From Cryptosporangium phraense (GTDB taxonomy: Bacteria > Actinomycetota > Actinomycetes > Mycobacteriales > Cryptosporangiaceae): a DNA stretch of 64,000 nucleotides. How positions within the stretch are numbered: position 1 is the stretch's first letter; the number at the start of each line of letters is the position of its first letter. Below are positions 1-64,000 of this stretch, piece by piece. Both the position numbers and the translations under genes were made by a program. The notes under the pieces were generated by a model, which was given only the letters and a program-made list of their open reading frames with translations, was not told the origin of the DNA and ran no database searches. The stretch covers positions 248,001 through 312,000 of the forward strand of contig NZ_VIRS01000001.1 of NCBI RefSeq assembly GCF_006912135.1, given 5' to 3'.

Positions 1-773
1 ATCCGGCGCAGGCCGAAGCTGTCCGGCCACAGGTACCGCGACCCCTCCCCGACCAGCGTCGCCAGCTGCGCCGTCGCGGCGATCTCGGCCAGCTGGGCCT
101 CGTACCCGAACACCGGCCCGGCCACGTCGATCGTCAGGCCGAACGCCGCGGCCAGCTCGTCGTAGTAGTCGGTCCACTCGGTCTCCGGCGCGAGCCCCGG
201 CATCCAGAGCCGATGTCCGGCGAGCTCCGACACGGAGACCGAGCCCGCGAACGCCAACGGATGATCCGGCCCCACCAGCAGCTGGTGCGCGTCGTCGATC
301 ACCCGCGCCGCGGTCAGGGGCGGCGCCAACGCGCCTCGCACCGCGTGGAACGTCGCGTCGATCGTGCCCGCGGCGACGGCCTCGGCCGCCGCGTTCACGT
401 TCGCGTCCAGCATCGTCACGACGTCCAGATCGACGTCCGGATGCTGACGGTGGAACTCCTGCAGGACCCCGGCAGGCGCGATGCGCCGGCTGTGGACGTC
501 GACGCGCAACGCGCGCCGGCCGGGGCGGACCGACGCGTCGGCGCGGTCGGCGACGCGGAGCAGCTCGCGGGCGTGCGGCAGGAAGGCCTGGCCGTCGACG
601 GTCAGCCGGACGCCCCGCGGGGTGCGGGTGAACAGCACGACGTGCAGGTCGCGCTCGAGGGCGGCGACGCGTTTGGACACGGCCTGCTGGGTGACGCCGA
701 GCGCGGCGGCCGCGTCCTGGAACTGGCCGATGTCGACGGCGGCCACGAACGTCCGGACGGCCTGGAGATCCAC
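1..773 (-). CDS. LysR-family transcriptional regulator (3' end outside window)
   Basis: The minus-strand frame opens at a GTG (773) and stays open to base 1, giving 257 residues; LysR proteins are about 300, so roughly the last 40 are missing. The N-terminus is a typical LysR winged helix: VDLQAVRTFVAAV, then the recognition helix VTQQAVSKRVAALERDL and LFTRTPRGVRLT. The rest reads as the periplasmic-binding-like effector domain. It is divergent from an MFS transporter at 859 across an 85-base gap. By the usual LysR arrangement (inference) it controls that pump and itself. The effector cannot be deduced. Confidence 0.88.
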   Translation of the reverse strand, partial: MDLQAVRTFVAAVDIGQFQDAAAALGVTQQAVSKRVAALERDLHVVLFTRTPRGVRLTVDGQAFLPHARELLRVADRADASVRPGRRALRVDVHSRRIAPAGVLQEFHRQHPDVDLDVVTMLDANVNAAAEAVAAGTIDATFHAVRGALAPPLTAARVIDDAHQLLVGPDHPLAFAGSVSVSELAGHRLWMPGLAPETEWTDYYDELAAAFGLTIDVAGPVFGYEAQLAEIAATAQLATLVGEGSRYLWPDSFGLRR

Positions 774-858
774 GGACCTAGCAATACAACATCCGGTTGT
801 GGCGCGCCGAGGCCACCGTTGTTTGAACCCGCACGGCCCCGGGCGGTGGGATCGCCCG

Positions 859-2064
859 GTGGATCTGGGGCGGCAGTTCCGGTGGCTGTGGGCGTCGTTC
901 GCGGTCAGCGCGTACGGGTCGGGGCTCGGCTTCGGCGCGTTCCCGCTGATCGCGGTGCTCGTGTTGCACGAGGGGCCGGCCGCGGTGTCGGCGCTCTCGG
1001 CGGTGGCGCCCGCGGTGGGGGCGCTGATCGCGGTGCCGCTGGGGCCGTGGGTGGAGCGCCGGCGCAAGCGTCCGGTGATGATCGCGACGGACCTGGCCCG
1101 GTTCGCGGTGCTGCTCACGGTGCCGATCGCGTATGCGCTGCACCGGCTGTCGTACGTCCAGCTGGTGGGCGTCGCCGTGGTGATGGCGGCGGGGAAGATC
1201 GCGTTCAACGCGGCGGCGGGCGCGTACCTGAAGGCGGTCGTCCGGCCGGACGGCCTGCTGGTGGCGAACGCGCGGTTCGAATCGACGACGTGGAGCTCGA
1301 TCGCGGTGGGGCCGCCGCTCGGCGGGGCGGCGATCGGGGTGTTCGGGCCGGTCGTCACCGTGGTGGCGGACGCGTGCAGCTACGGGTTGTCGGCGCTCTG
1401 CCTGACCGCGGCCGGGGCCGGGGGGCGGCCGGAGTCCTCGGGCCGGGCCGACGTGCTCGGTGGGTTCCGGTTCCTGGCCGGACATCCCGTGCTGCGACGG
1501 TTGTTCGTCAACCAGCTCCTGGTCGCGGGCCTGATCATGGCGACCGAGCCGTTGCTGGCCGTGCTTCTCCTCCGTGACCTGGGGTTCGCGCCGTGGCAGT
1601 ACGGGCTGGCGTTCGCGGCGCCGTGCGTCGGCGGGTTGATCGGGTCGCGCCTGGCCCGGCCGGTGGTGGAGCGGTTCGGCCGGCGGCGGGTGCTGGTCGT
1701 GGTCGGGACGCTGCGGGCGGTCCCGCTGCTCGGGCTGGCGTTCGTGCGGCCGGGGGTGGCCGGGCTGGTCACGGTGATCGGGGTCGAGCTGGCGATCATC
1801 GTCGGCATGAGCCTGTACACGCCGGTGCTGGCCACGTACCGGCTCGAGCAGGCGCCGCCGGAGCTGGTGGCGCGGGCGCTGACCGCCTGGTCGATCGGGA
1901 GCAGCGGGTCGATCGCCGGGCTGAGCGCGCTCGGGGGTGTGGTGGCCGCGGCGACCGGACCGCGGGCCGCGATCGCGCTGGCCGGGGTGGTGATCCTGGG
2001 GACGCCGTGGCTGCTGCGTCGGGTCGAGGTTCCGCTGAGCTCTAGCGCTTCCGGACGAGCGTGA
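859..2064 (+). CDS. MFS transporter (drug-efflux-like, 12 TM)
   Basis: About 401 residues, hydrophobic throughout, with the start pattern of actinobacterial DHA-type exporters (VDLGRQFRWLWASFAVSAYG). After TM2 there is a basic loop, WVERRRKRPVMIATD, equivalent to the MFS motif A loop, and a second one at VERFGRRRVLVVVG in the other half. The GTG at 859 is preferred because family members begin just before RxFRWLWA. A TTG at 823 is in frame and possible. The gene lies divergent from the LysR regulator and its 3' end overlaps the O-methyltransferase by 23 bases, tail to tail. Substrate unknown. Confidence 0.85.
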   Translation: MDLGRQFRWLWASFAVSAYGSGLGFGAFPLIAVLVLHEGPAAVSALSAVAPAVGALIAVPLGPWVERRRKRPVMIATDLARFAVLLTVPIAYALHRLSYVQLVGVAVVMAAGKIAFNAAAGAYLKAVVRPDGLLVANARFESTTWSSIAVGPPLGGAAIGVFGPVVTVVADACSYGLSALCLTAAGAGGRPESSGRADVLGGFRFLAGHPVLRRLFVNQLLVAGLIMATEPLLAVLLLRDLGFAPWQYGLAFAAPCVGGLIGSRLARPVVERFGRRRVLVVVGTLRAVPLLGLAFVRPGVAGLVTVIGVELAIIVGMSLYTPVLATYRLEQAPPELVARALTAWSIGSSGSIAGLSALGGVVAAATGPRAAIALAGVVILGTPWLLRRVEVPLSSSASGRA

Positions 2065-2680
2065 CGCCGTCGCGGACCGGGAGCATGACGGAGTCGACGC
2101 GGTCGTCGCGGACCACGTCGTCGTTGAGGGCACGCATCGGATGGGTGGAGTGCGCGTCGAGCACCCGGCCTCCCATCAGGACGTTGTCCAGCAACAGGAC
2201 GCCGCCGGGCCGCAGCCGGGGCACGAGTTCGGCGTAGTAGTCGCGGTAGCCGGGCTTGTCGGCGTCGACGAACGCGAGGTCGATCACCGGGTCGCCGGGG
2301 AGCGCCCGCAGCGTGTCGATCGCCGGGGCGATCCGCAGGTCGATCCGGTCGTCGACGCCCGCGCGCTTCCAGTAGACGCGGGCCAGCGACGTCCACTCGT
2401 CGGAGACGTCACAGGCCAGCAGGTGCCCGTCGGCGGGCAGGCCGCGGGCGATGCACAGGGCGGAGTACCCGGTGAACACGCCGACCTCGACCGCGGTGCG
2501 CGCGCCGGTCAGCTGCGTGATCAGCGTCAGCAGGCGTCCTTCGTCGGCCGAGACCTGCATGCCGGCCGCACCCGGGAACTGCTCGCGCGTCGCAGCGGCG
2601 AGGTCTCGCAGGATCTCGTCCTCGGCGGTGGCGTGGGCTTCGAGGTAGTCGACGAGCGCGGGCGCGATCAGATCGTCCAT
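2042..2680 (-). CDS. Class I SAM-dependent O-methyltransferase (caffeoyl-CoA/catechol OMT type)
   Basis: 212 residues, the usual length for this small metal-dependent O-methyltransferase family. The SAM-binding motif I is VEVGVFTGYSALCIARGL. The acidic loop LLACDVSD binds the ribose. The metal-site residues are visible in FVDADKPGYRDYY and LLLDNVLMGG. Such enzymes methylate catechol-like hydroxyls using SAM and Mg2+/Ca2+; the substrate is unknown here. Start ATG 2678-2680. It is divergent from an ArsR-type regulator (2753), and a 32-bp imperfect palindrome lies directly before its start codon, which suggests control by that regulator. Its end overlaps the MFS gene. Confidence 0.9.
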   Translation of the reverse strand: MDDLIAPALVDYLEAHATAEDEILRDLAAATREQFPGAAGMQVSADEGRLLTLITQLTGARTAVEVGVFTGYSALCIARGLPADGHLLACDVSDEWTSLARVYWKRAGVDDRIDLRIAPAIDTLRALPGDPVIDLAFVDADKPGYRDYYAELVPRLRPGGVLLLDNVLMGGRVLDAHSTHPMRALNDDVVRDDRVDSVMLPVRDGVTLVRKR

Positions 2681-2681
2681 G

Positions 2682-2713
2682 GCGCAAGCGTCGAGGATTC
2701 TCGTCGCTTACGC
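2682..2713. promoter_or_regulatory. 32-bp imperfect palindrome, candidate operator
   Basis: GCGCAAGCG at 2682-2690 and CGCTTACGC at 2705-2713 are the outer ends of a 32-bp dyad. Thirteen of 16 positions per half are symmetric (inner part CGAG / CTCG). It begins one base from the O-methyltransferase ATG and lies in the 72-base gap to the divergent ArsR-like gene. Its position suits an operator for that regulator; binding is inferred. Confidence 0.5.
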
Positions 2714-2752
2714 AAGGTTGAAAAAGTGGCGAAGAATTTGGACACTTGCCCG

Positions 2753-3304
2753 ATGGCCGACGGCGAGCTGGTCCTCCGCGAACCCGCGCAGTTCAAAGCG
2801 CTGAGCCATCCGCTCCGGCACCGGCTGCTGATGGCCCTGCGACAGCGCCCGGCGACGCTCGCGCAGCTCGCCGAGGCGGTCGGGTCGACGAAGGGCACGG
2901 TCGGGTACCACGTGCGGGTGCTGGTCGACGCCGGCCTGGTCCGCCCGGCCCACACCGGACGGGTGCGCGGGGGCACCGAGCAGTACTACGAGCCGTCCGG
3001 CGGCGCGCTGCGGTTCGCCGCCGACGCGCCGGTCGGCGGGGAGTTCCTGGTGCGGGCCGCACTCGGCGAGATGCTGCCGGGCGGCCCGGAGCTCACCGTC
3101 CTGCGCCACGTCCGGCTGACCACCGCGCAGGCCGAGGCCCTCGTCGCCGACGTGGAGCGGTTCGCCGGGAGCGAGCGGTTCGCCGGGGGTGAGCAGTTCG
3201 CCGGGGGTGAGCACGGCGGAGCGTCCGGGGAGCAGTACGGGCTGCTGGTGAGCCTCTACCGGGCCGACATCCCGCAGCTCCCCCCGGATCACGTGAACTC
3301 GTGA
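2753..3304 (+). CDS. ArsR-like winged-helix transcriptional regulator
   Basis: 183 residues from the ATG at 2753. The domain starts at REPAQFKALSHPLRHRLLMAL, then the helix-turn-helix TLAQLAEAVGSTKGTVGYHV and a wing ending in GGTEQYYEP, as in HTH_20/ArsR regulators. The C-terminal half is helical and carries an internal duplication (ERFAG, ERFAGG, EQFAGG, EH; nt 3160-3215) that looks like recent slippage. No Cys/His metal site is obvious, so it probably does not sense metal. It is divergent from the O-methyltransferase and 65 bases ahead of the FAD protein at 3370, and may regulate either. Confidence 0.85.
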   Translation: MADGELVLREPAQFKALSHPLRHRLLMALRQRPATLAQLAEAVGSTKGTVGYHVRVLVDAGLVRPAHTGRVRGGTEQYYEPSGGALRFAADAPVGGEFLVRAALGEMLPGGPELTVLRHVRLTTAQAEALVADVERFAGSERFAGGEQFAGGEHGGASGEQYGLLVSLYRADIPQLPPDHVNS

Positions 3305-3369
3305 TGGTGCGGAGCGGTCGGCGCCGCGAGCATGGGCGGGCGTAGACCAGCTCGTCGAGGAGACCCGAT

Positions 3370-4221
3370 ATGACCGTGCTGATCGTCGGCGCGGGTCCGA
3401 CCGGGGCGTTCCTGGCGCTGGAGCTGGCCCGGCACGGCGTGCCCAGCGTCGTGCTCGACCGGGCCACGGCCGCCCCCGCGCGGCCCGAGCCGGCCCTGCT
3501 CGACGACCCGAGCGTCGCCGCTCTGCGGAGGATCGGCGTCGACCTGTCCGGCGGCCTCGCCGCCTCGCTGCGCGCCGCGGCCGCCGGCCATCCCCTCGTC
3601 GGCCTCCGCCCGGGCTGGACGTTCACCGGTCTGCTCGCCCCGGGCGAGGGGGTGCGCGCGGTCGCGCTCGACCGGGCGGCCGGGGTGCGGCACGTTCTCG
3701 AGGCCCGGTACCTGGCCGGGTGCGACGGGGCCCGCAGCACGGTCCGGCAGTGCCTGGGCATCCCGCTGGACGGGCTGCCCGACCCGGTCCCGCACTGCTC
3801 GATCTACTACCGCACCGCCGGCCAGGACCAGACCGTTCAGGTCGTCCGGCTCCGGGTCGCCGCCGGTGACGCGATCCCGACCGACCCCGTCGCACTGCTC
3901 CGGGCCGCGCTCGGCGACCGGCTGGCCGCCGCCGAGATCCTCGACGTCGTCCAGTGGGACGACGCGCTGCCGGTCGCGACGACGTACCGGCGGGGCCCGG
4001 CGTTCCTGGCCGGCGAGGCGGCCCACTGGTTCTCGCCGCCGAGTGAGGACGCGTCGCTGAGCATCGCCGACGCCGTGGCGCTGGCGGCCGTGCTCGCCGG
4101 GCACACCGCGCTGGACTCCTACGAGGACGCGCGCCGCCCGGCCGCATGCCGGGCCCGCGACCGGCTGAAATCACGTGATCACGTGATGACCGAGCACCCC
4201 GGTTCGGGTCAGCCTTGGTGA
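3370..4221 (+). CDS. Compact FAD-dependent monooxygenase-like protein
   Basis: 283 residues; aromatic-ring hydroxylases of this family are usually 400-550. The Rossmann dinucleotide site is intact (VLIVGAGPTGAFLALELA, residues 3-20) and the DG motif is present (AGCDGARSTVR, about 116-126). The third FAD motif reads AGEAAHWFSPPSEDASLSI, so the usual GD aspartate is Glu. About 50 residues are missing between motifs 1 and 2, and more before motif 3. A good Shine-Dalgarno (GAGGAGA, 3357-3363) precedes ATG 3370. It may be a shrunken but folded flavoprotein or a decaying paralogue; activity is doubtful. A strong hairpin follows the stop codon. Confidence 0.7.
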   Translation: MTVLIVGAGPTGAFLALELARHGVPSVVLDRATAAPARPEPALLDDPSVAALRRIGVDLSGGLAASLRAAAAGHPLVGLRPGWTFTGLLAPGEGVRAVALDRAAGVRHVLEARYLAGCDGARSTVRQCLGIPLDGLPDPVPHCSIYYRTAGQDQTVQVVRLRVAAGDAIPTDPVALLRAALGDRLAAAEILDVVQWDDALPVATTYRRGPAFLAGEAAHWFSPPSEDASLSIADAVALAAVLAGHTALDSYEDARRPAACRARDRLKSRDHVMTEHPGSGQPW

Positions 4222-4225
4222 AGCC

Positions 4226-4268
4226 GGCGCCGGTGGCAGTGTGGGAGGGGTCCACTGCCACCGGCGCC
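4226..4268. terminator. Bidirectional hairpin terminator
   Basis: A perfect 16-bp inverted repeat: GGCGCCGGTGGCAGTG (4226-4241) and CACTGCCACCGGCGCC (4253-4268) with an 11-base loop. It lies between the convergent stop codons of the FAD protein (4221) and the nucleoside hydrolase (4268). There is no U-tract, as is common in actinobacteria. Confidence 0.75.
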
Positions 4269-5215
4269 TACCGGCTCGTCAACACTTCCATCAGATGCGG
4301 CGCGAACGGGGCGGAAATCTCCAGTACCAGCCGGTTCCGCGCGGTCGGCTGGGCCGGGTAGCCGACCCGCTCGCCGCGCAGGTCGCAGATCGTCTGACCG
4401 CGCCCGGGCCCGTCGGTCTCGTCCACCACGATCTGGACCGCCGGGGCCAGCGTCGGCGTGACCCCACCGGCCGCGATCGCCGCCGCCAGCGGGTCGTGCA
4501 GCGCCGCGCAGCGTCGTCCGTACGTCCCGGTGTAGAAGCTGAAGTAGACGTCGAGCATCGCGCCGACCGCGCGCGGGACCGGCTGCGCAGCACCCAGCAG
4601 GACCGCCCGATCGGACTCCTCCAGCGTGTTCTCCAAGGTCAGGTCGAGCGGCACCAGCGTCAGCGGCCAGCCCGCGTCCAGCACCCGGGCCGCCGCCTGC
4701 GGATCGTTGAAGATGTTGGCCTCGGCCACCGGCGTGACGTTCCCCGGCGACTTCGCCGCTCCGCCCATCACGACGACGCTCTCGACCAGCGACGGCAGCG
4801 CGGGCTCGCGGTCGACCGCCCGGGCCAGGTTGGTCAGCGGCCCGATCGCGAGCACGCGCAGGTCGCCCTCGTGCTCGTGGGCCAGCCGGATCAGCAGGTC
4901 GGCCGCGGACGAGACCGGCTCCCGGCCGCAGTGCGGCAGGTCGACCCCGCCGATGCCGTTGTCGCCGTGGACGTGCGCGGCACCGCCCGGCCAGGCCCCG
5001 GCCAGCAGTTTCTCCGCGCCGACGGCCACCGGCACGTGGTCGTGCCCGCCCAGCGCGAGCAGGTCGAGCGTGTTCCGGGCGGCCCGGTGGGCGTCGATGT
5101 TGCCGAAGACCGTGCCGACGCCGACCAGGTCGACGCCCGGGTGGGCCATCAGGTAGGCGATCGCCATCGAGTCGTCGATGCCGGTGTCGCAGTCCAGGTA
5201 AACAGGCCGACCCAT
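4268..5215 (-). CDS. Nucleoside hydrolase (inosine-uridine preferring family)
   Basis: 315 residues, full family length. The Ca2+-binding signature VYLDCDTGIDDSMAIAYL is at the N-terminus. Further family blocks are GVGTVFGNIDAHRAARNTL, EANIFNDPQAAARVL and the C-terminal LHDPLAAAIA. These enzymes hydrolyse the N-glycosidic bond of ribonucleosides to base and ribose in salvage; base preference cannot be read from the sequence. Start ATG 5213-5215. It is divergent from the hypothetical gene at 5239 with 23 bases between, so promoters must overlap coding sequence or be shared. Confidence 0.92.
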   Translation of the reverse strand: MGRPVYLDCDTGIDDSMAIAYLMAHPGVDLVGVGTVFGNIDAHRAARNTLDLLALGGHDHVPVAVGAEKLLAGAWPGGAAHVHGDNGIGGVDLPHCGREPVSSAADLLIRLAHEHEGDLRVLAIGPLTNLARAVDREPALPSLVESVVVMGGAAKSPGNVTPVAEANIFNDPQAAARVLDAGWPLTLVPLDLTLENTLEESDRAVLLGAAQPVPRAVGAMLDVYFSFYTGTYGRRCAALHDPLAAAIAAGGVTPTLAPAVQIVVDETDGPGRGQTICDLRGERVGYPAQPTARNRLVLEISAPFAPHLMEVLTSR

Positions 5216-5238
5216 GCGCCGGATGTTATCCCTAAGGT

Positions 5239-5829
5239 ATGCAACGGTTGCGGTTCGATGGGTGGATTGCCGGACTCGGCTCGGCCAGCGGCACCCGCCT
5301 GGTCCTCGGTCACTGGCCCGGCTCGCCGTTCGGACCCGTCTCCGACGTCATGGTCGAGGACGCCACCGGCCTGCGGACGCTCTACGCGGCGACGTCCGAG
5401 CTGGCCGAGTTCGTCGCGGCGACGTACCGGTTCGACGCCGTCCGGGTCGTCCCGGTCGACGTCACGCGGACCGGGTCGCGGTGGAGCGTCGAGGCCGGGC
5501 CGCTGCGGTTCGGATTCACGACCGGGCGTCGTAGCCCGCTCGGGCAGCTGCTGCGCGTGGTGCCGCCGGTGCTGGCCCGTACCCCGGCCTGGATCCGGCT
5601 GATCGATCTGCCGGCCCGGCTCGTCCTGCCCGGCGTCCGGACCCACGGCAGCGCGGGCAACGGCCGGTACGAGTGGTACGGGGCCCGCGACCTGTACCCG
5701 ATCGTGTCCGCCGACGGCCCGGACCTCGGTGGACTCGCCCCGATCGACCCGCCGGTCCGGTTCGGATTCGGCTCGACGCCCCGGGCACCGTCGCTGGTAC
5801 GGATCACGACGATCGTCGCCGTCCCCTGA
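5239..5829 (+). CDS. Conserved hypothetical protein
   Basis: 196 residues beginning MQRLRFDGWIAGLGSASG. No catalytic motif, signal peptide or membrane segment is recognised. The sequence has a beta-rich look (alternating hydrophobic stretches such as GTRLVLGHWP and RVVPVDVTRTGSRW) and a Trp/Tyr-containing segment GNGRYEWYGARDLYPI. Codon use and third-position GC match the neighbours, supporting a real gene. It ends 22 bases before the RyR-domain gene and may be co-transcribed with it. Function unknown. Confidence 0.75.
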   Translation: MQRLRFDGWIAGLGSASGTRLVLGHWPGSPFGPVSDVMVEDATGLRTLYAATSELAEFVAATYRFDAVRVVPVDVTRTGSRWSVEAGPLRFGFTTGRRSPLGQLLRVVPPVLARTPAWIRLIDLPARLVLPGVRTHGSAGNGRYEWYGARDLYPIVSADGPDLGGLAPIDPPVRFGFGSTPRAPSLVRITTIVAVP

Positions 5830-5851
5830 GGACCCCTGCGAAACTGGAGGG

Positions 5852-7774
5852 GTGACGACCGAGACCGACGCGCGGCTGAACGGCGGCGTCGCCGTCTCGT
5901 TCCCGGTGCGGGTCGGCGTCGGCCTCGCGGCGATCGCCGCGTTCGTCCTCGGGTTCGTCGGGCTGCCCCAGCACATCGCCGACGTCAACCGGGCCGGCGG
6001 CGGCTTCCGGACCAGCGTCGTCGACGTGCTGTACTACGACCTGCAGATGTTCGTGCTGGACTCCGACCCGGTGGAGGCCGGGGCCACGCTGCCGGTCACG
6101 CTCCAGATCGCCCGGTTCCTGGCTCCGGCCACGGCCGCGTACCTGATCTTCGTCACCGCCCAGTCGGTGATCGCCCGGCAGCTCGAGGCGGTCCGGGCCC
6201 GGACCGCCCGCGGGCACGCGGTGGTGTTCGGCAGCGAGCCGGCGGTGGGCGCGGTCGTCGCCGGGCTGCTGGCCGACCCGGCCGCCCGCCGGCGCTGGCG
6301 CCGGTCACGGCGGCGCCGCGTGGTGCTGGTCGCGCGGGAGGCGCCGAGCGCGGCCGACCTCCTGCGCCACGTGCGCTGGATCCCCGGCAACCCGTGGGAC
6401 GCGGCCGCGCTGCGCCGGGCCCGGGCCCACGTCGCCGCCGAGGTGTTCGCGCTCTCCGACGACGGGACCGCGAACGCCCAGGCCGCGGTCGTCGTCGCGA
6501 ACCTCCTGGCCGACATCCCGGGACGGCAGAAGGGCCCGGTCTTCTACGGCCAGATCGACGACGAATCGCTCTACGCCTCGCTGATCGCCCGCGAGATCTC
6601 GCACTCCGACGACCTGCGGCTCGAACTGTTCAACCCGCTCGACCGGATCGCCCGCCGGCTGCTGGCGACGCACCCGCCGGACACGTCGGACGGGACGCCG
6701 CTCGTCGCGGTGGTCGCCGACGGGCCGATCGTCGGCACGATGCTCGGTGCGCTGGCCGGGTGGTGGCGCGCCGTCCGTGCCCCGGCCGGCCCCGCGCTCG
6801 ACGTCCGGGTGCTCGACGTCCCCGCGCTCGACGGCCCGGCGCTCGACGTCCGGGTGCTGGACCCGACCGGGGACGGGCGGGCCTGGACGGCGGCCACGCA
6901 CACGACCGCGCTGCGGGTCGGGGCGGCGCCGTTCGACCGCGGGATCCGCGAGCTGGCCGCCGAGCGGGCCGCCCGCACCCCGGCCGTGCCGACGTTCGTG
7001 TACGTGTTCGCCGGCTCCGACAACGAGGCGATCCGGCGCGGCGCGAAGGTCCGCTCGGCCCTGCACGACGCTCGGCGCGCGCCCCACGTCGTCGTCGCGG
7101 TGACGACGCCGGGGATCTCGCTCGACCTGGTCACGACGGCCGCGGCCGGGGACTCGGCGGGCGATCCGGCCCGCCGGTGGATCTCGCTGTTCAACGTGAC
7201 CAACGAGGTCTACGCGCTGGACGACCTGCGGCTGGGCGCCGGCGAGCGGATGGCTCGGGCGATCCACGACGCGTACGTCCGGGCCTGTGCGGCGCGGGGC
7301 GAGACCGTCGAGACCAACCCGTCGATGGCCCCGTGGGACCGCCTCTCCCCCGACCTGCTGGCGTCGAACCGGGCCCAGGCCGCCGACCTCGGGCCGAAGC
7401 TGCGGTCGATCGGCTGCGTGCTGGCCCCGACGACGACGAACGCCGAACCGTTCGCGTACCAGGGCGACGAACTCGAGCGGCTCGCGAGGCTCGAGCACGA
7501 CCGCTGGGTCCGCAGCCGGACGAGTCTCGGCTGGACGTTCGGCGAGCGGCGCGACGCGGTGTCCCGGCAGCACCCGGACCTGGTCTCCTGGGACGAACTG
7601 GGCGAGGCCGCCAAGGGCCTCGACCGGCAGGCCGTCGCCGCGATTCCGCTCGTCGTCGAGACCGTCGGCTTACAGGTCGTACGCCTCGAACCCGGTGCGG
7701 GAACCGGGTCCGAGGCGGGACCGTCCCCCTTGGCGGAGGGGGAGCACGGAGAACTCAGCCGACGCGTTCGATGA
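5852..7774 (+). CDS. Membrane RCK/TrkA-N-like protein with C-terminal RyR domain
   Basis: 640 residues from GTG 5852; GGAGG ends one base before it, so the exact start is uncertain. Two membrane segments lie near residues 19-38 and 86-105. Next comes a Rossmann-like region (GHAVVFGSEPAVGAVVAGLL) and further alpha/beta segments similar to RCK/TrkA-N nucleotide-sensing modules. The C-terminus (about 530-595) has the RyR repeat signature: LARLEHDRWVRSRTSLGWTF and HPDLVSWDEL. RyR modules were first defined in ryanodine receptors and occur in bacterial RCK-like proteins; a ligand-sensing role is inference. A duplicated segment ALDVRVLD lies at about nt 6795-6860. The 3' end overlaps the next gene by 20 bases, tail to tail. 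Confidence 0.8.
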   Translation: MTTETDARLNGGVAVSFPVRVGVGLAAIAAFVLGFVGLPQHIADVNRAGGGFRTSVVDVLYYDLQMFVLDSDPVEAGATLPVTLQIARFLAPATAAYLIFVTAQSVIARQLEAVRARTARGHAVVFGSEPAVGAVVAGLLADPAARRRWRRSRRRRVVLVAREAPSAADLLRHVRWIPGNPWDAAALRRARAHVAAEVFALSDDGTANAQAAVVVANLLADIPGRQKGPVFYGQIDDESLYASLIAREISHSDDLRLELFNPLDRIARRLLATHPPDTSDGTPLVAVVADGPIVGTMLGALAGWWRAVRAPAGPALDVRVLDVPALDGPALDVRVLDPTGDGRAWTAATHTTALRVGAAPFDRGIRELAAERAARTPAVPTFVYVFAGSDNEAIRRGAKVRSALHDARRAPHVVVAVTTPGISLDLVTTAAAGDSAGDPARRWISLFNVTNEVYALDDLRLGAGERMARAIHDAYVRACAARGETVETNPSMAPWDRLSPDLLASNRAQAADLGPKLRSIGCVLAPTTTNAEPFAYQGDELERLARLEHDRWVRSRTSLGWTFGERRDAVSRQHPDLVSWDELGEAAKGLDRQAVAAIPLVVETVGLQVVRLEPGAGTGSEAGPSPLAEGEHGELSRRVR

Positions 7775-8435
7775 GCGCGCGCCGGATGAGGAACTTGCCG
7801 GGCTCGCGGACCTGCTCGAACGCCGCGTTGTTGAGCAGCGCGCAGCTTCCCGACGGCCCGGTGACCCGGACGGTGACCGACTTGTTGTTGTCGAGGTTCG
7901 TGACCCGCAGCTGGGTACCGACCGGGAACTGGTTGCTCGACGCGGCCGGGGCGCCGTCCTCGCCCGAGAGCGTCACGGTGTTGCCCTGACACACGACGTC
8001 GCCGTCACCGGCCGGGGCCGCGGTCGACGGATCCGCAGCCGGGGCGGCCGGGGCCGGGTCGGCGGCGGGCGCGGCCGGGTCGGCGGCGGGCGCGGCTGGG
8101 GCCGCGGCCGCGTCGCCCCCGTCGGCCACCACGTTCGCGGTGCAGCCGGCGACGACCCGGCGCTGCTGGATCAGGTCCACCACGGCCTGCCGGTTCGCGA
8201 TCCGGGCGTCGGACAGCGCGTCCGGGTTGCGCCGCTGGCCGGCGATGAAGTTCAGGTTGTTCTTCAGCGCCTGGTCGAGGCCGCCGCAGTCTTCCTTCGG
8301 CGCACCGGCCTGCACGGCCGGGCGCTCGTCGGCGTTGCCGACCCCGATGCTGACGGCGAAGGCCCCGCCGAACACGAGCGCCATGCCCGCACCGATAGCT
8401 ACCAACCGACGCTTACTCGACTTCCGAATACCCAC
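7755..8435 (-). CDS. Secreted protein with RlpA-like double-psi beta-barrel domain
   Basis: 226 residues from GTG 8435. It has a basic start and hydrophobic core (KRRLVAIGAGMALVFGGAFA), a signal peptide or anchor. A small domain with two Cys follows (CGGLDQALKNNL and VVAGCTANVV). A linker of repeated AAPAADP units comes next, then a C-terminal domain: FPVGTQLRVTNLDNNKSVTV followed by RVTGPSGSCALLNNAAFEQV. That block matches the G-T-x-L-x-V-T-N-x-x-N-x-K pattern of RlpA/DPBB domains, which bind or cleave peptidoglycan; the catalytic Asp/His arrangement is not clear. Probably exported and cell-wall associated. Confidence 0.75.
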   Translation of the reverse strand: MGIRKSSKRRLVAIGAGMALVFGGAFAVSIGVGNADERPAVQAGAPKEDCGGLDQALKNNLNFIAGQRRNPDALSDARIANRQAVVDLIQQRRVVAGCTANVVADGGDAAAAPAAPAADPAAPAADPAPAAPAADPSTAAPAGDGDVVCQGNTVTLSGEDGAPAASSNQFPVGTQLRVTNLDNNKSVTVRVTGPSGSCALLNNAAFEQVREPGKFLIRRALIERVG

Positions 8436-8485
8436 GGCACACCCTTTGTCCGTCTCTTTGGCACCTTCGATACAGAGGTACGGAC

Positions 8486-8510
8486 AGTTCCGAACGACCG
8501 GTTCGGAACT
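8486..8510. promoter_or_regulatory. 10-bp inverted repeat between MBL and secreted-protein genes
   Basis: AGTTCCGAAC (8486-8495) and GTTCGGAACT (8501-8510) form a perfect 10-bp dyad with loop GACCG. It lies 50 bases upstream of the secreted-protein start and 18 bases past the MBL-gene stop, both on the minus strand. It could be an operator or a terminator; no U-tract follows. Confidence 0.5.
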
Positions 8511-8527
8511 CAGGCTGCTCTTAAGGT

Positions 8528-9574
8528 TCAGGCCGCGGCGGTCAGCCGGTAGGTGGTGCCGGAGCTGCTCGGGACCCAGGCGTCCGGGAGCGCGGTCGCC
8601 AGCGCCTGCTGGGCCCGCCAGCCGGAGCAGTGCCCGGCCACCAGCAACGCCGGGGCCAGCGCGGACAGGGCGTCCACAGTGGGCGCGATGATCGGCTCGA
8701 AGTACGGTCCACTCAGGTGGAACCCGCCGATCAGAGCGTGCAGCCGGTCGACGCCGGTCAGCCGCATCGCGTGCCGGGCGATGTTGACGACCCCGGCGTG
8801 GCCGCAGCCGGTGACGATCACCAGCCCGGCCCCGCGGACGTGCACGACGAGCGCCTGGTCGTCGATCACGGTCGGGTCGGGGGCCCAGCCCGACGCCGTC
8901 CGGGCCTGGTGGGCCGGCGGCATCCCGCGCTCGTACTCGGTCGTGCGGTCGATCTCGCCGGTGATCAGGACGCTGCCGTCGACCAGCAGCGACGGGTGCC
9001 GCCGTTCGATGACGTCGAAGCCCTCGCGGCGCAGCGCACCGGCCGACAGCGTCGGCAGGTCGATCGGGTCGACGCCGGGAGGCGCGAGCCGGCGGCGGCT
9101 CCAGACGTTGGGGTGGACGGTGAGCGGGAGGCCTCGCCTCCGCAGACCGGCGAGGCCGCCGGTGTGGTCGAAGTGCCCGTGGCTGAGCACGACGCCTTGG
9201 ACGTCGCCGAGGTCGAGGCCGAGCCGGCCGGCGTTCGTCGTCATGCCGTCCGGGGAGACGCCGGTGTCGAACAGCAGCGTGGAGGTCGTCGCGCCCCGGC
9301 GGACGCGCACCAGCGCCGAGAAGCCGTGCTCGGCGCGAAGGCCCGGCTCGGTCCGCCCGCTCTCGAACAGCGGCGCCTCGACCGAGCCGAGGCCCCGGGT
9401 CGGTCGTTCGACGCCGTTCCGCGAGGCCAGCAGGGCGTCGAACGAGTTGTCGATCAGCGTCGTGACCGTGACCTCGTCGACCGGCTCGAGCGCGATCGGG
9501 TCGACGGCGGGCCCGTCGGCCGGGCGGGGCGCGGAGGCCGCGCGGTCGGGCGCGCTGCCGGGTTCCAGGCACAT
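8528..9574 (-). CDS. MBL-fold metallo-hydrolase (COG1237 type)
   Basis: 348 residues from ATG 9574. The metal-binding motif is VVLSHGHFDHTGG; later metal ligands are likely in VIVTGCGHAGVVNIA and near ALIGGFHLSG. This block order is that of COG1237, whose archaeal relatives are annotated as dihydropterin-ribofuranosyl-aminobenzene phosphate synthases; bacterial members are mostly uncharacterised hydrolases. Divergent from the asparaginase gene (9611) with 36 bases between. Cytoplasmic, no signal peptide. The substrate is unknown. Confidence 0.87.
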   Translation of the reverse strand: MCLEPGSAPDRAASAPRPADGPAVDPIALEPVDEVTVTTLIDNSFDALLASRNGVERPTRGLGSVEAPLFESGRTEPGLRAEHGFSALVRVRRGATTSTLLFDTGVSPDGMTTNAGRLGLDLGDVQGVVLSHGHFDHTGGLAGLRRRGLPLTVHPNVWSRRRLAPPGVDPIDLPTLSAGALRREGFDVIERRHPSLLVDGSVLITGEIDRTTEYERGMPPAHQARTASGWAPDPTVIDDQALVVHVRGAGLVIVTGCGHAGVVNIARHAMRLTGVDRLHALIGGFHLSGPYFEPIIAPTVDALSALAPALLVAGHCSGWRAQQALATALPDAWVPSSSGTTYRLTAAA

Positions 9575-9610
9575 GCCGACACCGTACTGGGAGCCCGCAT
9601 ACTGGGCATC

Positions 9611-10564
9611 GTGTCTGATACCTCCCTGCCGGTTCTCGCCCGGGTGACCCGTTCCGGAATCGTCGAGAGTCGCCATCACGGCTCGCTGGTCGTGCTGGAC
9701 ACCGCCGGTGAGGTGCACACCGCCCGGGGGGACGTGACCTCCCCGGTGTACGCCCGCTCGTCGCTCAAGCCGATGCAGGCCGCGGCGATGCTCGAGTCCG
9801 GCGCCGACCTGTCCGGCGAGCTGCTCGCGCTGGCCGCGGCCAGTCACGCGGCCGAGCCGTTCCACGTCGACGGGGTGCGGGCGATCCTGGACCGGGCCGG
9901 GCTGCCGGTGGACGCGCTGCGCTGCCCGCCCGGGACGCCGCTCGACCCGGTGGTCGCGGAGGCGGTGCTGCGGGCCGGCGACCCGACCGATCCGCGACTC
10001 TGGATGAACTGTTCCGGGAAACACGCGGGATTTCTGCTGGCTTGTAGAACGTCGAACTGGGCCACGGGGTCGTACCTGGACGTCGGACATCCGCTGCAGG
10101 CACGGGTCGCGGCGGAGATCGCCGGCGCAGCCGGGGAGCCGGTCGCGCACCTGGGGATCGACGGGTGCGGCGCGCCGACCGCGGCGCTCGGCCTGACCGG
10201 CCTGGCCCGGGCGTTCGGCGCGTTCGTCCGGGCCGAGCCGTCCTCGGCGCGAGGGCGGGTCGCGGCCGCGATGCGCGCGCACCCGGAGTACGTGGCCGGG
10301 ACCCGGAGGCCGGACACCTGGCTGATGCGGGGCGTGCCGGGCGCGCTGGCCAAAGGCGGGGCGGAAGGGGTCGTGGCGGTGGCGCTGGCCGACGGCCGGG
10401 CGCTCGCGGTCAAGATCGAGGACGGGTCCCAGCGCGCGGTCTGGCCGGTGGCGGTCGCGGCGCTGCGCGCGCTGGGAGTCGACGCGCCGGTGCTCGACCG
10501 CCTCGCCCGGGCCCCGATGCTCGGTGGTGGCGCCGAGGTCGGCGCGGTCGAGGCCGTTGTTTAG
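9611..10564 (+). CDS. Asparaginase (L-asparaginase II, PF06089 type)
   Basis: 317 residues from GTG 9611. The family markers RSSLKPMQAAAML, NCSGKHAGFLLAC and HLGIDGCGAPTAALGL are all present and in order, and length is normal. It should hydrolyse asparagine to aspartate and ammonia; this family is distinct from the classical E. coli-type amidohydrolase. No signal peptide, so cytoplasmic. The stop codon overlaps that of the convergent LLM oxidoreductase by four bases. Confidence 0.92.
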   Translation: MSDTSLPVLARVTRSGIVESRHHGSLVVLDTAGEVHTARGDVTSPVYARSSLKPMQAAAMLESGADLSGELLALAAASHAAEPFHVDGVRAILDRAGLPVDALRCPPGTPLDPVVAEAVLRAGDPTDPRLWMNCSGKHAGFLLACRTSNWATGSYLDVGHPLQARVAAEIAGAAGEPVAHLGIDGCGAPTAALGLTGLARAFGAFVRAEPSSARGRVAAAMRAHPEYVAGTRRPDTWLMRGVPGALAKGGAEGVVAVALADGRALAVKIEDGSQRAVWPVAVAALRALGVDAPVLDRLARAPMLGGGAEVGAVEAVV

Positions 10565-11589
10565 TCCTCGGCGAGCAGCTCGCGGACGCGGGGGACGACC
10601 TTGGTGCCGTAGAGCTCGATCGCCTTCGCCATGTGGACGTGCGGGATCGCGCCGTTCGTGTACTTGAGGTCGAAGCGCTCGACGCCCAGCGCGCGGACCG
10701 TGCGGGCGATCTTCTGGGCCACGGTCTCGGGTGAGCCGAGGTGCAGCGCGCCGTGGTTGATGTCGGACTCGAACCGTCCGCGGGTGTACTTCGGCCAGCC
10801 GCGCTCGGCGCCGATCCGGTTCTGCATCGCCAGCGCGTGCGGGAAGACGATCTCCTTGGCCTCCTCGTCGGTGTCGGCGACGAAGCCCGGCGAGTGGACG
10901 GCGATCGGCAGCGGGTCCCGGCCGAACTCGGCGAGCGCCCGGTGGTACAGCTCGACGAACGGCGCGAACCGGGCCGGGTCGCCGCCGATGATCGCCAGCG
11001 CGAGCGGCAACCCGTACCGGGCGGCCCGGACGACCGATTCCGGGCTGCCGCCGACGCCGATCGACGCGGCCAGCGTCCCGGAGTCGGTCTTCGGGTAGAC
11101 CTGCTGGTTCTCCAGCGGCGGGCGGACCGTGCCGCTCCAGGTCACCGGGCCGCCGCCGTCCAGTAGCGCGACCATCAGGTCGAGCTTCTCGCTGAACAGC
11201 TTCTCGTAGTCGCGCAGGTCGAACCCGAACAGCGGGAACGACTCGGTGAACGACCCGCGCCCGAGCGTCACCTCGGCCCGGCCACCCGAGATCGCGTCGA
11301 GCGTCGCGAACCGCTCGTAGACCCGCACCGGGTCGTCCGAGCTCAGCACCGTCACCGCGGTACGCAGCCGGATGCGCGTCGTGCGCGCGGCGATCGCCGC
11401 CAGCACGACCTCCGGCGCCGAGATCGCGAAGTCGTCCCGGTGGTGCTCCCCCACGCCGAAACTGTCGACGCCGACCTGCTCGGCGAGCACGCCCTCCTCG
11501 ACGACGTCCCGGATCACCTGGGCGTACGGGACCTGCTCACCGGCCAGGTCGACGCTGCGGTCGCCGAACGTATCGAGCCCGAACTCCAC
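10561..11589 (-). CDS. LLM-class flavin-dependent oxidoreductase
   Basis: 342 residues from GTG 11589, whose G is also the last base of the upstream gene's TAG (TAGTG), so translation is probably coupled. The luciferase-like TIM barrel is recognisable: DSFGVGEHHRDDFAISAPEV near the N-terminus, LRTAVTVLSSDDPVRVYE, and RAEVTLGRGSFTESFPLFG, typical of the Atu2307/SP_0267 group. These enzymes use FMN or F420; which one is not evident. Substrate unknown. Confidence 0.9.
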   Translation of the reverse strand: MEFGLDTFGDRSVDLAGEQVPYAQVIRDVVEEGVLAEQVGVDSFGVGEHHRDDFAISAPEVVLAAIAARTTRIRLRTAVTVLSSDDPVRVYERFATLDAISGGRAEVTLGRGSFTESFPLFGFDLRDYEKLFSEKLDLMVALLDGGGPVTWSGTVRPPLENQQVYPKTDSGTLAASIGVGGSPESVVRAARYGLPLALAIIGGDPARFAPFVELYHRALAEFGRDPLPIAVHSPGFVADTDEEAKEIVFPHALAMQNRIGAERGWPKYTRGRFESDINHGALHLGSPETVAQKIARTVRALGVERFDLKYTNGAIPHVHMAKAIELYGTKVVPRVRELLAED

Positions 11590-11975
11590 TAGCGCTCCCC
11601 CTCGGTTCGGAAGTACTCCCGGGCCGACGCCGGGACGGTGAGCAGGGCCACCACCGCGCCGGACAACACGATCCGGGCCAGATCGACGAGCACCGGGCTG
11701 TGGTCGTCCGGGTCGACGAGCGTCAGGATGCCGAAGACCAGCGACAACCCGGCCACGATCACCGTCCACATCCGGTAGGCCCGCAGGCCGCGCCGGACGC
11801 CGAACGTCAGAATGCCGAACGACGCCGCGAACAGCAGCGGGAACACCGGGTCGGGCCCGCGGCCGGTGGCCAGCTTGACGATCGCGAGCCCGGCGAGCCC
11901 GAGCGTGATCAGGGCCAGGAGCGCGAGCGCCCCGAGAACGGGAGCAGGCGGCCGCGTACGGACGGTTCCGGTCAC
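11589..11975 (-). CDS. Small four-TM membrane protein of unknown function
   Basis: 128 residues from GTG 11975, with a purine-rich stretch (GGCGGGG) just upstream. Four hydrophobic segments are visible (LGALALLALITLGLAGLAIV, PVFPLLFAASFGILTFGV, MWTVIVAGLSLVFGILTLV, LVDLARIVLSGAVVALL). The tail SAREYFRTEGER is charged. It is coupled to the LLM oxidoreductase through TAGTG. No family is recognised. A GTG at 12029 would add 18 residues but runs into the divergent hydrolase. Confidence 0.75.
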   Translation of the reverse strand: MTGTVRTRPPAPVLGALALLALITLGLAGLAIVKLATGRGPDPVFPLLFAASFGILTFGVRRGLRAYRMWTVIVAGLSLVFGILTLVDPDDHSPVLVDLARIVLSGAVVALLTVPASAREYFRTEGER

Positions 11976-12037
11976 CCCGCCGAGATTACGTGGTGACCCG
12001 GAAGCGCCCGAGACCCGCCGCTTCCACACTCGACGCC

Positions 12038-13534
12038 ATGGAGACGAGCGAGTACCTGCCGATCGTGTACGTGCGGGGGTTCGCCGGCGGTACCGACGGC
12101 ATCAACCGGGTGGTCACCGACCCGTTCTACGGGTTCAACGAGGGCTCGACCACCGTCCGGGTCGGCGGCGACGGCGAACCGCTGTTCTTCCAGTTCGAGA
12201 GCCCGCTGCTGCGGCTGCACCTGGACGAGGGGTACGAGATCGGCGGGCCGCCGTCGACGCTCGACACTCCCGCGGCGGTGAAGCCGAACAGCATCTGGAT
12301 CCACCGGTTCTACGACGTCTCGGCCAGCACCTGGGGCGAGAAGCCGCAGGCGTACAGCCTCGAACGGGCCGCCGACGACCTGTTCGGGCTGATCGAGAAG
12401 CTGCGGGCGAGGAGCGGAGCGCCGCGCGTCCACCTGGTGGCCCATTCGATGGGCGGGTTGATCTGCCGGTGCCTGCTGCAGAAGGTGCTGCCGGACAAGG
12501 GCCTGGATCCGGCCGACTGGGTCGACAAACTCTTCACATACGCGACGCCGCACGGCGGGATCGCCTTCGACGTCGGGTTCGGCCTGCTGGAGCGGCTGCG
12601 CGATCTGACCGGGATCGACGGCGCCGACATCTTCGGCCGGGACCGGATGTACCAGTACTTGACCCCGGCGGCCCAGCGCGGCGGCCGGCCGCCGGCCGGC
12701 TGGAAGCCCGAGGAGATGCCCGACGACGGGTTCCCGAAGGAGCGGGTGTTCTGCCTGATCGGCACCAACCCGGAGAACTACGACGTCGCCCACGGGCTGT
12801 CGTCGTTCGCGGTCGGGCCGAAGAGCGACGGGCTGGTGCAGATCGAGAAGGCGTACGTGCCCGGGGCCCGGCACGCGTTCGTCCACCGCAGTCACAGCGG
12901 TCCGTACGGGGTGGTCAACTCCGAGGAGGGCTACCAGAACCTGCGCCGGTTCCTGTTCGGGGATCTGCAGGTGCGGGTGGACCTGCTCGGCGCGCTGCCC
13001 CGGACCGATCGGCGGATCTCCTGGCAGGCCGAGGTGCGGCTGTCGATCCGCGGGCTGGCGATCGTGATGCACGAGCAGACCGCCGACCACTGGTGCCCGA
13101 TCCAGCTCTCGCTGCCGTCGTCGGACGACACCCCGGACACGCCGTATCCGCTGCTCACGTTGTTCCTGTCGAGCTCGGCGCCGCGGCCCGACCAGGCCGC
13201 GGGCATGCGCTACGGGCTGCACCTGCGGCTGCTCTCGGTCGAGCAGACCGACCACACGCTGTGGTTCGGCAATCATCTCGAGCGGGTGGCCGACTTCGAC
13301 GACATCCTGATCGTCGACATGGACGCGGGGGCGTCGGGGCTGCGTGCGGCGGCGAAGTGGAACTCCGGGATCGTCGGGGCGCTGCGCGACTACGAGCCGG
13401 GCGAGGACGAGCGCCTGGCCGACGAGAACCCCGAGCCGGGCGTCTGGCTGGCGAACGTCCGCCTGCCGAGGACGGCCGAGCCGATCCTCGGCCCGGACGC
13501 GCACCTCCGTCTGACGGTCACGGCCCGTTCCTAG
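12038..13534 (+). CDS. Lipase-like alpha/beta-hydrolase
   Basis: 498 residues from ATG 12038. A GTG at 11990 is in frame but adds an atypical basic leader. The sequence opens YLPIVYVRGFAGG (oxyanion-hole strand), and the nucleophile elbow is HLVAHSMGGLICRCLL, with Ser in the G/A-H-S-M-G motif of lipases. HGG near LFTYATPHGGI and a later Asp/His would complete the triad. The region after about residue 330 (DLQVRVDLLGALPRTDRRIS) looks like an added beta-sandwich. No signal peptide, so an intracellular esterase or lipase. Substrate unknown. Confidence 0.82.
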   Translation: METSEYLPIVYVRGFAGGTDGINRVVTDPFYGFNEGSTTVRVGGDGEPLFFQFESPLLRLHLDEGYEIGGPPSTLDTPAAVKPNSIWIHRFYDVSASTWGEKPQAYSLERAADDLFGLIEKLRARSGAPRVHLVAHSMGGLICRCLLQKVLPDKGLDPADWVDKLFTYATPHGGIAFDVGFGLLERLRDLTGIDGADIFGRDRMYQYLTPAAQRGGRPPAGWKPEEMPDDGFPKERVFCLIGTNPENYDVAHGLSSFAVGPKSDGLVQIEKAYVPGARHAFVHRSHSGPYGVVNSEEGYQNLRRFLFGDLQVRVDLLGALPRTDRRISWQAEVRLSIRGLAIVMHEQTADHWCPIQLSLPSSDDTPDTPYPLLTLFLSSSAPRPDQAAGMRYGLHLRLLSVEQTDHTLWFGNHLERVADFDDILIVDMDAGASGLRAAAKWNSGIVGALRDYEPGEDERLADENPEPGVWLANVRLPRTAEPILGPDAHLRLTVTARS

Positions 13535-13543
13535 CCCGGGCGG

Positions 13544-14449
13544 TCACGGGCCGGGCGTGGCCCGGGCCGGGTCGAGGACGGTGCGGAAGAAGCCTCGCGG
13601 GTCCTGTAGGGACGACGGCGGACGCACGGCAGCGCGCGGGACGACGTGGCCGAACCGGGCCGGGCGGCGGTGCGGCAGCGGCTCCCCCGGCACCCACTGG
13701 TAGTCGCCGACGATCTCGCCGAGCAGCAGCCCGGCGCCCTGCTCGACCGGCACCCCGACCAGGTCGCCGGGCTTCGCGTCGTCGAGGAAGGCGGAGAGCT
13801 GACGCAGGGCCTTGGCCGGGCGTCGGCCCGACAGTTCCTTGGCCAGGTCGCGCAGCTCCACCGGGTCGAGCCCGGTCGCGTCGACGTCGACACCCGACTC
13901 GGTGCCGACCCCGACGAGCCCCTGGCCGAGCGCGGTGCCGAGCGCCTCGGCGGTGGCCGGACGAACCACCCAGACGTCAGCGCCTTCGGGCCCCGCCGGC
14001 GGCCGCACGTCGTCGGCGGCCGGCCAGACGTACGGCAGGTCGTCGGGGGTGTCGGGAAAGCGGGGCCGGTAGAACGCCGGGTCCTTGGCGATCAGGTTCG
14101 AGCGGTGCGACCGGTGGACGTCCTCGTCGCCGACCCAGCTCGGGAGCAGGCCGGCCGCCTCCTCCTGGGTCAGCCCGGCCGCGTCCGGCGCGAACTCGGC
14201 GATCAGCGGCGCGGTGCTGTCGGCGAAGCCCCGTTCGCGCCACTCCCGGACCATCGCCAGGCCGTAGACGACCAGCCCGGCGGTGCGTCCGCGCCACATC
14301 GTCGTCACCGGGTGGTTCGCCCAGCCGTAGTCGGGCAGTTCGAGCGCGCGCAGCACCTGGAGCGTCTCGACCCGCTGCTTGCCCAGCCGGGGCGAGTCGA
14401 GGAGAGCGGCGGAGGACGCGAAGTCGGCGACCGGGAGGAACGTCTGCAG
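13544..14449 (-). CDS. MSMEG_6728-family protein with apparent CTG start
   Basis: The conserved N-terminus of this family (MQTFLP..DF...A..LD..RLGKQRVE) is matched by LQTFLPVADFASS, then SPRLGKQRVETLQVL. To include it, translation must begin at CTG 14449-14447, because an in-frame TAA (14452-14450, the stop of the GntP gene) is directly upstream and no ATG/GTG/TTG occurs before the conserved block ends. This gives 301 residues; a GTG inside (14356) would delete the block. TAACTG suggests termination-reinitiation. The N-terminal domain resembles pyrimidine-dimer glycosylase-like proteins by family annotation; function is unproven. Confidence 0.78.
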   Translation of the reverse strand: MQTFLPVADFASSAALLDSPRLGKQRVETLQVLRALELPDYGWANHPVTTMWRGRTAGLVVYGLAMVREWRERGFADSTAPLIAEFAPDAAGLTQEEAAGLLPSWVGDEDVHRSHRSNLIAKDPAFYRPRFPDTPDDLPYVWPAADDVRPPAGPEGADVWVVRPATAEALGTALGQGLVGVGTESGVDVDATGLDPVELRDLAKELSGRRPAKALRQLSAFLDDAKPGDLVGVPVEQGAGLLLGEIVGDYQWVPGEPLPHRRPARFGHVVPRAAVRPPSSLQDPRGFFRTVLDPARATPGP

Positions 14450-15907
14450 TTAGACCACCACACTGAGGAGAAGGACACCGATCAGGCCGCAGACCGAGAT
14501 GATGCACTCCATCACGGTCCAGGTCTTGAGGTTCTGGGCGACGGTCGTACCGAGGTACTCCTTGATCAGCCAGAACCCGGCGTCGTTGACATGGGAGAGG
14601 AACAGCGAGCCGGAGCCGATCGCGAGCACCATCAGCGAGACGTGCGAGCTGGACAGGTCGGCGGCCACCGGCGCCAGGATGCCCGACGCGGTGACCGTGG
14701 CGACGGTCGCCGAGCCGGTCGCGACCCGGATCAGCACGGCGACGATCCAGGCCAGCAGCAGCACCGGCAGCGCGCTGCCCTCGACCGCGTCGGCGATGAT
14801 CTGGGCCAGGCCGGTGTCGATGAGCACCTGCTTGAGCCCACCACCGGCGCCGACGATGAGCAGGATCCCGGCGATCGGCGGCAGCGAGTCGCTGAGCGTC
14901 GTGGCGATCGCGCTACGGTCCATCCCACCGCTGCGACCGAGGCCGACGATGCCGACCAGGACCGCGATCGTCAGCGCGATCAGCGGGGTCCCGACGAAGT
15001 CGACCGCGTCGTGCAGGGTGCTCTCCGAGTCCGGCGCGACGACGTCGGCAATGGCCTTGGCCAGCATCAGCACGACCGGCAGGAGGATGCAGGCGAGCGT
15101 GACGCCGAAGCTGGGCCGTTTGCGGGCCGGCACCGCCGGACCGTCCGGGTCCTCCGCTTCGGCCTCCCTCGCCTCCGCGGACCCGGTGTCGGAGCCGGCC
15201 GGCCTGCGGTCGTCGTCGGTGGTGAACAGGTCCGGGACCGGGATGTCGACCCACTTCGCCGCGAACCGGCTGAACAGCGGGCCGGCGATGATCACGGTCG
15301 GGATCGCCACCAGCAGCCCCAGCGCCAGCGTGAGCCCGAGGTTCGCCTTCAACGCCGACACCGCCACCAGCGGACCCGGGTGCGGCGGCACCAGCCCGTG
15401 CATCACCGACAGGCCGGCCAGCGTCGGGATCGCGATCCGGAACAGCGGCAGCCCCGACCGGCGCGCCACCAGGATGATCACCGGGATCAGCAGCACGACG
15501 CCGATCTCGAAGAACATCGGCAGGCCGATGATCGCGCCGACCAGCGCCATCAGCCAGGGCAGGCTGCGCGGCCCGGCCCGCCCGACGAGCGTGTCGACGA
15601 TCTGGTCGGCACCGCCGGAGTCCGCCAGCAGCTTCCCGAACATCGCGCCGAGCCCGATCAGCAGCCCGACCGAGGCCATCGTGTCGCCGAAGCCCTTGCT
15701 GAAGCTCGTCGCGGTGTCGGCGGCCGCCTGTCCGGCGCCCAGGCCGAGACCGATCGCGCCGACGGTCAGCGCGATGAACGGATGCATCTTGACCCAGGTG
15801 ATCAGCACCACGACGACGGCGATGCCGAGCAGCGCGGCGATGATCAGCCGCGGATCGGAGCCCACCGGCTCCGGGGCGTCGGCCGCGAGGACGGTCGCTA
15901 TCTGCAT
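14450..15907 (-). CDS. GntP-family gluconate:H+ symporter
   Basis: 485 residues with about 12-14 membrane segments. Family signatures are IIGLPMFFEIGVVLLIPVI and LSVMHGLVPPHPGPLVAVSA. A hydrophilic loop (PVPDLFTTDDDRRPAGSD onward) lies in the middle, as in GntP/GntT permeases. Imports gluconate or related sugar acids with protons. The ATG at 15907 is preceded by GGGAGACC. It is followed without gap by the MSMEG_6728-type gene. The 149-base gap to 16057 must hold its promoter and that of the divergent PPOX gene. No gluconate kinase lies nearby. Confidence 0.92.
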   Translation of the reverse strand: MQIATVLAADAPEPVGSDPRLIIAALLGIAVVVVLITWVKMHPFIALTVGAIGLGLGAGQAAADTATSFSKGFGDTMASVGLLIGLGAMFGKLLADSGGADQIVDTLVGRAGPRSLPWLMALVGAIIGLPMFFEIGVVLLIPVIILVARRSGLPLFRIAIPTLAGLSVMHGLVPPHPGPLVAVSALKANLGLTLALGLLVAIPTVIIAGPLFSRFAAKWVDIPVPDLFTTDDDRRPAGSDTGSAEAREAEAEDPDGPAVPARKRPSFGVTLACILLPVVLMLAKAIADVVAPDSESTLHDAVDFVGTPLIALTIAVLVGIVGLGRSGGMDRSAIATTLSDSLPPIAGILLIVGAGGGLKQVLIDTGLAQIIADAVEGSALPVLLLAWIVAVLIRVATGSATVATVTASGILAPVAADLSSSHVSLMVLAIGSGSLFLSHVNDAGFWLIKEYLGTTVAQNLKTWTVMECIISVCGLIGVLLLSVVV

Positions 15908-16056
15908 GAGGTCTCCCGGTCCCTCTCCCCGGCACGGCCGAGGACGGGCGACGCCGCCCGCGCCCGACGCTTACCCACACCGGGCCCACTCTTCACATGA
16001 CGGGGACCCCTACCGTCCGGTAAACCGGAGGGCGGACCCGAACCCGAGGAGGCGCT

Positions 16057-16551
16057 GTGGTCGACAGTGACGTGCTCAGCACGCAGAAGCGTGGACGCCG
16101 GATCGCGATGTCGAAGGAGGAGCTCGATGCGTTCCTCGCCGACAGCCGCACCTGCCGGGTCGCCACGCTGACGTCCTCGGGCGCGCCGCACGTCTCCCCA
16201 CTCTGGTACGTGTGGGACGGGACGTCGCTCTGGCTGTACTCGATCGTGAAGAGCCAGCGCTGGGCCGACATCGTCCGCGACCCGCGGGTGGCGGTCGTCG
16301 TCGACGCCGGGCACGAGTTCTTCGAGCTGCACGGCGTCGAGCTGCGGGGCACGCTGGAGCAGGTGGGCGAGGCCCCGCGGACCGGCGCGGAGTCGATCCC
16401 CGAGCTGGAGGCGGCCGAGAAGCTGTTCGCCGTGAAGTACTTCGGCAGCGCCGACGACGGGCCGATGCACCACGACGGACGGCACGGCTGGGTGAAGCTC
16501 ACGCCGACCAAGATCGCGTCCTGGGACCACCGCAAGATCGCCGACCTCTGA
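16057..16551 (+). CDS. Pyridoxamine 5'-phosphate oxidase-fold flavin protein
   Basis: 164 residues from GTG 16057 with GAGGAGG upstream. The split-barrel pattern is clear: LADSRTCRVATLTSSGAPHV, then SPLWYVWDGTSLWLYSIVKS and DPRVAVVVDAG. Ends with HGWVKLTPTKIASWD, typical of F420/FMN-binding PPOX families of actinobacteria. Likely an FMN- or F420-dependent reductase, or a haem/biliverdin relative; substrate not deducible. Monocistronic to judge from its surroundings. Confidence 0.9.
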   Translation: MVDSDVLSTQKRGRRIAMSKEELDAFLADSRTCRVATLTSSGAPHVSPLWYVWDGTSLWLYSIVKSQRWADIVRDPRVAVVVDAGHEFFELHGVELRGTLEQVGEAPRTGAESIPELEAAEKLFAVKYFGSADDGPMHHDGRHGWVKLTPTKIASWDHRKIADL

Positions 16552-16593
16552 GAGCTCCGAGCGGGCGGCACCGCGTCCCTGTGACCTTCTGCA

Positions 16594-16607
16594 CTAGAAC
16601 GTTCCAG
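16594..16607. promoter_or_regulatory. Candidate operator upstream of MFS gene
   Basis: CTAGAACGTTCCAG is a 14-bp dyad with one mismatched pair around the perfect core GAACGTTC. It sits 80 bases before the MFS start at 16687, in the only non-coding stretch of the neighbourhood. Operator function is inferred from position and symmetry. Confidence 0.4.
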
Positions 16608-16686
16608 ACGAACGGAGTTACGCTGAACTGCGTCTTTCGATGACTCGCGCGCCGGTGCGCAATCGGAACCGTACCGGGAGGGGTCT

Positions 16687-17934
16687 GTGGAACGGGTTGC
16701 TCCGGCGCGCCGCTGGGCGGCCGTGCTGTCGCTGGCACTGGGCGGGTTCGCGGTCGGGCTGACCGAGTTCGTCGCGATGGGCCTGCTGCCGGAGATGGCG
16801 CAGGGCCTCCTGCCCGGCGTCTACGACCGGTCGGTCGCCGACGCGGTCGCGCGCACCGGCTGGGCGATCACCGCGTACGCGCTCGGCGTCGTCGTCGGGG
16901 CGCCGCTGCTGGCCGCGCTGACCGCCCGGATGGCCCGCAAGACGCTCGTCGTGCTGCTGCTCGCGCTGTTCGTGATCGGCACCGTGGCCTCGGCGATGGC
17001 GCCCAACTTCCCGCTCGTGCTGGTGGCCCGCTTCCTGGCCGCACTGCCGCACGGCGCGTACTTCGGTGCGGCCGGGATGGTCGCGGCGACGCTGATCGGG
17101 CCGGGCAGCCAGGCCAAGGGCTTCGCCGCCGTGCTGTCCGGGCTGACCGCGGCCAACGTCTTCGGCGTCCCGCTCATCACCAGCCTCGGTCAGGCGACGA
17201 ACTGGCGGATCGCGTACCTGGCCATCGCCGGGATGTTCGTGCTGACGCTGATCGCGGTGCTGGCCACGGTGCCGCCGATCGCGGCCGCGCCGGGCGGCTC
17301 GCCGCGGGCCGAACTGGAGGCGTTCCGGCGTCCGCAGGTGTGGCTGGCGGCCGCGGTCGCGGCGATCGGCTTCGCCGGGTTCTTCTCGGTCTACAGCTAC
17401 ATCGCGCCGATCACCACCCACGTCGCCGGGCTGTCGGAGTCGGCGGTGCCGTGGGTGCTGGCGACGATCGGCGTCGGCATGACGGTCGGGAACCTGCTCG
17501 GCGGTGCGGTCGGCGACCGGAACATCAAGCGCAGCATGACCCTCGGCATGATCGCGGTGATCGTGACCGTGTCACTGTTCGGGCTGCTGGCCTCGCACCC
17601 GGTCGGGCTGTTCCTGACCGCGTTCCTGGTCGGGGCCGCCTGCCTGGTCAACGCGCCGGCCCTGCAGGCCCGGCTGATCTCGGTGGCGCCGGGGGCGCAG
17701 CTGATGGGAGCGGCGATCAACCAGTCGGCGACGAACGTCGCCAACAGCCTGGGGGCCGCGCTCGGTGGGGTCGTGATCGCCCGCGGGCTCGGGTACACGT
17801 CCCCGGCCTGGGTCGGGGTGGTGCTCGCCGCGGTCGGGCTCGCCCTCGCGCTGGTCAGCTTCCGCCTCGACCGTCGTGCCCTTCCCGTGCACGAGCACCA
17901 TCCGGACGCTACGCGGGCCGGCGCCGTCGTCTGA
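16687..17934 (+). CDS. MFS transporter (DHA1, AraJ/Cmx-like)
   Basis: 415 residues from GTG 16687 with GGGAGGGG just upstream. Twelve membrane segments; the first half carries LALGGFAVGLTEFVAMGLLP, the hallmark of the AraJ/YdhP/chloramphenicol-efflux (Cmx) group, and LTARMARKTLVVLLL as the motif A loop. The second half has VGDRNIKRSMTLGMIAV. Exports drugs or sugars such as arabinose in relatives. Followed 36 bases later on the same strand by a LacI regulator, which may control it (inference). Confidence 0.9.
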   Translation: MERVAPARRWAAVLSLALGGFAVGLTEFVAMGLLPEMAQGLLPGVYDRSVADAVARTGWAITAYALGVVVGAPLLAALTARMARKTLVVLLLALFVIGTVASAMAPNFPLVLVARFLAALPHGAYFGAAGMVAATLIGPGSQAKGFAAVLSGLTAANVFGVPLITSLGQATNWRIAYLAIAGMFVLTLIAVLATVPPIAAAPGGSPRAELEAFRRPQVWLAAAVAAIGFAGFFSVYSYIAPITTHVAGLSESAVPWVLATIGVGMTVGNLLGGAVGDRNIKRSMTLGMIAVIVTVSLFGLLASHPVGLFLTAFLVGAACLVNAPALQARLISVAPGAQLMGAAINQSATNVANSLGAALGGVVIARGLGYTSPAWVGVVLAAVGLALALVSFRLDRRALPVHEHHPDATRAGAVV

Positions 17935-17970
17935 CCCATCGCGGGTTTGCGGGGTCGGTAGGGTACCCGG

Positions 17971-18963
17971 ATGCGCACAGGCGAGCGTCGGCCGACGCTG
18001 GCGGACGTGGCCGCGCAGGCCGGGGTCTCGACCGCGCTGGCGTCGATCGTCATGCGCGAGGCCCCCGGAGCGAGCGCCGCCACCCGCCGGCGCGTCCTCG
18101 AGGTCGCCGAGCAGCTCGGCTACCACCCCGATGCCCGGGCCCGCCTGCTCCGGAGCGGACGCAGCCGGCTGCTGGGCGTCGTCTTCGGGGTGCAGCACGC
18201 GTTCCACGGCGACCTGGTGACCGGCCTCTACGACGCCGCCGAGGATCTCAAGTACGAGCTGACGCTGAGCGCGGTCACCGAGCGCCGGGGCGAGCGCCGG
18301 GCGATTCAGGCGCTGCTGCAGGATCGGTGCGAGGCGCTGATCGTGCTCGGGCCGCAGTCCTCCACCGCGTCGCTGGCCGCGCTGTCGGCCCGGCTGCCGG
18401 TGGTGGCGGTCGGCCGCGGGCTCCGGCACCGCGCGCTGGACGTCGTCCGCAGCGACGACGTGCTCGGGCTGCACCTGGCCGTGGACCATCTGGTCGCGCT
18501 CGGGCACCGGCGGATCGTGCACATCGACGGCGGGCGGATGCCCGGTGCCGCCGAGCGCCGGCGCGGCTACCGCGAGGCGATGCGCCGCCACGGCCTGGAC
18601 GACGAGATCCGCGTGGTGCCCGGGGGTCCGACCGGCGAGGACGGCGCCGCCGCGGTGTCGCTCATCCGGGACCTGCCGACCGCGATCACGGTCTTCAACG
18701 ACCTGGCGTCCACGGGTGTGCTGGACGCGTTGCGCCGAGCGGGGGTGTCGGTGCCGGAGGACGTCAGCGTGATCGGCTACGACGACAGCCGCCTGGCCCG
18801 CCTGACGTACCTGGACCTCACGACGATCGCCCAGGACACCGCGAGCATGACGACGCTGGCGGTGACCCGAGCGCTGGCCCGCATAGAGGGCGAAAAGGTG
18901 CCCCAGCGCGAGCTGGTGATCCCCCCACACCTGGTCCCCCGGGGGACGACCGCCGCGCTTTGA
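17971..18963 (+). CDS. LacI-family transcriptional regulator
   Basis: 330 residues. The N-terminal HTH and hinge are standard: PTLADVAAQAGVSTALASIV and RVLEVAEQLGYHPDARARLL. The sugar-binding domain follows (LGVVFGVQHAFHGDLVTGLY, then VVAVGRG, IVHIDGG, VSVIGYDDSRLARLTYLDLT). Likely a repressor answering a sugar ligand. No sugar-utilisation genes are adjacent; the upstream MFS gene is the nearest candidate target. Its TGA stop is supplied by the first bases of the 52-bp palindrome at 18960. Confidence 0.92.
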   Translation: MRTGERRPTLADVAAQAGVSTALASIVMREAPGASAATRRRVLEVAEQLGYHPDARARLLRSGRSRLLGVVFGVQHAFHGDLVTGLYDAAEDLKYELTLSAVTERRGERRAIQALLQDRCEALIVLGPQSSTASLAALSARLPVVAVGRGLRHRALDVVRSDDVLGLHLAVDHLVALGHRRIVHIDGGRMPGAAERRRGYREAMRRHGLDDEIRVVPGGPTGEDGAAAVSLIRDLPTAITVFNDLASTGVLDALRRAGVSVPEDVSVIGYDDSRLARLTYLDLTTIAQDTASMTTLAVTRALARIEGEKVPQRELVIPPHLVPRGTTAAL

Positions 18964-19011
18964 CGACTTTCCGGGGTTCTGCGGGCCCGCAGAACCCCGT
19001 CAAGTCGTCAA
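18960..19011. repeat. 52-bp palindromic element, copy 1
   Basis: Runs from TTGACGACTT through CGGGGTTCTGCG to the mirror CGCAGAACCCCG and AAGTCGTCAA. The arms are 24 bases with two mismatches (TC against GA) around GGCC. The first TTGA contains the TGA stop of the LacI gene. A second copy lies at 19946-19997, on the other side of the DUF559 gene. Strong enough to be a terminator for the LacI gene. Confidence 0.8.
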
Positions 19012-19070
19012 TCCGCGGGGGCTGTGGATGGGCGACGCGCCCGGGGCGCGGGCTCCGGGAGAGTAGGCGG

Positions 19071-19949
19071 ATGGCTCGTCCTCCTTCGCGCCCTCACGAG
19101 CTCCGGCGCGGCCCGTTCGTGGGGTCCGCGGCGATCGCCCGTGGCCTGATCACCGCGGACCAGCTCCGGGGCCGGAGAAGCTGGCGGCGGTTGTTCCGCG
19201 ACGTGTACGTCGACGCCGGCCACCCCGACACTCACCTCCAGAAGTGCCTCGCCGCCCGCCTGATCCTCCCGGCCGGAGCCGCGCTCACCGGGGTGTCCGC
19301 GGCCTGCCTGAGCGGCTTACCGCTCGGCGAGAAGACCGACGACGTCGCGGTGCTCGTTCCGGCCGGTTGCCGCTTCACGCGTCGCGGTATGAGCGTGAAA
19401 AGGACGGCGTGGCTTCCGCTCGGGCACATCGTCGACGGGAACCCGCCGATCACGGCGGCGACGCGCACGGCCTGGGAGATCGCGTCGGGCAACGACCTGG
19501 TCGAGGCGGTCGTGGGGCTCGATGTGCTGTTCGCGCACCAGCGACCCCGGAAAGCGGCGATGGCCGCCTGGACGGAGAATTTCCCCCGCAGCAAGGCAGC
19601 TCGCGCCATCGCGCTCGCCGATCCGCGCGCGGAGTCGCCCCAGGAGACGCGCACCAGAGTCCGCCTCGTGCTCGCCGGATTCCCCCCGCCGACCACGCAG
19701 CACGAAGTCTTCGCCGACGACCGTTTCGTCGCGCGCGTCGATCTGGCCTGGCCGAACGCCAAGGTCGCGCTCGAGTACGACGGCGCCCACCACGTAGGCG
19801 ACACCAGGCAGATGGCACACGACCGCGAACGCCTCAACAAGCTCCAAGCGGAGGGCTGGCTAGTCCTCCACCTGACCGCCGCCGACCTCAAGAACGAGCA
19901 CCGCTGGGCCGCGTTCGTCAGGCAGCTCCGTGGGGCGCTCGCGCGTTGA
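19071..19949 (+). CDS. DUF559-domain (Vsr-like nuclease) protein with AbiEi-like N-terminus
   Basis: 292 residues from ATG 19071. The C-terminal part has the DUF559 endonuclease-like core: RFVARVDLAWPNAKVALEYD, then GAHH, and GWLVLHLTAADL, a very-short-patch-repair-like PD-(D/E)XK arrangement with D and E in place. The N-terminal part (ARGLITADQLRGRRSWRRLF, then RDVYVDAG) resembles the winged-helix antitoxin-like domain often fused to DUF559 in actinobacteria. Nuclease activity has seldom been tested in this family. Framed by two 52-bp palindromes; the second gives its TGA stop. An isolated mobile cassette is possible. Confidence 0.8.
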   Translation: MARPPSRPHELRRGPFVGSAAIARGLITADQLRGRRSWRRLFRDVYVDAGHPDTHLQKCLAARLILPAGAALTGVSAACLSGLPLGEKTDDVAVLVPAGCRFTRRGMSVKRTAWLPLGHIVDGNPPITAATRTAWEIASGNDLVEAVVGLDVLFAHQRPRKAAMAAWTENFPRSKAARAIALADPRAESPQETRTRVRLVLAGFPPPTTQHEVFADDRFVARVDLAWPNAKVALEYDGAHHVGDTRQMAHDRERLNKLQAEGWLVLHLTAADLKNEHRWAAFVRQLRGALAR

Positions 19950-19997
19950 CGACTTTCCGGGGTTCTGGGGCCCCTCAGAACCCCGATACCTCGTCAA
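19946..19997. repeat. 52-bp palindromic element, copy 2
   Basis: The same architecture as the copy at 18960: identical through TTGACGACTT, TCCGGGGTTCTG, then a divergent centre GGGCCCCT, and CAGAACCCCG ending CGTCAA. The left TTGA holds the stop codon of the DUF559 gene (19947-19949). The right TCAA holds, on the minus strand, the TGA of the DUF3445 gene (19996-19994). It therefore sits exactly between two convergent genes and uses both ends as stops. Confidence 0.8.
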
Positions 19998-20947
19998 TCG
20001 GCGAGGAGCCACGCGGCAGCGGCGGCGCGGAACGGCGAGAGGCCCTTGTAGGTGGCCATGTCCTCGGGGAGCTCGCCCAGCACCCGGCCGAACCGCACCC
20101 GCCACTCCGGCACCGTGGCCAGCTCCTCCAACGAGCACAGGTAGGTACGGATCAGGAACAGGATCGCGCCGGAGTAGCCCAGCCGAATCAGGTGCTGCAC
20201 CTCCACCCGCAAATACAACCGGCGCGCCAGCTCGACCCCACCCAGCGACCCCGCCGACGCGCGCGCCGGCCCCCACACCTCGTACGCCTCGGTCGACTGG
20301 TCCAGGTGCCCGTCCAGCGTCGCCGACCAGTTCGTGCGCCGGTACTCCTCCCCCGGCGCCAAGCGCATCAGGAACCGCTCGGCCCGCGAGACGACCCCCT
20401 CGGACGCGATCCGCGGCACCGGCGCGTGAATCTCCGAGAACCGCATCCCGACGTCGAACCCCAGCGACCAGCCGGCCGCGAACGTCACCACGCCGGCGTC
20501 CGCCCACAACGCGCCCTCGCGCTGGTCGAGCACCACCACGTCGTCCTGGATCTGGGACGCGAGGAACCCCAACGGCCCGCCGGGCAGGAAATCCCCCACC
20601 GCGAACGTCACGGAAACGTCCAGCAACGCGTTCCGCCAGCGGTAGCCGCCGCCCACGGCGTCCAGAGAAAAGACGTCCGGATAGGCGGAGGCCAGCTCGC
20701 GCAGGACCGTCAGCAACGCGTCCCAGCAGGCCGGAACGGCGTGCGGGAGCACGCACGAACGGCCACCGTCCCGGGCCAGGATCTCCGACCGGAGACGGAG
20801 GTCGGCGCGGTAGCGGTCGTCCACGTCGAGCAGGCCACCGCCCCACGAACCGGCCGCGGTCGGCACGACCGTCCGGGCCCGTTCCACGTTCGTGCCGTAC
20901 CGGAAGGTGTCGGCACGGAACGGGAACGGGAAGCCGGAAACGGACAT
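19994..20947 (-). CDS. DUF3445 haem-dependent oxidative N-demethylase family protein
   Basis: 317 residues from ATG 20947. The family is recognised from FPFPFRADTFRYGTN at the start, DDRYRADLRLRSEILA, and near the end YLRVEVQHLIRLGYSGAILF with IRTYLCSLEEL. Characterised members are haem proteins with a PAS-like fold that oxidatively demethylate dimethylamine; the substrate here is unknown. The ATG overlaps the TGA of the aldo/keto reductase (TGATG), so the two are translated together. Stop codon lies in the palindrome at 19946. Confidence 0.85.
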   Translation of the reverse strand: MSVSGFPFPFRADTFRYGTNVERARTVVPTAAGSWGGGLLDVDDRYRADLRLRSEILARDGGRSCVLPHAVPACWDALLTVLRELASAYPDVFSLDAVGGGYRWRNALLDVSVTFAVGDFLPGGPLGFLASQIQDDVVVLDQREGALWADAGVVTFAAGWSLGFDVGMRFSEIHAPVPRIASEGVVSRAERFLMRLAPGEEYRRTNWSATLDGHLDQSTEAYEVWGPARASAGSLGGVELARRLYLRVEVQHLIRLGYSGAILFLIRTYLCSLEELATVPEWRVRFGRVLGELPEDMATYKGLSPFRAAAAAWLLAD

Positions 20948-21786
20948 CAACCGGTGATGGCCGCCACCTCGGCCGGCGTCAGCTGCAGGCTGGCCGCCGC
21001 GAGGTTCTCCTCCAGGTGCTCGATCGAGCCGGTGCCCGGGATCGGCAGGATCTTCGGCGAGCGCGCGAGCAGCCAGGCCAGCACGACCTGCCGCGGCGAG
21101 ACGCCGTGGTCGACCGCAGCCTGCTTGACCGCCGGGTTGTCGGCGCTGATCGGCGCCCACGGCAGGAAGACCAGCGACTCCTGCTCGCACAGGTCGACGA
21201 CGGTCTCGGACGAGCGGTCGTCGGCGTTGTAGCGGTTCTGCACCGACACGATCGGGGTCAGGCCCTGGGCGATCGCGATCTGCGTCTCGTCGAAGTTCGA
21301 GACGCCGAGGTGCCGGATCTTGCCCGCGTTCTTGGCCTCGATCAGGACGCCGAGCGACTCCTCGATCGGCACCTTCGGGTCGGGCCGGTGGAACTGGTAC
21401 AGCGGGATCTGCTCGAGCTTGAGCCGCTTCAGGCTGCCATCGAGCGCCTTGACCAGGTGCTCGGGGCTGCCGTTGACCGGCCACTGGCCCGGGCCGGTGC
21501 GCTCCAGGCCGCCCTTGGTGGCGATGACCAGGTCGTCCGCGTACGGGTAGAGCGCCTCGGCGATCAGCTCCTCGGACACGTGCGGCCCGTACGAGTCGGC
21601 CGTGTCGATGAAGTTGACGCCGAGCTCGACCGCGCGGCGGAGGACGGACTTGGCGACCTCGCGGTCCGGCGGGTCGCCCCAGATGCCGTCCCCGGTGATC
21701 CGCATGGCGCCGAATCCGAGACGGTTGACGGTCAGGTCGCCGCCGACGTCGATCGTGCCGGCAGCAGCAGCGTTGGGCTCAGTCAT
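20947..21786 (-). CDS. Aldo/keto reductase
   Basis: 279 residues from ATG 21786, with AAGGAG at a good distance. Catalytic tetrad positions are visible: Asp and Tyr in NFIDTADSYGPHVSEEL, Lys in DDLVIATKGGL, His in IPLYQFHRPDPKVP. The NADPH-binding end is PIPGTGSIEHLEENLAAA. Reduces carbonyls with NADPH; substrate unknown. It forms a minus-strand group with the SDR gene upstream (78-base gap) and the DUF3445 gene downstream (one-base overlap). Confidence 0.93.
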   Translation of the reverse strand: MTEPNAAAAGTIDVGGDLTVNRLGFGAMRITGDGIWGDPPDREVAKSVLRRAVELGVNFIDTADSYGPHVSEELIAEALYPYADDLVIATKGGLERTGPGQWPVNGSPEHLVKALDGSLKRLKLEQIPLYQFHRPDPKVPIEESLGVLIEAKNAGKIRHLGVSNFDETQIAIAQGLTPIVSVQNRYNADDRSSETVVDLCEQESLVFLPWAPISADNPAVKQAAVDHGVSPRQVVLAWLLARSPKILPIPGTGSIEHLEENLAAASLQLTPAEVAAITG

Positions 21787-21864
21787 TCGGCAGGACTCCT
21801 TCTTCTGGATGCCTTCACCCTGAAACCTACGCCTGCCACCCGACAGCGGCATCCGGCCCTCGAC

Positions 21865-22560
21865 TCACCAGGGAACGGTCCCCGAGCGGTCCTGGAACGT
21901 GCCGGTCGGGCCGTCGGGGCCGATCGTCGCGAGCGCGACGATCGCGTCGGTGCCCTCCTCGAGCGTCTGCGGACCGCTGTGGTTGTTGAAGTCGGTCGCG
22001 GTCCAGCCCGGGTCGACGACGTTGACCCGCAGCTCCGGGAGCGCCTTCGCGTACTGCGTGGTCAGCATCGTCACGGCGGCCTTGGACGAGGTGTAGAGGG
22101 GCAGCGGGAGCGTCGACTCGACCCGGTCCGGGTCGTGCGTCACGCCGAACGAGCCCAGGCCGCTGCTGACGTTCACGATGACCGGATTCTCCGAGGTCTT
22201 CAGCAGCGGCAGGAACGCGTGCGTGACCCGGACGATCCCGATCACGTTGGTGTCGAACACGTACGCCGCGTCGGCGGCGGTCAGGTCCGCGGCCGGCCCG
22301 TGCGCGCCGGGGACCCCGGCGTTGTTGATCAGGACGTCGACGTGGCCCTCGTGGGCGGCGACGTCCGCGGCCGCGGCGGCGACCGACTCGTCATCGGTGA
22401 CGTCGATCTGGACGAAACGGGCGCCGAGCGCGTCGGCGGCGGTGCGGCCGCGCTCGGGGTCGCGGGCGCCGATCAGCACGGTGTGGCCGAGGCCGATCAG
22501 ACGGCGGGCGGATTCGTAGCCGAGGCTCTTGTTGGCTCCGGTGATGAACGTGACTGTCAT
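21865..22560 (-). CDS. Short-chain dehydrogenase/reductase
   Basis: 231 residues. The cofactor motif TFITGANKSLGYESARRL (TGxxxxxGxE), the NNAG motif (VDVLINNAGVPG) and the catalytic Ser (NVSSGLGSF) with YTSSK are all there, so it is a complete classical SDR using NAD(P)H. Substrate unknown. Divergent from an XRE-type regulator at 22662, an arrangement frequent for such SDRs in actinobacteria; regulation by it is inferred. Confidence 0.93.
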   Translation of the reverse strand: MTVTFITGANKSLGYESARRLIGLGHTVLIGARDPERGRTAADALGARFVQIDVTDDESVAAAAADVAAHEGHVDVLINNAGVPGAHGPAADLTAADAAYVFDTNVIGIVRVTHAFLPLLKTSENPVIVNVSSGLGSFGVTHDPDRVESTLPLPLYTSSKAAVTMLTTQYAKALPELRVNVVDPGWTATDFNNHSGPQTLEEGTDAIVALATIGPDGPTGTFQDRSGTVPW

Positions 22561-22661
22561 GGCTCCACCGTGCGGTACCGGCGGGCCCGCTACCAGAGAG
22601 CCCTCGACGGTAGGACCAGCAGTACCAGGGTGGTCGGCGCGGAGCGGAGGATCATGGGGTC
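22561..22661. promoter_or_regulatory. Divergent SDR/XRE promoter region
   Basis: A 101-base gap with three ACCAG boxes (22592-22596, 22615-22619, 22624-22628), read as CTGGT on the SDR strand. These short direct repeats are the only visible candidate binding sites for the XRE-type regulator. No convincing -10/-35 pair could be assigned. Confidence 0.3.
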
Positions 22662-23522
22662 ATGACATCCGACACCCTCGGCGAGACGCTCCGGACCTGG
22701 CGCGACCGGCTCTCCCCGGCCGACGCGGGGCTGCCGGTCGCGGCCAAGCGCCGGACCGCCGGGCTGCGTCGCGAGGAGTTGGCCAACCTGGCCGGGCTCT
22801 CGGTCGACTACGTGGTGCGGCTCGAACAGGGCCGGGCGACGACGCCGTCGGCCCAGGTCGTCGGCGCGCTGGCCCGGGCGCTGCAGCTCGACGACTGCGA
22901 GCGCGACCACCTGTACCTGCTGGCCGGGTTGCAGCCGCCGTCGGCCGGGCTGGTGTCCGACCACGTGCCGCCGGGCGTCCAGCGGTTGATCACACGGCTC
23001 GGGGAGATCCCGCTCGGGGTGTTCGCGGCCGACTGGCAGCTGATCAGCTGGAGTCCGCTCTGGGCCGCGTTGATCGGTGACCCGGCCTCGGTCCCGCCGG
23101 CCGACCGCAACCTGGTTCGGGCCCGCTTCGGGCTCGCCTCCGACGTAGTGCTGGCCCGGTGGCCGGTCGTCTCCGAGCTGGGGCCCGAGGTCCTCGAGCG
23201 GGCCGTGGTCTCCGACCTGCGGTCGGCCGAGGCCCGGTATCCGGACGACCCGCGCGTGACCGGTCTCATTGCGGACGCCCTGGCGGGCAGCGAGCGGTTC
23301 GCCCGGCTCTGGGCCTCGGGGGCGGTGGGGGTGCACATCTCGGACCGGAAGACGATCGAGCACCCGGTCGTCGGGCCGGTTCTCGTCGACTGCGACGTGC
23401 TGACGGTTCCCTGCGCGGACCTGCGGATCGTCACGTACACGACGCCGACCGGCTCGCCGGACGCCGAGAAGATCGAGTTCCTGCGGGTCGCGGCGCCGCT
23501 AGCGGAGACCGTAGGCGGTTAG
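22662..23522 (+). CDS. XRE-type regulator with MmyB-like ligand domain
   Basis: 286 residues from ATG 22662, GGAGG at 22646-22650. The HTH is TAGLRREELANLAGLSVDYV and VRLEQGRATTPSAQVVGALA, matching the actinobacterial family fused to an MmyB-like PAS-type domain, which follows from about residue 105 (GVQRLITRLGEIPLGVFAAD, then WQLISWSPLWAALIGD). Relatives may bind fatty-acid-like ligands. Likely regulator of the divergent SDR/aldo-keto reductase genes. Its end overlaps the TPR/CHAT gene by 24 bases, tail to tail. Confidence 0.9.
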   Translation: MTSDTLGETLRTWRDRLSPADAGLPVAAKRRTAGLRREELANLAGLSVDYVVRLEQGRATTPSAQVVGALARALQLDDCERDHLYLLAGLQPPSAGLVSDHVPPGVQRLITRLGEIPLGVFAADWQLISWSPLWAALIGDPASVPPADRNLVRARFGLASDVVLARWPVVSELGPEVLERAVVSDLRSAEARYPDDPRVTGLIADALAGSERFARLWASGAVGVHISDRKTIEHPVVGPVLVDCDVLTVPCADLRIVTYTTPTGSPDAEKIEFLRVAAPLAETVGG

Positions 23523-26246
23523 CCAGGCCCAGTGACCGGGGTCGGCGAACGGCGCGCGGGACTCGGCGCGTTCGGTGACGACGGCCAGGGCGGCGGCGTC
23601 CAGGTCGGGGCGTTCGGCGGCCCAGGCGAGCAGGTCGTCGCCGGACGAGGTGCGGGCGCATTCCTGGGCCGCGTGCACGGCGGTGTAGACGTCGGCGCCG
23701 TCGGCCAGCGCGTCGGCGAGCCAGGTCGTGAGCACCGCGCCGGTCAGCGCGTCGACCGGGCGGGTGCTCGCGACGACCGCGGTGGCGCCGGCCCGGAGCA
23801 GCGTCGCGACGATCGGCGCGGGGACGGCGGCGCGGTCACCCGGGGCGAGCAGCACCGTCACCCCGGCCCAGGGCAGGGTGGCCAGGCGGGGCGGGGCGAG
23901 CCGGTCGGGCGAGCCGTCCGGACCGGCGAGCAGCAGGCCGCTGCGCCGCGGACGACGCGGGTCGGTGACGACCGGGACGGCCAGGTGCAGGAGCGGGGTC
24001 CCGGCCAGCGCGCCGGCGAGGCGGTCGGCGGTGACGGCCGGGCCGCAGATCGGCGTGGTGCCGAGGGTGCGGGCGGCGTGGGCGGCCGCGACCCGGGCGA
24101 ACGGCTGGTCCCCGAGCGGATCCGCGAACACCCACCCGGGCCCGCGCCCCGCGGGTGCGCCCGGCCCGCCTGCCGCGGCGGACCCCGGCCCATCGAGCAG
24201 CTCGGGCAGAACGGAGACGTCGGCCGAGGCGAACCGGGCCGACGGCAGGGAACCGGGGGCGACCAGCCGCACCGGGCCGGCCAGGCCGTCGAGCACCTCG
24301 CGGAGCTTCCGATCCACGGCCGACCCGGGCGCCCACTCTTCGAGCGCGATCGCCTCGGCCACCACCGGGACGTCAGGGGCAGCCGTGAGCAGATGGATAC
24401 TCCGCACTCCCGCGAACGCCACGACCAGCGTCGCCCCGCCCCGACCCGACCCGGAGCCGTCGGCGCGTTCGAGCAGCGCCAGCGCCTCGTCCGGACGTCC
24501 GAGCACGACCGAGGCCTCGGCGGCGTCCGCATAGGGCATGGTCGGCAGGGATCCGGCGCCGCGGGCGCGGAGCTCGTCGGCGGCGGCGCAGGCGTCGGCG
24601 AGCGTCGCCGCGGTGGACTCGGTGACCGTGCCGTCGACGAGGTCGAGCCGTCCCAGCGTGCCCTGCGCCGCCAGGCGCACCACCGGATCGTCGCTCGAGC
24701 CGAGCGCGACCAGCCGCTCGCGCAGCGGGGCGACCTCGGCGCCGCGGTCGGCGTCGACCAGGAATCGGACGAGCGCGGCCAGGGCCTCGGCCAGCGCCGC
24801 CGCCGCGCCCGGCGGCGCGAGGCCCGCCACCGCGAGGTGGCGGCCGGCCTCGGCCGACCCGACCGCCTCGCGCAGGTACTGCTCGGTGAGCGCGTCCGCG
24901 CCGTAGCGACGGCAGACCTCGGCCGCGGCCGCGGCGAGCTCGGTCAGCGTGACGCTGTCGGCGCCGCCGAGCTCGGCCAGAGCCCGGGCCCGCGGCACGA
25001 GCTCGAGCACCGCCAGCTCGGCGGCCAGCCGGCACTGGCCGACGATCGCGACGAGCTCGGTGCGGGCGTCCCCGAGCGCCGCGGCCTGGGTCCGGGCCCG
25101 CTCCAGCAGCCCCCAGGCGGCCGCGTCGTCGCCGCGGAGCAGCGCGAGCCGCCCCTGCCCGGCCCAGACCCGCGGCAGCACGTGGGCCGCGCCCAGCGAC
25201 GACCACATCACGTCGGCGAGCTGCAGCTTCGCGTCCGCGTCGGCCAGGCGGTACTCGGCCAGCAGCGCCTCGGCCTCCTCCAGCGACCGCATCCCGACCG
25301 TCGCCGGTGCGCCGACCGCGACCACCGACGCGACGTCGGGCCGCAGACCCTGGGTCACGGCCTCGGCGGCCGCGCGGAACGCCGGGTGGGCGGTCGTCGG
25401 CAGCTGACCCGCGGCCGCGCGGCGCTGCGTCTCGGCCTCGACCGCCCGGACGCGCGCCGCGTAGCCCTCGGTGTAGTGCTGCGGGTCGGGGGCGACGGAC
25501 CGGGAGCGGGCCAGGTCGTGGGCGCGGACGAACGCGTCGGCCGCGGTCGGCGGGTCGCAGTCCCGGGCCGCGCCGGCCAGCGCGACGACCGCGGTGTACT
25601 CGTCGGACGGGGACTCGGCCTCGCGGAGGAGCGCGGCCGCGGCCCGGAGCCGCTCGACGCCGGGCTCGACCCGGCCGCGGCGGCAGAGCTCCCGGCCGAG
25701 CGAGAGCAGCATCGTGGCCCGGTCGGCCGGGGCGACGCCGGGCTGGTCGAGCGCCTCCTGGTAGTAGCCGGCGGCGCGCGGGTCGTCGGCCCGGGCGAGC
25801 AGGTCGGCGTAGTTGCGCAGGACCGTCACCCGGCCCGGGCCGGGCGGAACCGTGCGGACCAGCTGGACGGCCTGCCGGAAGTAGCCGTCGGCGCGCTCCA
25901 GGTCGGAGGCCGCGAGCTCGACGAACGCCATCCCGCTGACCGCGGCCCCGGCCAGGTGCGGGTCGCCCAGCGCCTCGGCGACGTCGAGCGCGGCGCTGTA
26001 GTAGCCGCGGGCCGCGTCGAGCCGGCCCGACGTGCGGGCGCACTGGCCGAGCAGCCGGTAGGCGAGGAACCCGTTGGTGTGCGGGCCGACCTCGGTGACC
26101 AGCGGCAACGCCCCGGCCAGGAGTTGTTCGGCCTCTGTCGCGCGGCCCTGTTCGAGCAGCGTGTGGCCGCGGACGACGTGATCGCGGAGCGCGGCTTCGG
26201 GGGTGACGTCGGGGTGCCGACGCTCCCGCCGACCCCTACCGAACAT
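23499..26246 (-). CDS. TPR protein with C-terminal CHAT-like domain lacking catalytic residues
   Basis: 915 residues from ATG 26246. The N-terminal two thirds are TPR-like helical repeats (for example LLEQGRATEAEQLLAGALPL and SDLERADGYFRQAVQLVRTV). The C-terminal 200 residues align with CHAT caspase-like domains: the end pattern GATAVVASTRPVDALTGAVL and HWAWLTAYGLR is typical. Yet the usual HLACHG is LLHLAVPVV and the usual LSAC.TG is VLLAPGDR, so both the catalytic His and Cys are absent. It is thus probably a binding or scaffold pseudo-protease. Divergent from the AAA ATPase at 26364 across 117 bases. Confidence 0.8.
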   Translation of the reverse strand: MFGRGRRERRHPDVTPEAALRDHVVRGHTLLEQGRATEAEQLLAGALPLVTEVGPHTNGFLAYRLLGQCARTSGRLDAARGYYSAALDVAEALGDPHLAGAAVSGMAFVELAASDLERADGYFRQAVQLVRTVPPGPGRVTVLRNYADLLARADDPRAAGYYQEALDQPGVAPADRATMLLSLGRELCRRGRVEPGVERLRAAAALLREAESPSDEYTAVVALAGAARDCDPPTAADAFVRAHDLARSRSVAPDPQHYTEGYAARVRAVEAETQRRAAAGQLPTTAHPAFRAAAEAVTQGLRPDVASVVAVGAPATVGMRSLEEAEALLAEYRLADADAKLQLADVMWSSLGAAHVLPRVWAGQGRLALLRGDDAAAWGLLERARTQAAALGDARTELVAIVGQCRLAAELAVLELVPRARALAELGGADSVTLTELAAAAAEVCRRYGADALTEQYLREAVGSAEAGRHLAVAGLAPPGAAAALAEALAALVRFLVDADRGAEVAPLRERLVALGSSDDPVVRLAAQGTLGRLDLVDGTVTESTAATLADACAAADELRARGAGSLPTMPYADAAEASVVLGRPDEALALLERADGSGSGRGGATLVVAFAGVRSIHLLTAAPDVPVVAEAIALEEWAPGSAVDRKLREVLDGLAGPVRLVAPGSLPSARFASADVSVLPELLDGPGSAAAGGPGAPAGRGPGWVFADPLGDQPFARVAAAHAARTLGTTPICGPAVTADRLAGALAGTPLLHLAVPVVTDPRRPRRSGLLLAGPDGSPDRLAPPRLATLPWAGVTVLLAPGDRAAVPAPIVATLLRAGATAVVASTRPVDALTGAVLTTWLADALADGADVYTAVHAAQECARTSSGDDLLAWAAERPDLDAAALAVVTERAESRAPFADPGHWAWLTAYGLR

Positions 26247-26363
26247 GCCCGTCCCCGATCTTCGACCGACCCCGGCAGGGTAACGAGCCCGGACAAGTCG
26301 TGCGGTCTCGAGCTCGACGGGCGGATCCGGATAGGGGTTGCGGTGGCGGGGTAGCAACGAAGG

Positions 26364-27914
26364 GTGGAGCCGAACACGCCCTTCGCCCTGCGGCCCGACC
26401 TGCGGACGTTCACGCACGCCGGCTGCACGATCACGCTCGTGGACGCCGAACGGATCCTGGCCGCCGCCGACGGGCCGCGGGTGGAGCTGCTGTCGGGCGT
26501 CGCTTTCCCGCCGCCGGTCCGGTCGGTGGCGCTGTCGCTGGCCCACGAGGACACGGAGTTCTTTCTGGACGCGAGCATCCGGACCGGCACCGAGTCGGGC
26601 GAGCGGGCCGGGGTGACCGTGCTCGGGAACGACCCGATCGGCGTCTTCCTGTCCCGGCGGGTCGAGTCCGGGGATCCGTGGGCGACGCGGCTGGTCGACG
26701 GCGTCTCGTCGGTCATCGGGAACTTCTCCCGCCGCCTGGATCAGACCCGGGAGGATCAAGACCGGTCTTCGGACGCCTCGCCGGCCGACGTCCTCGACGT
26801 CGAGGCCGAGGTGTCCGACCAGGCCAGCGGCGTCGTCGCGACCGCGCGCACGGCCGAGCGCACGATCGTCCTCCGCTCGACGGTTCCCGCCGCCGAGATG
26901 TCCGTGGCCCACCTCGAAGGCTTCTGCCGCCTCGTTCTCGACGCGGTGGCCGACGCCACCGGCCCCGACGCACTCGTCGGCCAGGTGATCACGGTCTCGG
27001 CGACGTCCGGCGGCCCCGACCGGGTGACGCTCGACCAGGTCGGCGGGCTCGACGACATCGTCGCCCAGCTCCGCGAGATCGCCGCGTCGTTCCGCCACCC
27101 TCAGGCCCTGGCCCGCTGGGGCGCCAAGCGCCCGCAGGGCGCGCTGTTCTACGGCCCCCCGGGCACCGGCAAGACCATGCTCGCCCGCGCGCTCGCGAAC
27201 GAGATCGGCGCCCGGTTCCGGGAGATCCGGACGACCGAGATCCTCGACAAGTGGCTCGGCTCGTCCGAGCGGAACATCAAGCAGATCTTCCGCGACGCCC
27301 GGCGCTACTCCGAGCCGACCGTGATGCTGTTCGACGAGTTCGACACGATCATCGGCTACGCCAGCGAGGGCGGCGACGCCGCCAGCCAGGCCATCAACTC
27401 GGTCGCCGGCATCTTCAAGCAGGAGATGAACACGCTGGTCGACGCGAACCCGAACGTCTTCGTGGTCGCGACGACGAACTTTCCCGAGCGGATCGACCCG
27501 TCGCTGGTGCGGTCGGGGCGGTTCGACATCAAGCTCGCGGTGCCCGCTCCGGACGCCACCGGCCGCGCCCAGATCCTGGCCAAGATGATCCGTCAGCTCA
27601 TCGTCGAACACGAGGTACCGGGGTTCCGGATGTTCGCCGACGACGTCGACATCGCGGCCTGCGCGACGCTGAGCCAGGGGCTGACCGGCGCGGACCTGGC
27701 CGAGGTGCTGCGCCGGGCGCAGCTCTCCAAGGCGATGCGGGAAGCGCGCACCGGCTCGCCGGCGTCGGCGATCAGCCAGGAGGACCTCCGCCGGCAGATC
27801 GCCGACGTCCGCGCGTCGGCCGCGCCGCGCCCGCGTCCTCAGGGCCTCCCGTTCCTAGGCCGCCCCTGGCCGGCGACCCCCCGCCCGGAGAATCCCGACA
27901 CCCCCGAGTCGTAG
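26364..27914 (+). CDS. AAA+ ATPase (classic FtsH/Cdc48-like module)
   Basis: 516 residues from GTG 26364. About 200 N-terminal residues match nothing I recognise. Then comes a full AAA module: VTLDQVGGLDDIVAQLREIA, Walker A FYGPPGTGKTMLARALANE (near 263), Walker B TVMLFDEFDTIIGYASEGG (near 319), sensor 1 VFVVATTNFPERIDPSLVRS and the Arg of GRFD. The C-terminus after residue 480 is Pro-rich. Likely a remodelling ATPase, with no protease domain. Divergent pairing with the TPR/pseudo-CHAT protein suggests a common task. Confidence 0.88.
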   Translation: MEPNTPFALRPDLRTFTHAGCTITLVDAERILAAADGPRVELLSGVAFPPPVRSVALSLAHEDTEFFLDASIRTGTESGERAGVTVLGNDPIGVFLSRRVESGDPWATRLVDGVSSVIGNFSRRLDQTREDQDRSSDASPADVLDVEAEVSDQASGVVATARTAERTIVLRSTVPAAEMSVAHLEGFCRLVLDAVADATGPDALVGQVITVSATSGGPDRVTLDQVGGLDDIVAQLREIAASFRHPQALARWGAKRPQGALFYGPPGTGKTMLARALANEIGARFREIRTTEILDKWLGSSERNIKQIFRDARRYSEPTVMLFDEFDTIIGYASEGGDAASQAINSVAGIFKQEMNTLVDANPNVFVVATTNFPERIDPSLVRSGRFDIKLAVPAPDATGRAQILAKMIRQLIVEHEVPGFRMFADDVDIAACATLSQGLTGADLAEVLRRAQLSKAMREARTGSPASAISQEDLRRQIADVRASAAPRPRPQGLPFLGRPWPATPRPENPDTPES

Positions 27915-27987
27915 CGCGTGCCGGCGTCCGCCGGCGCGACCCGACCGCGCGGCCCAGCGCTGGCCGACCGTGGGGTCCCCGGCCAGA

Positions 27988-29724
27988 TCACCGGGCCAGG
28001 ATCGTCCGGAGCGCGGCTCCCAGCGCGGCGGCGGGATCGGCCGGCAGCGTCTCCACCCGGTGACCGACATAGTTGTCCGGCCGGGTCAGCACCGCTCCGG
28101 TGTCCCCGACCCCGCGCACCGCCGCCCAGTCCCCGTAGAGGTCCTCGTACTCCGCCCCGGGCCCGATCGCCACCACCGCGATCTCCACCCCCAGCTCCGC
28201 GCCCACGGACGCCGCCGCGTCCGCCCAGGCCTCCCCGCCGACGCCGGTGAGCAGCGTGAACCGCCCGTGGCCGCCGAGGTCGAGCGTCGAGAGCCGCGAG
28301 GACCCCCGGCCGACCCAGGCGTGCGGCACCTTCGCGCCCGGCACCGTCGTCGCGAAGTGGAACAGCTCGTCGTCGCGGGGGTTCTCGGCCGCGGTCCCGT
28401 CCGGGACCACCGCCGGCGACACGTACCGCTGGTTCAGCTCGACCCCGTGGGTGTTGAACTCGTAGTCCTTGAACGCCACGGCCTCGCGCAGCGCCTGGCG
28501 CTGCTTGTCGGCGCCGGGGTTCTTCCGCGCGGCCATGTTGACCTGCATCTGGTCGGGATCCTCGGTCGAGAGCAACCCGAGCGCGTCGAAGATCCGACGG
28601 GTGTCGCCGATGCTCTGGTTGGCCCGGTTCACGATCTGCTTCCCGATCGGCGCCCGCTCGGCGGTGTACGTCTCGAGCAGCTCCGGCCCGGCCGTCCCCT
28701 TGAGCACGTGAGCGAGCTTCCAGGCCAGGTTGTAGGCGTCCTGAATGGACGTATTGGACCCCAGCCCGTTCGACGGCGGGTGCCGGTGCACGGCGTCCCC
28801 GGCGCAGAACACCCGGCCGGAGGAGTACCGCTCCGCGTACAGGTGGTTCACCGTCCAGGCCGACGACGACGTGATCCGCACCGGCACCGACGGGTCCCCG
28901 ATCAGCTGGTGCGCGATCCGGCGCGCGTACTCCTCGGTGAGATCCGGCGGCGAGCCGTTGATGTCGTAGCCCCAGACGATCAGCCACTCGTGCCACGGGC
29001 GCACGCACCGGACCAGCCCCATCCCGATGCCGCCGACGTCCGATCCGGTCTGCAGCACCCAGTACAGCGTGCTCGGCCGGTGGGCCACGAACCGGGTCAG
29101 GTCGGCCTCGAACACGATGTTGATCGAACCGGCCACGCCCATCTGCCCGACCGTCGGCAGCCCGATGTCGGCCGCGACCTGCGATCGCCCGCCGTCGGCC
29201 CCGATCAGGTACTTGGCCCGGATCTCGTACTCGTCGCCCCGGAGCCGGTCCCGCACCGTCGCGGTGACACCGGAAGCGTCCTGGGTCAACGAGACGTACT
29301 CCGTGTCGTACCGGAATCTCGTCCCGCGGGCGATCGCCGCGTTCACCAGCACCGGCTCCATCAGGTGCTGCGGCATGTCGCAGATCGACGTCGGCGAGGC
29401 CAGGTCGTGCTCGGCCTTGCGCGCCGGATGCGTGTACCAGGTGTGCAGCCGGCCCAGCTCCTCCCCGGCCAGCGACGTGCAGAACGGCGTGTCGCCCATC
29501 AGGTGCTGCGGCGTCGCTTGCGCGACGACGGTCTCCTCGAGACCGGCGTCCCGCAGGACCTCCATCGTGCGCTGGTTCGTGATGTGCGCGCGTGGGGTGT
29601 CGGCCAGCCGCGAGTACTTGGTGACGACGACGTTGGGGACGCCGTAGGTGCTGAGCAGCAGTGCCGCGGCCCCACCGGCCGGGCCGCTACCGACGACGAG
29701 GACGTCCGTTTCCACCTGGGCCAT
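27988..29724 (-). CDS. FAD-dependent aromatic monooxygenase (TfdB-like phenol hydroxylase)
   Basis: 578 residues, ATG 29724 with GAGGTG upstream. The three flavin motifs are present: VLVVGSGPAGGAAALLLSTY, YLIGADGGRSQVAADIGLP, and VFCAGDAVHRHPPSNGLGSN followed by TSIQDAYNLAWKLA. The length and the long C-terminal thioredoxin-like region fit the 2,4-dichlorophenol/resorcinol hydroxylase group. It lies nine bases downstream of the maleylacetate reductase-dioxygenase fusion, so it probably makes hydroxyquinol (1,2,4-trihydroxybenzene) from resorcinol or a related phenol. The exact substrate is inferred from context only. Confidence 0.9.
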   Translation of the reverse strand: MAQVETDVLVVGSGPAGGAAALLLSTYGVPNVVVTKYSRLADTPRAHITNQRTMEVLRDAGLEETVVAQATPQHLMGDTPFCTSLAGEELGRLHTWYTHPARKAEHDLASPTSICDMPQHLMEPVLVNAAIARGTRFRYDTEYVSLTQDASGVTATVRDRLRGDEYEIRAKYLIGADGGRSQVAADIGLPTVGQMGVAGSINIVFEADLTRFVAHRPSTLYWVLQTGSDVGGIGMGLVRCVRPWHEWLIVWGYDINGSPPDLTEEYARRIAHQLIGDPSVPVRITSSSAWTVNHLYAERYSSGRVFCAGDAVHRHPPSNGLGSNTSIQDAYNLAWKLAHVLKGTAGPELLETYTAERAPIGKQIVNRANQSIGDTRRIFDALGLLSTEDPDQMQVNMAARKNPGADKQRQALREAVAFKDYEFNTHGVELNQRYVSPAVVPDGTAAENPRDDELFHFATTVPGAKVPHAWVGRGSSRLSTLDLGGHGRFTLLTGVGGEAWADAAASVGAELGVEIAVVAIGPGAEYEDLYGDWAAVRGVGDTGAVLTRPDNYVGHRVETLPADPAAALGAALRTILAR

Positions 29725-29733
29725 GGGGGCACC

Positions 29734-31686
29734 TCATCCGATCCGGAACGTGTAGGTGAGCTCACGCCACTCGCCGGGCTTTCCGTCCGGCCGCGAACCC
29801 CCGCCGGGGCCGAAGTCGACGATCAGGTCGTCCTTGACCCCGAACACCGTGTCGGAGTCGAGGTAGGCGCCGCCGTCGACGAACAGCTGCGTGATCAGCC
29901 GCCGGTGCCCGGGGGCGTCGATCAGGAAGTGCAGGTGCGGCGCCCGGTACGGATGGCGTCCGGTCGCGGTGAGCATCGCGCCGACCGGCCCGTCGACCGG
30001 GATCGGGTACTCCGACGGCAGGATCGTCCAGAACCGCACGTGCCCGTCGGCCTCGCTGTGCAGCCGGCCGCGGAGCACCGGCCCGTCGAGGTCGGGCAGC
30101 TGCAGGTCGTAAAACCCGTCCTCGTTGCTCTGCCACACGTCGACGGTGGCGTCGGCGATCGGCTCTCCGTTCACACCTTCGATGCGGACGTCCACCCAGA
30201 GCGGGGTTCCGGGCAGACTGCCGGAGATGTCGGCGCCCGGAGCCACCGGCGGCGGGCCGGGTACGTAGAACGGGCCGAGCACCGCCGACGGGGTCGTGTC
30301 GGGCGTGCGGGAGTTCGTCAGCAGGTCGACCATGCTCGAGACGCCGAGCGTGTCCGAGAGCAGGACGAACTCCTGGCGCGTGGGGCTGGTGATCTCGCCG
30401 GTGCGGGTGAGGAAGTCGATCGCGTACTGCCACTCGTCCTGGGTGACGTCGTTGTCCTCGGCGAACGCGTGCAGCCGGCGGACCAGGTCGGTGACCAGCT
30501 GCTTGGTCCGGGGATCGGGGGTGCCCGCGAAGCTGGCGACGACCTGCTCGGTGAGCCAGGAGAAGTCCGGGGCCCCGGCCGGCCTCGTCCCGGCCAGCGC
30601 GTCGGCGAGCAGCCCGGCGATGCCGTCTTCGGTGACCTCACGCGGATTCGGGTACGGCTTGGCGGTCGCGAGCTTCGCCGCGGCGGGGATGTCGTCGCGC
30701 TTCAGGCCGAGCTCCGCGAGCGAGGTGGGCCCGCCGACCTCCACGACGAAGTCGTACATCATCGCCGCGGCGTCCTGCCCGCGCGCCGAGCGTCCAGCGA
30801 ACGCCGGCCCATCGGCCCCACCGTCGCCGGGGCGCGAGGCGGCGAGCGCCGTCGCGACGCGGGCCATCGCTTCGGGCGCCGCGGCGGCGTTGTAGGCCAT
30901 CGCGTGCGGCAGGACGACCGTGTGCGTCTCGGCGTGCGGCAGCCCGAACGACCCACCCAGCGTGTGGCACAGCTTGTGGTGCAGGCCCATCCCGACCGCA
31001 CCCAGACACGTCCCGGCCAGCCAGGCCCCGGCCAGCGCGTCAGCCCGGGCGTCGGCGTCGTCGGGCGCGGCGACGATCCGGCGCAGCCCCGACGCCAGCA
31101 GCGTGATCGACTGCACCGCCATCGCGTCCACCGCCGGGTTGGCGTCGGCCGAGTACAGCGCCTCGACCGCGTGGGCCATCGCATTGACGCCGCTGACCAC
31201 CGACAACCCGACCGGCATCCCGAGCGTCAGGTCGACGTCGTAGATCACGGTCGCGGGCAGGATCCCGGGCTCGGTACGCGTCGTCTTGACGCCGTCGGAC
31301 GTCTCGCCGAGCGTCGGCGTCACCTCCGAGCCGGCGTACGTGGTGGCCACCGCGACCAGCGGGATCCCCCGCCGTACGGCGACGGCCTTGCCGAGCCCGG
31401 TCGCCGAGCCGCCGCCGATCGAGACCACGCAGTCGACGTCGCCGGCCGCGGCCAGCGCCCGCTCGGTGACCTCGACCGGAGTGTGCATCGCAGCCCCGTC
31501 GAACCGGGCCGCGACGAGATCGCCCAGCCCCTCGGCGGCCCGTGCGACGACGTCCGGCTGCGACGAGCCCGACACCAGCAGCGCCCGCTGGCGGCCCAGG
31601 CGCTCGACCTCCCCCCGCAGATCGGCCAGCGTGCCTGCACCGAACAGCACCCGCACCGGATGAGCGGCGTAAATGAAACCCCGCAC
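29734..31686 (-). CDS. Fused maleylacetate reductase - hydroxyquinol 1,2-dioxygenase
   Basis: About 650 residues in one frame. Residues 1-350 are an iron-type alcohol dehydrogenase of the maleylacetate reductase group (GFIYAAHPVRVLFGAGTLAD, VVSIGGGSATGLGKAVAV, GLHHKLCHTLGGSFGLPHAE). Residues 360-650 are an intradiol dioxygenase: TSPTRQEFVLLSDTLGVSSM, AVLGPFYVPGPPP, then the Fe3+ ligands in DGFYDL, HPYRAPHLHFLI. One protein would therefore open hydroxyquinol to maleylacetate and reduce it to 3-oxoadipate. Two GTGs (31689, 31686) follow GGAGG; the second has better spacing. First gene of the catabolic unit; the AraC gene upstream likely regulates it. Confidence 0.92.
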   Translation of the reverse strand: MRGFIYAAHPVRVLFGAGTLADLRGEVERLGRQRALLVSGSSQPDVVARAAEGLGDLVAARFDGAAMHTPVEVTERALAAAGDVDCVVSIGGGSATGLGKAVAVRRGIPLVAVATTYAGSEVTPTLGETSDGVKTTRTEPGILPATVIYDVDLTLGMPVGLSVVSGVNAMAHAVEALYSADANPAVDAMAVQSITLLASGLRRIVAAPDDADARADALAGAWLAGTCLGAVGMGLHHKLCHTLGGSFGLPHAETHTVVLPHAMAYNAAAAPEAMARVATALAASRPGDGGADGPAFAGRSARGQDAAAMMYDFVVEVGGPTSLAELGLKRDDIPAAAKLATAKPYPNPREVTEDGIAGLLADALAGTRPAGAPDFSWLTEQVVASFAGTPDPRTKQLVTDLVRRLHAFAEDNDVTQDEWQYAIDFLTRTGEITSPTRQEFVLLSDTLGVSSMVDLLTNSRTPDTTPSAVLGPFYVPGPPPVAPGADISGSLPGTPLWVDVRIEGVNGEPIADATVDVWQSNEDGFYDLQLPDLDGPVLRGRLHSEADGHVRFWTILPSEYPIPVDGPVGAMLTATGRHPYRAPHLHFLIDAPGHRRLITQLFVDGGAYLDSDTVFGVKDDLIVDFGPGGGSRPDGKPGEWRELTYTFRIG

Positions 31687-31776
31687 CACGCCTCCTCGAC
31701 CTCGCTGTCGCGGCCGAGTATCCCCGCACCCGGCCGACCTGGTCCTGCACGATCCTGCTACGCCGTCGGCACGAAA

Positions 31777-32637
31777 TCAGCGCCGCAACGCGGCCGGGGT
31801 GACTCCGCGGTGGGTGCGCATCACCCGGGTCAGGTGCTCCTGGTGCGAGAAACCGCAGCGGGTGGCGATCTCGGCGATCGACAGCGCGCGGTTGCGCAGC
31901 AGACGGGTCGCCGCGTCGAGGCGCACCCGCAGCAGGTACTGGTGGGGCGCCAGGCCGGTGCGGGCCTTGAACTGGCGGGAGAACTGGCTGACGCTCAGCC
32001 CGGCCGCGTCGGCCATCGCGGCCAGCGGCACCGGCTCGCCCAGCCGGGCGTCGAGCAGGCCGGTGACGGCCGCGAACTGCCGATCGCCCAGCCCGGCCGC
32101 CCGCCTCGACGTCAGCCGCCGGTTCGAGTGCCCGCGGGCGAGCTGGGCGGCCAGCAGCGTCCCGAGCTGGTCGACGTAGGTCCGGGCGGCCGGCTCCCAC
32201 GACGTCAGCACGCCGTCGAGCGCCAGCACGACCTGCTCCAGCAGCGGATCCCGGGCCCCGAGCTCCTCGACCAGGTCCACCGCCGGGCCGTCGTGCGCCT
32301 GCTGCAGGACGTCGTCACGCAGGTAGACGTGCACCGTGTCGAGCGGGCCACCCAACCGGACCGTCAGGTCCTTCCCGGCCGGGTGGACGAAGAACCCGCC
32401 CGGCGGGACCGTCCGCGACGAGGTCAGCCCACCGTGACCGCGGGAGACCGTCACCGGACCGTCGCGGTGCAGGATCACCAGGTGCGTCCGGGCGCCCTCG
32501 AACGCGGCCGAGTACGGCTGCTCGCGCTGCGTGGAGACGTAGAGACCGGCCCAGCCGAGCCCGGTGCTCGTGCGCTGCGGCCGCACCCACGGCTGGCGGA
32601 GGATGCCGTTGGTGTCGCCCAGGGACAACTCCTCCAT
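31777..32637 (-). CDS. AraC-family transcriptional regulator
   Basis: 286 residues from ATG 32637; a GTG at 32673 would add 12. The C-terminal domain has two HTHs: PLAAMADAAGLSVSQFSRQF with KARTGLAPHQYLLRVRLDAA, and SIAEIATRCGFSHQEHLTRV. The N-terminal cupin-like part (HLVILHRDGPVTVSRGHGG) should bind an effector, likely an aromatic compound. It is followed 90 bases later by the hydroxyquinol operon on the same strand, so it is the probable activator. Divergent from the DsbA-like gene at 32677. Confidence 0.9.
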   Translation of the reverse strand: MEELSLGDTNGILRQPWVRPQRTSTGLGWAGLYVSTQREQPYSAAFEGARTHLVILHRDGPVTVSRGHGGLTSSRTVPPGGFFVHPAGKDLTVRLGGPLDTVHVYLRDDVLQQAHDGPAVDLVEELGARDPLLEQVVLALDGVLTSWEPAARTYVDQLGTLLAAQLARGHSNRRLTSRRAAGLGDRQFAAVTGLLDARLGEPVPLAAMADAAGLSVSQFSRQFKARTGLAPHQYLLRVRLDAATRLLRNRALSIAEIATRCGFSHQEHLTRVMRTHRGVTPAALRR

Positions 32638-32676
32638 CGCCGCATAATAGTCGGAGAACGAGCTACCGTTCACGGT

Positions 32677-33189
32677 GTGACCGAGGCTCCCGCCATTGAT
32701 CTGAACCGCCACGTCTACGGCAATCCGGACGCGGAGATCACCGTCGTCGAGTACGGCGACCTGGAGTGCCCGTACTGCGGTGCGGCCGCACCGGTGCTCC
32801 ATGAGCTGGTCGACAGCTCGAACGGCCGGGTCCGGCTGGTGTTCCGCCACTTCCCGCTGTTCGAGATCCACCCGTTCGCGCTCACCGCGGCGCTGGCCGC
32901 GGAGTCGACCGGTGAGCAGTTCTGGGACTTCGTCTGGGTGCTGTTCAAGCACCAGGCCAAGCTCTCCGACCCCGACCTGCAGCACTGGGCCGAGAAGGTC
33001 GGCGTCGCCGACCCGGCCTCGGTCACCGGCGAGGCCGCGCAGGCGGCCCGGGCCGCGGTCGAGGCCGACTACGCCTCGGGCGTCGCGCTCGGGGTCCGGG
33101 GCACGCCGACGCTCTGCATCAACGACCGGCTGTACACCGGCCGGGTCGAGCTGCGCGAGCTCCGCGCCGCGCTGGGTCTCACTCGGTAG
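32677..33189 (+). CDS. DsbA-family thioredoxin-fold protein
   Basis: 170 residues from GTG 32677. The redox motif CPYC lies in VVEYGDLECPYCGAAAPVLH and the cis-Pro loop in RGTPTLCINDRLYTG; the helical insert is in between, as in DsbA/DSBA-like oxidoreductases. No signal peptide is visible, so it is cytoplasmic unless the start is further upstream. The following gene on the opposite strand is NhaA; NhaA-thioredoxin pairs and fusions are known in actinobacteria, so their adjacency may be meaningful. Confidence 0.9.
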   Translation: MTEAPAIDLNRHVYGNPDAEITVVEYGDLECPYCGAAAPVLHELVDSSNGRVRLVFRHFPLFEIHPFALTAALAAESTGEQFWDFVWVLFKHQAKLSDPDLQHWAEKVGVADPASVTGEAAQAARAAVEADYASGVALGVRGTPTLCINDRLYTGRVELRELRAALGLTR

Positions 33190-33196
33190 CCGGGCC

Positions 33197-34627
33197 TCAC
33201 TCGCTAGCGGTCTCCCGGACGGCCCGCACCTCGGCGATCCTGGCCGCGGTCGGGTCGAGCCAGGGGCCGGTCGGCAGCGCGGGCGGGCCGCCCTCGGAGT
33301 CGACCGTGCACAGCGGCAACCGCTCCCCCAGGTACCGCAGCAGCAACGAGCCGAGCACCGCGGCCAGCAGCGACCCGGCCAGCACGCCGATCTTCGCGTC
33401 CTGGCGCAGCGCCTCGTCGTCGAACGCCAGGTCGGTGATGAACAGCGCGATCGTGAACCCGATCCCGCACAGGACGGCCCCGCCGATCAGGTGCCCGTAC
33501 CGCACCCGCCCGGGCAGCGCCCCTAATCCGGTCTTCAGGGCCAGGCCGGCCAGCAGCGAGATCCCGATCGCGTTGCCGACCACCAGCGCCACCGCGACCC
33601 CGATCGTCACCCGCGAGGTCGACGCGTCCCGCAGCGTCTCCCAGTCCAGTGGCACCCCGGCGTTGGCCAGCCCGAACAGCGGCAGCACGACCAGCGCGCT
33701 GACCGGGTGCAGCGCGTCCTGGAGGCGCTCGTTGGAGCTCAGCGTCGCCCGGGCCGCGGTGTTCGCGAGCCGGACCCGGGCCGGGGTCGCGGCCTCGATC
33801 ACGGCCCGGCCGTAGTAGGCCAGCCGCTGCCGCTGGGACGGGTCCACCGCGGCGGCCGGCACGATCAGCCCGAGCAGCGCCCCGGCCAGCGTCGGGTGCA
33901 CGCCGGACTCGAACACGGCCACCCACAGCGCCGCGCCGACCAGCAGATACGGCGCCAGCTGCCAGACCCCGGCGAACCGCAGACCGAGCAGCACCACGAC
34001 CAGGATCGCGGCCATCCCGAGCGCGCTCGTCGAGACGTGGTCGCTGTAGAACACGGCCATGACGCTGATCGCGCCGATGTCGTCGACGATCGCCAGCGTC
34101 AGCAGGAACAGCCGCAGCTGGTCCGGGCAGCGCGGCCCGAACAGCGCCAGGACGCCGACCAGGAACGCGGTGTCGGTCGAGATCGGGATGCCCCAGCCCG
34201 CGGCGGCCGGGCCGCTCGGCTGGATCAGGAAGTAGATCAGCGCCGGGAACGCCAGCCCGCCGATCGCGCCCAGTGCGGGCACGATTACGGTGCGCCGGTC
34301 GCGCAGCTCACCGACCGTCACTTCACGGCTGATCTCCAGCCCGACGACGAGGAAGAAAATGGACATCGCCGCGTCGTTGACGAAGTGCTGCAGGTCGAGC
34401 TCGAGCGCCCAGGAGCCGACCCGGATCGACGACTCGACGTGCCAGAAGCTCTCGTAGGTGTCGCCGGGCAGGTTCGCCCAGACCAGCGCGGCCACGGTGG
34501 CGATCAGCAGCACCGCGGCGCTGCCGGCCTCCCGGTTGAGGAACTCCCGGACCGCGGGCGAGAGGTACGGCAACCCGATCCGCGGGGCCGGCCCCGGCCG
34601 CGCCGGAATCGGTAGAGAGCTGGTCAC
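33197..34627 (-). CDS. nhaA: Na+/H+ antiporter NhaA
   Basis: 476 residues from GTG 34627; a GTG at 34678 would add 17 unusual residues. NhaA hallmarks: AVREFLNREAGSAAVLLIAT, WHVESSIRVGSWALELDL, FVNDAAMSIFFLVVGLEISR, GIPISTDTAFLVGVLALFG, and the paired ion-binding aspartates in LTLAIVDDIGAISVMAVF. Exchanges sodium for protons to keep pH and sodium balance. It starts 55 bases (or 4) after the MFS gene on the same strand, so it may be the tail of the NUDIX operon. Convergent with the DsbA-like gene, seven bases apart. Confidence 0.93.
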   Translation of the reverse strand: MTSSLPIPARPGPAPRIGLPYLSPAVREFLNREAGSAAVLLIATVAALVWANLPGDTYESFWHVESSIRVGSWALELDLQHFVNDAAMSIFFLVVGLEISREVTVGELRDRRTVIVPALGAIGGLAFPALIYFLIQPSGPAAAGWGIPISTDTAFLVGVLALFGPRCPDQLRLFLLTLAIVDDIGAISVMAVFYSDHVSTSALGMAAILVVVLLGLRFAGVWQLAPYLLVGAALWVAVFESGVHPTLAGALLGLIVPAAAVDPSQRQRLAYYGRAVIEAATPARVRLANTAARATLSSNERLQDALHPVSALVVLPLFGLANAGVPLDWETLRDASTSRVTIGVAVALVVGNAIGISLLAGLALKTGLGALPGRVRYGHLIGGAVLCGIGFTIALFITDLAFDDEALRQDAKIGVLAGSLLAAVLGSLLLRYLGERLPLCTVDSEGGPPALPTGPWLDPTAARIAEVRAVRETASE

Positions 34628-34682
34628 GGCGCCTAGGCTGCCAGACCGCACCTGAATCGAACACGTCGCGGTCGTCACATGG

Positions 34683-35957
34683 TCAGGCCGGTCCGCGCGA
34701 CGCGGAGCGGATCGCCGGGAGGACGGCGAGGGTGGTGAGCAGCATCAGCGCGGCGAAGACGAAGAACGGGGCCGGGAGGCCGGCCAGCCGGGCGATGGCG
34801 CCGCCGCCCAGGCCGCCGACGGCCAGGCCGCCCAGCGCGACCGTGAAGTAGACCGCGTTGACCCGGCCCAGCAGCTCGGAGGGCACCAGCCGCTGGCGCA
34901 GCGACACGATCACCACACTGAGCACGAGCACCACGAACCCGTCGACCGCCAGGGCGGCCGCGGCCAGCGCCGGGCTCCGGACGAGCCCGAGCGCGGCCAC
35001 CGCACCGGCCGAGATCACCGACGTGACGAGGATCAGCACGGGCGCCGGGACCCGCCGGGCGATCCGGTCGGCGACCAGGCCGCCGGCCACCGCGCCGATC
35101 GCGCCCACCGCGAGCATCACCCCGTAGCCGCGCGGGCTGACGTTCAGCCGCTGGTCTCCGACCAGCACCAGCAGTCCGTAGCTGGCCCCGGTCATCGCGT
35201 TCCCGACGCCGGACAGGAAACTCAGACTGCGGACGACCGGGGAGCGCCAGTACCAGTGGGCACCCGTCCGGATGTCGGCCCAGAGCGACCGGCGCTCGGC
35301 CGGCTCGCCACCGGGGGCCGAGCGCGGCAGCAGCGTGAGCACGGCCAGGCTGGCGACCAGCCCCAGCGAGCCGGCCGCGAACGGCAACGCGAGCGCGATC
35401 GCCAGCAGGAACCCGCCGATCGGCGGCCCGGCGAACTCGTTCAGCGCGACGAACGTCGTCTGGATCCGGCCGTTGGCCTTCTCCAGCCCGTCCGACGGGA
35501 CCAGCGCGGGCACCAGCGCCGCGGACGCGTTGTCGAACAGCGTCTCGCAGGTACCGAGGACGACGAACACGACGTAGAGCAACGGCATCGACGCGAACCC
35601 GAGCGCGACCGACACCGCGAGCGCGCCGAGCGTCACCGCGCGGACGCCGGTCGCCGCGCGAACCACCGTGCGCCGGTCGGCGCGGTCGACGATCGCGCCC
35701 GAGACCAGCGAGAACAGCCAGGGCAGACGCTGCGCGACCGTGAGCCCGGCGATCGCGACCGGGTCGCTGGTCAGCGTGGCCGCGAGGAGCGGGGCGGCGG
35801 CCAGGTTGACGCCGTCGGCCAGGTTCGAAATGCCGACCGCGGCCCAGAGCGTCCGGAATGGATCTGTTCGCACCTGTGGCATTCTCCGGGGCGGCCGGGC
35901 CGGCCCGACACGGGGGCGGAGGCCGGCCAGCGGGTCCGGACGCGCGACGGCGCTCAT
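34683..35957 (-). CDS. MFS transporter at the end of the NUDIX/VWA/PurA-like operon
   Basis: 424 residues from ATG 35957, whose bases overlap the TGA of the PurA-like gene (ATGA), so it is translationally coupled. Twelve membrane segments; TLWAAVGISNLADGVNLAAA at the start and IVDRADRRTVVRAATGVRAV as the motif A loop place it in the enterobactin-exporter-like DHA3 group. Coupling to a nucleotide-ligase-like gene suggests that it exports, or confers resistance to, a small molecule made by the operon; that is inference. Confidence 0.88.
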   Translation of the reverse strand: MSAVARPDPLAGLRPRVGPARPPRRMPQVRTDPFRTLWAAVGISNLADGVNLAAAPLLAATLTSDPVAIAGLTVAQRLPWLFSLVSGAIVDRADRRTVVRAATGVRAVTLGALAVSVALGFASMPLLYVVFVVLGTCETLFDNASAALVPALVPSDGLEKANGRIQTTFVALNEFAGPPIGGFLLAIALALPFAAGSLGLVASLAVLTLLPRSAPGGEPAERRSLWADIRTGAHWYWRSPVVRSLSFLSGVGNAMTGASYGLLVLVGDQRLNVSPRGYGVMLAVGAIGAVAGGLVADRIARRVPAPVLILVTSVISAGAVAALGLVRSPALAAAALAVDGFVVLVLSVVIVSLRQRLVPSELLGRVNAVYFTVALGGLAVGGLGGGAIARLAGLPAPFFVFAALMLLTTLAVLPAIRSASRGPA

Positions 35958-37177
35958 GGTACGAGGGCTCGACGCAGGACGGCCGGCCCGCTGGGCGAGT
36001 CGGTACCCAGCACGACCGGGACGCCGAGCACGGCCTCGATCTCGGTGACCCGGTCGGCCGGGCGGTAGACGCCCCGGGCGGTGGTTCCGGTCAGGGTGTT
36101 CGTGAGCCGTTCCTGGGCGGCCAGGTCGCCGCGGGTGCCCACCGGGATGCGGGTCCAGCCGTTGGCGTACTCCGGGCAGATCCCGAGGGCCGGGTCGGCC
36201 GCGTCCAGGTGGGTCACGGCCAGCGCGTCCACTCCCCCGCACACGTCCACCGCGTACCGGTGCGCGACCGCGTCGAAGTGGCCGCGCCGGAACTCGCCCT
36301 GCCAGGCTCCGGTGCCGTTGTGCCGCTCGGGCAGGTCCAGCGCCCGGTCCTCGGTGACGTGCGGGCCGGCGCCGTGCCGGGTCGTGTACGTCCGGACGAC
36401 GCCGAGCCGTTCCGCCCGGGCGCCGGCCAGCAGCGTCTCCGCGTTGGCGAACGTCGTCGTCGACCAGGTCGTGTGCGGGTGCCAGCCGAACCACTCGTCG
36501 AGCAGGACGCCCTGCGCGCCCTCGAACACGCACCGCCCGGACGCCAGCAGCCCGCCGAGGTGGCCGGAATCCACGATCGTCACCGCGTCCCGGAACGCCG
36601 CGAAGACCGCGACGACGTCGTCCAGCGGCGGAGCGTCCAGAGGGCCGTTCGACGCGGTCAGCCGGTCGCGGACCGCGGCCAGGCGGGACCGCAGGCGGGG
36701 CGGGTCCAGCACGTCCCCGACCCGCGGGGCCTCGGCCGGGTGCGCGAGCCCGTAGGCGACGGTCTCGCCGACGCCGAGCCCGCAGCTCCCGTGCCGGCCG
36801 GCGCCCCGGCAGCGTTCCCGGGCCCGGTTCGCCGCCCGGTGCCACGGGGTCGCGAGCAACGCGTCGGCGTCGATCGTCAGCAGCCGGAACGGGTCGCGGA
36901 CGCCGACCGACGCGAGGTGGGCGGCCTCGGCCGCCAGCGCCAGCGGGTCGACGACGACGAACCGGGACAGGTGGGTCGGCACGCCCCGGAACGTGCCCGA
37001 CCCGAACTGCGCGAACGTGTGGTGCCGGCCATCCGGGAGCACGACGTTGTGCGCGGCCTGGGCGCCGCCGTTGAACCGGACGACGGCTTCCACGTCGGAT
37101 TCGGCGCAGAGCAGGTCGACGACCCGCCCCTTGCCCGCGTCGCCGTAGCCCAGGTCGACGACGATCGTGTGGGTCAC
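35954..37177 (-). CDS. Adenylosuccinate synthetase paralogue (PurA/PurZ-like)
   Basis: 407 residues from GTG 37177 (GTGA overlap with the VWA gene). The P-loop reads VDLGYGDAGKGRVVDLL, where housekeeping PurA has QWGDEGKGK: Asp and Lys are kept, Glu is Ala and Trp is Tyr. Other blocks are kept: RFNGGAQAAHNVVLP (His), VVRTYTTRHGAGPHVTE, AVTHLDAADPALGICPEY. The C-terminal GTP-base region (GTDSPSGPAVLRRALVP) differs from the usual one. It should join an amino acid to a purine-like nucleotide using GTP or ATP; because the context is signalling-like and not purine synthesis, a different product is likely. Confidence 0.85.
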   Translation of the reverse strand: MTHTIVVDLGYGDAGKGRVVDLLCAESDVEAVVRFNGGAQAAHNVVLPDGRHHTFAQFGSGTFRGVPTHLSRFVVVDPLALAAEAAHLASVGVRDPFRLLTIDADALLATPWHRAANRARERCRGAGRHGSCGLGVGETVAYGLAHPAEAPRVGDVLDPPRLRSRLAAVRDRLTASNGPLDAPPLDDVVAVFAAFRDAVTIVDSGHLGGLLASGRCVFEGAQGVLLDEWFGWHPHTTWSTTTFANAETLLAGARAERLGVVRTYTTRHGAGPHVTEDRALDLPERHNGTGAWQGEFRRGHFDAVAHRYAVDVCGGVDALAVTHLDAADPALGICPEYANGWTRIPVGTRGDLAAQERLTNTLTGTTARGVYRPADRVTEIEAVLGVPVVLGTDSPSGPAVLRRALVP

Positions 37178-38142
37178 AACCGCACGCTCCCCGAGCCGCC
37201 GCGGGACCGGGGCAGCGCCGCCCGCACCGGACGCCCGCGCCGGCGCACGGCCCGGCTGTACGGGGTCAGCGCCTTGCCGACGGTCCGGACGGCCGACGAG
37301 CCCAGGTCGGCCAGGTCGGCCAGGCCGGCGTCGAGGTCGGTCGTGTCCTCGTTCAGCCCGATCGTGAGCGCGATCGTCTCGCAGACCGCGTCGAGGTCGT
37401 CGAGCTCGAGCACGTTCTCGCCGAGCAGATCGCGCCAGCGCTTCAGCACGGTCCGGTCGCCGGCGTAGGCCGTGCCGGCCGGGAGCAGGTAGTAGACGTG
37501 GTAGTTGCGGGTCAGCTCGGCGACCAGCGTCTCGGTTCGGATGTCCTCGGAAATACGATCGCCGATCACGTCGCGGACCTCCCGCGCCTTCACCGACCGG
37601 TACGGCAGCTCGTCGCCGATCAGGAAGACGTAGCCCTTGCGGCCGTGCCGCTTGGCGTCCGTGTCGGTGTGCCGGGCCAGGAAGTACATCGCGAGCTCGT
37701 AGGACTCCGTCTTCTGGCCGCCGCCACCGCCCTCCAGGACGATGTTCGCCAGGTCGTCGTCCATCCGGTTGTCGGACTCGAACTGGCCGATCTGCAGCGG
37801 CACCCGGTCGCAGGTGGCGTCGCCCACCGCGCCGAACAGGATCTGCGGGTCGGTGCAGTAGCCCTTGCGCAGCAGCAGGCCGAGTAACTGCGGCAGCTTC
37901 GTCTGCAGCACCCGGGGCACGCCACCCATCGAGCCGGTGACGTCGAACAGCACCGCGATCGGCGTGCTGGCCGGGTGTTCGGCCGAGTCCCGGCTCTCCC
38001 GGACCGTGACACCGCGCGGGTCGAGGCTCGGGTGGACGGTGCGGGCGCCGCTGTCGCTGTAGGCGAAGGCGCTCCGGCCGGTGGCCGCGCGGAAGTTCTC
38101 GGCCGCGGTGTAGACGTCGGTGGACCAGCGTCCGCTTCCCAT
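37174..38142 (-). CDS. VWA-domain protein (TerY-like)
   Basis: 322 residues, ATG 38142 with AAGGAG upstream. After about 60 residues comes the VWA domain: PIAVLFDVTGSMGGVPRVLQ holds a MIDAS variant (DxTGS), followed by GGGGGQKTESYELAMYFLAR and KGYVFLIGDELPYRSV. The C-terminus (RRRGRPVRAALPRSRGGSGS) is basic and low-complexity. VWA proteins of this kind bind partners through a divalent metal. The kinase-like gene ends 10 bases upstream and the PurA-like gene overlaps downstream. Confidence 0.88.
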   Translation of the reverse strand: MGSGRWSTDVYTAAENFRAATGRSAFAYSDSGARTVHPSLDPRGVTVRESRDSAEHPASTPIAVLFDVTGSMGGVPRVLQTKLPQLLGLLLRKGYCTDPQILFGAVGDATCDRVPLQIGQFESDNRMDDDLANIVLEGGGGGQKTESYELAMYFLARHTDTDAKRHGRKGYVFLIGDELPYRSVKAREVRDVIGDRISEDIRTETLVAELTRNYHVYYLLPAGTAYAGDRTVLKRWRDLLGENVLELDDLDAVCETIALTIGLNEDTTDLDAGLADLADLGSSAVRTVGKALTPYSRAVRRRGRPVRAALPRSRGGSGSVRL

Positions 38143-38152
38143 GGTGTTCTCC

Positions 38153-39073
38153 TTAAGCGGGGACGGAAAATTCGCGGAACCTGCGCGGGCCGTAGAGCCG
38201 GTGCAGGAGGTCGTCGAGCTCGGCCAGCAGGCGCCAGGCGTCCTGCGGGCGCATCCGGGGCCGGGCCAGGCGGCACCCGTCGGCGAAACGGCGCAGCGCG
38301 GGGTGCACGCGCGGCCCCATCAGCCGGAGCATCAGCCCCGAGGCCAGGTACAGGTCGGTCGCCGGGGTGGCCGGCTCCTTCGCCGGCACTTCCGGCGGGT
38401 AGGCGTCGCGGTAGCGCGCGACCAAGGCCGGGATCGGCCCGCGGCCGATCACCGCGTAGCACCAGTCGACGATCACCAGGCCGTGTTCGGCCGGGTGGAT
38501 CAGCACGTGCTCGGGCAGCACCGCGCCGTGCACGACGCCGGCCCGGTGGGCGGCCCCGAGCGCGACCAGGAGCCGGCGCCACATCCAGGCCGCATCCCTG
38601 GGGTCGAGGCCGTCGGGGTAGGCCCGCTCGACCTCGGCCAGCGACACGAACCCGGCGCAGTGTTCGAGCACGTTGGCGGCGCGCCGGTCGCCGTCGTCGT
38701 CCATGACGAGCGTGTCGAAGAGACGCGGGAAGAAGGCCGGCTTCTGCTTCCGGCGCCGGAGGACCGCCGCCTCGGTCTCGAGCAGGTCGTTGTCGGCCGG
38801 GTCGCGGGCCACCTTGAGCAGCGCGGTGCCCTTGGCCGAACGCACCCGGAAGAGGTCGGCCAGGTCGCCGGTGATCGGGTCACCGAGCACGGTGTAGGGC
38901 CCGATCCGGCTCTCCCACAGCTCAGTCAGCCGGGTGAACGCCGAGGTCGCGATGCCCTCGCTGCCGAGAGGGGCGGCATCGGGATGCACGATCCGGCGCA
39001 GGCGCCGGTAGTCGGCATCGGTGATCGTTTCGGCGGCGAAGATCAGGTGCACGGCGTCCTCGAAATCGGTCAC
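38153..39073 (-). CDS. J-domain-like plus protein-kinase-like fusion lacking the catalytic Asp
   Basis: 306 residues from GTG 39073 (GTGA overlap with the NUDIX stop). Residues 1-55 resemble a J-domain with the diagnostic HPD at 30-32 (DYRRLRRIVHPDAAP). A kinase fold follows: Lys87 in ALLKVARDP, helix C Glu near 99-101, then AGVVHGAVLPEHVLI where HRDxKxxN should be (no catalytic Asp), and VDWCYA in place of DFG. It may therefore be a pseudokinase or use an unusual mechanism. The C-terminal helical part (ALRRFADGCRLARPRMRPQD) fits a kinase C-lobe. Confidence 0.8.
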   Translation of the reverse strand: MTDFEDAVHLIFAAETITDADYRRLRRIVHPDAAPLGSEGIATSAFTRLTELWESRIGPYTVLGDPITGDLADLFRVRSAKGTALLKVARDPADNDLLETEAAVLRRRKQKPAFFPRLFDTLVMDDDGDRRAANVLEHCAGFVSLAEVERAYPDGLDPRDAAWMWRRLLVALGAAHRAGVVHGAVLPEHVLIHPAEHGLVIVDWCYAVIGRGPIPALVARYRDAYPPEVPAKEPATPATDLYLASGLMLRLMGPRVHPALRRFADGCRLARPRMRPQDAWRLLAELDDLLHRLYGPRRFREFSVPA

Positions 39074-39825
39074 CGCACGTCCTCCTCCGACGTCGGGCGG
39101 AGCAGCGGCGGGTGCAGCACCCGGGCGTCGCCGGCCCGGTAGAGCTTGGCCCGCGGGCCGCCCCGGTCGCCGCCGCGCGCGGTCGTCGTCCCGGTGCCCT
39201 CGACGAAACCCGGCACCGACAGCACCTTGCGGTGGAAGTTGCCCGCGTGCAGGTCCTCGCCCCAGACCGCCGCGTAGACCGCGCGCAGTTCGGCGATCGT
39301 GAACTCCGGCCCGACGAACGCGGTGGCCAGCGGCGAGTACTCGAGCTTGGCCCGGGCCCGCTCCAGGCCGTCGGCCAGGATCCGGCTGTGGTCGAACGCG
39401 AGGCGCGCCTCGCTGATCGTCGCGACCGGCACCCAGGCCGCTCCGGCGGCGTCGCCGCCGGGCCGGGGGTCGGGCAGGCTCGGCGCGAACGCGAGGTAGG
39501 CCACCGACACGACGCGCATCCGTGGGTCTCGCCCCGGATCGCCGTAGCTCTTCAACTGCTCCAGGTGGACGCGAGCCAGCCGGCCGTTCGTGGCGTCGAG
39601 ACCGGTCTCCTCGGCGAGTTCGCGCAGAGCCGCGTCGTCGAGGGTCTCGTCGCCGACGAAGCCGCCCGGCAGCGCGAGCCGGGACCTGAACGGGGCCGCC
39701 CCCCGCTCGACCAGCAGTACCGACAGCACCCCGTCGCGGATCGTCAGCGCGACGACGTCGACCGAGACCGCGACCGCCGGGTAGTCGCGGGGGTCGTAGG
39801 CCTCCAGGAACGCTCGCTCGTTCAT
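39070..39825 (-). CDS. NUDIX hydrolase with C-terminal winged helix (NrtR-like)
   Basis: 251 residues from ATG 39825. The NUDIX box is complete: GGFVGDE, seven residues, RELAEETGL. The C-terminal segment (EYSPLATAFVGPEFTIAELR, then FHRKVLSVPGFVEGTG) is the winged helix of the NrtR family, which binds ADP-ribose and regulates NAD genes; in many NrtR proteins the box is degenerate, here it looks active. First gene of the operon and probably its own regulator through the inverted repeat at 39835-39875. Confidence 0.88.
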   Translation of the reverse strand: MNERAFLEAYDPRDYPAVAVSVDVVALTIRDGVLSVLLVERGAAPFRSRLALPGGFVGDETLDDAALRELAEETGLDATNGRLARVHLEQLKSYGDPGRDPRMRVVSVAYLAFAPSLPDPRPGGDAAGAAWVPVATISEARLAFDHSRILADGLERARAKLEYSPLATAFVGPEFTIAELRAVYAAVWGEDLHAGNFHRKVLSVPGFVEGTGTTTARGGDRGGPRAKLYRAGDARVLHPPLLRPTSEEDVR

Positions 39826-39834
39826 CGCCGTTGC

Positions 39835-39875
39835 CGTTCTTCTCAGATTGAGTAATTCTCTGTACGAGAAGAACG
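39835..39875. promoter_or_regulatory. Inverted repeat, candidate NrtR-like operator
   Basis: CGTTCTTCTC (39835-39844) and GAGAAGAACG (39866-39875) are a perfect 10-bp pair, centres 31 bases (three helical turns) apart. Between them GAG-TAATT-CTC (39850-39860) forms a smaller dyad. It starts 10 bases from the NUDIX ATG and is the most AT-rich stretch of the area, so the operon promoter is probably here. The divergent glycosyltransferase starts at 39910 and may share the control. Confidence 0.6.
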
Positions 39876-39909
39876 TAACACGGTCGTCAAGGCCTCTACT
39901 CTGGACAGC

Positions 39910-41013
39910 GTGCGGATCCTGTTCTGTGGACGGCCGGCGTACGGACACCTCTATCCGCTCCTCCCGCTCGCGTTCGCGGCCCGGGCGGCCGGGCACACGG
40001 TGGTGTTCGCGACCGGCGCGGACTTCGTCGGGAAGCTGGCCGGGTACGGCTTCGACGCCCGCGAGGCGGGCATCAGCGTCGGGGCCGCCGAGGCCGAGGC
40101 GACCCGGCGCCACCCCAACGGGCCGGTCGTCGACGTCCTCGTGACGATGTTCGCCGACGTCCTCCCCCGGCGGACGATGCCGGACGTCCACTACCTGCTC
40201 TCGCTCATCAAGCCCGACCTGGTCGTCTACGAGATGAGCGACGTCGGGGCCGCGGGCGCCGCCCGCCGGGCCGGGGTGCCGTGCGTGTCGGTGACGATCG
40301 GGCGCTCGATGCCGGCCGGGATCCTGGCCGTCGCCGAACCGCACCTGAACTGGATCTGGAACGGCCGTCCGCCGGCCGACCCGATGCTCGGTGACGCCGT
40401 GCTCGACTTCTGGCCGGCGTCGATCGCCGACCCGGCGCCGTTGGCGGTGCCCACCCGGTTCCCGATCCGGCCGGTGCCGTGGAGCCCGCCCGGCCGGTGG
40501 GAGTCGCCGGGCACGCCGCTGGTGTATCTGACGCTCGGCACGGTCTCGTACGGCAAGACCGACGTGTTCCGGGCGGCGATCGAAGGCCTGGCCGGGTTAC
40601 CCGTCCAGGTCGTGGTCGCGGTCGGTCCCGGCGACCCGTCGGCGCTCGGCTCGGTGCCGAGTAACGTCCGCATTGCGCAGTTCGTACCGCAGGACCAGGT
40701 GCTGCGGGACGCAAGCGTCGTGGTGCACCACGGCGGCAGCGGGACGACGCTGGGCGCGGCCGCGCACGGCCTGCCGCAGCTGATCCTGCCGCAGGGCGCG
40801 GATCAGTTCGTGAACGCCGAGGTGATCAGCGCGCAGGGGTCGGGCCTGACGCTGGCCGAGGACGACCTGAGCCCGGGCACGGTCGCCGCGTGCGCGCTCG
40901 CGCTCCTGGGTGAACCGGTGCACCGCGCGACCGCCCAGGTTCTGCGCGACGAGATCGCCGCGATGCCGTCGCCGGCCGACGCGCTCGAGGCCCTTCAGGG
41001 CTACGTCACATGA
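39910..41013 (+). CDS. MGT/UGT-type glycosyltransferase
   Basis: 367 residues from GTG 39910. The GT-B fold is apparent: FCGRPAYGHLYPLLPLAFAA at the start, and the donor-binding signature VVHHGGSGTTLGAAAHGLPQ with LILPQGADQFVNAEVISAQG near the end, matching macrolide/antibiotic glycosyltransferases (GT1). It transfers a nucleotide-activated sugar to a small molecule, acceptor unknown. Divergent from the NUDIX operon by 84 bases; if the operon makes a nucleoside-like compound, this could decorate it, but that is speculation. Confidence 0.9.
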   Translation: MRILFCGRPAYGHLYPLLPLAFAARAAGHTVVFATGADFVGKLAGYGFDAREAGISVGAAEAEATRRHPNGPVVDVLVTMFADVLPRRTMPDVHYLLSLIKPDLVVYEMSDVGAAGAARRAGVPCVSVTIGRSMPAGILAVAEPHLNWIWNGRPPADPMLGDAVLDFWPASIADPAPLAVPTRFPIRPVPWSPPGRWESPGTPLVYLTLGTVSYGKTDVFRAAIEGLAGLPVQVVVAVGPGDPSALGSVPSNVRIAQFVPQDQVLRDASVVVHHGGSGTTLGAAAHGLPQLILPQGADQFVNAEVISAQGSGLTLAEDDLSPGTVAACALALLGEPVHRATAQVLRDEIAAMPSPADALEALQGYVT

Positions 41014-41205
41014 GTCACTTGACTAGCCATTGGTTCCGTGGTCTTCGCCGCTCGTGGCGCGCATTGTCGCTCTGAGCTGCGGAGATCTCAAGGTTGCTCG
41101 CAAATGGAGAATGTGGCCCACGTCACATAGCTGATCCTCGGGCGTTCTGTGCACGTCCCCCGGGTTGACCACGCTCACGGTTATTTCCATCGTGGAGGAA
41201 CCCGG
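41014..41205. other. 192-base non-coding gap before DUF4331 gene
   Basis: The gap contains AGTCACTTGACT (41013-41024), a small dyad just after the glycosyltransferase stop, and GTCACAT twice (41005 and 41123 regions). GTGGAGGA just upstream is the ribosome site for ATG 41206. No ORF with coding character and no RNA gene is seen; promoter of the DUF4331 gene presumably lies here. Confidence 0.4.
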
Positions 41206-42861
41206 ATGACGACGACGCCGCTGCCGACGAGTACCCCGTCAGGGGCTCCGCCAACCGGGCGGCGTCTGCGCCGGACCGCAGCCGGTCTGGCCGTTGGAGG
41301 GATCGCGCTGGTGACCGCGCTCACCGGTTTCGGACCGATGACCGCGCAGGGCTCGAGCCACCGCGAAGCACCGTTGATCGCCGCCGACCCGGCCGTCGAC
41401 AACACCGACTTCTACGCGATGGCCAGCCCCGACACCCCCGGCTCGATCCTGCTGATCGCGAACTTCCAGCCGTTCGAGGAGCCCAACGGCGGCCCGAACT
41501 TCTACCCGTTCGCGACCGACGCCGCCTACAAGATCAACATCGACAACGACGGCGACGCCAAGCCCGACGTCGTCTTCCGGTGGACGTTCAAGAACCAGGA
41601 CAAGCGCGGGAACGACACGTTCCTCTACAACAACGGGCCGGTCACGTCGATCAACGACGAGAACCTGCTATTCAAGCAGACCTACACGCTCGACGTCTCG
41701 CAGGACGGCGGCCGCCGCTACAGCCAGACGATCGTCCGCAACGCGCCGGTCGCGCCGTCGTTCGTCGGCAAGGCGTCGATGCCCGACTACAAGAAGCTGC
41801 GCGACCAGGCGATCGTCAAGAAGGGCAAGGTCAAGGCGTTCGCCGGCCAGGCCGACGACCCGTTCTTCGCCGACCTGCGGGTCTTCGACCTGCTGTACGG
41901 CGGCGACCTCAGCGAGGTCGGCCAGGACACGCTGGGTGGCTACAACGTCAACTCGATCGCGCTGCAGGTGCCGGCCGAGGCCCTCGCGTTGCGCGGAAAC
42001 GTGAAGCGCAACCCGGCCGTCGGCCTGTGGTCGACCACCGAGCGCAACAAGGTCCGGATCTCGGGCAACACCAAGGCGTCGCTCGGCAACGACACGGTGC
42101 AGGTCTCCCGGCTGGGTAACCCGCTGGTCAACGAGGTCGTGCTGCCGGCCGGACTGAAGGACGCGTTCAACGCTCTCCGTCCGGATCAGGATGCGGACGT
42201 GAAGGAAGCGGTCGATCGGGTCACCGATCCGGAGCTGCCGAAGCTGATCGAGCAGATCTACAAGATCCCGGCGCCGGACGCTCCGCGCGACGACCTGGTG
42301 GAGATCTTCCTGACCGGGTTGGCGAAGAAGGCCGACGGCCCGATCGACGTGGACCTGAACTCGCAGCTGCTGAACAAGGACGTCAATGCCAAGAAGTTCC
42401 GGGCGTCGGAGATGCTGCGGCTCAACCTGACGAACAAGCACAACACCAAGCCGAACCGGCTGGGGCTGCTCGCCGGTGACACCGAGGGCTTCCCGAACGG
42501 CCGTCGCCTCGGCGACGACGTCGTCGACATCGCGATCCAGGCGATGGAGGGTGCGGCTCAGAACGGCAAGCTGGTGGACGCGCTGGCCGCGGGCGACAAG
42601 GTGAACGCGAACGATGCTCGGTTCGAGCGGCAGTTCCCGTTCGTCGCGCTGCCGAACGAGGACGGCGTGAACGTCGGTGCGGGTCACACGTCGACCGTGA
42701 ACCGGGCGGCCACTCAGTCGTTGGGTGCCACCGGGGTATCGGCGATCACCGCGGCGTCGACGACCGCGATCCTGTGTGCGGTGGCCGGGTTCGTCGCCTG
42801 GTTCCGTCGCCGCCCGACGACCGCGACGCTCCCGTCGCGGCGGGGTGGGCACCGCCGGTAG
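41206..42861 (+). CDS. Secreted, membrane-anchored DUF4331 protein
   Basis: 551 residues from ATG 41206. Signal peptide LRRTAAGLAVGGIALVTALT, then the family start GSSHREAPLIAADPAVDNTD and FYAMASPDTPGSILLIANFQ. Asp-rich loops such as NIDNDGDAKPDVVFRWTF may hold Ca2+. A single C-terminal hydrophobic segment (ITAASTTAILCAVAGFVAWF) plus RRRP is a stop-transfer anchor, so the protein faces outward. Function unknown; it is commonly found with a TPR protein and a nickel/cobalt-transporter-like protein, as here. Confidence 0.9.
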   Translation: MTTTPLPTSTPSGAPPTGRRLRRTAAGLAVGGIALVTALTGFGPMTAQGSSHREAPLIAADPAVDNTDFYAMASPDTPGSILLIANFQPFEEPNGGPNFYPFATDAAYKINIDNDGDAKPDVVFRWTFKNQDKRGNDTFLYNNGPVTSINDENLLFKQTYTLDVSQDGGRRYSQTIVRNAPVAPSFVGKASMPDYKKLRDQAIVKKGKVKAFAGQADDPFFADLRVFDLLYGGDLSEVGQDTLGGYNVNSIALQVPAEALALRGNVKRNPAVGLWSTTERNKVRISGNTKASLGNDTVQVSRLGNPLVNEVVLPAGLKDAFNALRPDQDADVKEAVDRVTDPELPKLIEQIYKIPAPDAPRDDLVEIFLTGLAKKADGPIDVDLNSQLLNKDVNAKKFRASEMLRLNLTNKHNTKPNRLGLLAGDTEGFPNGRRLGDDVVDIAIQAMEGAAQNGKLVDALAAGDKVNANDARFERQFPFVALPNEDGVNVGAGHTSTVNRAATQSLGATGVSAITAASTTAILCAVAGFVAWFRRRPTTATLPSRRGGHRR

Positions 42862-43017
42862 CTCGTCCGTAGCGCCCGCCGCCAGGCGGCCGGGTCCGCC
42901 TACTGGGATTCGGCCGCCGTCGGGCGGGTGGAATTGCCGCCGGGCGGGCACAATCGGCCGCCGCAAGGCGGGCTTGATCGGGCCGGTCGGGCCCCGGCAC
43001 GCTCGACCGGCTCTCTC

Positions 43018-43047
43018 GCCGCCCGCGCTCTACTGAGCGCGGGCGGC
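43018..43047 (+). terminator. Hairpin between DUF4331 and TPR genes
   Basis: GCCGCCCGCGCTC (43018-43030) and GAGCGCGGGCGGC (43035-43047) pair perfectly over 13 bases with loop TACT. It ends 24 bases before the TPR-gene ATG, in a 210-base gap that otherwise holds only GC-rich, non-coding-looking sequence. It may end the DUF4331 transcript or attenuate read-through. Confidence 0.65.
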
Positions 43048-43071
43048 ACACGCGCAAGTGAGGAGACCCCC

Positions 43072-45120
43072 ATGCCCCCCAAGGCCCCCGCCCCCTCGGT
43101 GCCCACCCCCGAGGCCCAAGCGGGCGCTCCGTCCCCGGCCGCGTCCCCGGCCGCTGTCCCCGTGCCTCGGCCCCCTGCCCCGAGAACCCCCGACCCAACG
43201 TCCTCAACCCCGAAGCCCGCCGAAGAGCCCGCCACCGCCACGCCCCGCAACGAGGCCATCCCTCCCACCGCTGATGCCACCGCACCGACCGACGAGGCAG
43301 CCGCACCGACCGTCGAAGCAGCCGCATCCACCGACGAGGCCAACGCACCGACTACTGAGGCGGCCGCCTCGGTAGTCGAAGCCGCCGCACCCGCGGCACC
43401 GCCACCGCTCACGCAGGCCATCGTCACCGCGCCCGCCGCGGAACCCGCCACCGCGCCCACGCCCGCCGCAGAACCCGCCACCGCGCCCGCGCAAGCTCCC
43501 GCCGCAGAACCCGCCACCGCGCCCGCGCAAGCTCCCGCCGCAGAACCCGCCACCGCGCCCGCGCACGCGCGCGCCGCAGAACCCGCCACCGCGCCCGCGC
43601 ACGCTCCCGTCGCGGAACCCGCCACCGCGCCCGCGCCCACGCCCGCCGGAGGGCTCGCCGCCGCGCCCGCGCAGGCTCCCGCTCCAGAAACAGCCGCCCG
43701 CCCGGCCACCCCGACCCACGCTCCCGGCCCGCACGCGGGCCCCGGCCCCGACCCGCACCCCGGCCCGGGCCCGGGCCCCAGCCCGCACCCCGGCCCCCAC
43801 GAGCAGCGATCATCCGTATGGCGGTGGCTGGTCGCCGGCGGGGTCGTCGTCGTGCTCGCCGCCGCCGTGCTCCTCATCGGCGGCGCCCTCGGCCCCCGGA
43901 AGACCTCCGAACCCGAACCGACCGCCGCCGCTTCCGGCCGCCGCCCCGACGCGGCCGCCGCCCTCGACGCCGCCATCGCCAAGGCCCAGGAGCGGCTCCG
44001 CCGGCTCCCCAAGGACTACGTCACCTGGGCCTCCCTCGGCGGCGCCTACGTCGAGAAAGCCCGCATCACCGCCGACCCCAGCTGGTACCCGAAAGCCGAG
44101 GGCGCCCTGAAGCAATCCCTCACGGTGCGCCCGACCCCGAACGCCGCCGCGCTCACCGGACTCGGCGCCCTCGCCAACGCCCGTCACGACTTCGCCACCG
44201 CGCGCGCCCGCGCCCGCGAGGCCCTCGCCCAGGACAGGTACTCCCCCGACGCCTACGGAGTCCTCGCCGACGCCGAGACGCAGCTCGGACACCCCACCGA
44301 AGCGACCGACGCGATCCAGCACATGCTCGATCTGCGCCCGGCCCTCGCCTCACTGACCCGCGCGTCCTACGACCTCGAGCAGCACGGCCTGGACCAGGAC
44401 GCCGAGAGGCTCATGCGCCGCGCCCTGATGAGCGCGATCGACCCCGCCGACCTGGCGTTCTGCCGCTACCAGCTCGGCGAGCTGGCCTGGAAGTACGGCA
44501 ACCTCGCCGCCGCGACCACCGAGTACCGGGCCGGCCTCGAGGCCGACCCCGACTACCTCCCGCTCCACCAGGGCAACGCCCAGCTCGCCGCGGCCCGCGG
44601 CGACCTCGACACCGCCCTGGCCGAGTACAAACTCCTCACCGAGCGCACCCCCACCCCGACCTACCTGATCGAGTACGCCGAGTACCTCACCGCGGCCGGG
44701 CGGACGGCCGAGGCCACCCAGCAGCTCGCGCTGGCCGAGGCGGCCGGTCAGCTCTTCGCCGCCAACGGCGGCTCCGACGACCTCGCCACTGTCCAGCTCG
44801 CCCTCGCCCGCAAGCAGCCCGCCGCGGCTCTCGCCGCCGCCCAGCGCGAGTGGAAACGTCGCCAGTTCTCGGACGTCGCCGACGCGATGGCTCAGGCCCT
44901 GCACGCGAACGGCCGCGACGCGGAGGCGCTCCGCTACGCCGAGCGCGCCGCCGCGCTCGGCGTCCACAGTGCGCGTTTCCTGTACCACCGGGGGGTCGTC
45001 GAGGCCGCGCTCGGCCGGCCGGCCGCGGCGAAGCGCGACCTGACGGCCGCGCTCGCGCTCAACCCGCACTTCTCACCGGTCGATGCGCCTGCGGCGCGCG
45101 CAGCCCTCGGAAGGCTCTGA
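43072..45120 (+). CDS. TPR protein with long Ala/Pro-rich N-terminus and one TM segment
   Basis: 682 residues from ATG 43072 (GAGGAGA upstream). The first 240 residues are Ala/Pro/Glu/Thr-rich, with six EPATAP units. One TM segment follows (VWRWLVAGGVVVVLAAAVLL, about 247-270), then TPRs (ALTGLGALANARHDFATARA, AYGVLADAETQLGHPTEATD, YQLGELAWKYGNLAAATTEY and others). No signal peptide precedes, so the Pro-rich part is inside and the TPRs outside. Its TGA overlaps the ATG of the transporter-like gene (TGATG). A scaffold for the DUF4331/transporter partners is plausible. Confidence 0.87.
   Translation: MPPKAPAPSVPTPEAQAGAPSPAASPAAVPVPRPPAPRTPDPTSSTPKPAEEPATATPRNEAIPPTADATAPTDEAAAPTVEAAASTDEANAPTTEAAASVVEAAAPAAPPPLTQAIVTAPAAEPATAPTPAAEPATAPAQAPAAEPATAPAQAPAAEPATAPAHARAAEPATAPAHAPVAEPATAPAPTPAGGLAAAPAQAPAPETAARPATPTHAPGPHAGPGPDPHPGPGPGPSPHPGPHEQRSSVWRWLVAGGVVVVLAAAVLLIGGALGPRKTSEPEPTAAASGRRPDAAAALDAAIAKAQERLRRLPKDYVTWASLGGAYVEKARITADPSWYPKAEGALKQSLTVRPTPNAAALTGLGALANARHDFATARARAREALAQDRYSPDAYGVLADAETQLGHPTEATDAIQHMLDLRPALASLTRASYDLEQHGLDQDAERLMRRALMSAIDPADLAFCRYQLGELAWKYGNLAAATTEYRAGLEADPDYLPLHQGNAQLAAARGDLDTALAEYKLLTERTPTPTYLIEYAEYLTAAGRTAEATQQLALAEAAGQLFAANGGSDDLATVQLALARKQPAAALAAAQREWKRRQFSDVADAMAQALHANGRDAEALRYAERAAALGVHSARFLYHRGVVEAALGRPAAAKRDLTAALALNPHFSPVDAPAARAALGRL
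43441..43690 (+). repeat. Tandem in-frame repeats in the TPR gene
   Basis: GAACCCGCCACCGCGCCC begins at 43441, 43471, 43507, 43543, 43579 and 43615, so units are 30 then 36 bases (12 residues, EPATAP-AQAPAA type). A degenerate seventh unit follows. Because the units stay in frame, length can change by slippage without breaking the gene. Confidence 0.8.
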
Positions 45121-46739
45121 TGCGGACGCTGATCAGCAGGCTGTCGATCGTCGTTCTGGCCCTCGGCCTGATCGTCCTGTGGTCGGCCGACCCGGCGGAC
45201 GCCCATCCGCTCGGGAACTTCTCGGTGAACCAGCTGGAGAAGATCGCGCTCTACCGGGACCGGGTCGACGTCGCGGCGACCGTCGACGCGGCCGAGCTGC
45301 CCACGCTGCAGGACAAGTCCGCGGTGGACGCCGATCACGACGGCACGCCGTCGCCGGCCGAGCGGGCGTCGTACGCGAAGGGGGCGTGTGACGCGCTGTC
45401 CGGGGCGTTCGCGGTGACGGTCGACTCGTCGCGGGTGCGCTGGACGGTCTCGTCGGCGGCCTACGAGTACGTGGCCGGGTCGGCCGGGCTCCGGACCAGC
45501 CGGTTGACCTGTGCGTTGACCGGTCCGGCGGCGCTCGGGTCGTCGGCCGCGGTGCGGGTGTCGAACGCGTACCGGACCGACCGGGTGGGCTGGCGGGAGC
45601 TCACCGCGGTGGGGCACGGGGTCGGGCTGAGCGGGTCGCCGCTGCCGGCCGACGACGTCAGCGACGGGCTGCGCAACTACCCGAAGGACCTGCTGAGCTC
45701 GCCGCTCGACGTGCGGTCGGCGTCGTTCCGGGTGCACCCGGGGGCGTCGGACGCGTCGGCGGTGGCCGCGCCGACCGTCTCGGACGGGTCGGTGTTCGCG
45801 CGCTGGACCGCGGCCGCCGACGCGAAGCTGCGGGCGCTGGCCGGGCGGCACGAGCTGACTCCGGCGGTCGGGGCACTGGCCGTGCTGCTGGCGCTGGCGC
45901 TCGGCGCCGGGCACGCGGCGCTGCCCGGTCACGGAAAGACCGTGATGGCCGCGTACCTGGCCGGGCGGCGCGGCCGTCGGCGCGACGCACTGGTCGTGGG
46001 GGGCACCGTGACGCTGACGCACACCGGCGGTGTGCTGGTGCTCGGTCTGTTGCTGACGACGGTCGCGGGGCTGGTCGGCGAGACGGTGCTCGGGTATCTC
46101 GGAGTCGTGAGTGGACTGCTGGTCGCCGGGGTCGGCGTGATGATGCTGCTGGAGGCCCGGAGCCGCCGAGCCGGCCACACGCACACCCACGACGACCGCT
46201 CGGACGGGCACGGTCACGCGGCGGAGCCGGCCCGGGAGCTGGTTCACGCCGGTGTGGGCTCGGCCGCCGCCGGCCACGACCACGCGCACGAACACAGCGC
46301 CGAGCACGAGCATGGTCACGAGCACGCGCATGGCCACGAGCACGGGCACGGGCACACTCACTCGCACGGCCTGTTCGGGCACACGCACTCGCACGGGCCG
46401 GAGCGGCCCAGCCGCCTGGGCCTCATCGGCGTCGGCATCGCCGGTGGCCTGGTCCCGAGCCCGTCCGCGCTGGTCATCCTGCTCGGCGCGATCGGCCTCG
46501 GCCGCACCGCGTTCGGCATCCTCCTCGTCCTCGGCTACGGCCTCGGCATGGCCGGCGCGCTCACCGCGGCCGGCCTCGCGCTGATCGTCATCCAGGACCG
46601 CTGGACCACCTGGCGCCTCACCCCGAAGTTCCTCCCGGCCGCCGCCGCCCGCTGGTCGAAGGCCGCACCCCTGGCCACCGCCGGACTGGTCCTCCTCGTC
46701 GGCCTCGGGCTCGCCGTTCGAGCACTGATCGCCGTCTGA
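45120..46739 (+). CDS. Nickel/cobalt-transporter-like membrane protein with His-rich loop
   Basis: 539 residues from ATG 45120. Signal-like start (LSIVVLALGLIVLWSADPAD, ending AHPLGNFSVNQLEKIALY), about 200 extracytoplasmic residues, then about six TM segments. The NiCoT/RcnA motif is LALGAGHAALPGHGKTVMAA, and the first TM block has a following HTGGVLVLGLLL. A long loop (about 46175-46400) has some 30 His (HTHTHDDRSDGHGH, HEHGHEHAHGHEHGHGHTHS). Moves or buffers Ni2+/Co2+, or other metals. Coupled to the TPR gene. Confidence 0.88.
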   Translation: MRTLISRLSIVVLALGLIVLWSADPADAHPLGNFSVNQLEKIALYRDRVDVAATVDAAELPTLQDKSAVDADHDGTPSPAERASYAKGACDALSGAFAVTVDSSRVRWTVSSAAYEYVAGSAGLRTSRLTCALTGPAALGSSAAVRVSNAYRTDRVGWRELTAVGHGVGLSGSPLPADDVSDGLRNYPKDLLSSPLDVRSASFRVHPGASDASAVAAPTVSDGSVFARWTAAADAKLRALAGRHELTPAVGALAVLLALALGAGHAALPGHGKTVMAAYLAGRRGRRRDALVVGGTVTLTHTGGVLVLGLLLTTVAGLVGETVLGYLGVVSGLLVAGVGVMMLLEARSRRAGHTHTHDDRSDGHGHAAEPARELVHAGVGSAAAGHDHAHEHSAEHEHGHEHAHGHEHGHGHTHSHGLFGHTHSHGPERPSRLGLIGVGIAGGLVPSPSALVILLGAIGLGRTAFGILLVLGYGLGMAGALTAAGLALIVIQDRWTTWRLTPKFLPAAAARWSKAAPLATAGLVLLVGLGLAVRALIAV

Positions 46740-46753
46740 CGCTACCGTTCGGT

Positions 46754-47833
46754 GTGGCGCGAGCTGAGGTGACGGATTTCGACGTCGCGGTCGTCGGCGG
46801 CGGCCCGGCCGGGTCGGCGACCGCGCGGCGCCTCGCGCTCGACGGGTACCGGGTGGTCGTGCTCGAAAGGTCGCGGTTCTCCACGCCCCGGGTCGGGGAG
46901 TCGCTGTCGCCCGCGGTGACCCCGTCGCTCCGGGCGCTGGGGGTACGGGAACCGTTCGACGCGCTCGGCCCCCGGCCGTCGTACGGGGTGCGCAGTTCGT
47001 GGGGCACGGACTCGTCCAGTTCGACGCTGTCCGACCCGCACGGGCCGGGCTGGTACGTCGACCGGGCCGCGTTCGACCGGATGCTGGCCTCGGCCGCGGA
47101 GGCGGCCGGCGCGTCGGTGCGCCTCGGCGTCGTCTGCCGCGAGGTGCGTCCCGGCGGAGCCGGCTGGACGCTGCGGCTGTCGACCGGCGGGGAGGTGTCC
47201 GCGCGGGTCGTGGTCGACGCGACCGGCCGGGCCGCCCGGCTCGGGCGCCGCCGGGACGCCGAGCGGATCGCGTTCGACCGGCTGGTGGCGGTGACCGGCT
47301 TCGCGCCGGACCCCGACCCGGGCGGGTTCGGGCTGGTCGAGACCGTGCCCGAGGGATGGTGGTACTGCGCGCCGGCCGGCGCCGGACGTCTGGTCGCGAT
47401 GCTGCTCACCGACGCCGACCTGGCCCGCTCCGGGCGGTTGACGACGTCGAGCGAGTGGGCTGCGCGTCTCGGACCCCGCACGGCCGAGCGGGTCGGCCCG
47501 GCGGGAACGCTGCGGGTGGTGCCGGCCCGCAGCCACCGACTGCACCGGCGGGAGTTCACGGAGCCGTGGGTGGCCGTCGGCGACGCGGCGTTCGCGGTCG
47601 ATCCGATCACCGGCGACGGCGTCGCCAAGGCCCTGCGCGGTGCGGCCGACGCGGCCGGCGCCGTCGTCGCCCTGCTCGGCGGTGACACCGGGCCGCTCCG
47701 CGCCTACGAGGACGCCCTCGACCGGGAGACCACCGCCTACCTCCACCGGCGGGCCGACTTCTACGCGGCCGAGGACCGCTGGCCCGACGCGGAGTTCTGG
47801 CGTCGCCGCCACGCGGTCGCGGCCCGACGCTGA
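46754..47833 (+). CDS. NAD(P)/FAD-dependent oxidoreductase (halogenase/LodB/GGR-like)
   Basis: 359 residues from GTG 46754. FAD motif VAVVGGGPAGSATARRLALD; then RVGESLSPAVTPSLRALGV, and WYVDRAAFDRMLASAAEAAG, ATGRAA, and the C-terminal WVAVGDAAFAVDPITGDGVA. The GGGPAGS..R..RVGESL layout with VPEGWWYCAPAG is shared by tryptophan-halogenase-like, geranylgeranyl-reductase and LodB-like flavoproteins; the halogenase WxWxIP motif is not seen. Substrate unknown. Its 3' end overlaps the MBL gene by 73 bases, tail to tail. Confidence 0.85.
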   Translation: MARAEVTDFDVAVVGGGPAGSATARRLALDGYRVVVLERSRFSTPRVGESLSPAVTPSLRALGVREPFDALGPRPSYGVRSSWGTDSSSSTLSDPHGPGWYVDRAAFDRMLASAAEAAGASVRLGVVCREVRPGGAGWTLRLSTGGEVSARVVVDATGRAARLGRRRDAERIAFDRLVAVTGFAPDPDPGGFGLVETVPEGWWYCAPAGAGRLVAMLLTDADLARSGRLTTSSEWAARLGPRTAERVGPAGTLRVVPARSHRLHRREFTEPWVAVGDAAFAVDPITGDGVAKALRGAADAAGAVVALLGGDTGPLRAYEDALDRETTAYLHRRADFYAAEDRWPDAEFWRRRHAVAARR

Positions 47834-48717
47834 CCGAGGTGGAACGTCTTGCGGACGAGTCCCCGGGCCACCAGGGCCAGCATCCGGGGCACGGGCGGGC
47901 GGTTGTAGACGATGAAGTCGGGATAGCGGTACACGCCCCGGCGGGTGGCGTGGGCCTCCACGGCGTCGCGGATCGCCCGCAGGTCGGCGGGCGTCATCGC
48001 CAGCGCGTGCTCGTCGGGCTGGTGGGTCGCGCCGAGCGGGTAGTCGCGGCCGGGGCGGCTCGTCATCTCGATGTGGCAGCCGACGACGTGCGTGACTCGC
48101 GTAGCGTCCGCAAGAGCCACGAGCCGGCGGATCGACGCCAGGTAGGCGTCCGTGTCCTCGATGTAGAGGCGGCCCGGCAGCACGGTGTCACCGGTGAACA
48201 GGATGCCGGTCCACGGGTCGTGGACCGTGACCGACGCCCGGTGATGACCGGGCGAGGCGAGCAGCGTGAGGACGCGACCGCCGAGGTCGAAGGGGACCTC
48301 GGCCCCGGGCTCCTCGGGCAGGCCGAAGTAGGCCCGGACCTCGGCGAGGTCGGCGGAGACGACCGTCGTGTCCGGGCGGTCGCGGAACTGGTCGTCGCCG
48401 GCGACGTGGTCGCCGTGACCGTGGGTGTGGGCGACGACGAGACCGTAGGTCTCGCGCGGGTGGGCCTGCCGCCAGGTCTCGATCAGCCGGTCGACCGTGG
48501 CGCGTAACGGGGAGTCGGCGGTCGCTCCGGTGTCGAGCAGCAGCGCGCGCTCGTTGCCGAACAGCAGGAACATGAACGGCGCCTCGTAGTGCACCTTCTT
48601 GCTCTGGCGCAGCACGACCGTGTGCTCGTCGTAGGCGTGGACCTGGATCGGGTCGTCGTGGTTCCAGTCGATGTCGAGCAGGCCGGTCGCCGGGGCGCTG
48701 GTCTCAAAGTCGATCAT
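47761..48717 (-). CDS. MBL-fold metallo-hydrolase
   Basis: 318 residues from ATG 48717. The metal site is VVAHTHGHGDHVAGDDQF (HxHxDH), with the later ligands in LLASPGHHRASVTVHDPW and LFTGDTVLPGRLYIE, and the last His in THVVGCHIEMT. A cytoplasmic glyoxalase-II-type hydrolase, substrate unknown. The start overlaps the end of the ArsR gene by 14 bases, so the two are transcribed together. The last 20 residues (AATAWRRRQNSASGQRSSAA) are encoded opposite the FAD gene. Confidence 0.9.
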   Translation of the reverse strand: MIDFETSAPATGLLDIDWNHDDPIQVHAYDEHTVVLRQSKKVHYEAPFMFLLFGNERALLLDTGATADSPLRATVDRLIETWRQAHPRETYGLVVAHTHGHGDHVAGDDQFRDRPDTTVVSADLAEVRAYFGLPEEPGAEVPFDLGGRVLTLLASPGHHRASVTVHDPWTGILFTGDTVLPGRLYIEDTDAYLASIRRLVALADATRVTHVVGCHIEMTSRPGRDYPLGATHQPDEHALAMTPADLRAIRDAVEAHATRRGVYRYPDFIVYNRPPVPRMLALVARGLVRKTFHLGQRRAATAWRRRQNSASGQRSSAA

Positions 48718-49243
48718 CGTCGTCGCCTTTCATGGGGGTGGCGGAGAGGAAGAAGCGGGTGGGACGGCCGGGGGCGCGCCGGTTGAGGTAGGGCTCGAGC
48801 AGCTCCAGCCACTGGCGGCGCAGTTCCGCCGCCTCCTCCGGGGTGACGACGGCGATCGCGCTGACCGGGCCGGCGTGGCGGCGCCAGTCGACGGCCTCCG
48901 GGTCGGTGCGCCGGGCGTAGTCGAGCGCCGCGTTGGCCTCCCGCTCGATCACGAGCGTCTCGAGTTCCTGCTGGACCGCCGGGTTCGACTCGACGCGGAT
49001 CGTCGGCCTCGGGTCGGGCAGCCGCCACTGGCGGGCCCGCTTGTCGTCGCCGGGCCCGGCGTCCTCGACGAAGCCGTACTTGGCCAGCTGTCGCAAGTGG
49101 AATGAGCAGTTCGCCTGGGGGACGCCGAGGATCCGGCCGGCCGTGGCCGCGGTCATCGAGCCGCGGGTGGCCAGCAGGTCGAGCAGGTCGAGGCGGAGCG
49201 GGTGCGAGAGCGCGCGGATCGCGGTCGGGTCGGTGAGCTCCAT
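48704..49243 (-). CDS. ArsR-like winged-helix regulator
   Basis: 179 residues from ATG 49243. LTDPTAIRALSHPLRLDLLD and MTAATAGRILGVPQANCSFH with LRQLAKYGFVED form the winged helix. The C-terminal half is helical with an acidic tail (KGDDDDRL). First gene of a two-gene minus-strand operon with the MBL hydrolase, and divergent from the SWIM/VWA/MoxR cluster. Two matching palindromes (49247-49292) lie in the gap, so autoregulation and control of the neighbouring cluster are probable (inference). Confidence 0.88.
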   Translation of the reverse strand: MELTDPTAIRALSHPLRLDLLDLLATRGSMTAATAGRILGVPQANCSFHLRQLAKYGFVEDAGPGDDKRARQWRLPDPRPTIRVESNPAVQQELETLVIEREANAALDYARRTDPEAVDWRRHAGPVSAIAVVTPEEAAELRRQWLELLEPYLNRRAPGRPTRFFLSATPMKGDDDDRL

Positions 49244-49246
49244 GAG

Positions 49247-49292
49247 CCAAAGATTACTTTGGGGTCTTGGATTTTGTCAAAGACTTCTTTGG
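49247..49292. promoter_or_regulatory. Two tandem CAAAG-N4-CTTTG operators
   Basis: CCAAAG-ATTA-CTTTGG (49247-49262) and TCAAAG-ACTT-CTTTGG (49277-49292) are near-identical dyads with a 30-base spacing, about three helical turns. They stand between the ArsR ATG (49243) and the SWIM gene ATG (49333), in an unusually AT-rich strip. The first dyad nearly touches the ArsR start codon, so a bound repressor could block both promoters. Confidence 0.68.
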
Positions 49293-49332
49293 GATTTCCG
49301 GAATTGTCGCCCCCGTGCGATAGGAACTGGGC

Positions 49333-49815
49333 ATGAACCAACCCCCTCGCGCGGGCCGGAGCACGGTGCCGGTCGTACCGCCGGTCCAGGCCCGGAAGCT
49401 GGCCAAGGTCCCGTTCGTCGAGCCGGCCGACGGGCGCCTCCAGGGCGTCGTCTCCAGCGGCTCGGACGTCGAGCGGGTGTACGTGTCGTCGATCGTCGCG
49501 GGCACGCTGACCTATCACTGCAGCACGAACAACAACCGGCCGTGCGGTGGGCTCCGCGGGTCACCCTGCAATCACCTGCGGCTGCTCATCGACGAGGCCG
49601 CGCTCCAGTACGGGTACGAGCGGGTCGCGCGCTACCTGGGCGTCGACCCGGTCGAGGTGCCCGGCCCGCTGGAGCTCGGGCGGTCGCTGAGCCACCACGA
49701 GCCGTCGGCCGGCGCCGGGGTGTTCAGCCGGTTCCTGCGTCACCTCGCCTACCTCGAGCTGCCGGGCTCGGTCGAGCCGCTGCCCGAGCTGGCGTGGTTC
49801 CCGGCGGTGCGCTGA
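49333..49815 (+). CDS. SWIM-like zinc-finger protein (YehQ N-terminal part?)
   Basis: 160 residues from ATG 49333. A Cys/His cluster, YHCSTNNNRPCGGLRG and SPCNHLRLL (C63, C71, C79, H81), after a beta-rich segment (RVYVSSIVAGTLTYHC), resembles a SWIM finger, though the first CxC is stretched to Cx7C. SWIM fingers bind DNA or proteins. It overlaps the next gene (TGATG) and opens a five-gene operon like E. coli yehLMPQ. The E. coli YehQ is about 640 residues; this protein plus the following one is about the same size. Confidence 0.7.
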   Translation: MNQPPRAGRSTVPVVPPVQARKLAKVPFVEPADGRLQGVVSSGSDVERVYVSSIVAGTLTYHCSTNNNRPCGGLRGSPCNHLRLLIDEAALQYGYERVARYLGVDPVEVPGPLELGRSLSHHEPSAGAGVFSRFLRHLAYLELPGSVEPLPELAWFPAVR

Positions 49816-51179
49816 TGCTCGCGGATCTGACCGGTGGGGCGCCGACCGAGGCGCTCGCCCTGATCGCGGATTTCGACGCGCGCCTGGTCTCCGGTCTCGG
49901 CCGGCTCTCCGACGACGGCGCGGCCGCGGTCACCGCGCTGGCCGCCGCTGTCTCGGCCACGCCGCTGGGTGAGGCCGCGGCCGATGCAGCGGCGAAGGTG
50001 GCGGCCGGTTCGGTGTCGGCCGACGATCTGGCGATCCTGGCCGGCGCGCGCAGTGCGGTGCTGGGCGCAGTGCACGACGCGCTGCTCGAGCGCGCCGACG
50101 CGGCGCTCGGGCGCACGCGAACGCCCTGGTCGGCCGCCTCCGTCGTCGGTGACGCTCCGCGGAACCTGCTCGACGGGTGCGTGTCGTGGCTGCGCGAGCT
50201 GGCGATCACCGGGTGGCGGGGCGTCGACCACGACGTGATCTCGTCCGGCGGGCAGGTGCTGGAGGCGATGCTGGCCGAGCCGCGCCTGCGCCGGCTCGCG
50301 GTGCTGATCGACGGGCTCGCGGCCGAGCTGCGCGCGTCCGCGCCGATCGCGACGATGGACGACCTGCCCGCCCGCCGGTGGGCCGACCTGTGGGCCCGGG
50401 GCATGGTGCTGTGCCGGTCGTCGGGCTCGGTCGGTCCCGGTGAGACGGTCTCCGGGCGGCTGCTTCCGCTCGGCGTCGAGGTCCAGGAACACGCCACGGC
50501 CGTGCAGGTCCGCGTCCACGGGCTGCTCGAGGTGCGCGGCGAGGCCGCGCCGCGGCTCGTCCGCACGAGCGTGGCCGTAGCGAAGGTCGACACGATCGTC
50601 GGTCCCGCCGTCTGGCGTTTGTTCGACGGTTACCCGGCGCTGATCGCGGCCGTCACCGAGTCCCGGGCGGTGACCGTCTCCGACCTGGTGCTCCGCGAGA
50701 GCGGTGATCTGCTCTGGGCCGACGATCGGGCGCAGGTCGGTGAGCCGGCCGATCCGTTCGTCAGCGCGCGGCTCGGGCTGGCCGGGGCGGTCGCGCCGCC
50801 GGTGCCGCCGCTCGATCGGCATCCGGTCGCGATCGGCGAGCCGGTGCTGGTCGAGGGGTACACGGTCGTCGACGACGGGCTGGAGCTGGGCGGGGTTCGG
50901 CTGGCGTTCGACCTCGAGCGGCTGCCGACGCTGGGGCCGCTGACGCCGGCGCTGGTGACCGGGTCGTCCGCCTGTATCGGGCTGCTGCGGTGGGACGACG
51001 CGGTGTGGACGCTGCAGCCGTTGGCCGTGCAGACGACGGTGAAGAGGAAGCCGGTGACGGTGCTCGGTGGGGAGTGGGCGTCCGGGCCGACCGATCCGAA
51101 GGTGGCGAAGGCGGTGAAGGCAGCCGGTGACGCGGTCGCGGTTCTCCGCGAGCGCGCGAGCCGTCTGTTGCGCAAGTGA
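49815..51179 (+). CDS. Conserved operon protein of unknown fold (possible YehQ C-terminal part)
   Basis: 454 residues from ATG 49815, overlapping the SWIM stop by one base. The first 200 residues are Ala/Leu-rich helices (GLGRLSDDGAAAVTALAAAV, ARSAVLGAVHDALLERADAA); the second half looks beta-rich (SGRLLPLGVEVQEHATAVQV, HPVAIGEPVLVEGYTVVDDG). No catalytic motif recognised. The GTGA overlap with the VWA gene shows it is part of the operon. Comparison with YehQ-type proteins would tell whether it is the rest of a split SWIM protein. Confidence 0.78.
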   Translation: MLADLTGGAPTEALALIADFDARLVSGLGRLSDDGAAAVTALAAAVSATPLGEAAADAAAKVAAGSVSADDLAILAGARSAVLGAVHDALLERADAALGRTRTPWSAASVVGDAPRNLLDGCVSWLRELAITGWRGVDHDVISSGGQVLEAMLAEPRLRRLAVLIDGLAAELRASAPIATMDDLPARRWADLWARGMVLCRSSGSVGPGETVSGRLLPLGVEVQEHATAVQVRVHGLLEVRGEAAPRLVRTSVAVAKVDTIVGPAVWRLFDGYPALIAAVTESRAVTVSDLVLRESGDLLWADDRAQVGEPADPFVSARLGLAGAVAPPVPPLDRHPVAIGEPVLVEGYTVVDDGLELGGVRLAFDLERLPTLGPLTPALVTGSSACIGLLRWDDAVWTLQPLAVQTTVKRKPVTVLGGEWASGPTDPKVAKAVKAAGDAVAVLRERASRLLRK

Positions 51180-52600
51180 CCGGGTTTGACGCGGCCGCGG
51201 CGGCCGGGCCGGACGGGCCGGGCGGCGGGGCGGCCGGGGCAGGCGGTGCGGCCGGGATCGGCGGTGCGGTGGCCGGGGCAGGCGGTGCGGTGGCCGGGGC
51301 GGGCGGCGGGGCGGATGCTGCTCGGCGGCAGGTTTTGTATTGGCGGTTGCTGGCGCGGTTGTTCGATCCGGCGGAGCAGCCGTCGCTCGAGGCCGCGTCG
51401 GTGGCCGTCGTCGACGACATCGGGCTGCCGGCCGCGGTGCTCGACCCCGGCGTGTCGGTCGACACGGTCGTGCAGCGGTTCCCGGAGCTCGCGGCCGAGA
51501 TCGACGGGCTGATGACGCCGTCCGAGTCCGACGAGCGCGACACCGCGGCCGAGGTGCGGCGGGCCGCGCTCGCGTCGAAGCTGCTGCTCAACGTGTTCGG
51601 CACCGGCTCGGGGAACGTCACCGCCGGCCAGCTGTCGAGCTGGCAGCAGGACGCCGGCTGGTTCGAGCGGGCGATGGGCTGCCGTCCCGGTGAGCTGAAG
51701 GGTCGTGAGGGGCTCGGGCAGGTGCTGGCCGGCCTCGAGGGCGACCTGATCAAGCGGATGGAACTCCGCGAGGTGCTGGCCGACCCGGCGCTGGCGGCCA
51801 AGCTCTCGCCGAGTATGTCGCTGATCGAACAGCTGCTCCGCGACAAGTCGAACCTGTCCGGAGTCGCGCTGGCCAACGCGAAGTCGTTGATCCGGCGGTT
51901 CGTCGACCAGGTCGCCGACGTGCTCCGCACCCAGGTCGAGCAGACGACGGTCGGCGCGATCGACCGGTCGATCCCGCCGAAGCGGGTGTTCCGCAACCTC
52001 GACGTCAACCGCACGATCTGGAAGAACCTCACCAACTGGAACCCCGACGACGAGCGGCTCTACGTCGAGCGGCTGTACTACCGGCAGACCGCCCGCCGCA
52101 CCACGCCGGCGCGGCTCATCGTCGTCGTCGATCAGTCCGGGTCGATGGTCGACTCGATGGTGAACTGCACGATCCTCGCGTCGATCTTCGCCGGGCTGCC
52201 CAAGGTGGACGTCCACCTGATCGCGTTCGACACCCGGGCCCTCGACCTCACGCCCTGGGTGCACGACCCGTTCGAGGTCCTGCTCCGGACGAACCTCGGC
52301 GGCGGCAACGACGGGCCGGTCGCGATGGCGATGGCCCGCCCGAAGATCGCCGATCCGGCGAACACCGCGATGGTGTGGATCTCCGATTTCTACGAGTTCG
52401 GCCAGTCCCAGCCACTGTTCGAGGGGATCCAGGCGGTGCACCGGTCCGGGGTGAAGTTCATCCCGGTCGGGTCGGTGACCAGCTCGGGGAGCCAGTCGGT
52501 CAACCCCTGGTTCCGCGACCGGCTGAAGACGCTCGGCACCCCGGTCATCTCCGGCCGGATCGACAAGCTCGTGTTCGAGCTCAAGAATTTCCTGACCTGA
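51176..52600 (+). CDS. VWA-domain protein (YehP/CoxE-like)
   Basis: 474 residues from GTG 51176. The first 50 residues are Gly/Ala repeats (GGAVAGAGGAVAGAGGGADA). A helical region follows (RRQVLYWRLLARLFDPAEQP on), then the VWA domain near 310: LIVVVDQSGSMVDSMVNCTI with a complete DxSxS MIDAS, TNLGGGNDG and MVWISDFYEF. VWA partners of MoxR ATPases recognise targets for the AAA ring to act upon. It is followed 10 bases later by the MoxR gene. Confidence 0.9.
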   Translation: MTGFDAAAAAGPDGPGGGAAGAGGAAGIGGAVAGAGGAVAGAGGGADAARRQVLYWRLLARLFDPAEQPSLEAASVAVVDDIGLPAAVLDPGVSVDTVVQRFPELAAEIDGLMTPSESDERDTAAEVRRAALASKLLLNVFGTGSGNVTAGQLSSWQQDAGWFERAMGCRPGELKGREGLGQVLAGLEGDLIKRMELREVLADPALAAKLSPSMSLIEQLLRDKSNLSGVALANAKSLIRRFVDQVADVLRTQVEQTTVGAIDRSIPPKRVFRNLDVNRTIWKNLTNWNPDDERLYVERLYYRQTARRTTPARLIVVVDQSGSMVDSMVNCTILASIFAGLPKVDVHLIAFDTRALDLTPWVHDPFEVLLRTNLGGGNDGPVAMAMARPKIADPANTAMVWISDFYEFGQSQPLFEGIQAVHRSGVKFIPVGSVTSSGSQSVNPWFRDRLKTLGTPVISGRIDKLVFELKNFLT

Positions 52601-52610
52601 AGGGTTATCG

Positions 52611-53724
52611 ATGAACGACATGCTCCGCGCGCCCGCCGAGGTCAAGTACGCGGACGAGCTCGACTGGCTGGAGTCGATCGACACCGGCCCGAAGCCGTTC
52701 TCGTGGCGGTTGTCGCCGAAGATGGTGCGGCTGTTCGTGCTCGGTTCCGAGCGGGCCGACGGGCTCGATCGGCCGGTGGCGCAGAAGTGGTTCGGTGACC
52801 GGAGTTTCGTCGAGCGGTCGATCGTGACGCTGGCGTCCGACCGGGGGGCTGCTGCTGATCGGCGACCCCGGCACCGGCAAGAGCTGGCTGGCCGAGCTGC
52901 TCGCCGCGGCGATCTCGCGCAACTCGACGCTCGTCGTCCAGGGAACGGCGGGGACGACCGAGGACCACATCAAGTACTCGTGGAACGTCTCGATGGTGAT
53001 CGCGAAGGGGCAGTCGACCGAGTCGCTGATCCCGTCGCCGATCATGACCGCGATGCAGCGCGGGGTGATCGGGCGGTTCGAGGAGCTCACCCGCACGACG
53101 AGCGACGTCCAGGACGCGCTGATCTCGATCCTGTCCGAGAAGTACGTGTCGATCCCCGAGCTGAAGGAAGACGCGACCGTCTTCGCGCAGCCGGGCTTCT
53201 CGATCATCGCGACCGCCAACAGCCGCGACCGGGGCGTCAACGACCTGTCGTCGGCCCTGAAGCGGCGGTTCAACTTCGTCCGGATCCCGGTCGTGACGAA
53301 CAAGAAGAGCGAGGCCGAGATCGTGCGGTTCCGGACTGTGGAGCTGCTGCGCCGGCACGAGATCGAGCTGGACGTCCCGCCGACGCTGCTCGACATTCTG
53401 CTCCAGAGTTTCGCCGACCTCCGGGCCGCCGCGTCGTCGGCCACCAGCGACGACGAGAAGCTCGAGTCGGCGCTCTCGACGGCTGAGCAGATCGGCGTGC
53501 TCGAGGACGCGATCCTGCACAGTCAGTTCTTCGGAGACCGGGCGCTACGGGCGTCGACGCTGGCGAGCTCGCTGGTGGGGTCGTTGGCCCGGAGGGCGCC
53601 GGAGGATCTGGCGATCCTGAACAAGTACTGGCACGGGACGGTGGAGCAGCGCAGCAAGAAAGAGGCCGGCGAGTGGACCGAGTTCCTAGAGGGCGGCCGA
53701 GAAGCGATCGAGACCTTGTCGTGA
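52611..53724 (+). pseudogene. MoxR-family AAA+ ATPase (YehL-like), frameshifted at a G6 run
   Basis: Starts at ATG 52611 (MNDMLRAPAEVKYADELDWL). In this frame the protein runs as expected to LASDRG and then becomes nonsense. The true continuation, LLLIGDPGTGKSWLAELLAA (Walker A), lies in the +1 frame from 52849 and runs to the TGA at 53724. The join is the G6 run 52843-52848; with five Gs the reading frame is whole and gives 370 residues, the family size. Other motifs are intact: FEELTRTTSDVQDALISIL, FSIIATANSRDRGVND, LKRRFNFVRIPVV. It is a real mutation, a sequencing error or a slippage site. Confidence 0.85.
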
Positions 53725-56700
53725 GGCGGGGGGTTGGGGTTTTCGGGGGGGGGGGTGCCGGGGCCGGCGGTGCCGGGGCCGGGGGTGCCGGGGCCGGGGG
53801 CGGCGCCGCCGGGGACGGGGGTGCCGGGAGCGGGGCCGCCGGAGGCGGGGGTGCCGGGAGCGGCGCCACCGGGGGCGGGGGTGCCGGGAGCGGGGCCGCC
53901 GACGGCGGGGGCGCGGCGGGGAGTGGGACGCTTGGGGTGGGAGAGTTGAACGCGGATGGCGGCGCGGCCGCCGTTGGTGGCGCGCCTGGCCCGGTCGAGT
54001 TGGCCGCCGTTGGCGGCGCACCCACCGTTGGCGGCGCACCCACCGTGGGCGGCCCACCCAGCGCGGTGGGGCACCCCACCGATGGCAGTGCACCCACCCA
54101 CGGCGGGGCATCTAACGCGGCGGAGCTGCTCGCCGATGGCAACGCACCCTCCGTGGGCGGCGCAATCATCCTCGGAAGCGAACCCAACGATGGCGGCGCG
54201 AGCGGCACGCCCAGGCCGACCGCCACTAACGGAACGCCTGCTGTCAGCGGCGCACCCGGCGCAGCGGCGCGGACCGCCCTCGGCAGCGCTGCAGGCGCGG
54301 CGGCGCGGCCCGCCGCCGGCGACGCAGCCACCGTTGACGACGCACCCACTGATGGCAGCGCACCCGGTGCCGACAGGCCGACCGCCACTAGCGGAACGCC
54401 TGCCGTCGGCCACGCACCCAGTACACCCGGCGCGGCGGCGGGGCCGACTCTCGGCGGCGCACCCCGAGCACCCGGCACGGTGGCGCAGCCCGCCGTTGGC
54501 GGCACGGCGCAGCCCGCCATTGGCGGCACGGCGACGCAGCCCACCATTGGCGGCACGGCGACGCAGCCCACCATTGGCGGCACGGCGACGCAGCCCACCA
54601 TTGGCGGCACGGCGACGCAGCCCACCATTGGCGGCACGGCGACGCAGCCCGCCGTTGGCGGCACGCCCAGCGCGGTAGGGCTGCCCGCCGACGGCAGCGC
54701 ACCCGCCGACGGCGCCGCACCCACCGTTGGCGGCGCACCCGGCGCAGGCGGGCCGATCGCCGTCGGACGCCCCTCCACCGTCAGCAGCGCGCCCAGCGCC
54801 GCCAGGCGATTCGCCGCCGGCGGCGCACCCGCCAGCACCAACCCACCCGCCGCCGACAACGCACCCGCCAGAACCAACCCACCCGCCGCCGACAACGCAC
54901 CCGCCAGCACCAACCCAGCCGCCGCCGGCAACGCGCCCGCCAGAACCGACGCGCCCGCCGTTGGCGGCGCGCCCGCCGGCGGAAACGTCGCTACCGGCGG
55001 CGCGACCGGCGCGAAGACCTCAGCCGCCCTCGGCGCGGCGGGCGTCGCGCCGGGCAACCCCGCCGCCGGTGCGACGTTCGCACCGCTCCGAGACCAGCTC
55101 ACCGTAGCCGCGCAGACATTCACCAGCGACTCGCGCGGGCTCAGCGACATCCTCGTCGGCCTCGTCGACGACGTCGACCGCGCCCTCAGCGAGCCCCTCG
55201 AAATCTTCCCCGTCTGCCACCACTCCCCCGCCTCGGCGCTGGCCATGGCCCGCCGCCTCCGCCAAAAGCAGCCCTCGGTCATCTACCTCGAACTCTGCGA
55301 AGACCTCCGCCCCCTCCTCGACGAGCTCCGCAACTGCAAGCTCCCGGTCGCGCTTCAAGCCTTCGCCTCCGACGTCCACGGCCACCCCGCCGAGTGGGCG
55401 CCCCTCTCCGTCGTCGCGCCGGTGACGGCGGCTTCGGCGGAATACCAGGCGATCTCCTACGCGCTCGAGACCGCGGGCGTCGAGCTCGTCCTGGTCGACC
55501 GCTCCGCCGACCACGTCTTCCAATGGCTCCCCCGGAAAGCAGAGAACTCCGTCGGCTTGGAGATCGGCGACCTCCGGCCCGGCTTCGCCGAGCTGGAAGA
55601 GCACCTGCTGCACCACGGCAAGGTCCGCCACTGGTCAGAATGGTGGGACCAGTACGTCGAACAGCCGCTCGTCGGCGCCGACTACGACACCTACCGCCAG
55701 GTCATGGTCCTGATCGGCAGCCTCTTCCGCCGCCTCCGCCCGGCCGACGGCACCAGGCCCAACGACACCTCGCCTGACGGCACCACACCCAACGACACGC
55801 CACCCCACGACACCACCTCCGACGAAATCCGCGAGCGTCACATGTGGACGCGCATGCGCGAACACCTCGCCCGCACCGGCACCGACCACACCCGCGTCCT
55901 CTACGTCTGCGGTGCGTTCCACGCGGCCAGCCGGGTCGCGGAATTCGGCCTCCACGCCGCCCCGACCGACTTCACGATCAGCGCGCCCACCGCGACGAAG
56001 TGGCTGTACGGGATGATCCCGTCGAGCCACTCGGCGATCGAGGCCCAGTTCGGCCTGGCCCCGGGCTCGGTCTCGATCGCGGCCGCGACCTGGCGGAAAG
56101 CCACGGCCAAGGCCCAGGTCGAGCCGTTCACGCTGAGCGGCCAGCGCGGCCGCTCGGCCAAAACCCTGGCCGACCGCCGAAAGGCCGCAACCCCGGCGAC
56201 CCCGGCCACGCCGGAAACCTCGACAACCCCGGCAACCCCGGCCACCCCAGTAGCCCCGGTAACTCCGGAAACCCCACCAACCCCGAAAACCCCCGCCCAG
56301 ACCGAGATCGCGCTCCACCACGCGAAGCCTCCGAAACCCACCGACAAGCTCTCCGGCTTCCTCTCCCAGCCCCCACAACTCGACGACCGCGACGAGGCCG
56401 AGCTCCTCTCCTGGTGCGTCGACATCGTCCGGCTGGCCCGCCGGAACGGCTACCTCGCGAGCACGGCCGACGCGATCGCGATCTTCGAGACGTCGATCCT
56501 CCTGGCCGGCATGCGCGGACGGGCCCGCCCGACGCCGTACGACTTCCAGGACGCGGCCGTCACCTGCATCGAGAAGGACGTGGTCCCGGGCCGGCGGGAC
56601 GTCCAGAAGCTCTGCGAGATCCTGCTCGGCGGCGACCGCATCGGCAGCGTGGGCTACGACGCGCTCCCGCCGCTGGCCCGGGACGTCTACGACCGGCTCG

Positions 56701-57950
56701 AACCGCTCGGCCTCGATCTGGAGAAACGCCAGGTCCAGCGCGCGCTCCTCGACCTGGCCAACGAGCCGGCGAAGATCCCCGCCTCCAAGCTCCTCTGGCG
56801 CCTGCGCTATCTGCTCCCCCGCGAAGCGGTCCGGCCGATCATGGGCGAGCGACGCCTCGGCGAGAAGGCCGCCAGCCAGGAGAGCTGGGACCTCGCGATC
56901 GGACGCCACCAGCGCGAGCTCATCGAGCTGGGCTACGAGGGCGTCGCGATCGAGCAGGTACTCGAACAGCGCCTGCGCGCCAGCACGCACGACGCCACCG
57001 CGGCCACCGCGCTCGCCGCCGTCGAGGACGCGATCCTGTACCTCGAGAACCCGGCGTTCGTCCACGAGCTCGGCCGACGGGCCGTCGACCTGCTCGCCGC
57101 GGAACGCACGGTCGACGACGCCCCCGCGGTCCTCAAACGGATCCGGCGGCTGCTCGCGCACTACCGCGCCACCGAACCCGAGCTCCCGGAGTGGTGCGAG
57201 CAGTTCGTCACGATCGGCTACGCGCACTACTGCACGCTGCTGCCGACCGCGTTCACCGACGAGCAGACCGGCGTGCGCCAGGTCGCGGCGATGCTCGGCT
57301 TCCTGTTCAGCATGGAGAGCCTGGCGCTGACGCTCGGCTGCGACCGGGCCCAGCTCGAGCTGGCCGTGAAACAGTCGCATCCGGAGGCGCCCGGCAAACA
57401 GGCCCTGGTCTGGGCCGCGCACACCCAGCTCGGCCTGCTCACCCGCTCCGAGCTCCGCGAACGCTGCGACGACCTGCTCGCCAACCCGCTCGTCCTGCCG
57501 GCGTTCCCGCACTACCTGAGCGGGTTCGTCCAGGCGCTGGAGCCGGTGCCGAACCTGGCGCCGTTCGTCGTCGAGATGATGTCGAAGGCGTTCGCGCAGC
57601 TGCCCGACCCGGTTCTCCTGCCCTGGCTGCCGACCCTGCTGACGACGCTCCGCGAGCAGGCCGGCGAACTCGTTCCGGCCCTGGTCCGCGAAGCCGCCCG
57701 CACGTTCCCCGCCGCCCTCCCGGCCCTCGACACGTTCACCCCACCCTGGTCCACGACGACGACGTCCACCCCCGCGAAAAAGCCCTCGGTCACGACCCTC
57801 CTCACCACCCACCCCGAGGCCACCGACGCCATCGCCGCCCTCTTCGGCCTCGACGCCCGCTGGCCCGAGAAATCCGCCGACGACCCCGTCACCACCCTGC
57901 TCGACCGACACCCCGCCTCGGCCCACGCACTGGCCGACCTACTCGTCTGA
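53721..57950 (+). CDS. DUF5682 protein (YehM-like) with 450-residue low-complexity N-terminus
   Basis: 1409 residues from GTG 53721 (GTGA overlap with the MoxR stop). Residues 1-450 are Gly/Ala/Pro/Thr-rich: first GAGAGG units, then G-A-P-T-V-G-G motifs, including the 27-bp repeats at 54496. The DUF5682 part starts near 455 (FAPLRDQLTVAAQTF) and has PLEIFPVCHHSPASALAMAR, YLELCEDLRPLLDEL, FASDVHGHPAEWAPLSVV and ESLALTLGCDRAQLELAVKQ. A T-P-A-T-P linker lies around nt 56190-56310. E. coli YehM is about 760 residues without such an N-terminus. Function unknown; works with MoxR and VWA. Confidence 0.85.
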   Translation: MRRGVGVFGGGGAGAGGAGAGGAGAGGGAAGDGGAGSGAAGGGGAGSGATGGGGAGSGAADGGGAAGSGTLGVGELNADGGAAAVGGAPGPVELAAVGGAPTVGGAPTVGGPPSAVGHPTDGSAPTHGGASNAAELLADGNAPSVGGAIILGSEPNDGGASGTPRPTATNGTPAVSGAPGAAARTALGSAAGAAARPAAGDAATVDDAPTDGSAPGADRPTATSGTPAVGHAPSTPGAAAGPTLGGAPRAPGTVAQPAVGGTAQPAIGGTATQPTIGGTATQPTIGGTATQPTIGGTATQPTIGGTATQPAVGGTPSAVGLPADGSAPADGAAPTVGGAPGAGGPIAVGRPSTVSSAPSAARRFAAGGAPASTNPPAADNAPARTNPPAADNAPASTNPAAAGNAPARTDAPAVGGAPAGGNVATGGATGAKTSAALGAAGVAPGNPAAGATFAPLRDQLTVAAQTFTSDSRGLSDILVGLVDDVDRALSEPLEIFPVCHHSPASALAMARRLRQKQPSVIYLELCEDLRPLLDELRNCKLPVALQAFASDVHGHPAEWAPLSVVAPVTAASAEYQAISYALETAGVELVLVDRSADHVFQWLPRKAENSVGLEIGDLRPGFAELEEHLLHHGKVRHWSEWWDQYVEQPLVGADYDTYRQVMVLIGSLFRRLRPADGTRPNDTSPDGTTPNDTPPHDTTSDEIRERHMWTRMREHLARTGTDHTRVLYVCGAFHAASRVAEFGLHAAPTDFTISAPTATKWLYGMIPSSHSAIEAQFGLAPGSVSIAAATWRKATAKAQVEPFTLSGQRGRSAKTLADRRKAATPATPATPETSTTPATPATPVAPVTPETPPTPKTPAQTEIALHHAKPPKPTDKLSGFLSQPPQLDDRDEAELLSWCVDIVRLARRNGYLASTADAIAIFETSILLAGMRGRARPTPYDFQDAAVTCIEKDVVPGRRDVQKLCEILLGGDRIGSVGYDALPPLARDVYDRLEPLGLDLEKRQVQRALLDLANEPAKIPASKLLWRLRYLLPREAVRPIMGERRLGEKAASQESWDLAIGRHQRELIELGYEGVAIEQVLEQRLRASTHDATAATALAAVEDAILYLENPAFVHELGRRAVDLLAAERTVDDAPAVLKRIRRLLAHYRATEPELPEWCEQFVTIGYAHYCTLLPTAFTDEQTGVRQVAAMLGFLFSMESLALTLGCDRAQLELAVKQSHPEAPGKQALVWAAHTQLGLLTRSELRERCDDLLANPLVLPAFPHYLSGFVQALEPVPNLAPFVVEMMSKAFAQLPDPVLLPWLPTLLTTLREQAGELVPALVREAARTFPAALPALDTFTPPWSTTTTSTPAKKPSVTTLLTTHPEATDAIAALFGLDARWPEKSADDPVTTLLDRHPASAHALADLLV
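54496..54668 (+). repeat. 27-bp in-frame tandem repeat in DUF5682 gene
   Basis: The box TTGGCGGCACGGCG starts at 54496, 54520, 54547, 54574, 54601, 54628 and, ending differently, at 54655; unit length is 24 then 27. Each unit encodes GGTATQPTI with few changes. Near-identity of the units at DNA level implies recent expansion. Confidence 0.85.
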
Positions 57951-59201
57951 CCCGCCCACCTCCGCGGCCCGGGAGCGCCAGATCGCGCTCCCGGCCGCAT
58001 CCCCCTCCTCGGCCGCCAACGACGCCAACCGCTCGAACGCCACCCCGACCCCGAACAACCCCGCCACCTCCTCCGCCTCCACTCCCGGCAACCCCGGCAC
58101 CGCCTCGGCCACCGACGCGGCCAGCAGCCAGGCCGTCCGGGCCGCGTCCCGGTCCCCGGCCGCCCGGTACAGATCACCGAGACCGAGCCGCACGTCGTAC
58201 ACCGAACCCGGCTCGGTCAGCTCGGACGCCACCATCTCGGCCTCCGCGCGCCAGGCCGCCGACCGCTCGTCGTTCGCCCGCTCGGCCCAGCCCGCCGACT
58301 CGGCCGGCGCGACCAGCCGCGCCAGCCCGATCAGCGTCCGGGCCACGAAGAACGGCAGCTCCTCGGCCCGGTACAGGTCCAGCGCGTGCCGGAGATACGT
58401 CACCGCCTGGCCGCGGTCGCCGTCCGCCGCGGCCAGCGCGGCCCGCGCCACCGCCTGGTCGGCGGACGCCCGCGCGCTCCGCAGCCCCCGGTCCAGATCC
58501 AGCGCCGCATCCAGGGACGCCAGCGCGTCCGCGAACGAGCCCCGCAACCCGCACACGATCCCGAGCCGGTACCGCACGGTCGCCTCGTTGTGCCGGTCCC
58601 CCATCCGCTGGTACAGCGGCAACGCCGCCTGGTACCGGGCGTGCGCCGCCCCCGGCCGCCGGGCCGCCTCGAACACCAGCCCGATCCCGACCAGCGCGTG
58701 CGCCCGCACAGCCGAGCTGTCGTCCAGCCGCAGCGCCCGCTCCAGGTGGACCAGCGCCTCGGCCAGCCGCCCGACGTCACGCAGCGCGAACCCGAGCTCC
58801 AGTTCGGCGGCCGCGGCCAGCCCGGGATCCTGGGCCGCCGACGCCACCGCCCGCTCCAGCGCGGCCAGCGCCCCGTCCTGGTCACCGGCCTCCAACGAGA
58901 TCGCGCCCAGCCGTCGCAGGATGCCGACCAGTTCGGGCGCGTTCGGCGAAGCGTCCGCCAAGAGGTCGTGGGCCTGGTGCAGCGCGTCGAGCGCGGCCGA
59001 GGTCTCGCCGAGGTAGTCGAGCGCGCGCCCGAGATCGTGCAGCACCGACGCGAACGCCGCCACCTCGCGGGGCGGGGCCGACGGGCCTGGGCCCCGCTCG
59101 ATGGCATGCCGGTACAGCTCGACGGCCTCGGCCGTCCGGCCGGCCGCGAGCGCACGGGAAGCCCGCGAGGCGGGCGCACGCCACGATCTCCTCAACCGCA
59201 C
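57939..59201 (-). CDS. TPR-repeat protein
   Basis: 420 residues from GTG 59201. TPR-like helices throughout: AGRTAEAVELYRHAIERG, EVAAFASVLHDLGRALDYLG with ETSAALDALHQAHDLL, AGDQDGALAALERAVASA, VGRLAEALVHLERALRLD. No DNA-binding or catalytic domain. It overlaps the DUF5682 3' end by 12 bases, tail to tail. It may serve as adaptor to the MoxR/VWA cluster, but position alone is weak evidence. Divergent from the GH27 gene by 134 bases. Confidence 0.85.
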   Translation of the reverse strand: MRLRRSWRAPASRASRALAAGRTAEAVELYRHAIERGPGPSAPPREVAAFASVLHDLGRALDYLGETSAALDALHQAHDLLADASPNAPELVGILRRLGAISLEAGDQDGALAALERAVASAAQDPGLAAAAELELGFALRDVGRLAEALVHLERALRLDDSSAVRAHALVGIGLVFEAARRPGAAHARYQAALPLYQRMGDRHNEATVRYRLGIVCGLRGSFADALASLDAALDLDRGLRSARASADQAVARAALAAADGDRGQAVTYLRHALDLYRAEELPFFVARTLIGLARLVAPAESAGWAERANDERSAAWRAEAEMVASELTEPGSVYDVRLGLGDLYRAAGDRDAARTAWLLAASVAEAVPGLPGVEAEEVAGLFGVGVAFERLASLAAEEGDAAGSAIWRSRAAEVGGSDE

Positions 59202-59335
59202 CCCCCTGAGCCGCCCCCGCGTGCCCCGTGGAGTCGCGCCGCTGCGAGACCACTCACCGCGATGATCATTTCACCGGCCGATGCACAGCAACGTTCCCCA
59301 GAGTTTTCTTATGATCGACACCTAGCGTCCGCCCG

Positions 59336-60484
59336 GTGCGACGCATCTGGGTACTGGCGGTGCTGCTACTGCTCGCCGGGTCGATCGCGCCGGGCACGCT
59401 GCGGCCGGTCGCGCTGCCGGTCGGCGCGGCCGCGACCCCGCCGCTGGGCTGGAACTCCTGGAACGGCTTCGGCTGCGACGTCAGCGACGCGCTGATCCGC
59501 CAGACCGCGGACGCGCTGGTCAGCTCCCGTCTGCGCGACGCCGGCTACCGGTACCTCACGATCGACGACTGCTGGATGGCTCCGCAGCGCACCGACGGCC
59601 ACCTGGTCCCCGACCCGGCCAAGTTCCCGCACGGCCTGACGACCCTCGCCGACTACGTCCACGCCCGCGGCCTCCGCTTCGGCCTCTACGAGTCCGCCGG
59701 CACGAGGACCTGCGCCGGGTACCCCGGCAGCCTCGACCACGAGACCTCCGACGCGCGGGACTTCGCCGCCTGGGGCGTCGACTACCTCAAATACGACAAC
59801 TGCTTCAACGGCGGACGTCCGGCCGGCGACCGGTATGCCACGATGGCGGACGCCCTGCGGCGTACCGGCCGCCCGATCGTGCTGAGCCTGTGCGAGTGGG
59901 GCGAGAACGCGCCGTGGAGCGGGTGGGGCGCGCGAGCCGGCGGATCGCTCTGGCGCACCACCGCCGACATCAGCGACACCTGGACGTCGGTGCTGGCCAA
60001 CCTGGCCGCCCAGGTCGCGCTGCCCACCGGGCGTCCGAACGCCTGGAACGACCCGGACATGCTCGAGGTCGGCAACGGCGGGATGGACACCGGCGAATAC
60101 CGGGCCCAGTTCTCGCTCTGGGCCGTGCTGAACGCGCCGCTGATCGCCGGGAACGACGTCCGGCGCATGACCGCGGCCACGCGAGACATCCTGCTGAACC
60201 GCGAGGTGCTCACGGTGGACCAGGACTGGTCCGGGCGCGCCGGGCGGCTGGTCCGGGAGTCCGGGCCGCTCCAGGTCTGGGCCAAGCCGATGACCGACGG
60301 CTCGGTCGCGGTCGTGTTCCTGAACGTTTCCGACGACCCGGTGCCCGCCACCGCGTCCGCCGCGGAACTCGGCCTGAAACCCGGCCCGAGGACCACCCAC
60401 GACCTCTGGACCGGCGCGAACACCACCGGCCCGGTCCGCGCCACCGTGGCCCCCCACGACGTCGTCATGCTCCGCGTGACCTGA
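59336..60484 (+). CDS. Secreted GH27 alpha-galactosidase
   Basis: 382 residues from GTG 59336. Signal peptide IWVLAVLLLLAGSIAPGTL. The GH27 core begins ATPPLGWNSWNGFGCDVSDA and YRYLTIDDCWMAPQRTDG; the nucleophile Asp is in GVDYLKYDNCFNGG, the acid/base Asp in NAWNDPDMLEVGNGGMDTGE. The C-terminal 80 residues form the usual beta-sandwich. Cleaves terminal alpha-galactose (or in some members alpha-N-acetylgalactosamine or beta-L-arabinopyranose). TATGAT at 59310-59315 could be a -10 box, without a clear -35. Confidence 0.93.
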   Translation: MRRIWVLAVLLLLAGSIAPGTLRPVALPVGAAATPPLGWNSWNGFGCDVSDALIRQTADALVSSRLRDAGYRYLTIDDCWMAPQRTDGHLVPDPAKFPHGLTTLADYVHARGLRFGLYESAGTRTCAGYPGSLDHETSDARDFAAWGVDYLKYDNCFNGGRPAGDRYATMADALRRTGRPIVLSLCEWGENAPWSGWGARAGGSLWRTTADISDTWTSVLANLAAQVALPTGRPNAWNDPDMLEVGNGGMDTGEYRAQFSLWAVLNAPLIAGNDVRRMTAATRDILLNREVLTVDQDWSGRAGRLVRESGPLQVWAKPMTDGSVAVVFLNVSDDPVPATASAAELGLKPGPRTTHDLWTGANTTGPVRATVAPHDVVMLRVT

Positions 60485-60485
60485 C

Positions 60486-60533
60486 GGAACCGCCCGGAAC
60501 CGCCCGGAACCGCGGCGGAACCGCCGCGGAACC
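60486..60533. promoter_or_regulatory. Helically phased GGAACCG repeats with embedded 20-bp palindrome
   Basis: GGAACCG begins at 60486, 60496, 60506, 60517 and 60528 (10-11-base steps). The palindrome CCGCGGCGG-AA-CCGCCGCGG (nearly self-complementary) covers 60510-60529. It lies between the GH27 stop and the ABC-exporter start, so it is a candidate binding array for the exporter operon's regulator, or part of the GH27 terminator. Confidence 0.45.
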
Positions 60534-60597
60534 GGGGGCCCGCACTCTCCTTCCTGTCGGCGCCGAACGGCACCGGCCGAGAAGAAGGAGGAGGGTC

Positions 60598-61548
60598 ATG
60601 ACACGCGCGCCGGCGATCGTCACCACCGGGCTGAGGAAGTCGTTCGGGGACCACGTCGTCCTCGACGGCGTCGACCTGACCGTGCCCGAGGGCACCACGT
60701 TCGCGCTGCTGGGCCCCAACGGCGCGGGCAAGACCACGATGGTCCACATCCTGTCCACGCTGCTCACCCCGGACGCCGGCGAGGCCCGCATCGCCGGGCA
60801 CGACCTGGCCACCGACCCGGCGGGCGTCCGCGGCGCGATCGGCGTCACCGGGCAGTTCTCCGCGGTAGACGGCCTGCTCACCGGCGAGGAGAACCTCCGC
60901 CTGATGGCCGACCTGCACCACCTGGGCCGCGCCCGCGGGTCCGCCGCCACGGCGAAGCTGCTCGAGCAGTTCGACCTCACCGACGCCGCCCGCAAGCCGG
61001 TCTCGACCTACTCCGGGGGCATGCGCCGACGGCTCGACCTGGCGATGACGCTGGTCGGCGAGCCGCGCCTGATCTTCCTCGACGAGCCGACGACCGGGCT
61101 CGACCCGCGCAGCCGGCGCACGATGTGGGACATCATCCGGCACCTGGTCGCCGACGGGGTCACGGTCCTGCTCACCACCCAGTACCTGGACGAGGCCGAC
61201 GAGCTGGCCGACCGGATCGCGGTCCTCGACCGCGGAACGCTGGTCGCGGAAGGCACCTCGGACGAGCTCAAGCGGCGCATCCCGGGCGGCCACGTCCGGC
61301 TCACGTTCGCCGACCGGGACCAGCTGGCCACCGCGGCCGCGACGCTCCCCGGCTCGACGATCCACGAGGACGCGCTCGCGCTCGACGTCGCCAACGACGG
61401 CAGCGTTCCCGCGCTGCGCGCGCTGCTCGACCGGCTCGACCAGCACGCGGTCGAGGTCAGCGAGCTCTCCGTCCACACCCCCGATCTGGACGACGTGTTC
61501 TTCGCCCTGACCGGCCACGCCACCGACAAGAAGGAGACGATCTCATGA
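60598..61548 (+). CDS. ABC exporter ATP-binding protein (DrrA-like)
   Basis: 316 residues from ATG 60598 with AAGGAGGAGGG upstream. Walker A LLGPNGAGKTTMVHILSTLL, signature VSTYSGGMRRRLDLAMTLVG, Walker B PRLIFLDEPTTGLDPRSRRT, and H-loop replaced by TTQYLDEADELADRI (a Gln, as in DrrA). The C-terminal extension (RLTFADRDQLATAAATLPG, then DLDDVFFALTG) is that of the daunorubicin-resistance family. Powers drug or lipid export together with the overlapping permease. Confidence 0.94.
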   Translation: MTRAPAIVTTGLRKSFGDHVVLDGVDLTVPEGTTFALLGPNGAGKTTMVHILSTLLTPDAGEARIAGHDLATDPAGVRGAIGVTGQFSAVDGLLTGEENLRLMADLHHLGRARGSAATAKLLEQFDLTDAARKPVSTYSGGMRRRLDLAMTLVGEPRLIFLDEPTTGLDPRSRRTMWDIIRHLVADGVTVLLTTQYLDEADELADRIAVLDRGTLVAEGTSDELKRRIPGGHVRLTFADRDQLATAAATLPGSTIHEDALALDVANDGSVPALRALLDRLDQHAVEVSELSVHTPDLDDVFFALTGHATDKKETIS

Positions 61549-62315
61549 GCGCCTACGCCCTGAGCGACTCGGCCACGATGGTGCGCCGCAGTCTCACGCA
61601 CGTCCTGCGCTACCCGATCACGGTCGTCGTGTCGGTGGGCGTCCCGGTGCTGATGCTGTTGCTGTTCGTCGGCGTGTTCCGGGCGCTCGGACAGAGCCTG
61701 GCCGCGGGCCAGGACTACATCGACTACATCGTCCCCGGCGTGCTGCTGATGACCGTGGCCTACGGTTGCCAGTCCACCACGATGAGCGTCAACCAGGACA
61801 AGACCGAGGGCATCATCCTGCGGTTCCGGACGATGGCCATCTCCAGCTCGGCCGTGCTCACCGGGCACGTCGTCGCCGCGGTGGCCCGGACGCTGGTGAG
61901 CCTGGCGCTGGTGCTGGGCGTCTCGGTGGCGCTCGGGTTCCGACCGCAGGCCGGTGCGCTCGGCTGGCTCGCCGCGATCGGCGTGCTGGTGCTGCTCGTG
62001 CTGGCGCTGACCTGGCTGGCCGTCGCGACCGGGCTCACCGCGCCGACCGCCGAGGGCACCGCCGGGTTCACGCTGCTGGTCCAGCTGCTGCCGTTCGTGT
62101 CGAGCGCGTTCGTGCCGACCGACACGATGTCGGGCGGGGTCCGCTGGTTCGCCGCGAACCAGCCGTTCTCGCCGATCATCGAGGCGATCCGCGGCTTCCT
62201 GCTCGGGACGCCGGTCGGCTCCGACGGCTGGATCGCGGTCGGCTGGTGCGTCGGGCTCACGCTGGTCGGCTACCTGTGGGCGCGGTCGGCCTTCCGGAAA
62301 GTTCCCGTGCGCTGA
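61545..62315 (+). CDS. ABC-2 type exporter permease (DrrB-like)
   Basis: 256 residues; ATG 61545 overlaps the TGA of the ATPase gene (ATGA). Six TM segments with the ABC-2 pattern: LTHVLRYPITVVVSVGVPVL, DYIDYIVPGVLLMTVAYGC, EGIILRFRTMAISSSAVLTG, and near the end WFAANQPFSPIIEAIRGFLL. With the ATPase it forms a full DrrAB-type dimeric exporter for amphipathic compounds; the substrate is unknown. Overlaps the convergent AfsR-like gene by 59 bases. Confidence 0.93.
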   Translation: MSAYALSDSATMVRRSLTHVLRYPITVVVSVGVPVLMLLLFVGVFRALGQSLAAGQDYIDYIVPGVLLMTVAYGCQSTTMSVNQDKTEGIILRFRTMAISSSAVLTGHVVAAVARTLVSLALVLGVSVALGFRPQAGALGWLAAIGVLVLLVLALTWLAVATGLTAPTAEGTAGFTLLVQLLPFVSSAFVPTDTMSGGVRWFAANQPFSPIIEAIRGFLLGTPVGSDGWIAVGWCVGLTLVGYLWARSAFRKVPVR

Positions 62316-64000
62316 CCAGCGCGGACGCTTCCGCCATCAGCGCGTCCTGATCGAGGCCGGCGTACGACTCCTCCGCGGAGTCGTACGCCGGCCCGACGAG
62401 TTCCCGGATCCGCGCCAGGGTGGCCGGCGTGGTGAACCCACTGGTGACGCGGAACCGGTCGGCGATCACGACCATCCGGGCGGCCGGCTCCACGGCCGCG
62501 TCGCCGTGCCGTTTCAGATCGGCCAGCGCGAGGGCGAGCAGGAGCGCGCCGGCGATGTTCAGCCCGGCGATCGCGTCGATCCGGGCGAGCATCGGCAGCA
62601 ACCGGCGGGGCAGGTCGGCGACCAGGCCCGGGACCAGGTCGAGCCGGTCGTCGAGCACGTGCGCGATCACGGCGCCGGCCTGTACTTCCTCGATCCACGG
62701 CCGCTGGCGCGGCAACTGCTGGGCCTCGGTGCGACGCAGCCGCTCGGCCGCTTCGCGCCAGAGCCGCAGCCCGTCCTCGATCCGTCCCCGTCCGCGCAGG
62801 ATCTCGGCCCGGATGATGACGTCGAACGCCTGCAGTTCGTCGTCGGACCGGGCCTCGGACCGGGTGAGCTCCTCCAGCCACTGCTCGGCGTCGTCGAGCG
62901 CGCCGGTGCGTACCGCGATGAACACCATCGACCAGCGGACCCGGGCCGCGGTCCCCCAGGCCCCGAGGTCCTCCAGCACCGGCAGCACCGCGGCCATGTG
63001 CCGCTGGGCCTCCTCGACGCTCCCGTCGGCGAGCGCCAGCTCCCCGACCCGCGAGTGGACGGCCATCCGGAGCCAGCGGTTCCCGCGGTTCCCCAGCACG
63101 TCGAGGGCGCGCCGGGCGGCGTCCAGCGACGCGTCGAGGTCGCCGGTCGCCTCGGCCGCGTAGCTGACCGTGCTCAGCGCGACCGCCGCGACCATCGGCA
63201 CGTCGGACTCGCCGAGCGCCCGGATCGCGTCGAAGTCCGGGGCCCGCAGCACCGCGTCGGCCGCGCCGACCAGCGTGTCCGACGTCGGGGACGGCGGCAG
63301 CCGGCGCAGCACCGCGAGCGAACGCGGGACCCGGGCCCCCTCCAGGATGAACGCGGCCAGCGTCGTGATCAGCGCGCCGGTGCGCACCGCCTCGACCAGC
63401 GGCGGCGCGGGCCGGAAGTGCGAGAGTACCCAGGCCGGCTCCCGGTTCAGCCAGGCCATCCGGGACAGGTTCGACTCGATCGTCCACAGGCCCCCGAGCG
63501 ACGCGACGCACAGCGCCACCGTCTCCCCGTCGTGGCGCTCGATGGCCAGCCGGAGCGCGGCGACGAGGTTGTCGGAGTCGGCCCGGACCCGCTCCACGAA
63601 CTCGACGAAGCCGGGCCCGAACACCTCCCCGTAGGTTTCCAGGCACACGGCTCGCGCCCAGGCCAGGAACCGATCGACGGCGGCGCCGGTCTCGCCGGCC
63701 TCCTCGCAGCGCAGCGCGGAGAACTCGCGGACGGTCTCGAGCATCCGGAACCGGACCCCGGCCGCCGCGTCCGACACCTTGAGCAGCGACTGGTCGACCA
63801 GGTGCTCGAGCACCGGCAGCGCGTCGTCGACGTCGAGGACGAGCGCGGCGGCGTCGGCGGTGAACCCGTCGGGGAAGACCGAGAGCATCCGCATCGCCGA
63901 CTGGCCGGCCGGTTCGAGCAGGTGCCAGCTCCAGTCGATGACCGCGGCCAGCGTCCGGTGGCGTTCCGGGGTGTCGCGGGAGCCACTGCGCAGGCCGAGG
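62257..64000 (-). CDS. AfsR/LuxR-like STAND regulator (5' end outside window)
   Basis: About 581 residues to the window edge, open upstream. It enters in the NB-ARC-type region: RHRTLAAVIDWSWHLLEP, then MRMLSVFPDGFTADAAALVL, LVDQSLLKV and FRMLETVREFSALRCEE, the blocks found after the ATPase core of SARP/AfsR and related regulators. TPR-like helices follow (VPMVAAVALSTVSYAAEATG, GSVEEAQRHMAAVLPVLE). The N-terminal domain (BTAD/SARP or other) is not visible. May regulate the adjacent exporter; unproven. A perfect 16-bp hairpin lies in its 3' coding end. Confidence 0.85.
   Translation of the reverse strand, partial: LGLRSGSRDTPERHRTLAAVIDWSWHLLEPAGQSAMRMLSVFPDGFTADAAALVLDVDDALPVLEHLVDQSLLKVSDAAAGVRFRMLETVREFSALRCEEAGETGAAVDRFLAWARAVCLETYGEVFGPGFVEFVERVRADSDNLVAALRLAIERHDGETVALCVASLGGLWTIESNLSRMAWLNREPAWVLSHFRPAPPLVEAVRTGALITTLAAFILEGARVPRSLAVLRRLPPSPTSDTLVGAADAVLRAPDFDAIRALGESDVPMVAAVALSTVSYAAEATGDLDASLDAARRALDVLGNRGNRWLRMAVHSRVGELALADGSVEEAQRHMAAVLPVLEDLGAWGTAARVRWSMVFIAVRTGALDDAEQWLEELTRSEARSDDELQAFDVIIRAEILRGRGRIEDGLRLWREAAERLRRTEAQQLPRQRPWIEEVQAGAVIAHVLDDRLDLVPGLVADLPRRLLPMLARIDAIAGLNIAGALLLALALADLKRHGDAAVEPAARMVVIADRFRVTSGFTTPATLARIRELVGPAYDSAEESYAGLDQDALMAEASALVSARELSGRPTAPTGSRPA
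62356..62392. terminator. 16-bp perfect hairpin inside the end of the AfsR-like gene
   Basis: GCCGGCGTACGACTCC (62356-62371) and GGAGTCGTACGCCGGC (62377-62392) pair without mismatch around TCCGC. It is 40 bases past the permease stop codon and inside the convergent regulator's coding sequence. Well placed to end the ABC-exporter transcript while encoding AYDSAEESYAG on the other strand. Confidence 0.65.

Follow-up and report, generated by a model that had tools for sequence, protein, structure and literature searches.

A conserved gene module with a divergent PurA-family ligase in bacteria and phages

Introduction

The systems closest to the locus described here are PurA and its phage paralogue PurZ, the NUDIX-type NAD regulator NrtR, the Ter systems, and NARP2, which we take to be a phage pathway of NAD+ reconstitution that uses NampT and NMNAT. 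PurZ is a 2-amino-adenylosuccinate synthetase that carries Asp13→Ser (PMC12884076). The available part of a further study predicts ADP-ribose systems with Nudix-HTH regulators, sometimes accompanied by a vWA chaperone, and describes that vWA protein as a Mg2+-dependent, peptide-binding chaperone (PMC9503650). Here we compare with these systems an operon from a window of 64,000 nt, by which we mean the whole stretch of DNA that was analysed.

Results

An earlier sequence-only reading had taken five genes of the window, encoding a NUDIX protein, a J-domain pseudokinase, a VWA protein, a PurA paralogue and an MFS transporter, to be one unit. The junction spacings calculated from coordinates (NUDIX/kinase −4, kinase/VWA +10, VWA/PurA-like −4, PurA-like/MFS −4 and MFS/NhaA +4) confirm the operon, the first four being as that reading gave, and the five gene identities agree with Pfam, motif columns and structural models (Table 1). 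Pfam cut-offs were exceeded by the NUDIX and NrtR winged-helix, Adenylsucc_synt, MFS and NhaA domains. The conserved unit is the first four genes of the operon.

Table 1. Coordinates of the operon, its operator and the adjoining NhaA gene in the window.
Feature	Position	Strand	Evidence and remarks
Predicted 31-bp operator, TTCTC-N5-GAG-N5-CTC-N5-GAGAA	39840-39870	minus	14 bp upstream of NUDIX start; 0 mismatches
NUDIX-winged-helix gene	39070-39825	minus	PF00293 69.6 bits, PF21906 38.9 bits; intact Nudix box; predicted dedicated repressor/sensor
J-domain-like N-terminus (HPD) and kinase fold without HRD Asp	38153-39073	minus	PHROG phrog_3043
VWA (integrin-I-like) protein, MIDAS-type motifs DxTxS, GGGG, GDE	37174-38142	minus	PHROG phrog_2971
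PurA-family ligase paralogue, catalytic residues kept, pockets rewritten (predicted)	35954-37177	minus	PF00709 197.5 bits; PHROG phrog_1211
MFS transporter, local accessory gene outside the conserved module	34683-35957	minus	PF05977 119 bits
NhaA Na+/H+ antiporter, local accessory gene	33197-34678	minus	PF06965 443 bits; 4 bp 3' of MFS

Conserved co-occurrence across genera, which the sequence-only reading had proposed as support for a system, was borne out. Among the best 80 of 439 GTDB loci, which represent 18 genera, the NUDIX, kinase, VWA and PurA-paralogue genes were all present in 73/80, and the genes found shared one strand in 80/80. Within the same best 80 of 439, the NUDIX–kinase junction was −4 in 57/73 loci, the kinase–VWA gap was 8–12 bp in 41/73 and the VWA–PurA junction was −4 in 71/79. 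These counts include one locus with its NUDIX gene cut by the contig end (L078), one with NUDIX 2.5 kb from the kinase (L038) and one with a kinase remnant and without PurA (L072). The best 80 of 439 are biased to close relatives, and a sample of 296 genomes of the class is the fairer test; there, the VWA protein and the PurA paralogue occurred in an identical set of 28/296 genomes and were adjacent in 28/28, a set that excludes genome G141 (VWA E 9.7e-4, absent from the PurA matches); one tally counted a match in genome G750 (E 1.4e-4) that is not credible. Homologues were thus not scattered without co-occurrence, the outcome set beforehand as speaking against a system. Frequency varies with sampling, since the VWA alignment matched 2/396 genomes of a phylum sample, far below the class sample. 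For both co-occurrence and operator, the results lie far outside what chance would give.

The distances of all gene pairs correlated (Mantel r 0.79–0.96; 0/2000 permutations reached the observed value), with the reservation that related sequences are not independent and that the tree is uncertain in its long-branch rows. Some loci had the order kinase–VWA–PurA–NUDIX with the full set retained, and some had NUDIX on the opposite strand, again with the gene set retained. The kinase was missing in 7/80 loci (best 80 of 439) and in one genus mate, and is therefore dispensable. Within the genus, the module lies at a conserved genomic place. Neighbour clustering, mostly of genes without annotation, gave no further cluster in more than 29/81 loci. 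A DUF1540 Cys-rich gene considered as a further part lay beside 29 loci, all from Actinoplanes, Paractinoplanes or Winogradskya, and was set aside as a lineage neighbour. Our search of the literature on the module and its parts found no paper describing the module, although a subscription paper may exist.

Kinase, VWA and PurA genes were also found together in mycobacteriophages and on plasmids, and VWA with PurA in one Vibrio phage and one Rhizobium phage (one examined each of 6 Vibrio and 10 Rhizobium records). The module is present in about 190 mycobacteriophage records, and the phage form usually lacks NUDIX. These data show that bacteria, in part on plasmids, and phages carry the genes as a conserved unit that is inherited together. 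Some phage neighbourhoods point to NAD/ADP-ribose. All four phage records holding NampT (4/4; 14 searched of 36 phage loci) carried it in single copy within the module, and an NMNAT-like gene, present in 3/36 phage loci, lay inside the module as well in three of the four NampT-bearing contigs. NADAR was found within 8 kb of the module in 5/36 phage loci (records searched for 14/36, the remaining loci probed with one phmmer query) and away from it in 3/8 records having NADAR. Phage loci L176 and L180 are not independent of L003. In Sebata, the single Bixzunavirus annotation examined, neither NampT nor NADAR lay beside the module. A tblastn search with phage queries, which could miss distant homologues, found NampT, NMNAT or NADAR near bacterial modules in 0/87 loci; the NAD link is therefore drawn from phages (4 and 5 of 36 loci).

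A putative operator preceded NUDIX in 74/81 actinobacterial loci (at most 2 mismatches) and the kinase or VWA gene instead in 3/81; in 4 of the 81, no site was found at 2 mismatches or fewer. The window held no second site at up to 4 mismatches. Across the 8.46-Mb genome, the one close match was at the operon itself, and nine others had 3 mismatches, near control level. The site is thus predicted to be the dedicated switch of the module. A −10-like box lay within 6 nt of the operator in 65/77 loci (shuffle mean 3.6, maximum 12), showing that the single, putatively dedicated operator adjoins a promoter-like −10 box; the promoter in the window lacks a well-spaced −35 box. Allowing 3 mismatches, we found no operator in phage and plasmid loci L003 and L113–L129 or in loci L152–L154, and the operator therefore appears to belong to the NUDIX-first actinobacterial form. 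The kinase-first loci scanned likewise had none.

The NUDIX protein combines a NUDIX domain with the NrtR winged helix PF21906 (Pfam), and its Nudix-box residues are 94–100% conserved in 87 sequences; against the NCBIfam NrtR model NF050029 it scored 113 bits, below the cut-off of 400. By sequence, the kinase is marginal (Pfam Kdo 23.4 bits versus a cut-off of 21.3), but its model superimposes on PknB with Z 25.3 and rmsd 2.0 over 225 aligned residues. The β3 Lys (98%) and αC Glu (99%) are kept, whereas HRD reads HGA, with Ala in 98% of 86 sequences, so that the catalytic Asp of an active protein kinase is missing. Its N terminus gave no Pfam DnaJ match; an HPD motif, conserved in 92–94% of 86 sequences, sits between helices 19–29 and 39–54 of the predicted model, as in J-domain proteins. 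For the VWA protein, Pfam gave no match at E ≤ 0.1, and the profile of this protein found no relatives by sequence among solved chains at E up to 1, but its model matched the integrin beta I domain (Z 16.4, rmsd 3.8, 205 residues). MIDAS-type motif columns were 92–100% conserved, with DxTxS and GDE kept in 99–100% of 99 sequences; model and motifs together predict a VWA fold with a DxSxS-type metal site.

The PurA-like ligase matches PF00709 with the P-loop and the catalytic Asp13 and His41. Asp13, Lys16, His41 and Gln224 are kept in 84/84 bacterial and plasmid sequences, and Thr239 and Asp333 are also retained; phiVC8 PurZ, which we compared, has Asp13→Ser. Other positions diverge, with roles that we assume from E. 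coli PurA. Among what we take to be the IMP-phosphate residues, Asn38→Gln and Thr129→Cys are found in 84/84 bacterial and plasmid sequences, and Arg143 is generally lost (Arg in 3/84). The presumed aspartate loop, Thr300-Thr301-Gly-Arg303, is also not preserved: Thr300-Thr301 is Trp/Tyr-Gln in 84/84, and the loop has a one-residue deletion, the placement of which is ambiguous and can be set so that Arg305 is kept. Val273→His occurs in 84/84 bacterial and plasmid and 33/33 phage sequences, and Lys331 is replaced by His. The ligase thus keeps the predicted phosphoryl-transfer set, and the putative nucleotide and amino-acid pocket positions are changed and conserved in their changed form. Against the NCBIfam PurA models, its two highest scores are 150 and 113 bits, with cut-offs of 402 and 396. 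The sequence-only reading had named the PurA-like gene being the sole adenylosuccinate synthetase of the genome as evidence against its view; a canonical PurA is present elsewhere (602 bits versus 197 for the paralogue). As judged from these residues, the paralogue is probably neither a normal PurA nor a PurZ. Ordinary purine synthesis, already considered a poor fit for the operon, is unlikely.

Discussion

Our preferred reading, to which we give a probability of roughly 0.4, is that of a self-contained inducible four-gene module in which a PurA-derived ligase makes or restores a non-standard purine nucleotide linked to NAD/ADP-ribose stress. The NUDIX-winged-helix protein would repress its own operon and be freed on binding, or hydrolysing, a ligand that arises in stress, either ADP-ribose-like or another nucleoside diphosphate. 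The PurA-like enzyme would use an NTP to activate a purine nucleotide at its 6-oxo group and would either couple an amine other than aspartate or accept a nucleotide other than IMP, yielding a new or restored non-standard N6-substituted purine nucleotide. Neither the VWA protein nor the J-domain pseudokinase would perform chemistry; both would serve to hold the ligase or its substrate, or a client of Hsp70. In stress and phage–host conflict, the product may contribute to NAD/ADP-ribose homeostasis or signalling, a role that would account for phages carrying the ligase set and for a few of them coupling it to NampT or NMNAT-like genes. Making or sensing a modified nucleotide, as first proposed, thus stays the best guess, as a prediction; the idea of its export is weakened by the lack of an MFS match near the module in 98 other loci.

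That the paralogue is still an adenylosuccinate synthetase, maybe with altered regulation, and rebuilds adenylates from IMP or ITP after stress or a nucleotide-depleting defence seems rather unlikely. Such an enzyme would fit the clear family match and the retained P-loop, Asp13, His41, Gln224 and Asp333, and the few phages with NampT and NMNAT-like genes would suit general nucleotide-pool repair. However, Asn38, Thr129, Thr300/Thr301 and Lys331 are replaced in a conserved manner, Arg143 is generally lost, the NCBIfam scores fall well below the PurA cut-offs, and the host genome, the only one compared in this respect, has its canonical enzyme.

Folds of the kind seen in two of the four proteins, the pseudokinase and the VWA protein, commonly serve to bind proteins or peptides. 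The ligase could then modify a macromolecule, joining an activated purine to a protein or peptide, or altering RNA or DNA at a purine; the VWA and J-domain proteins would present its substrate. The lack of a conserved fifth gene agrees with this (other clusters occur in at most 29/81 loci), although a partner enzyme could hide among those mostly unannotated clusters. The PurA enzymes known to us all use free mononucleotides, and we consider macromolecular modification improbable.

We find it quite unlikely, too, that the module serves bacteria as an anti-phage defence system and that its phage copies were captured or act as counter-defence versions. Its patchy distribution (28/296 genomes), its carriage on plasmids and phages and a regulator of nucleotide-sensing type would fit, as would the weak resemblance of the kinase to PADLOC defence kinases; but PADLOC gave no strong match (kinase, 16 models with a best score of 28 bits; NUDIX, one model at E 0.056; VWA and PurA-like proteins, none), the module keeps a conserved place in the genus, and none of the four proteins is a recognised effector.

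A small nucleoside-antibiotic or self-resistance cluster exporting its product through the MFS pump, the make-and-export idea of the sequence-only reading, is highly improbable: in the window, the MFS gene and PurA share 4 bp, and in one of three genus mates an MFS gene comes after PurA, but it is missing near the module in the other two, and the annotated MFS gene of one Rhodococcus plasmid is not adjacent to the kinase but lies about 5 kb upstream. By tblastn at E up to 1e-4, neither MFS nor NhaA was matched near the module in 98 other loci. NhaA, suggested as a sixth gene, was near the module in 2/3 genus mates, and neither transporter is supported as a system part, which weakens the idea of export.

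The preferred reading, a ligase making or restoring a non-standard nucleotide, could be taken further. The paralogue might represent a third PurA-family branch beside PurA and PurZ, forming an unknown N6-substituted purine mono- or dinucleotide (for example on hypoxanthine NAD/ADP-ribose) that is sensed by the NUDIX protein and made with help from the pseudokinase and VWA protein, as a bacteria–phage metabolite system in NAD conflicts; this bolder version is unlikely.

The same unstudied module occurs in many actinobacteria and in mycobacteriophages, and its only clear enzyme resembles purine synthesis, yet the substrate pocket of this enzyme appears to be rewritten. Should the module prove to make a new nucleotide, bacterial stress or phage–host conflict would gain a metabolite, and the PurA/PurZ family a third branch. 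The predicted dedicated operator could readily be turned into a reporter with which to look for the inducing signal, and phages of Mycobacterium smegmatis make deletion of the gene set tractable.

Among known systems, those of the Ter type share a VWA protein beside a nucleotide-metabolism gene, but Pfam assigned none of the operon proteins to a Ter family, and TerD-, TerC- or TerB-type partners were absent among them; the suggested Ter likeness gained no support from the operon proteins. Similar to NrtR, the regulator joins NUDIX to a PF21906 winged helix; unlike NrtR, it falls short of the NCBIfam cut-off, and its one close operator in the genome is at its own operon. The module resembles NARP2 in four phage contigs with NampT inside it, three of them with an NMNAT-like gene, and differs in that bacterial modules had neither nearby (0/87). 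The predicted ADP-ribose systems also place a Nudix-HTH regulator and a vWA protein in one neighbourhood, but are centred on ADP-ribosylglycohydrolase, and the available part of that text names neither PurA nor adenylosuccinate (PMC9503650). With PurA, the paralogue has in common the PF00709 fold family, the P-loop, Asp13, His41, Gln224, Thr239 and Asp333; it departs from PurA in Asn38→Gln, Thr129→Cys, Val273→His, Thr300-Thr301→Trp-Gln, the loop deletion and Lys331→His, and coexists with a separate canonical PurA. Like PurZ, it is a PurA paralogue carried by phages; unlike PurZ, it keeps Asp13 in 84/84 bacterial and plasmid and 33/33 phage sequences, and its gene is accompanied by VWA and, in most cases, by the kinase.

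A conserved four-gene module

The six minus-strand genes at 33197-39825 followed one another, from NUDIX to NhaA, at junctions of -4, +10, -4, -4 and +4 bp, in agreement with the spacing that a sequence-only reading had described for a five-gene operon, with NhaA as a possible sixth gene. Elsewhere in the window, positions 24001-26000 reached a G+C content of 79.5%, against 73-75% in adjacent 2-kb steps.

Features of the operon and its upstream region (window positions)
Feature	Position	Strand	Remark
NhaA	33197-34678	minus	
MFS	34683-35957	minus	
PurA-like ligase	35954-37177	minus	
VWA protein	37174-38142	minus	
Kinase-fold protein	38153-39073	minus	
NUDIX-winged-helix protein	39070-39825	minus	
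Operator	39840-39870		0 mismatches; the window's only site at ≤4 mismatches
Glycosyltransferase and DUF4331 genes	39910-42861	plus	divergent from operon

We compared the best 80 of 439 GTDB loci, from 18 genera as judged by record titles. The genes found were co-stranded in all 80; NUDIX was present in 80 (one truncated at a contig end), PurA in 79 and the kinase in 73, and the complete four-gene set occurred in 73, the conserved co-occurrence expected of a single system. Spacing was conserved too: NUDIX and kinase overlapped by 4 bp in 57/73, VWA and PurA did so in 71/79, and kinase and VWA were 8-12 bp apart in 41/73. In a search of 296 genomes sampled evenly across the class, the VWA gene was found in 28 (leaving out one extra weak hit), and the PurA paralogue was found in those very 28, always adjoining VWA; the kinase was present at 26 of these loci, and one of the others ends at a contig edge. 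Gene order differed beyond this group. One Tsukamurella and one Rhodococcus plasmid were arranged kinase-VWA-PurA-NUDIX, as were L152 and L154, genomes from the taxonomic order to which the window belongs; NUDIX was encoded on the opposite strand in locus L153. Three alphaproteobacterial plasmids carried a divergent NUDIX and a kinase detected by HMM; no PurA was found on one of the three, L129. Locus L072 held a decayed module in which PurA was not found, the kinase was a remnant and three operator-like sites had 3 mismatches each.

MFS and NhaA are not part of this module: neither had a match in 98 other loci, and among three genus mates one carried both, one NhaA alone (this one also lacked the kinase) and one neither. 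All three mates kept the operator and the adjoining glycosyltransferase and DUF4331 genes, so the module was probably inherited vertically within the genus. A small Cys-rich DUF1540 gene lay close to the module, up- or downstream, in 29 Actinoplanes-type loci (for example, L064:10389-10679).

A shared operator

Upstream regions had in common the motif TTCTC-N5-GAG-N5-CTC-N5-GAGAA. At ≤2 mismatches it was found in 77 of 81 actinobacterial loci and was absent from four; it preceded NUDIX in 74 and solely the kinase or VWA in three (L038, L071, L088). In the Streptosporangium loci L071, L088 and L098 it preceded VWA, and in L098 NUDIX as well. Across the 8.46-Mb genome, the nine next-best sites had 3 mismatches each, and the reversed pattern, used as a control, gave 6 hits per strand compared with 10 for the operator pattern. 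A -10-like TAnnnT ended ≤6 nt from the operator in 65/77 loci (shuffle mean 3.6, maximum 12), and 38/77 also had a suitably spaced TTGA/TTGT box (shuffle mean 0.09, maximum 1); no such box was present in the window's own promoter. The operator's position is that of a repressor, and we infer that the NUDIX protein binds it.

Properties of the four proteins

The PurA-like protein matched PF00709 at 197.5 bits, well under the NCBIfam PurA cut-offs. The genome encodes a separate canonical PurA, with the E. coli residues at the sites altered in the paralogue; the PurA-like gene is not its sole PurA-family gene. Relative to E. coli PurA, from which the residue roles are taken, all 84 bacterial and plasmid sequences retained Asp13, Lys16, His41 and Gln224 and carried Asn38->Gln, Thr128-Thr129->Ser-Cys, Val273->His and Thr301->Gln; Thr300 was Trp in 82 and Tyr in two, and Lys331 was His in 82. 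The aspartate loop was one residue shorter and lacked Arg303; Arg305 may survive if the gap is set later. In a second alignment, of phage versions, Asp13 was kept and Val273->His present in 33/33, with Asn38->Gln in 31, Thr129->Cys in 28 and Lys331->His in 24. Catalytic residues kept alongside uniform changes elsewhere suggest an enzyme with PurA chemistry and different substrates.

In the NUDIX protein the Nudix box was complete, and a match to PF21906 (38.9 bits) marked a winged helix of the NrtR type. The kinase matched PknB structurally (Z 25.3, rmsd 2.0, 225 residues) and bore an N-terminal HPD positioned like that of a J-domain. Its HRD motif has become HGA, with Ala in 98% of 86 sequences, so that it is probably a pseudokinase; it may bind nucleotide, as the beta3 Lys and alphaC Glu are retained. 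The VWA protein had no Pfam match, but its fold was of the VWA/integrin-I type (Z 16.4, rmsd 3.8, 205 residues) and it carried DxTxS and GDE motifs.

Phage copies and the NAD clue

All four core proteins matched PHROGs, with long alignments to phrog_1211 (PurA-like), phrog_2971 (VWA) and phrog_3043 (kinase); NUDIX matched a general NUDIX family. PurA, VWA and kinase each matched 190 mycobacteriophage records by tblastn (RefSeq and GenBank copies counted separately), in Sebata in the order kinase-VWA-small gene-PurA. Among Rhizobium phages PurA and VWA each matched 10 records, and among Vibrio phages 6; the two genes adjoined in the one record inspected from each group, in which the kinase was not found. 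Among 36 phage loci compared, PurA was present in 34, the kinase in 29 and a clear NUDIX in four; the phage gene is annotated as PurA-like or 2-aminooxy adenylosuccinate synthetase. The VWA gene of Mycobacterium phage Darko (L189:1501-3282) encodes a 594-aa version with an intein-like insertion directly ahead of the GDE metal motif, matching Hint and Intein_splicing weakly, under cut-off; among the matches listed, 17 of 60 phage VWA rows fell in two pieces, Darko being the sole one inspected. A phage NUDIX-NrtR protein (L187:4252-5415) had an additional N-terminal stretch of ~120 residues without a Pfam match.

Three phage loci (L118, L119, L187) had the order NUDIX-NampT-VWA-PurA-kinase-NMNAT-like, the NMNAT-like matches being weak, and in phage locus L172 NampT lay between VWA and PurA. 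NampT was single-copy and within the module in all four contigs holding one (512, 417, 208 and 11 kb), and was absent from 10 of 14 phage records searched. NADAR genes lay ≤8 kb from the module in five phage loci (L113, L122, L164, L172, L187), overlapping the kinase by 4 bp in L113; three further NADAR-bearing records, of eight, had the gene away from the module. Against this clue, none of the three genes was matched in 87 bacterial loci searched with phage queries. In a large phage, the stretch upstream of the module (L118:2252-4291) encodes a deoxyribosyltransferase-like protein, which also matches a NUDIX-type domain weakly, and a deoxynucleotide monophosphate kinase.

Comparison with known systems

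These components are consistent with an inducible module built around a nucleotide ligase. The repressor would sense a nucleotide, the ligase would be a PurA-type enzyme with a new specificity, and the pseudokinase and VWA protein would be binding proteins. An NAD or ADP-ribose setting is suggested solely by the NUDIX-winged-helix protein and some phages, and the tellurite (Ter) logic proposed earlier found no support in the Pfam matches of the operon proteins. Literature searches for the module, with subscription papers mostly outside their coverage, returned no description of this gene set. PurZ carries Asp13->Ser (PMC12884076, section 24), as did phiVC8 PurZ in our alignment, whereas the PurA-like ligase keeps Asp13. 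We rate the module as belonging to no known kind of system, although each protein falls in a known superfamily. In PMC9503650, Nudix-HTH regulators, sometimes with a vWA chaperone, are predicted in ADP-ribose systems; those regulator and vWA roles fit our proposal, but the module's enzyme does not.
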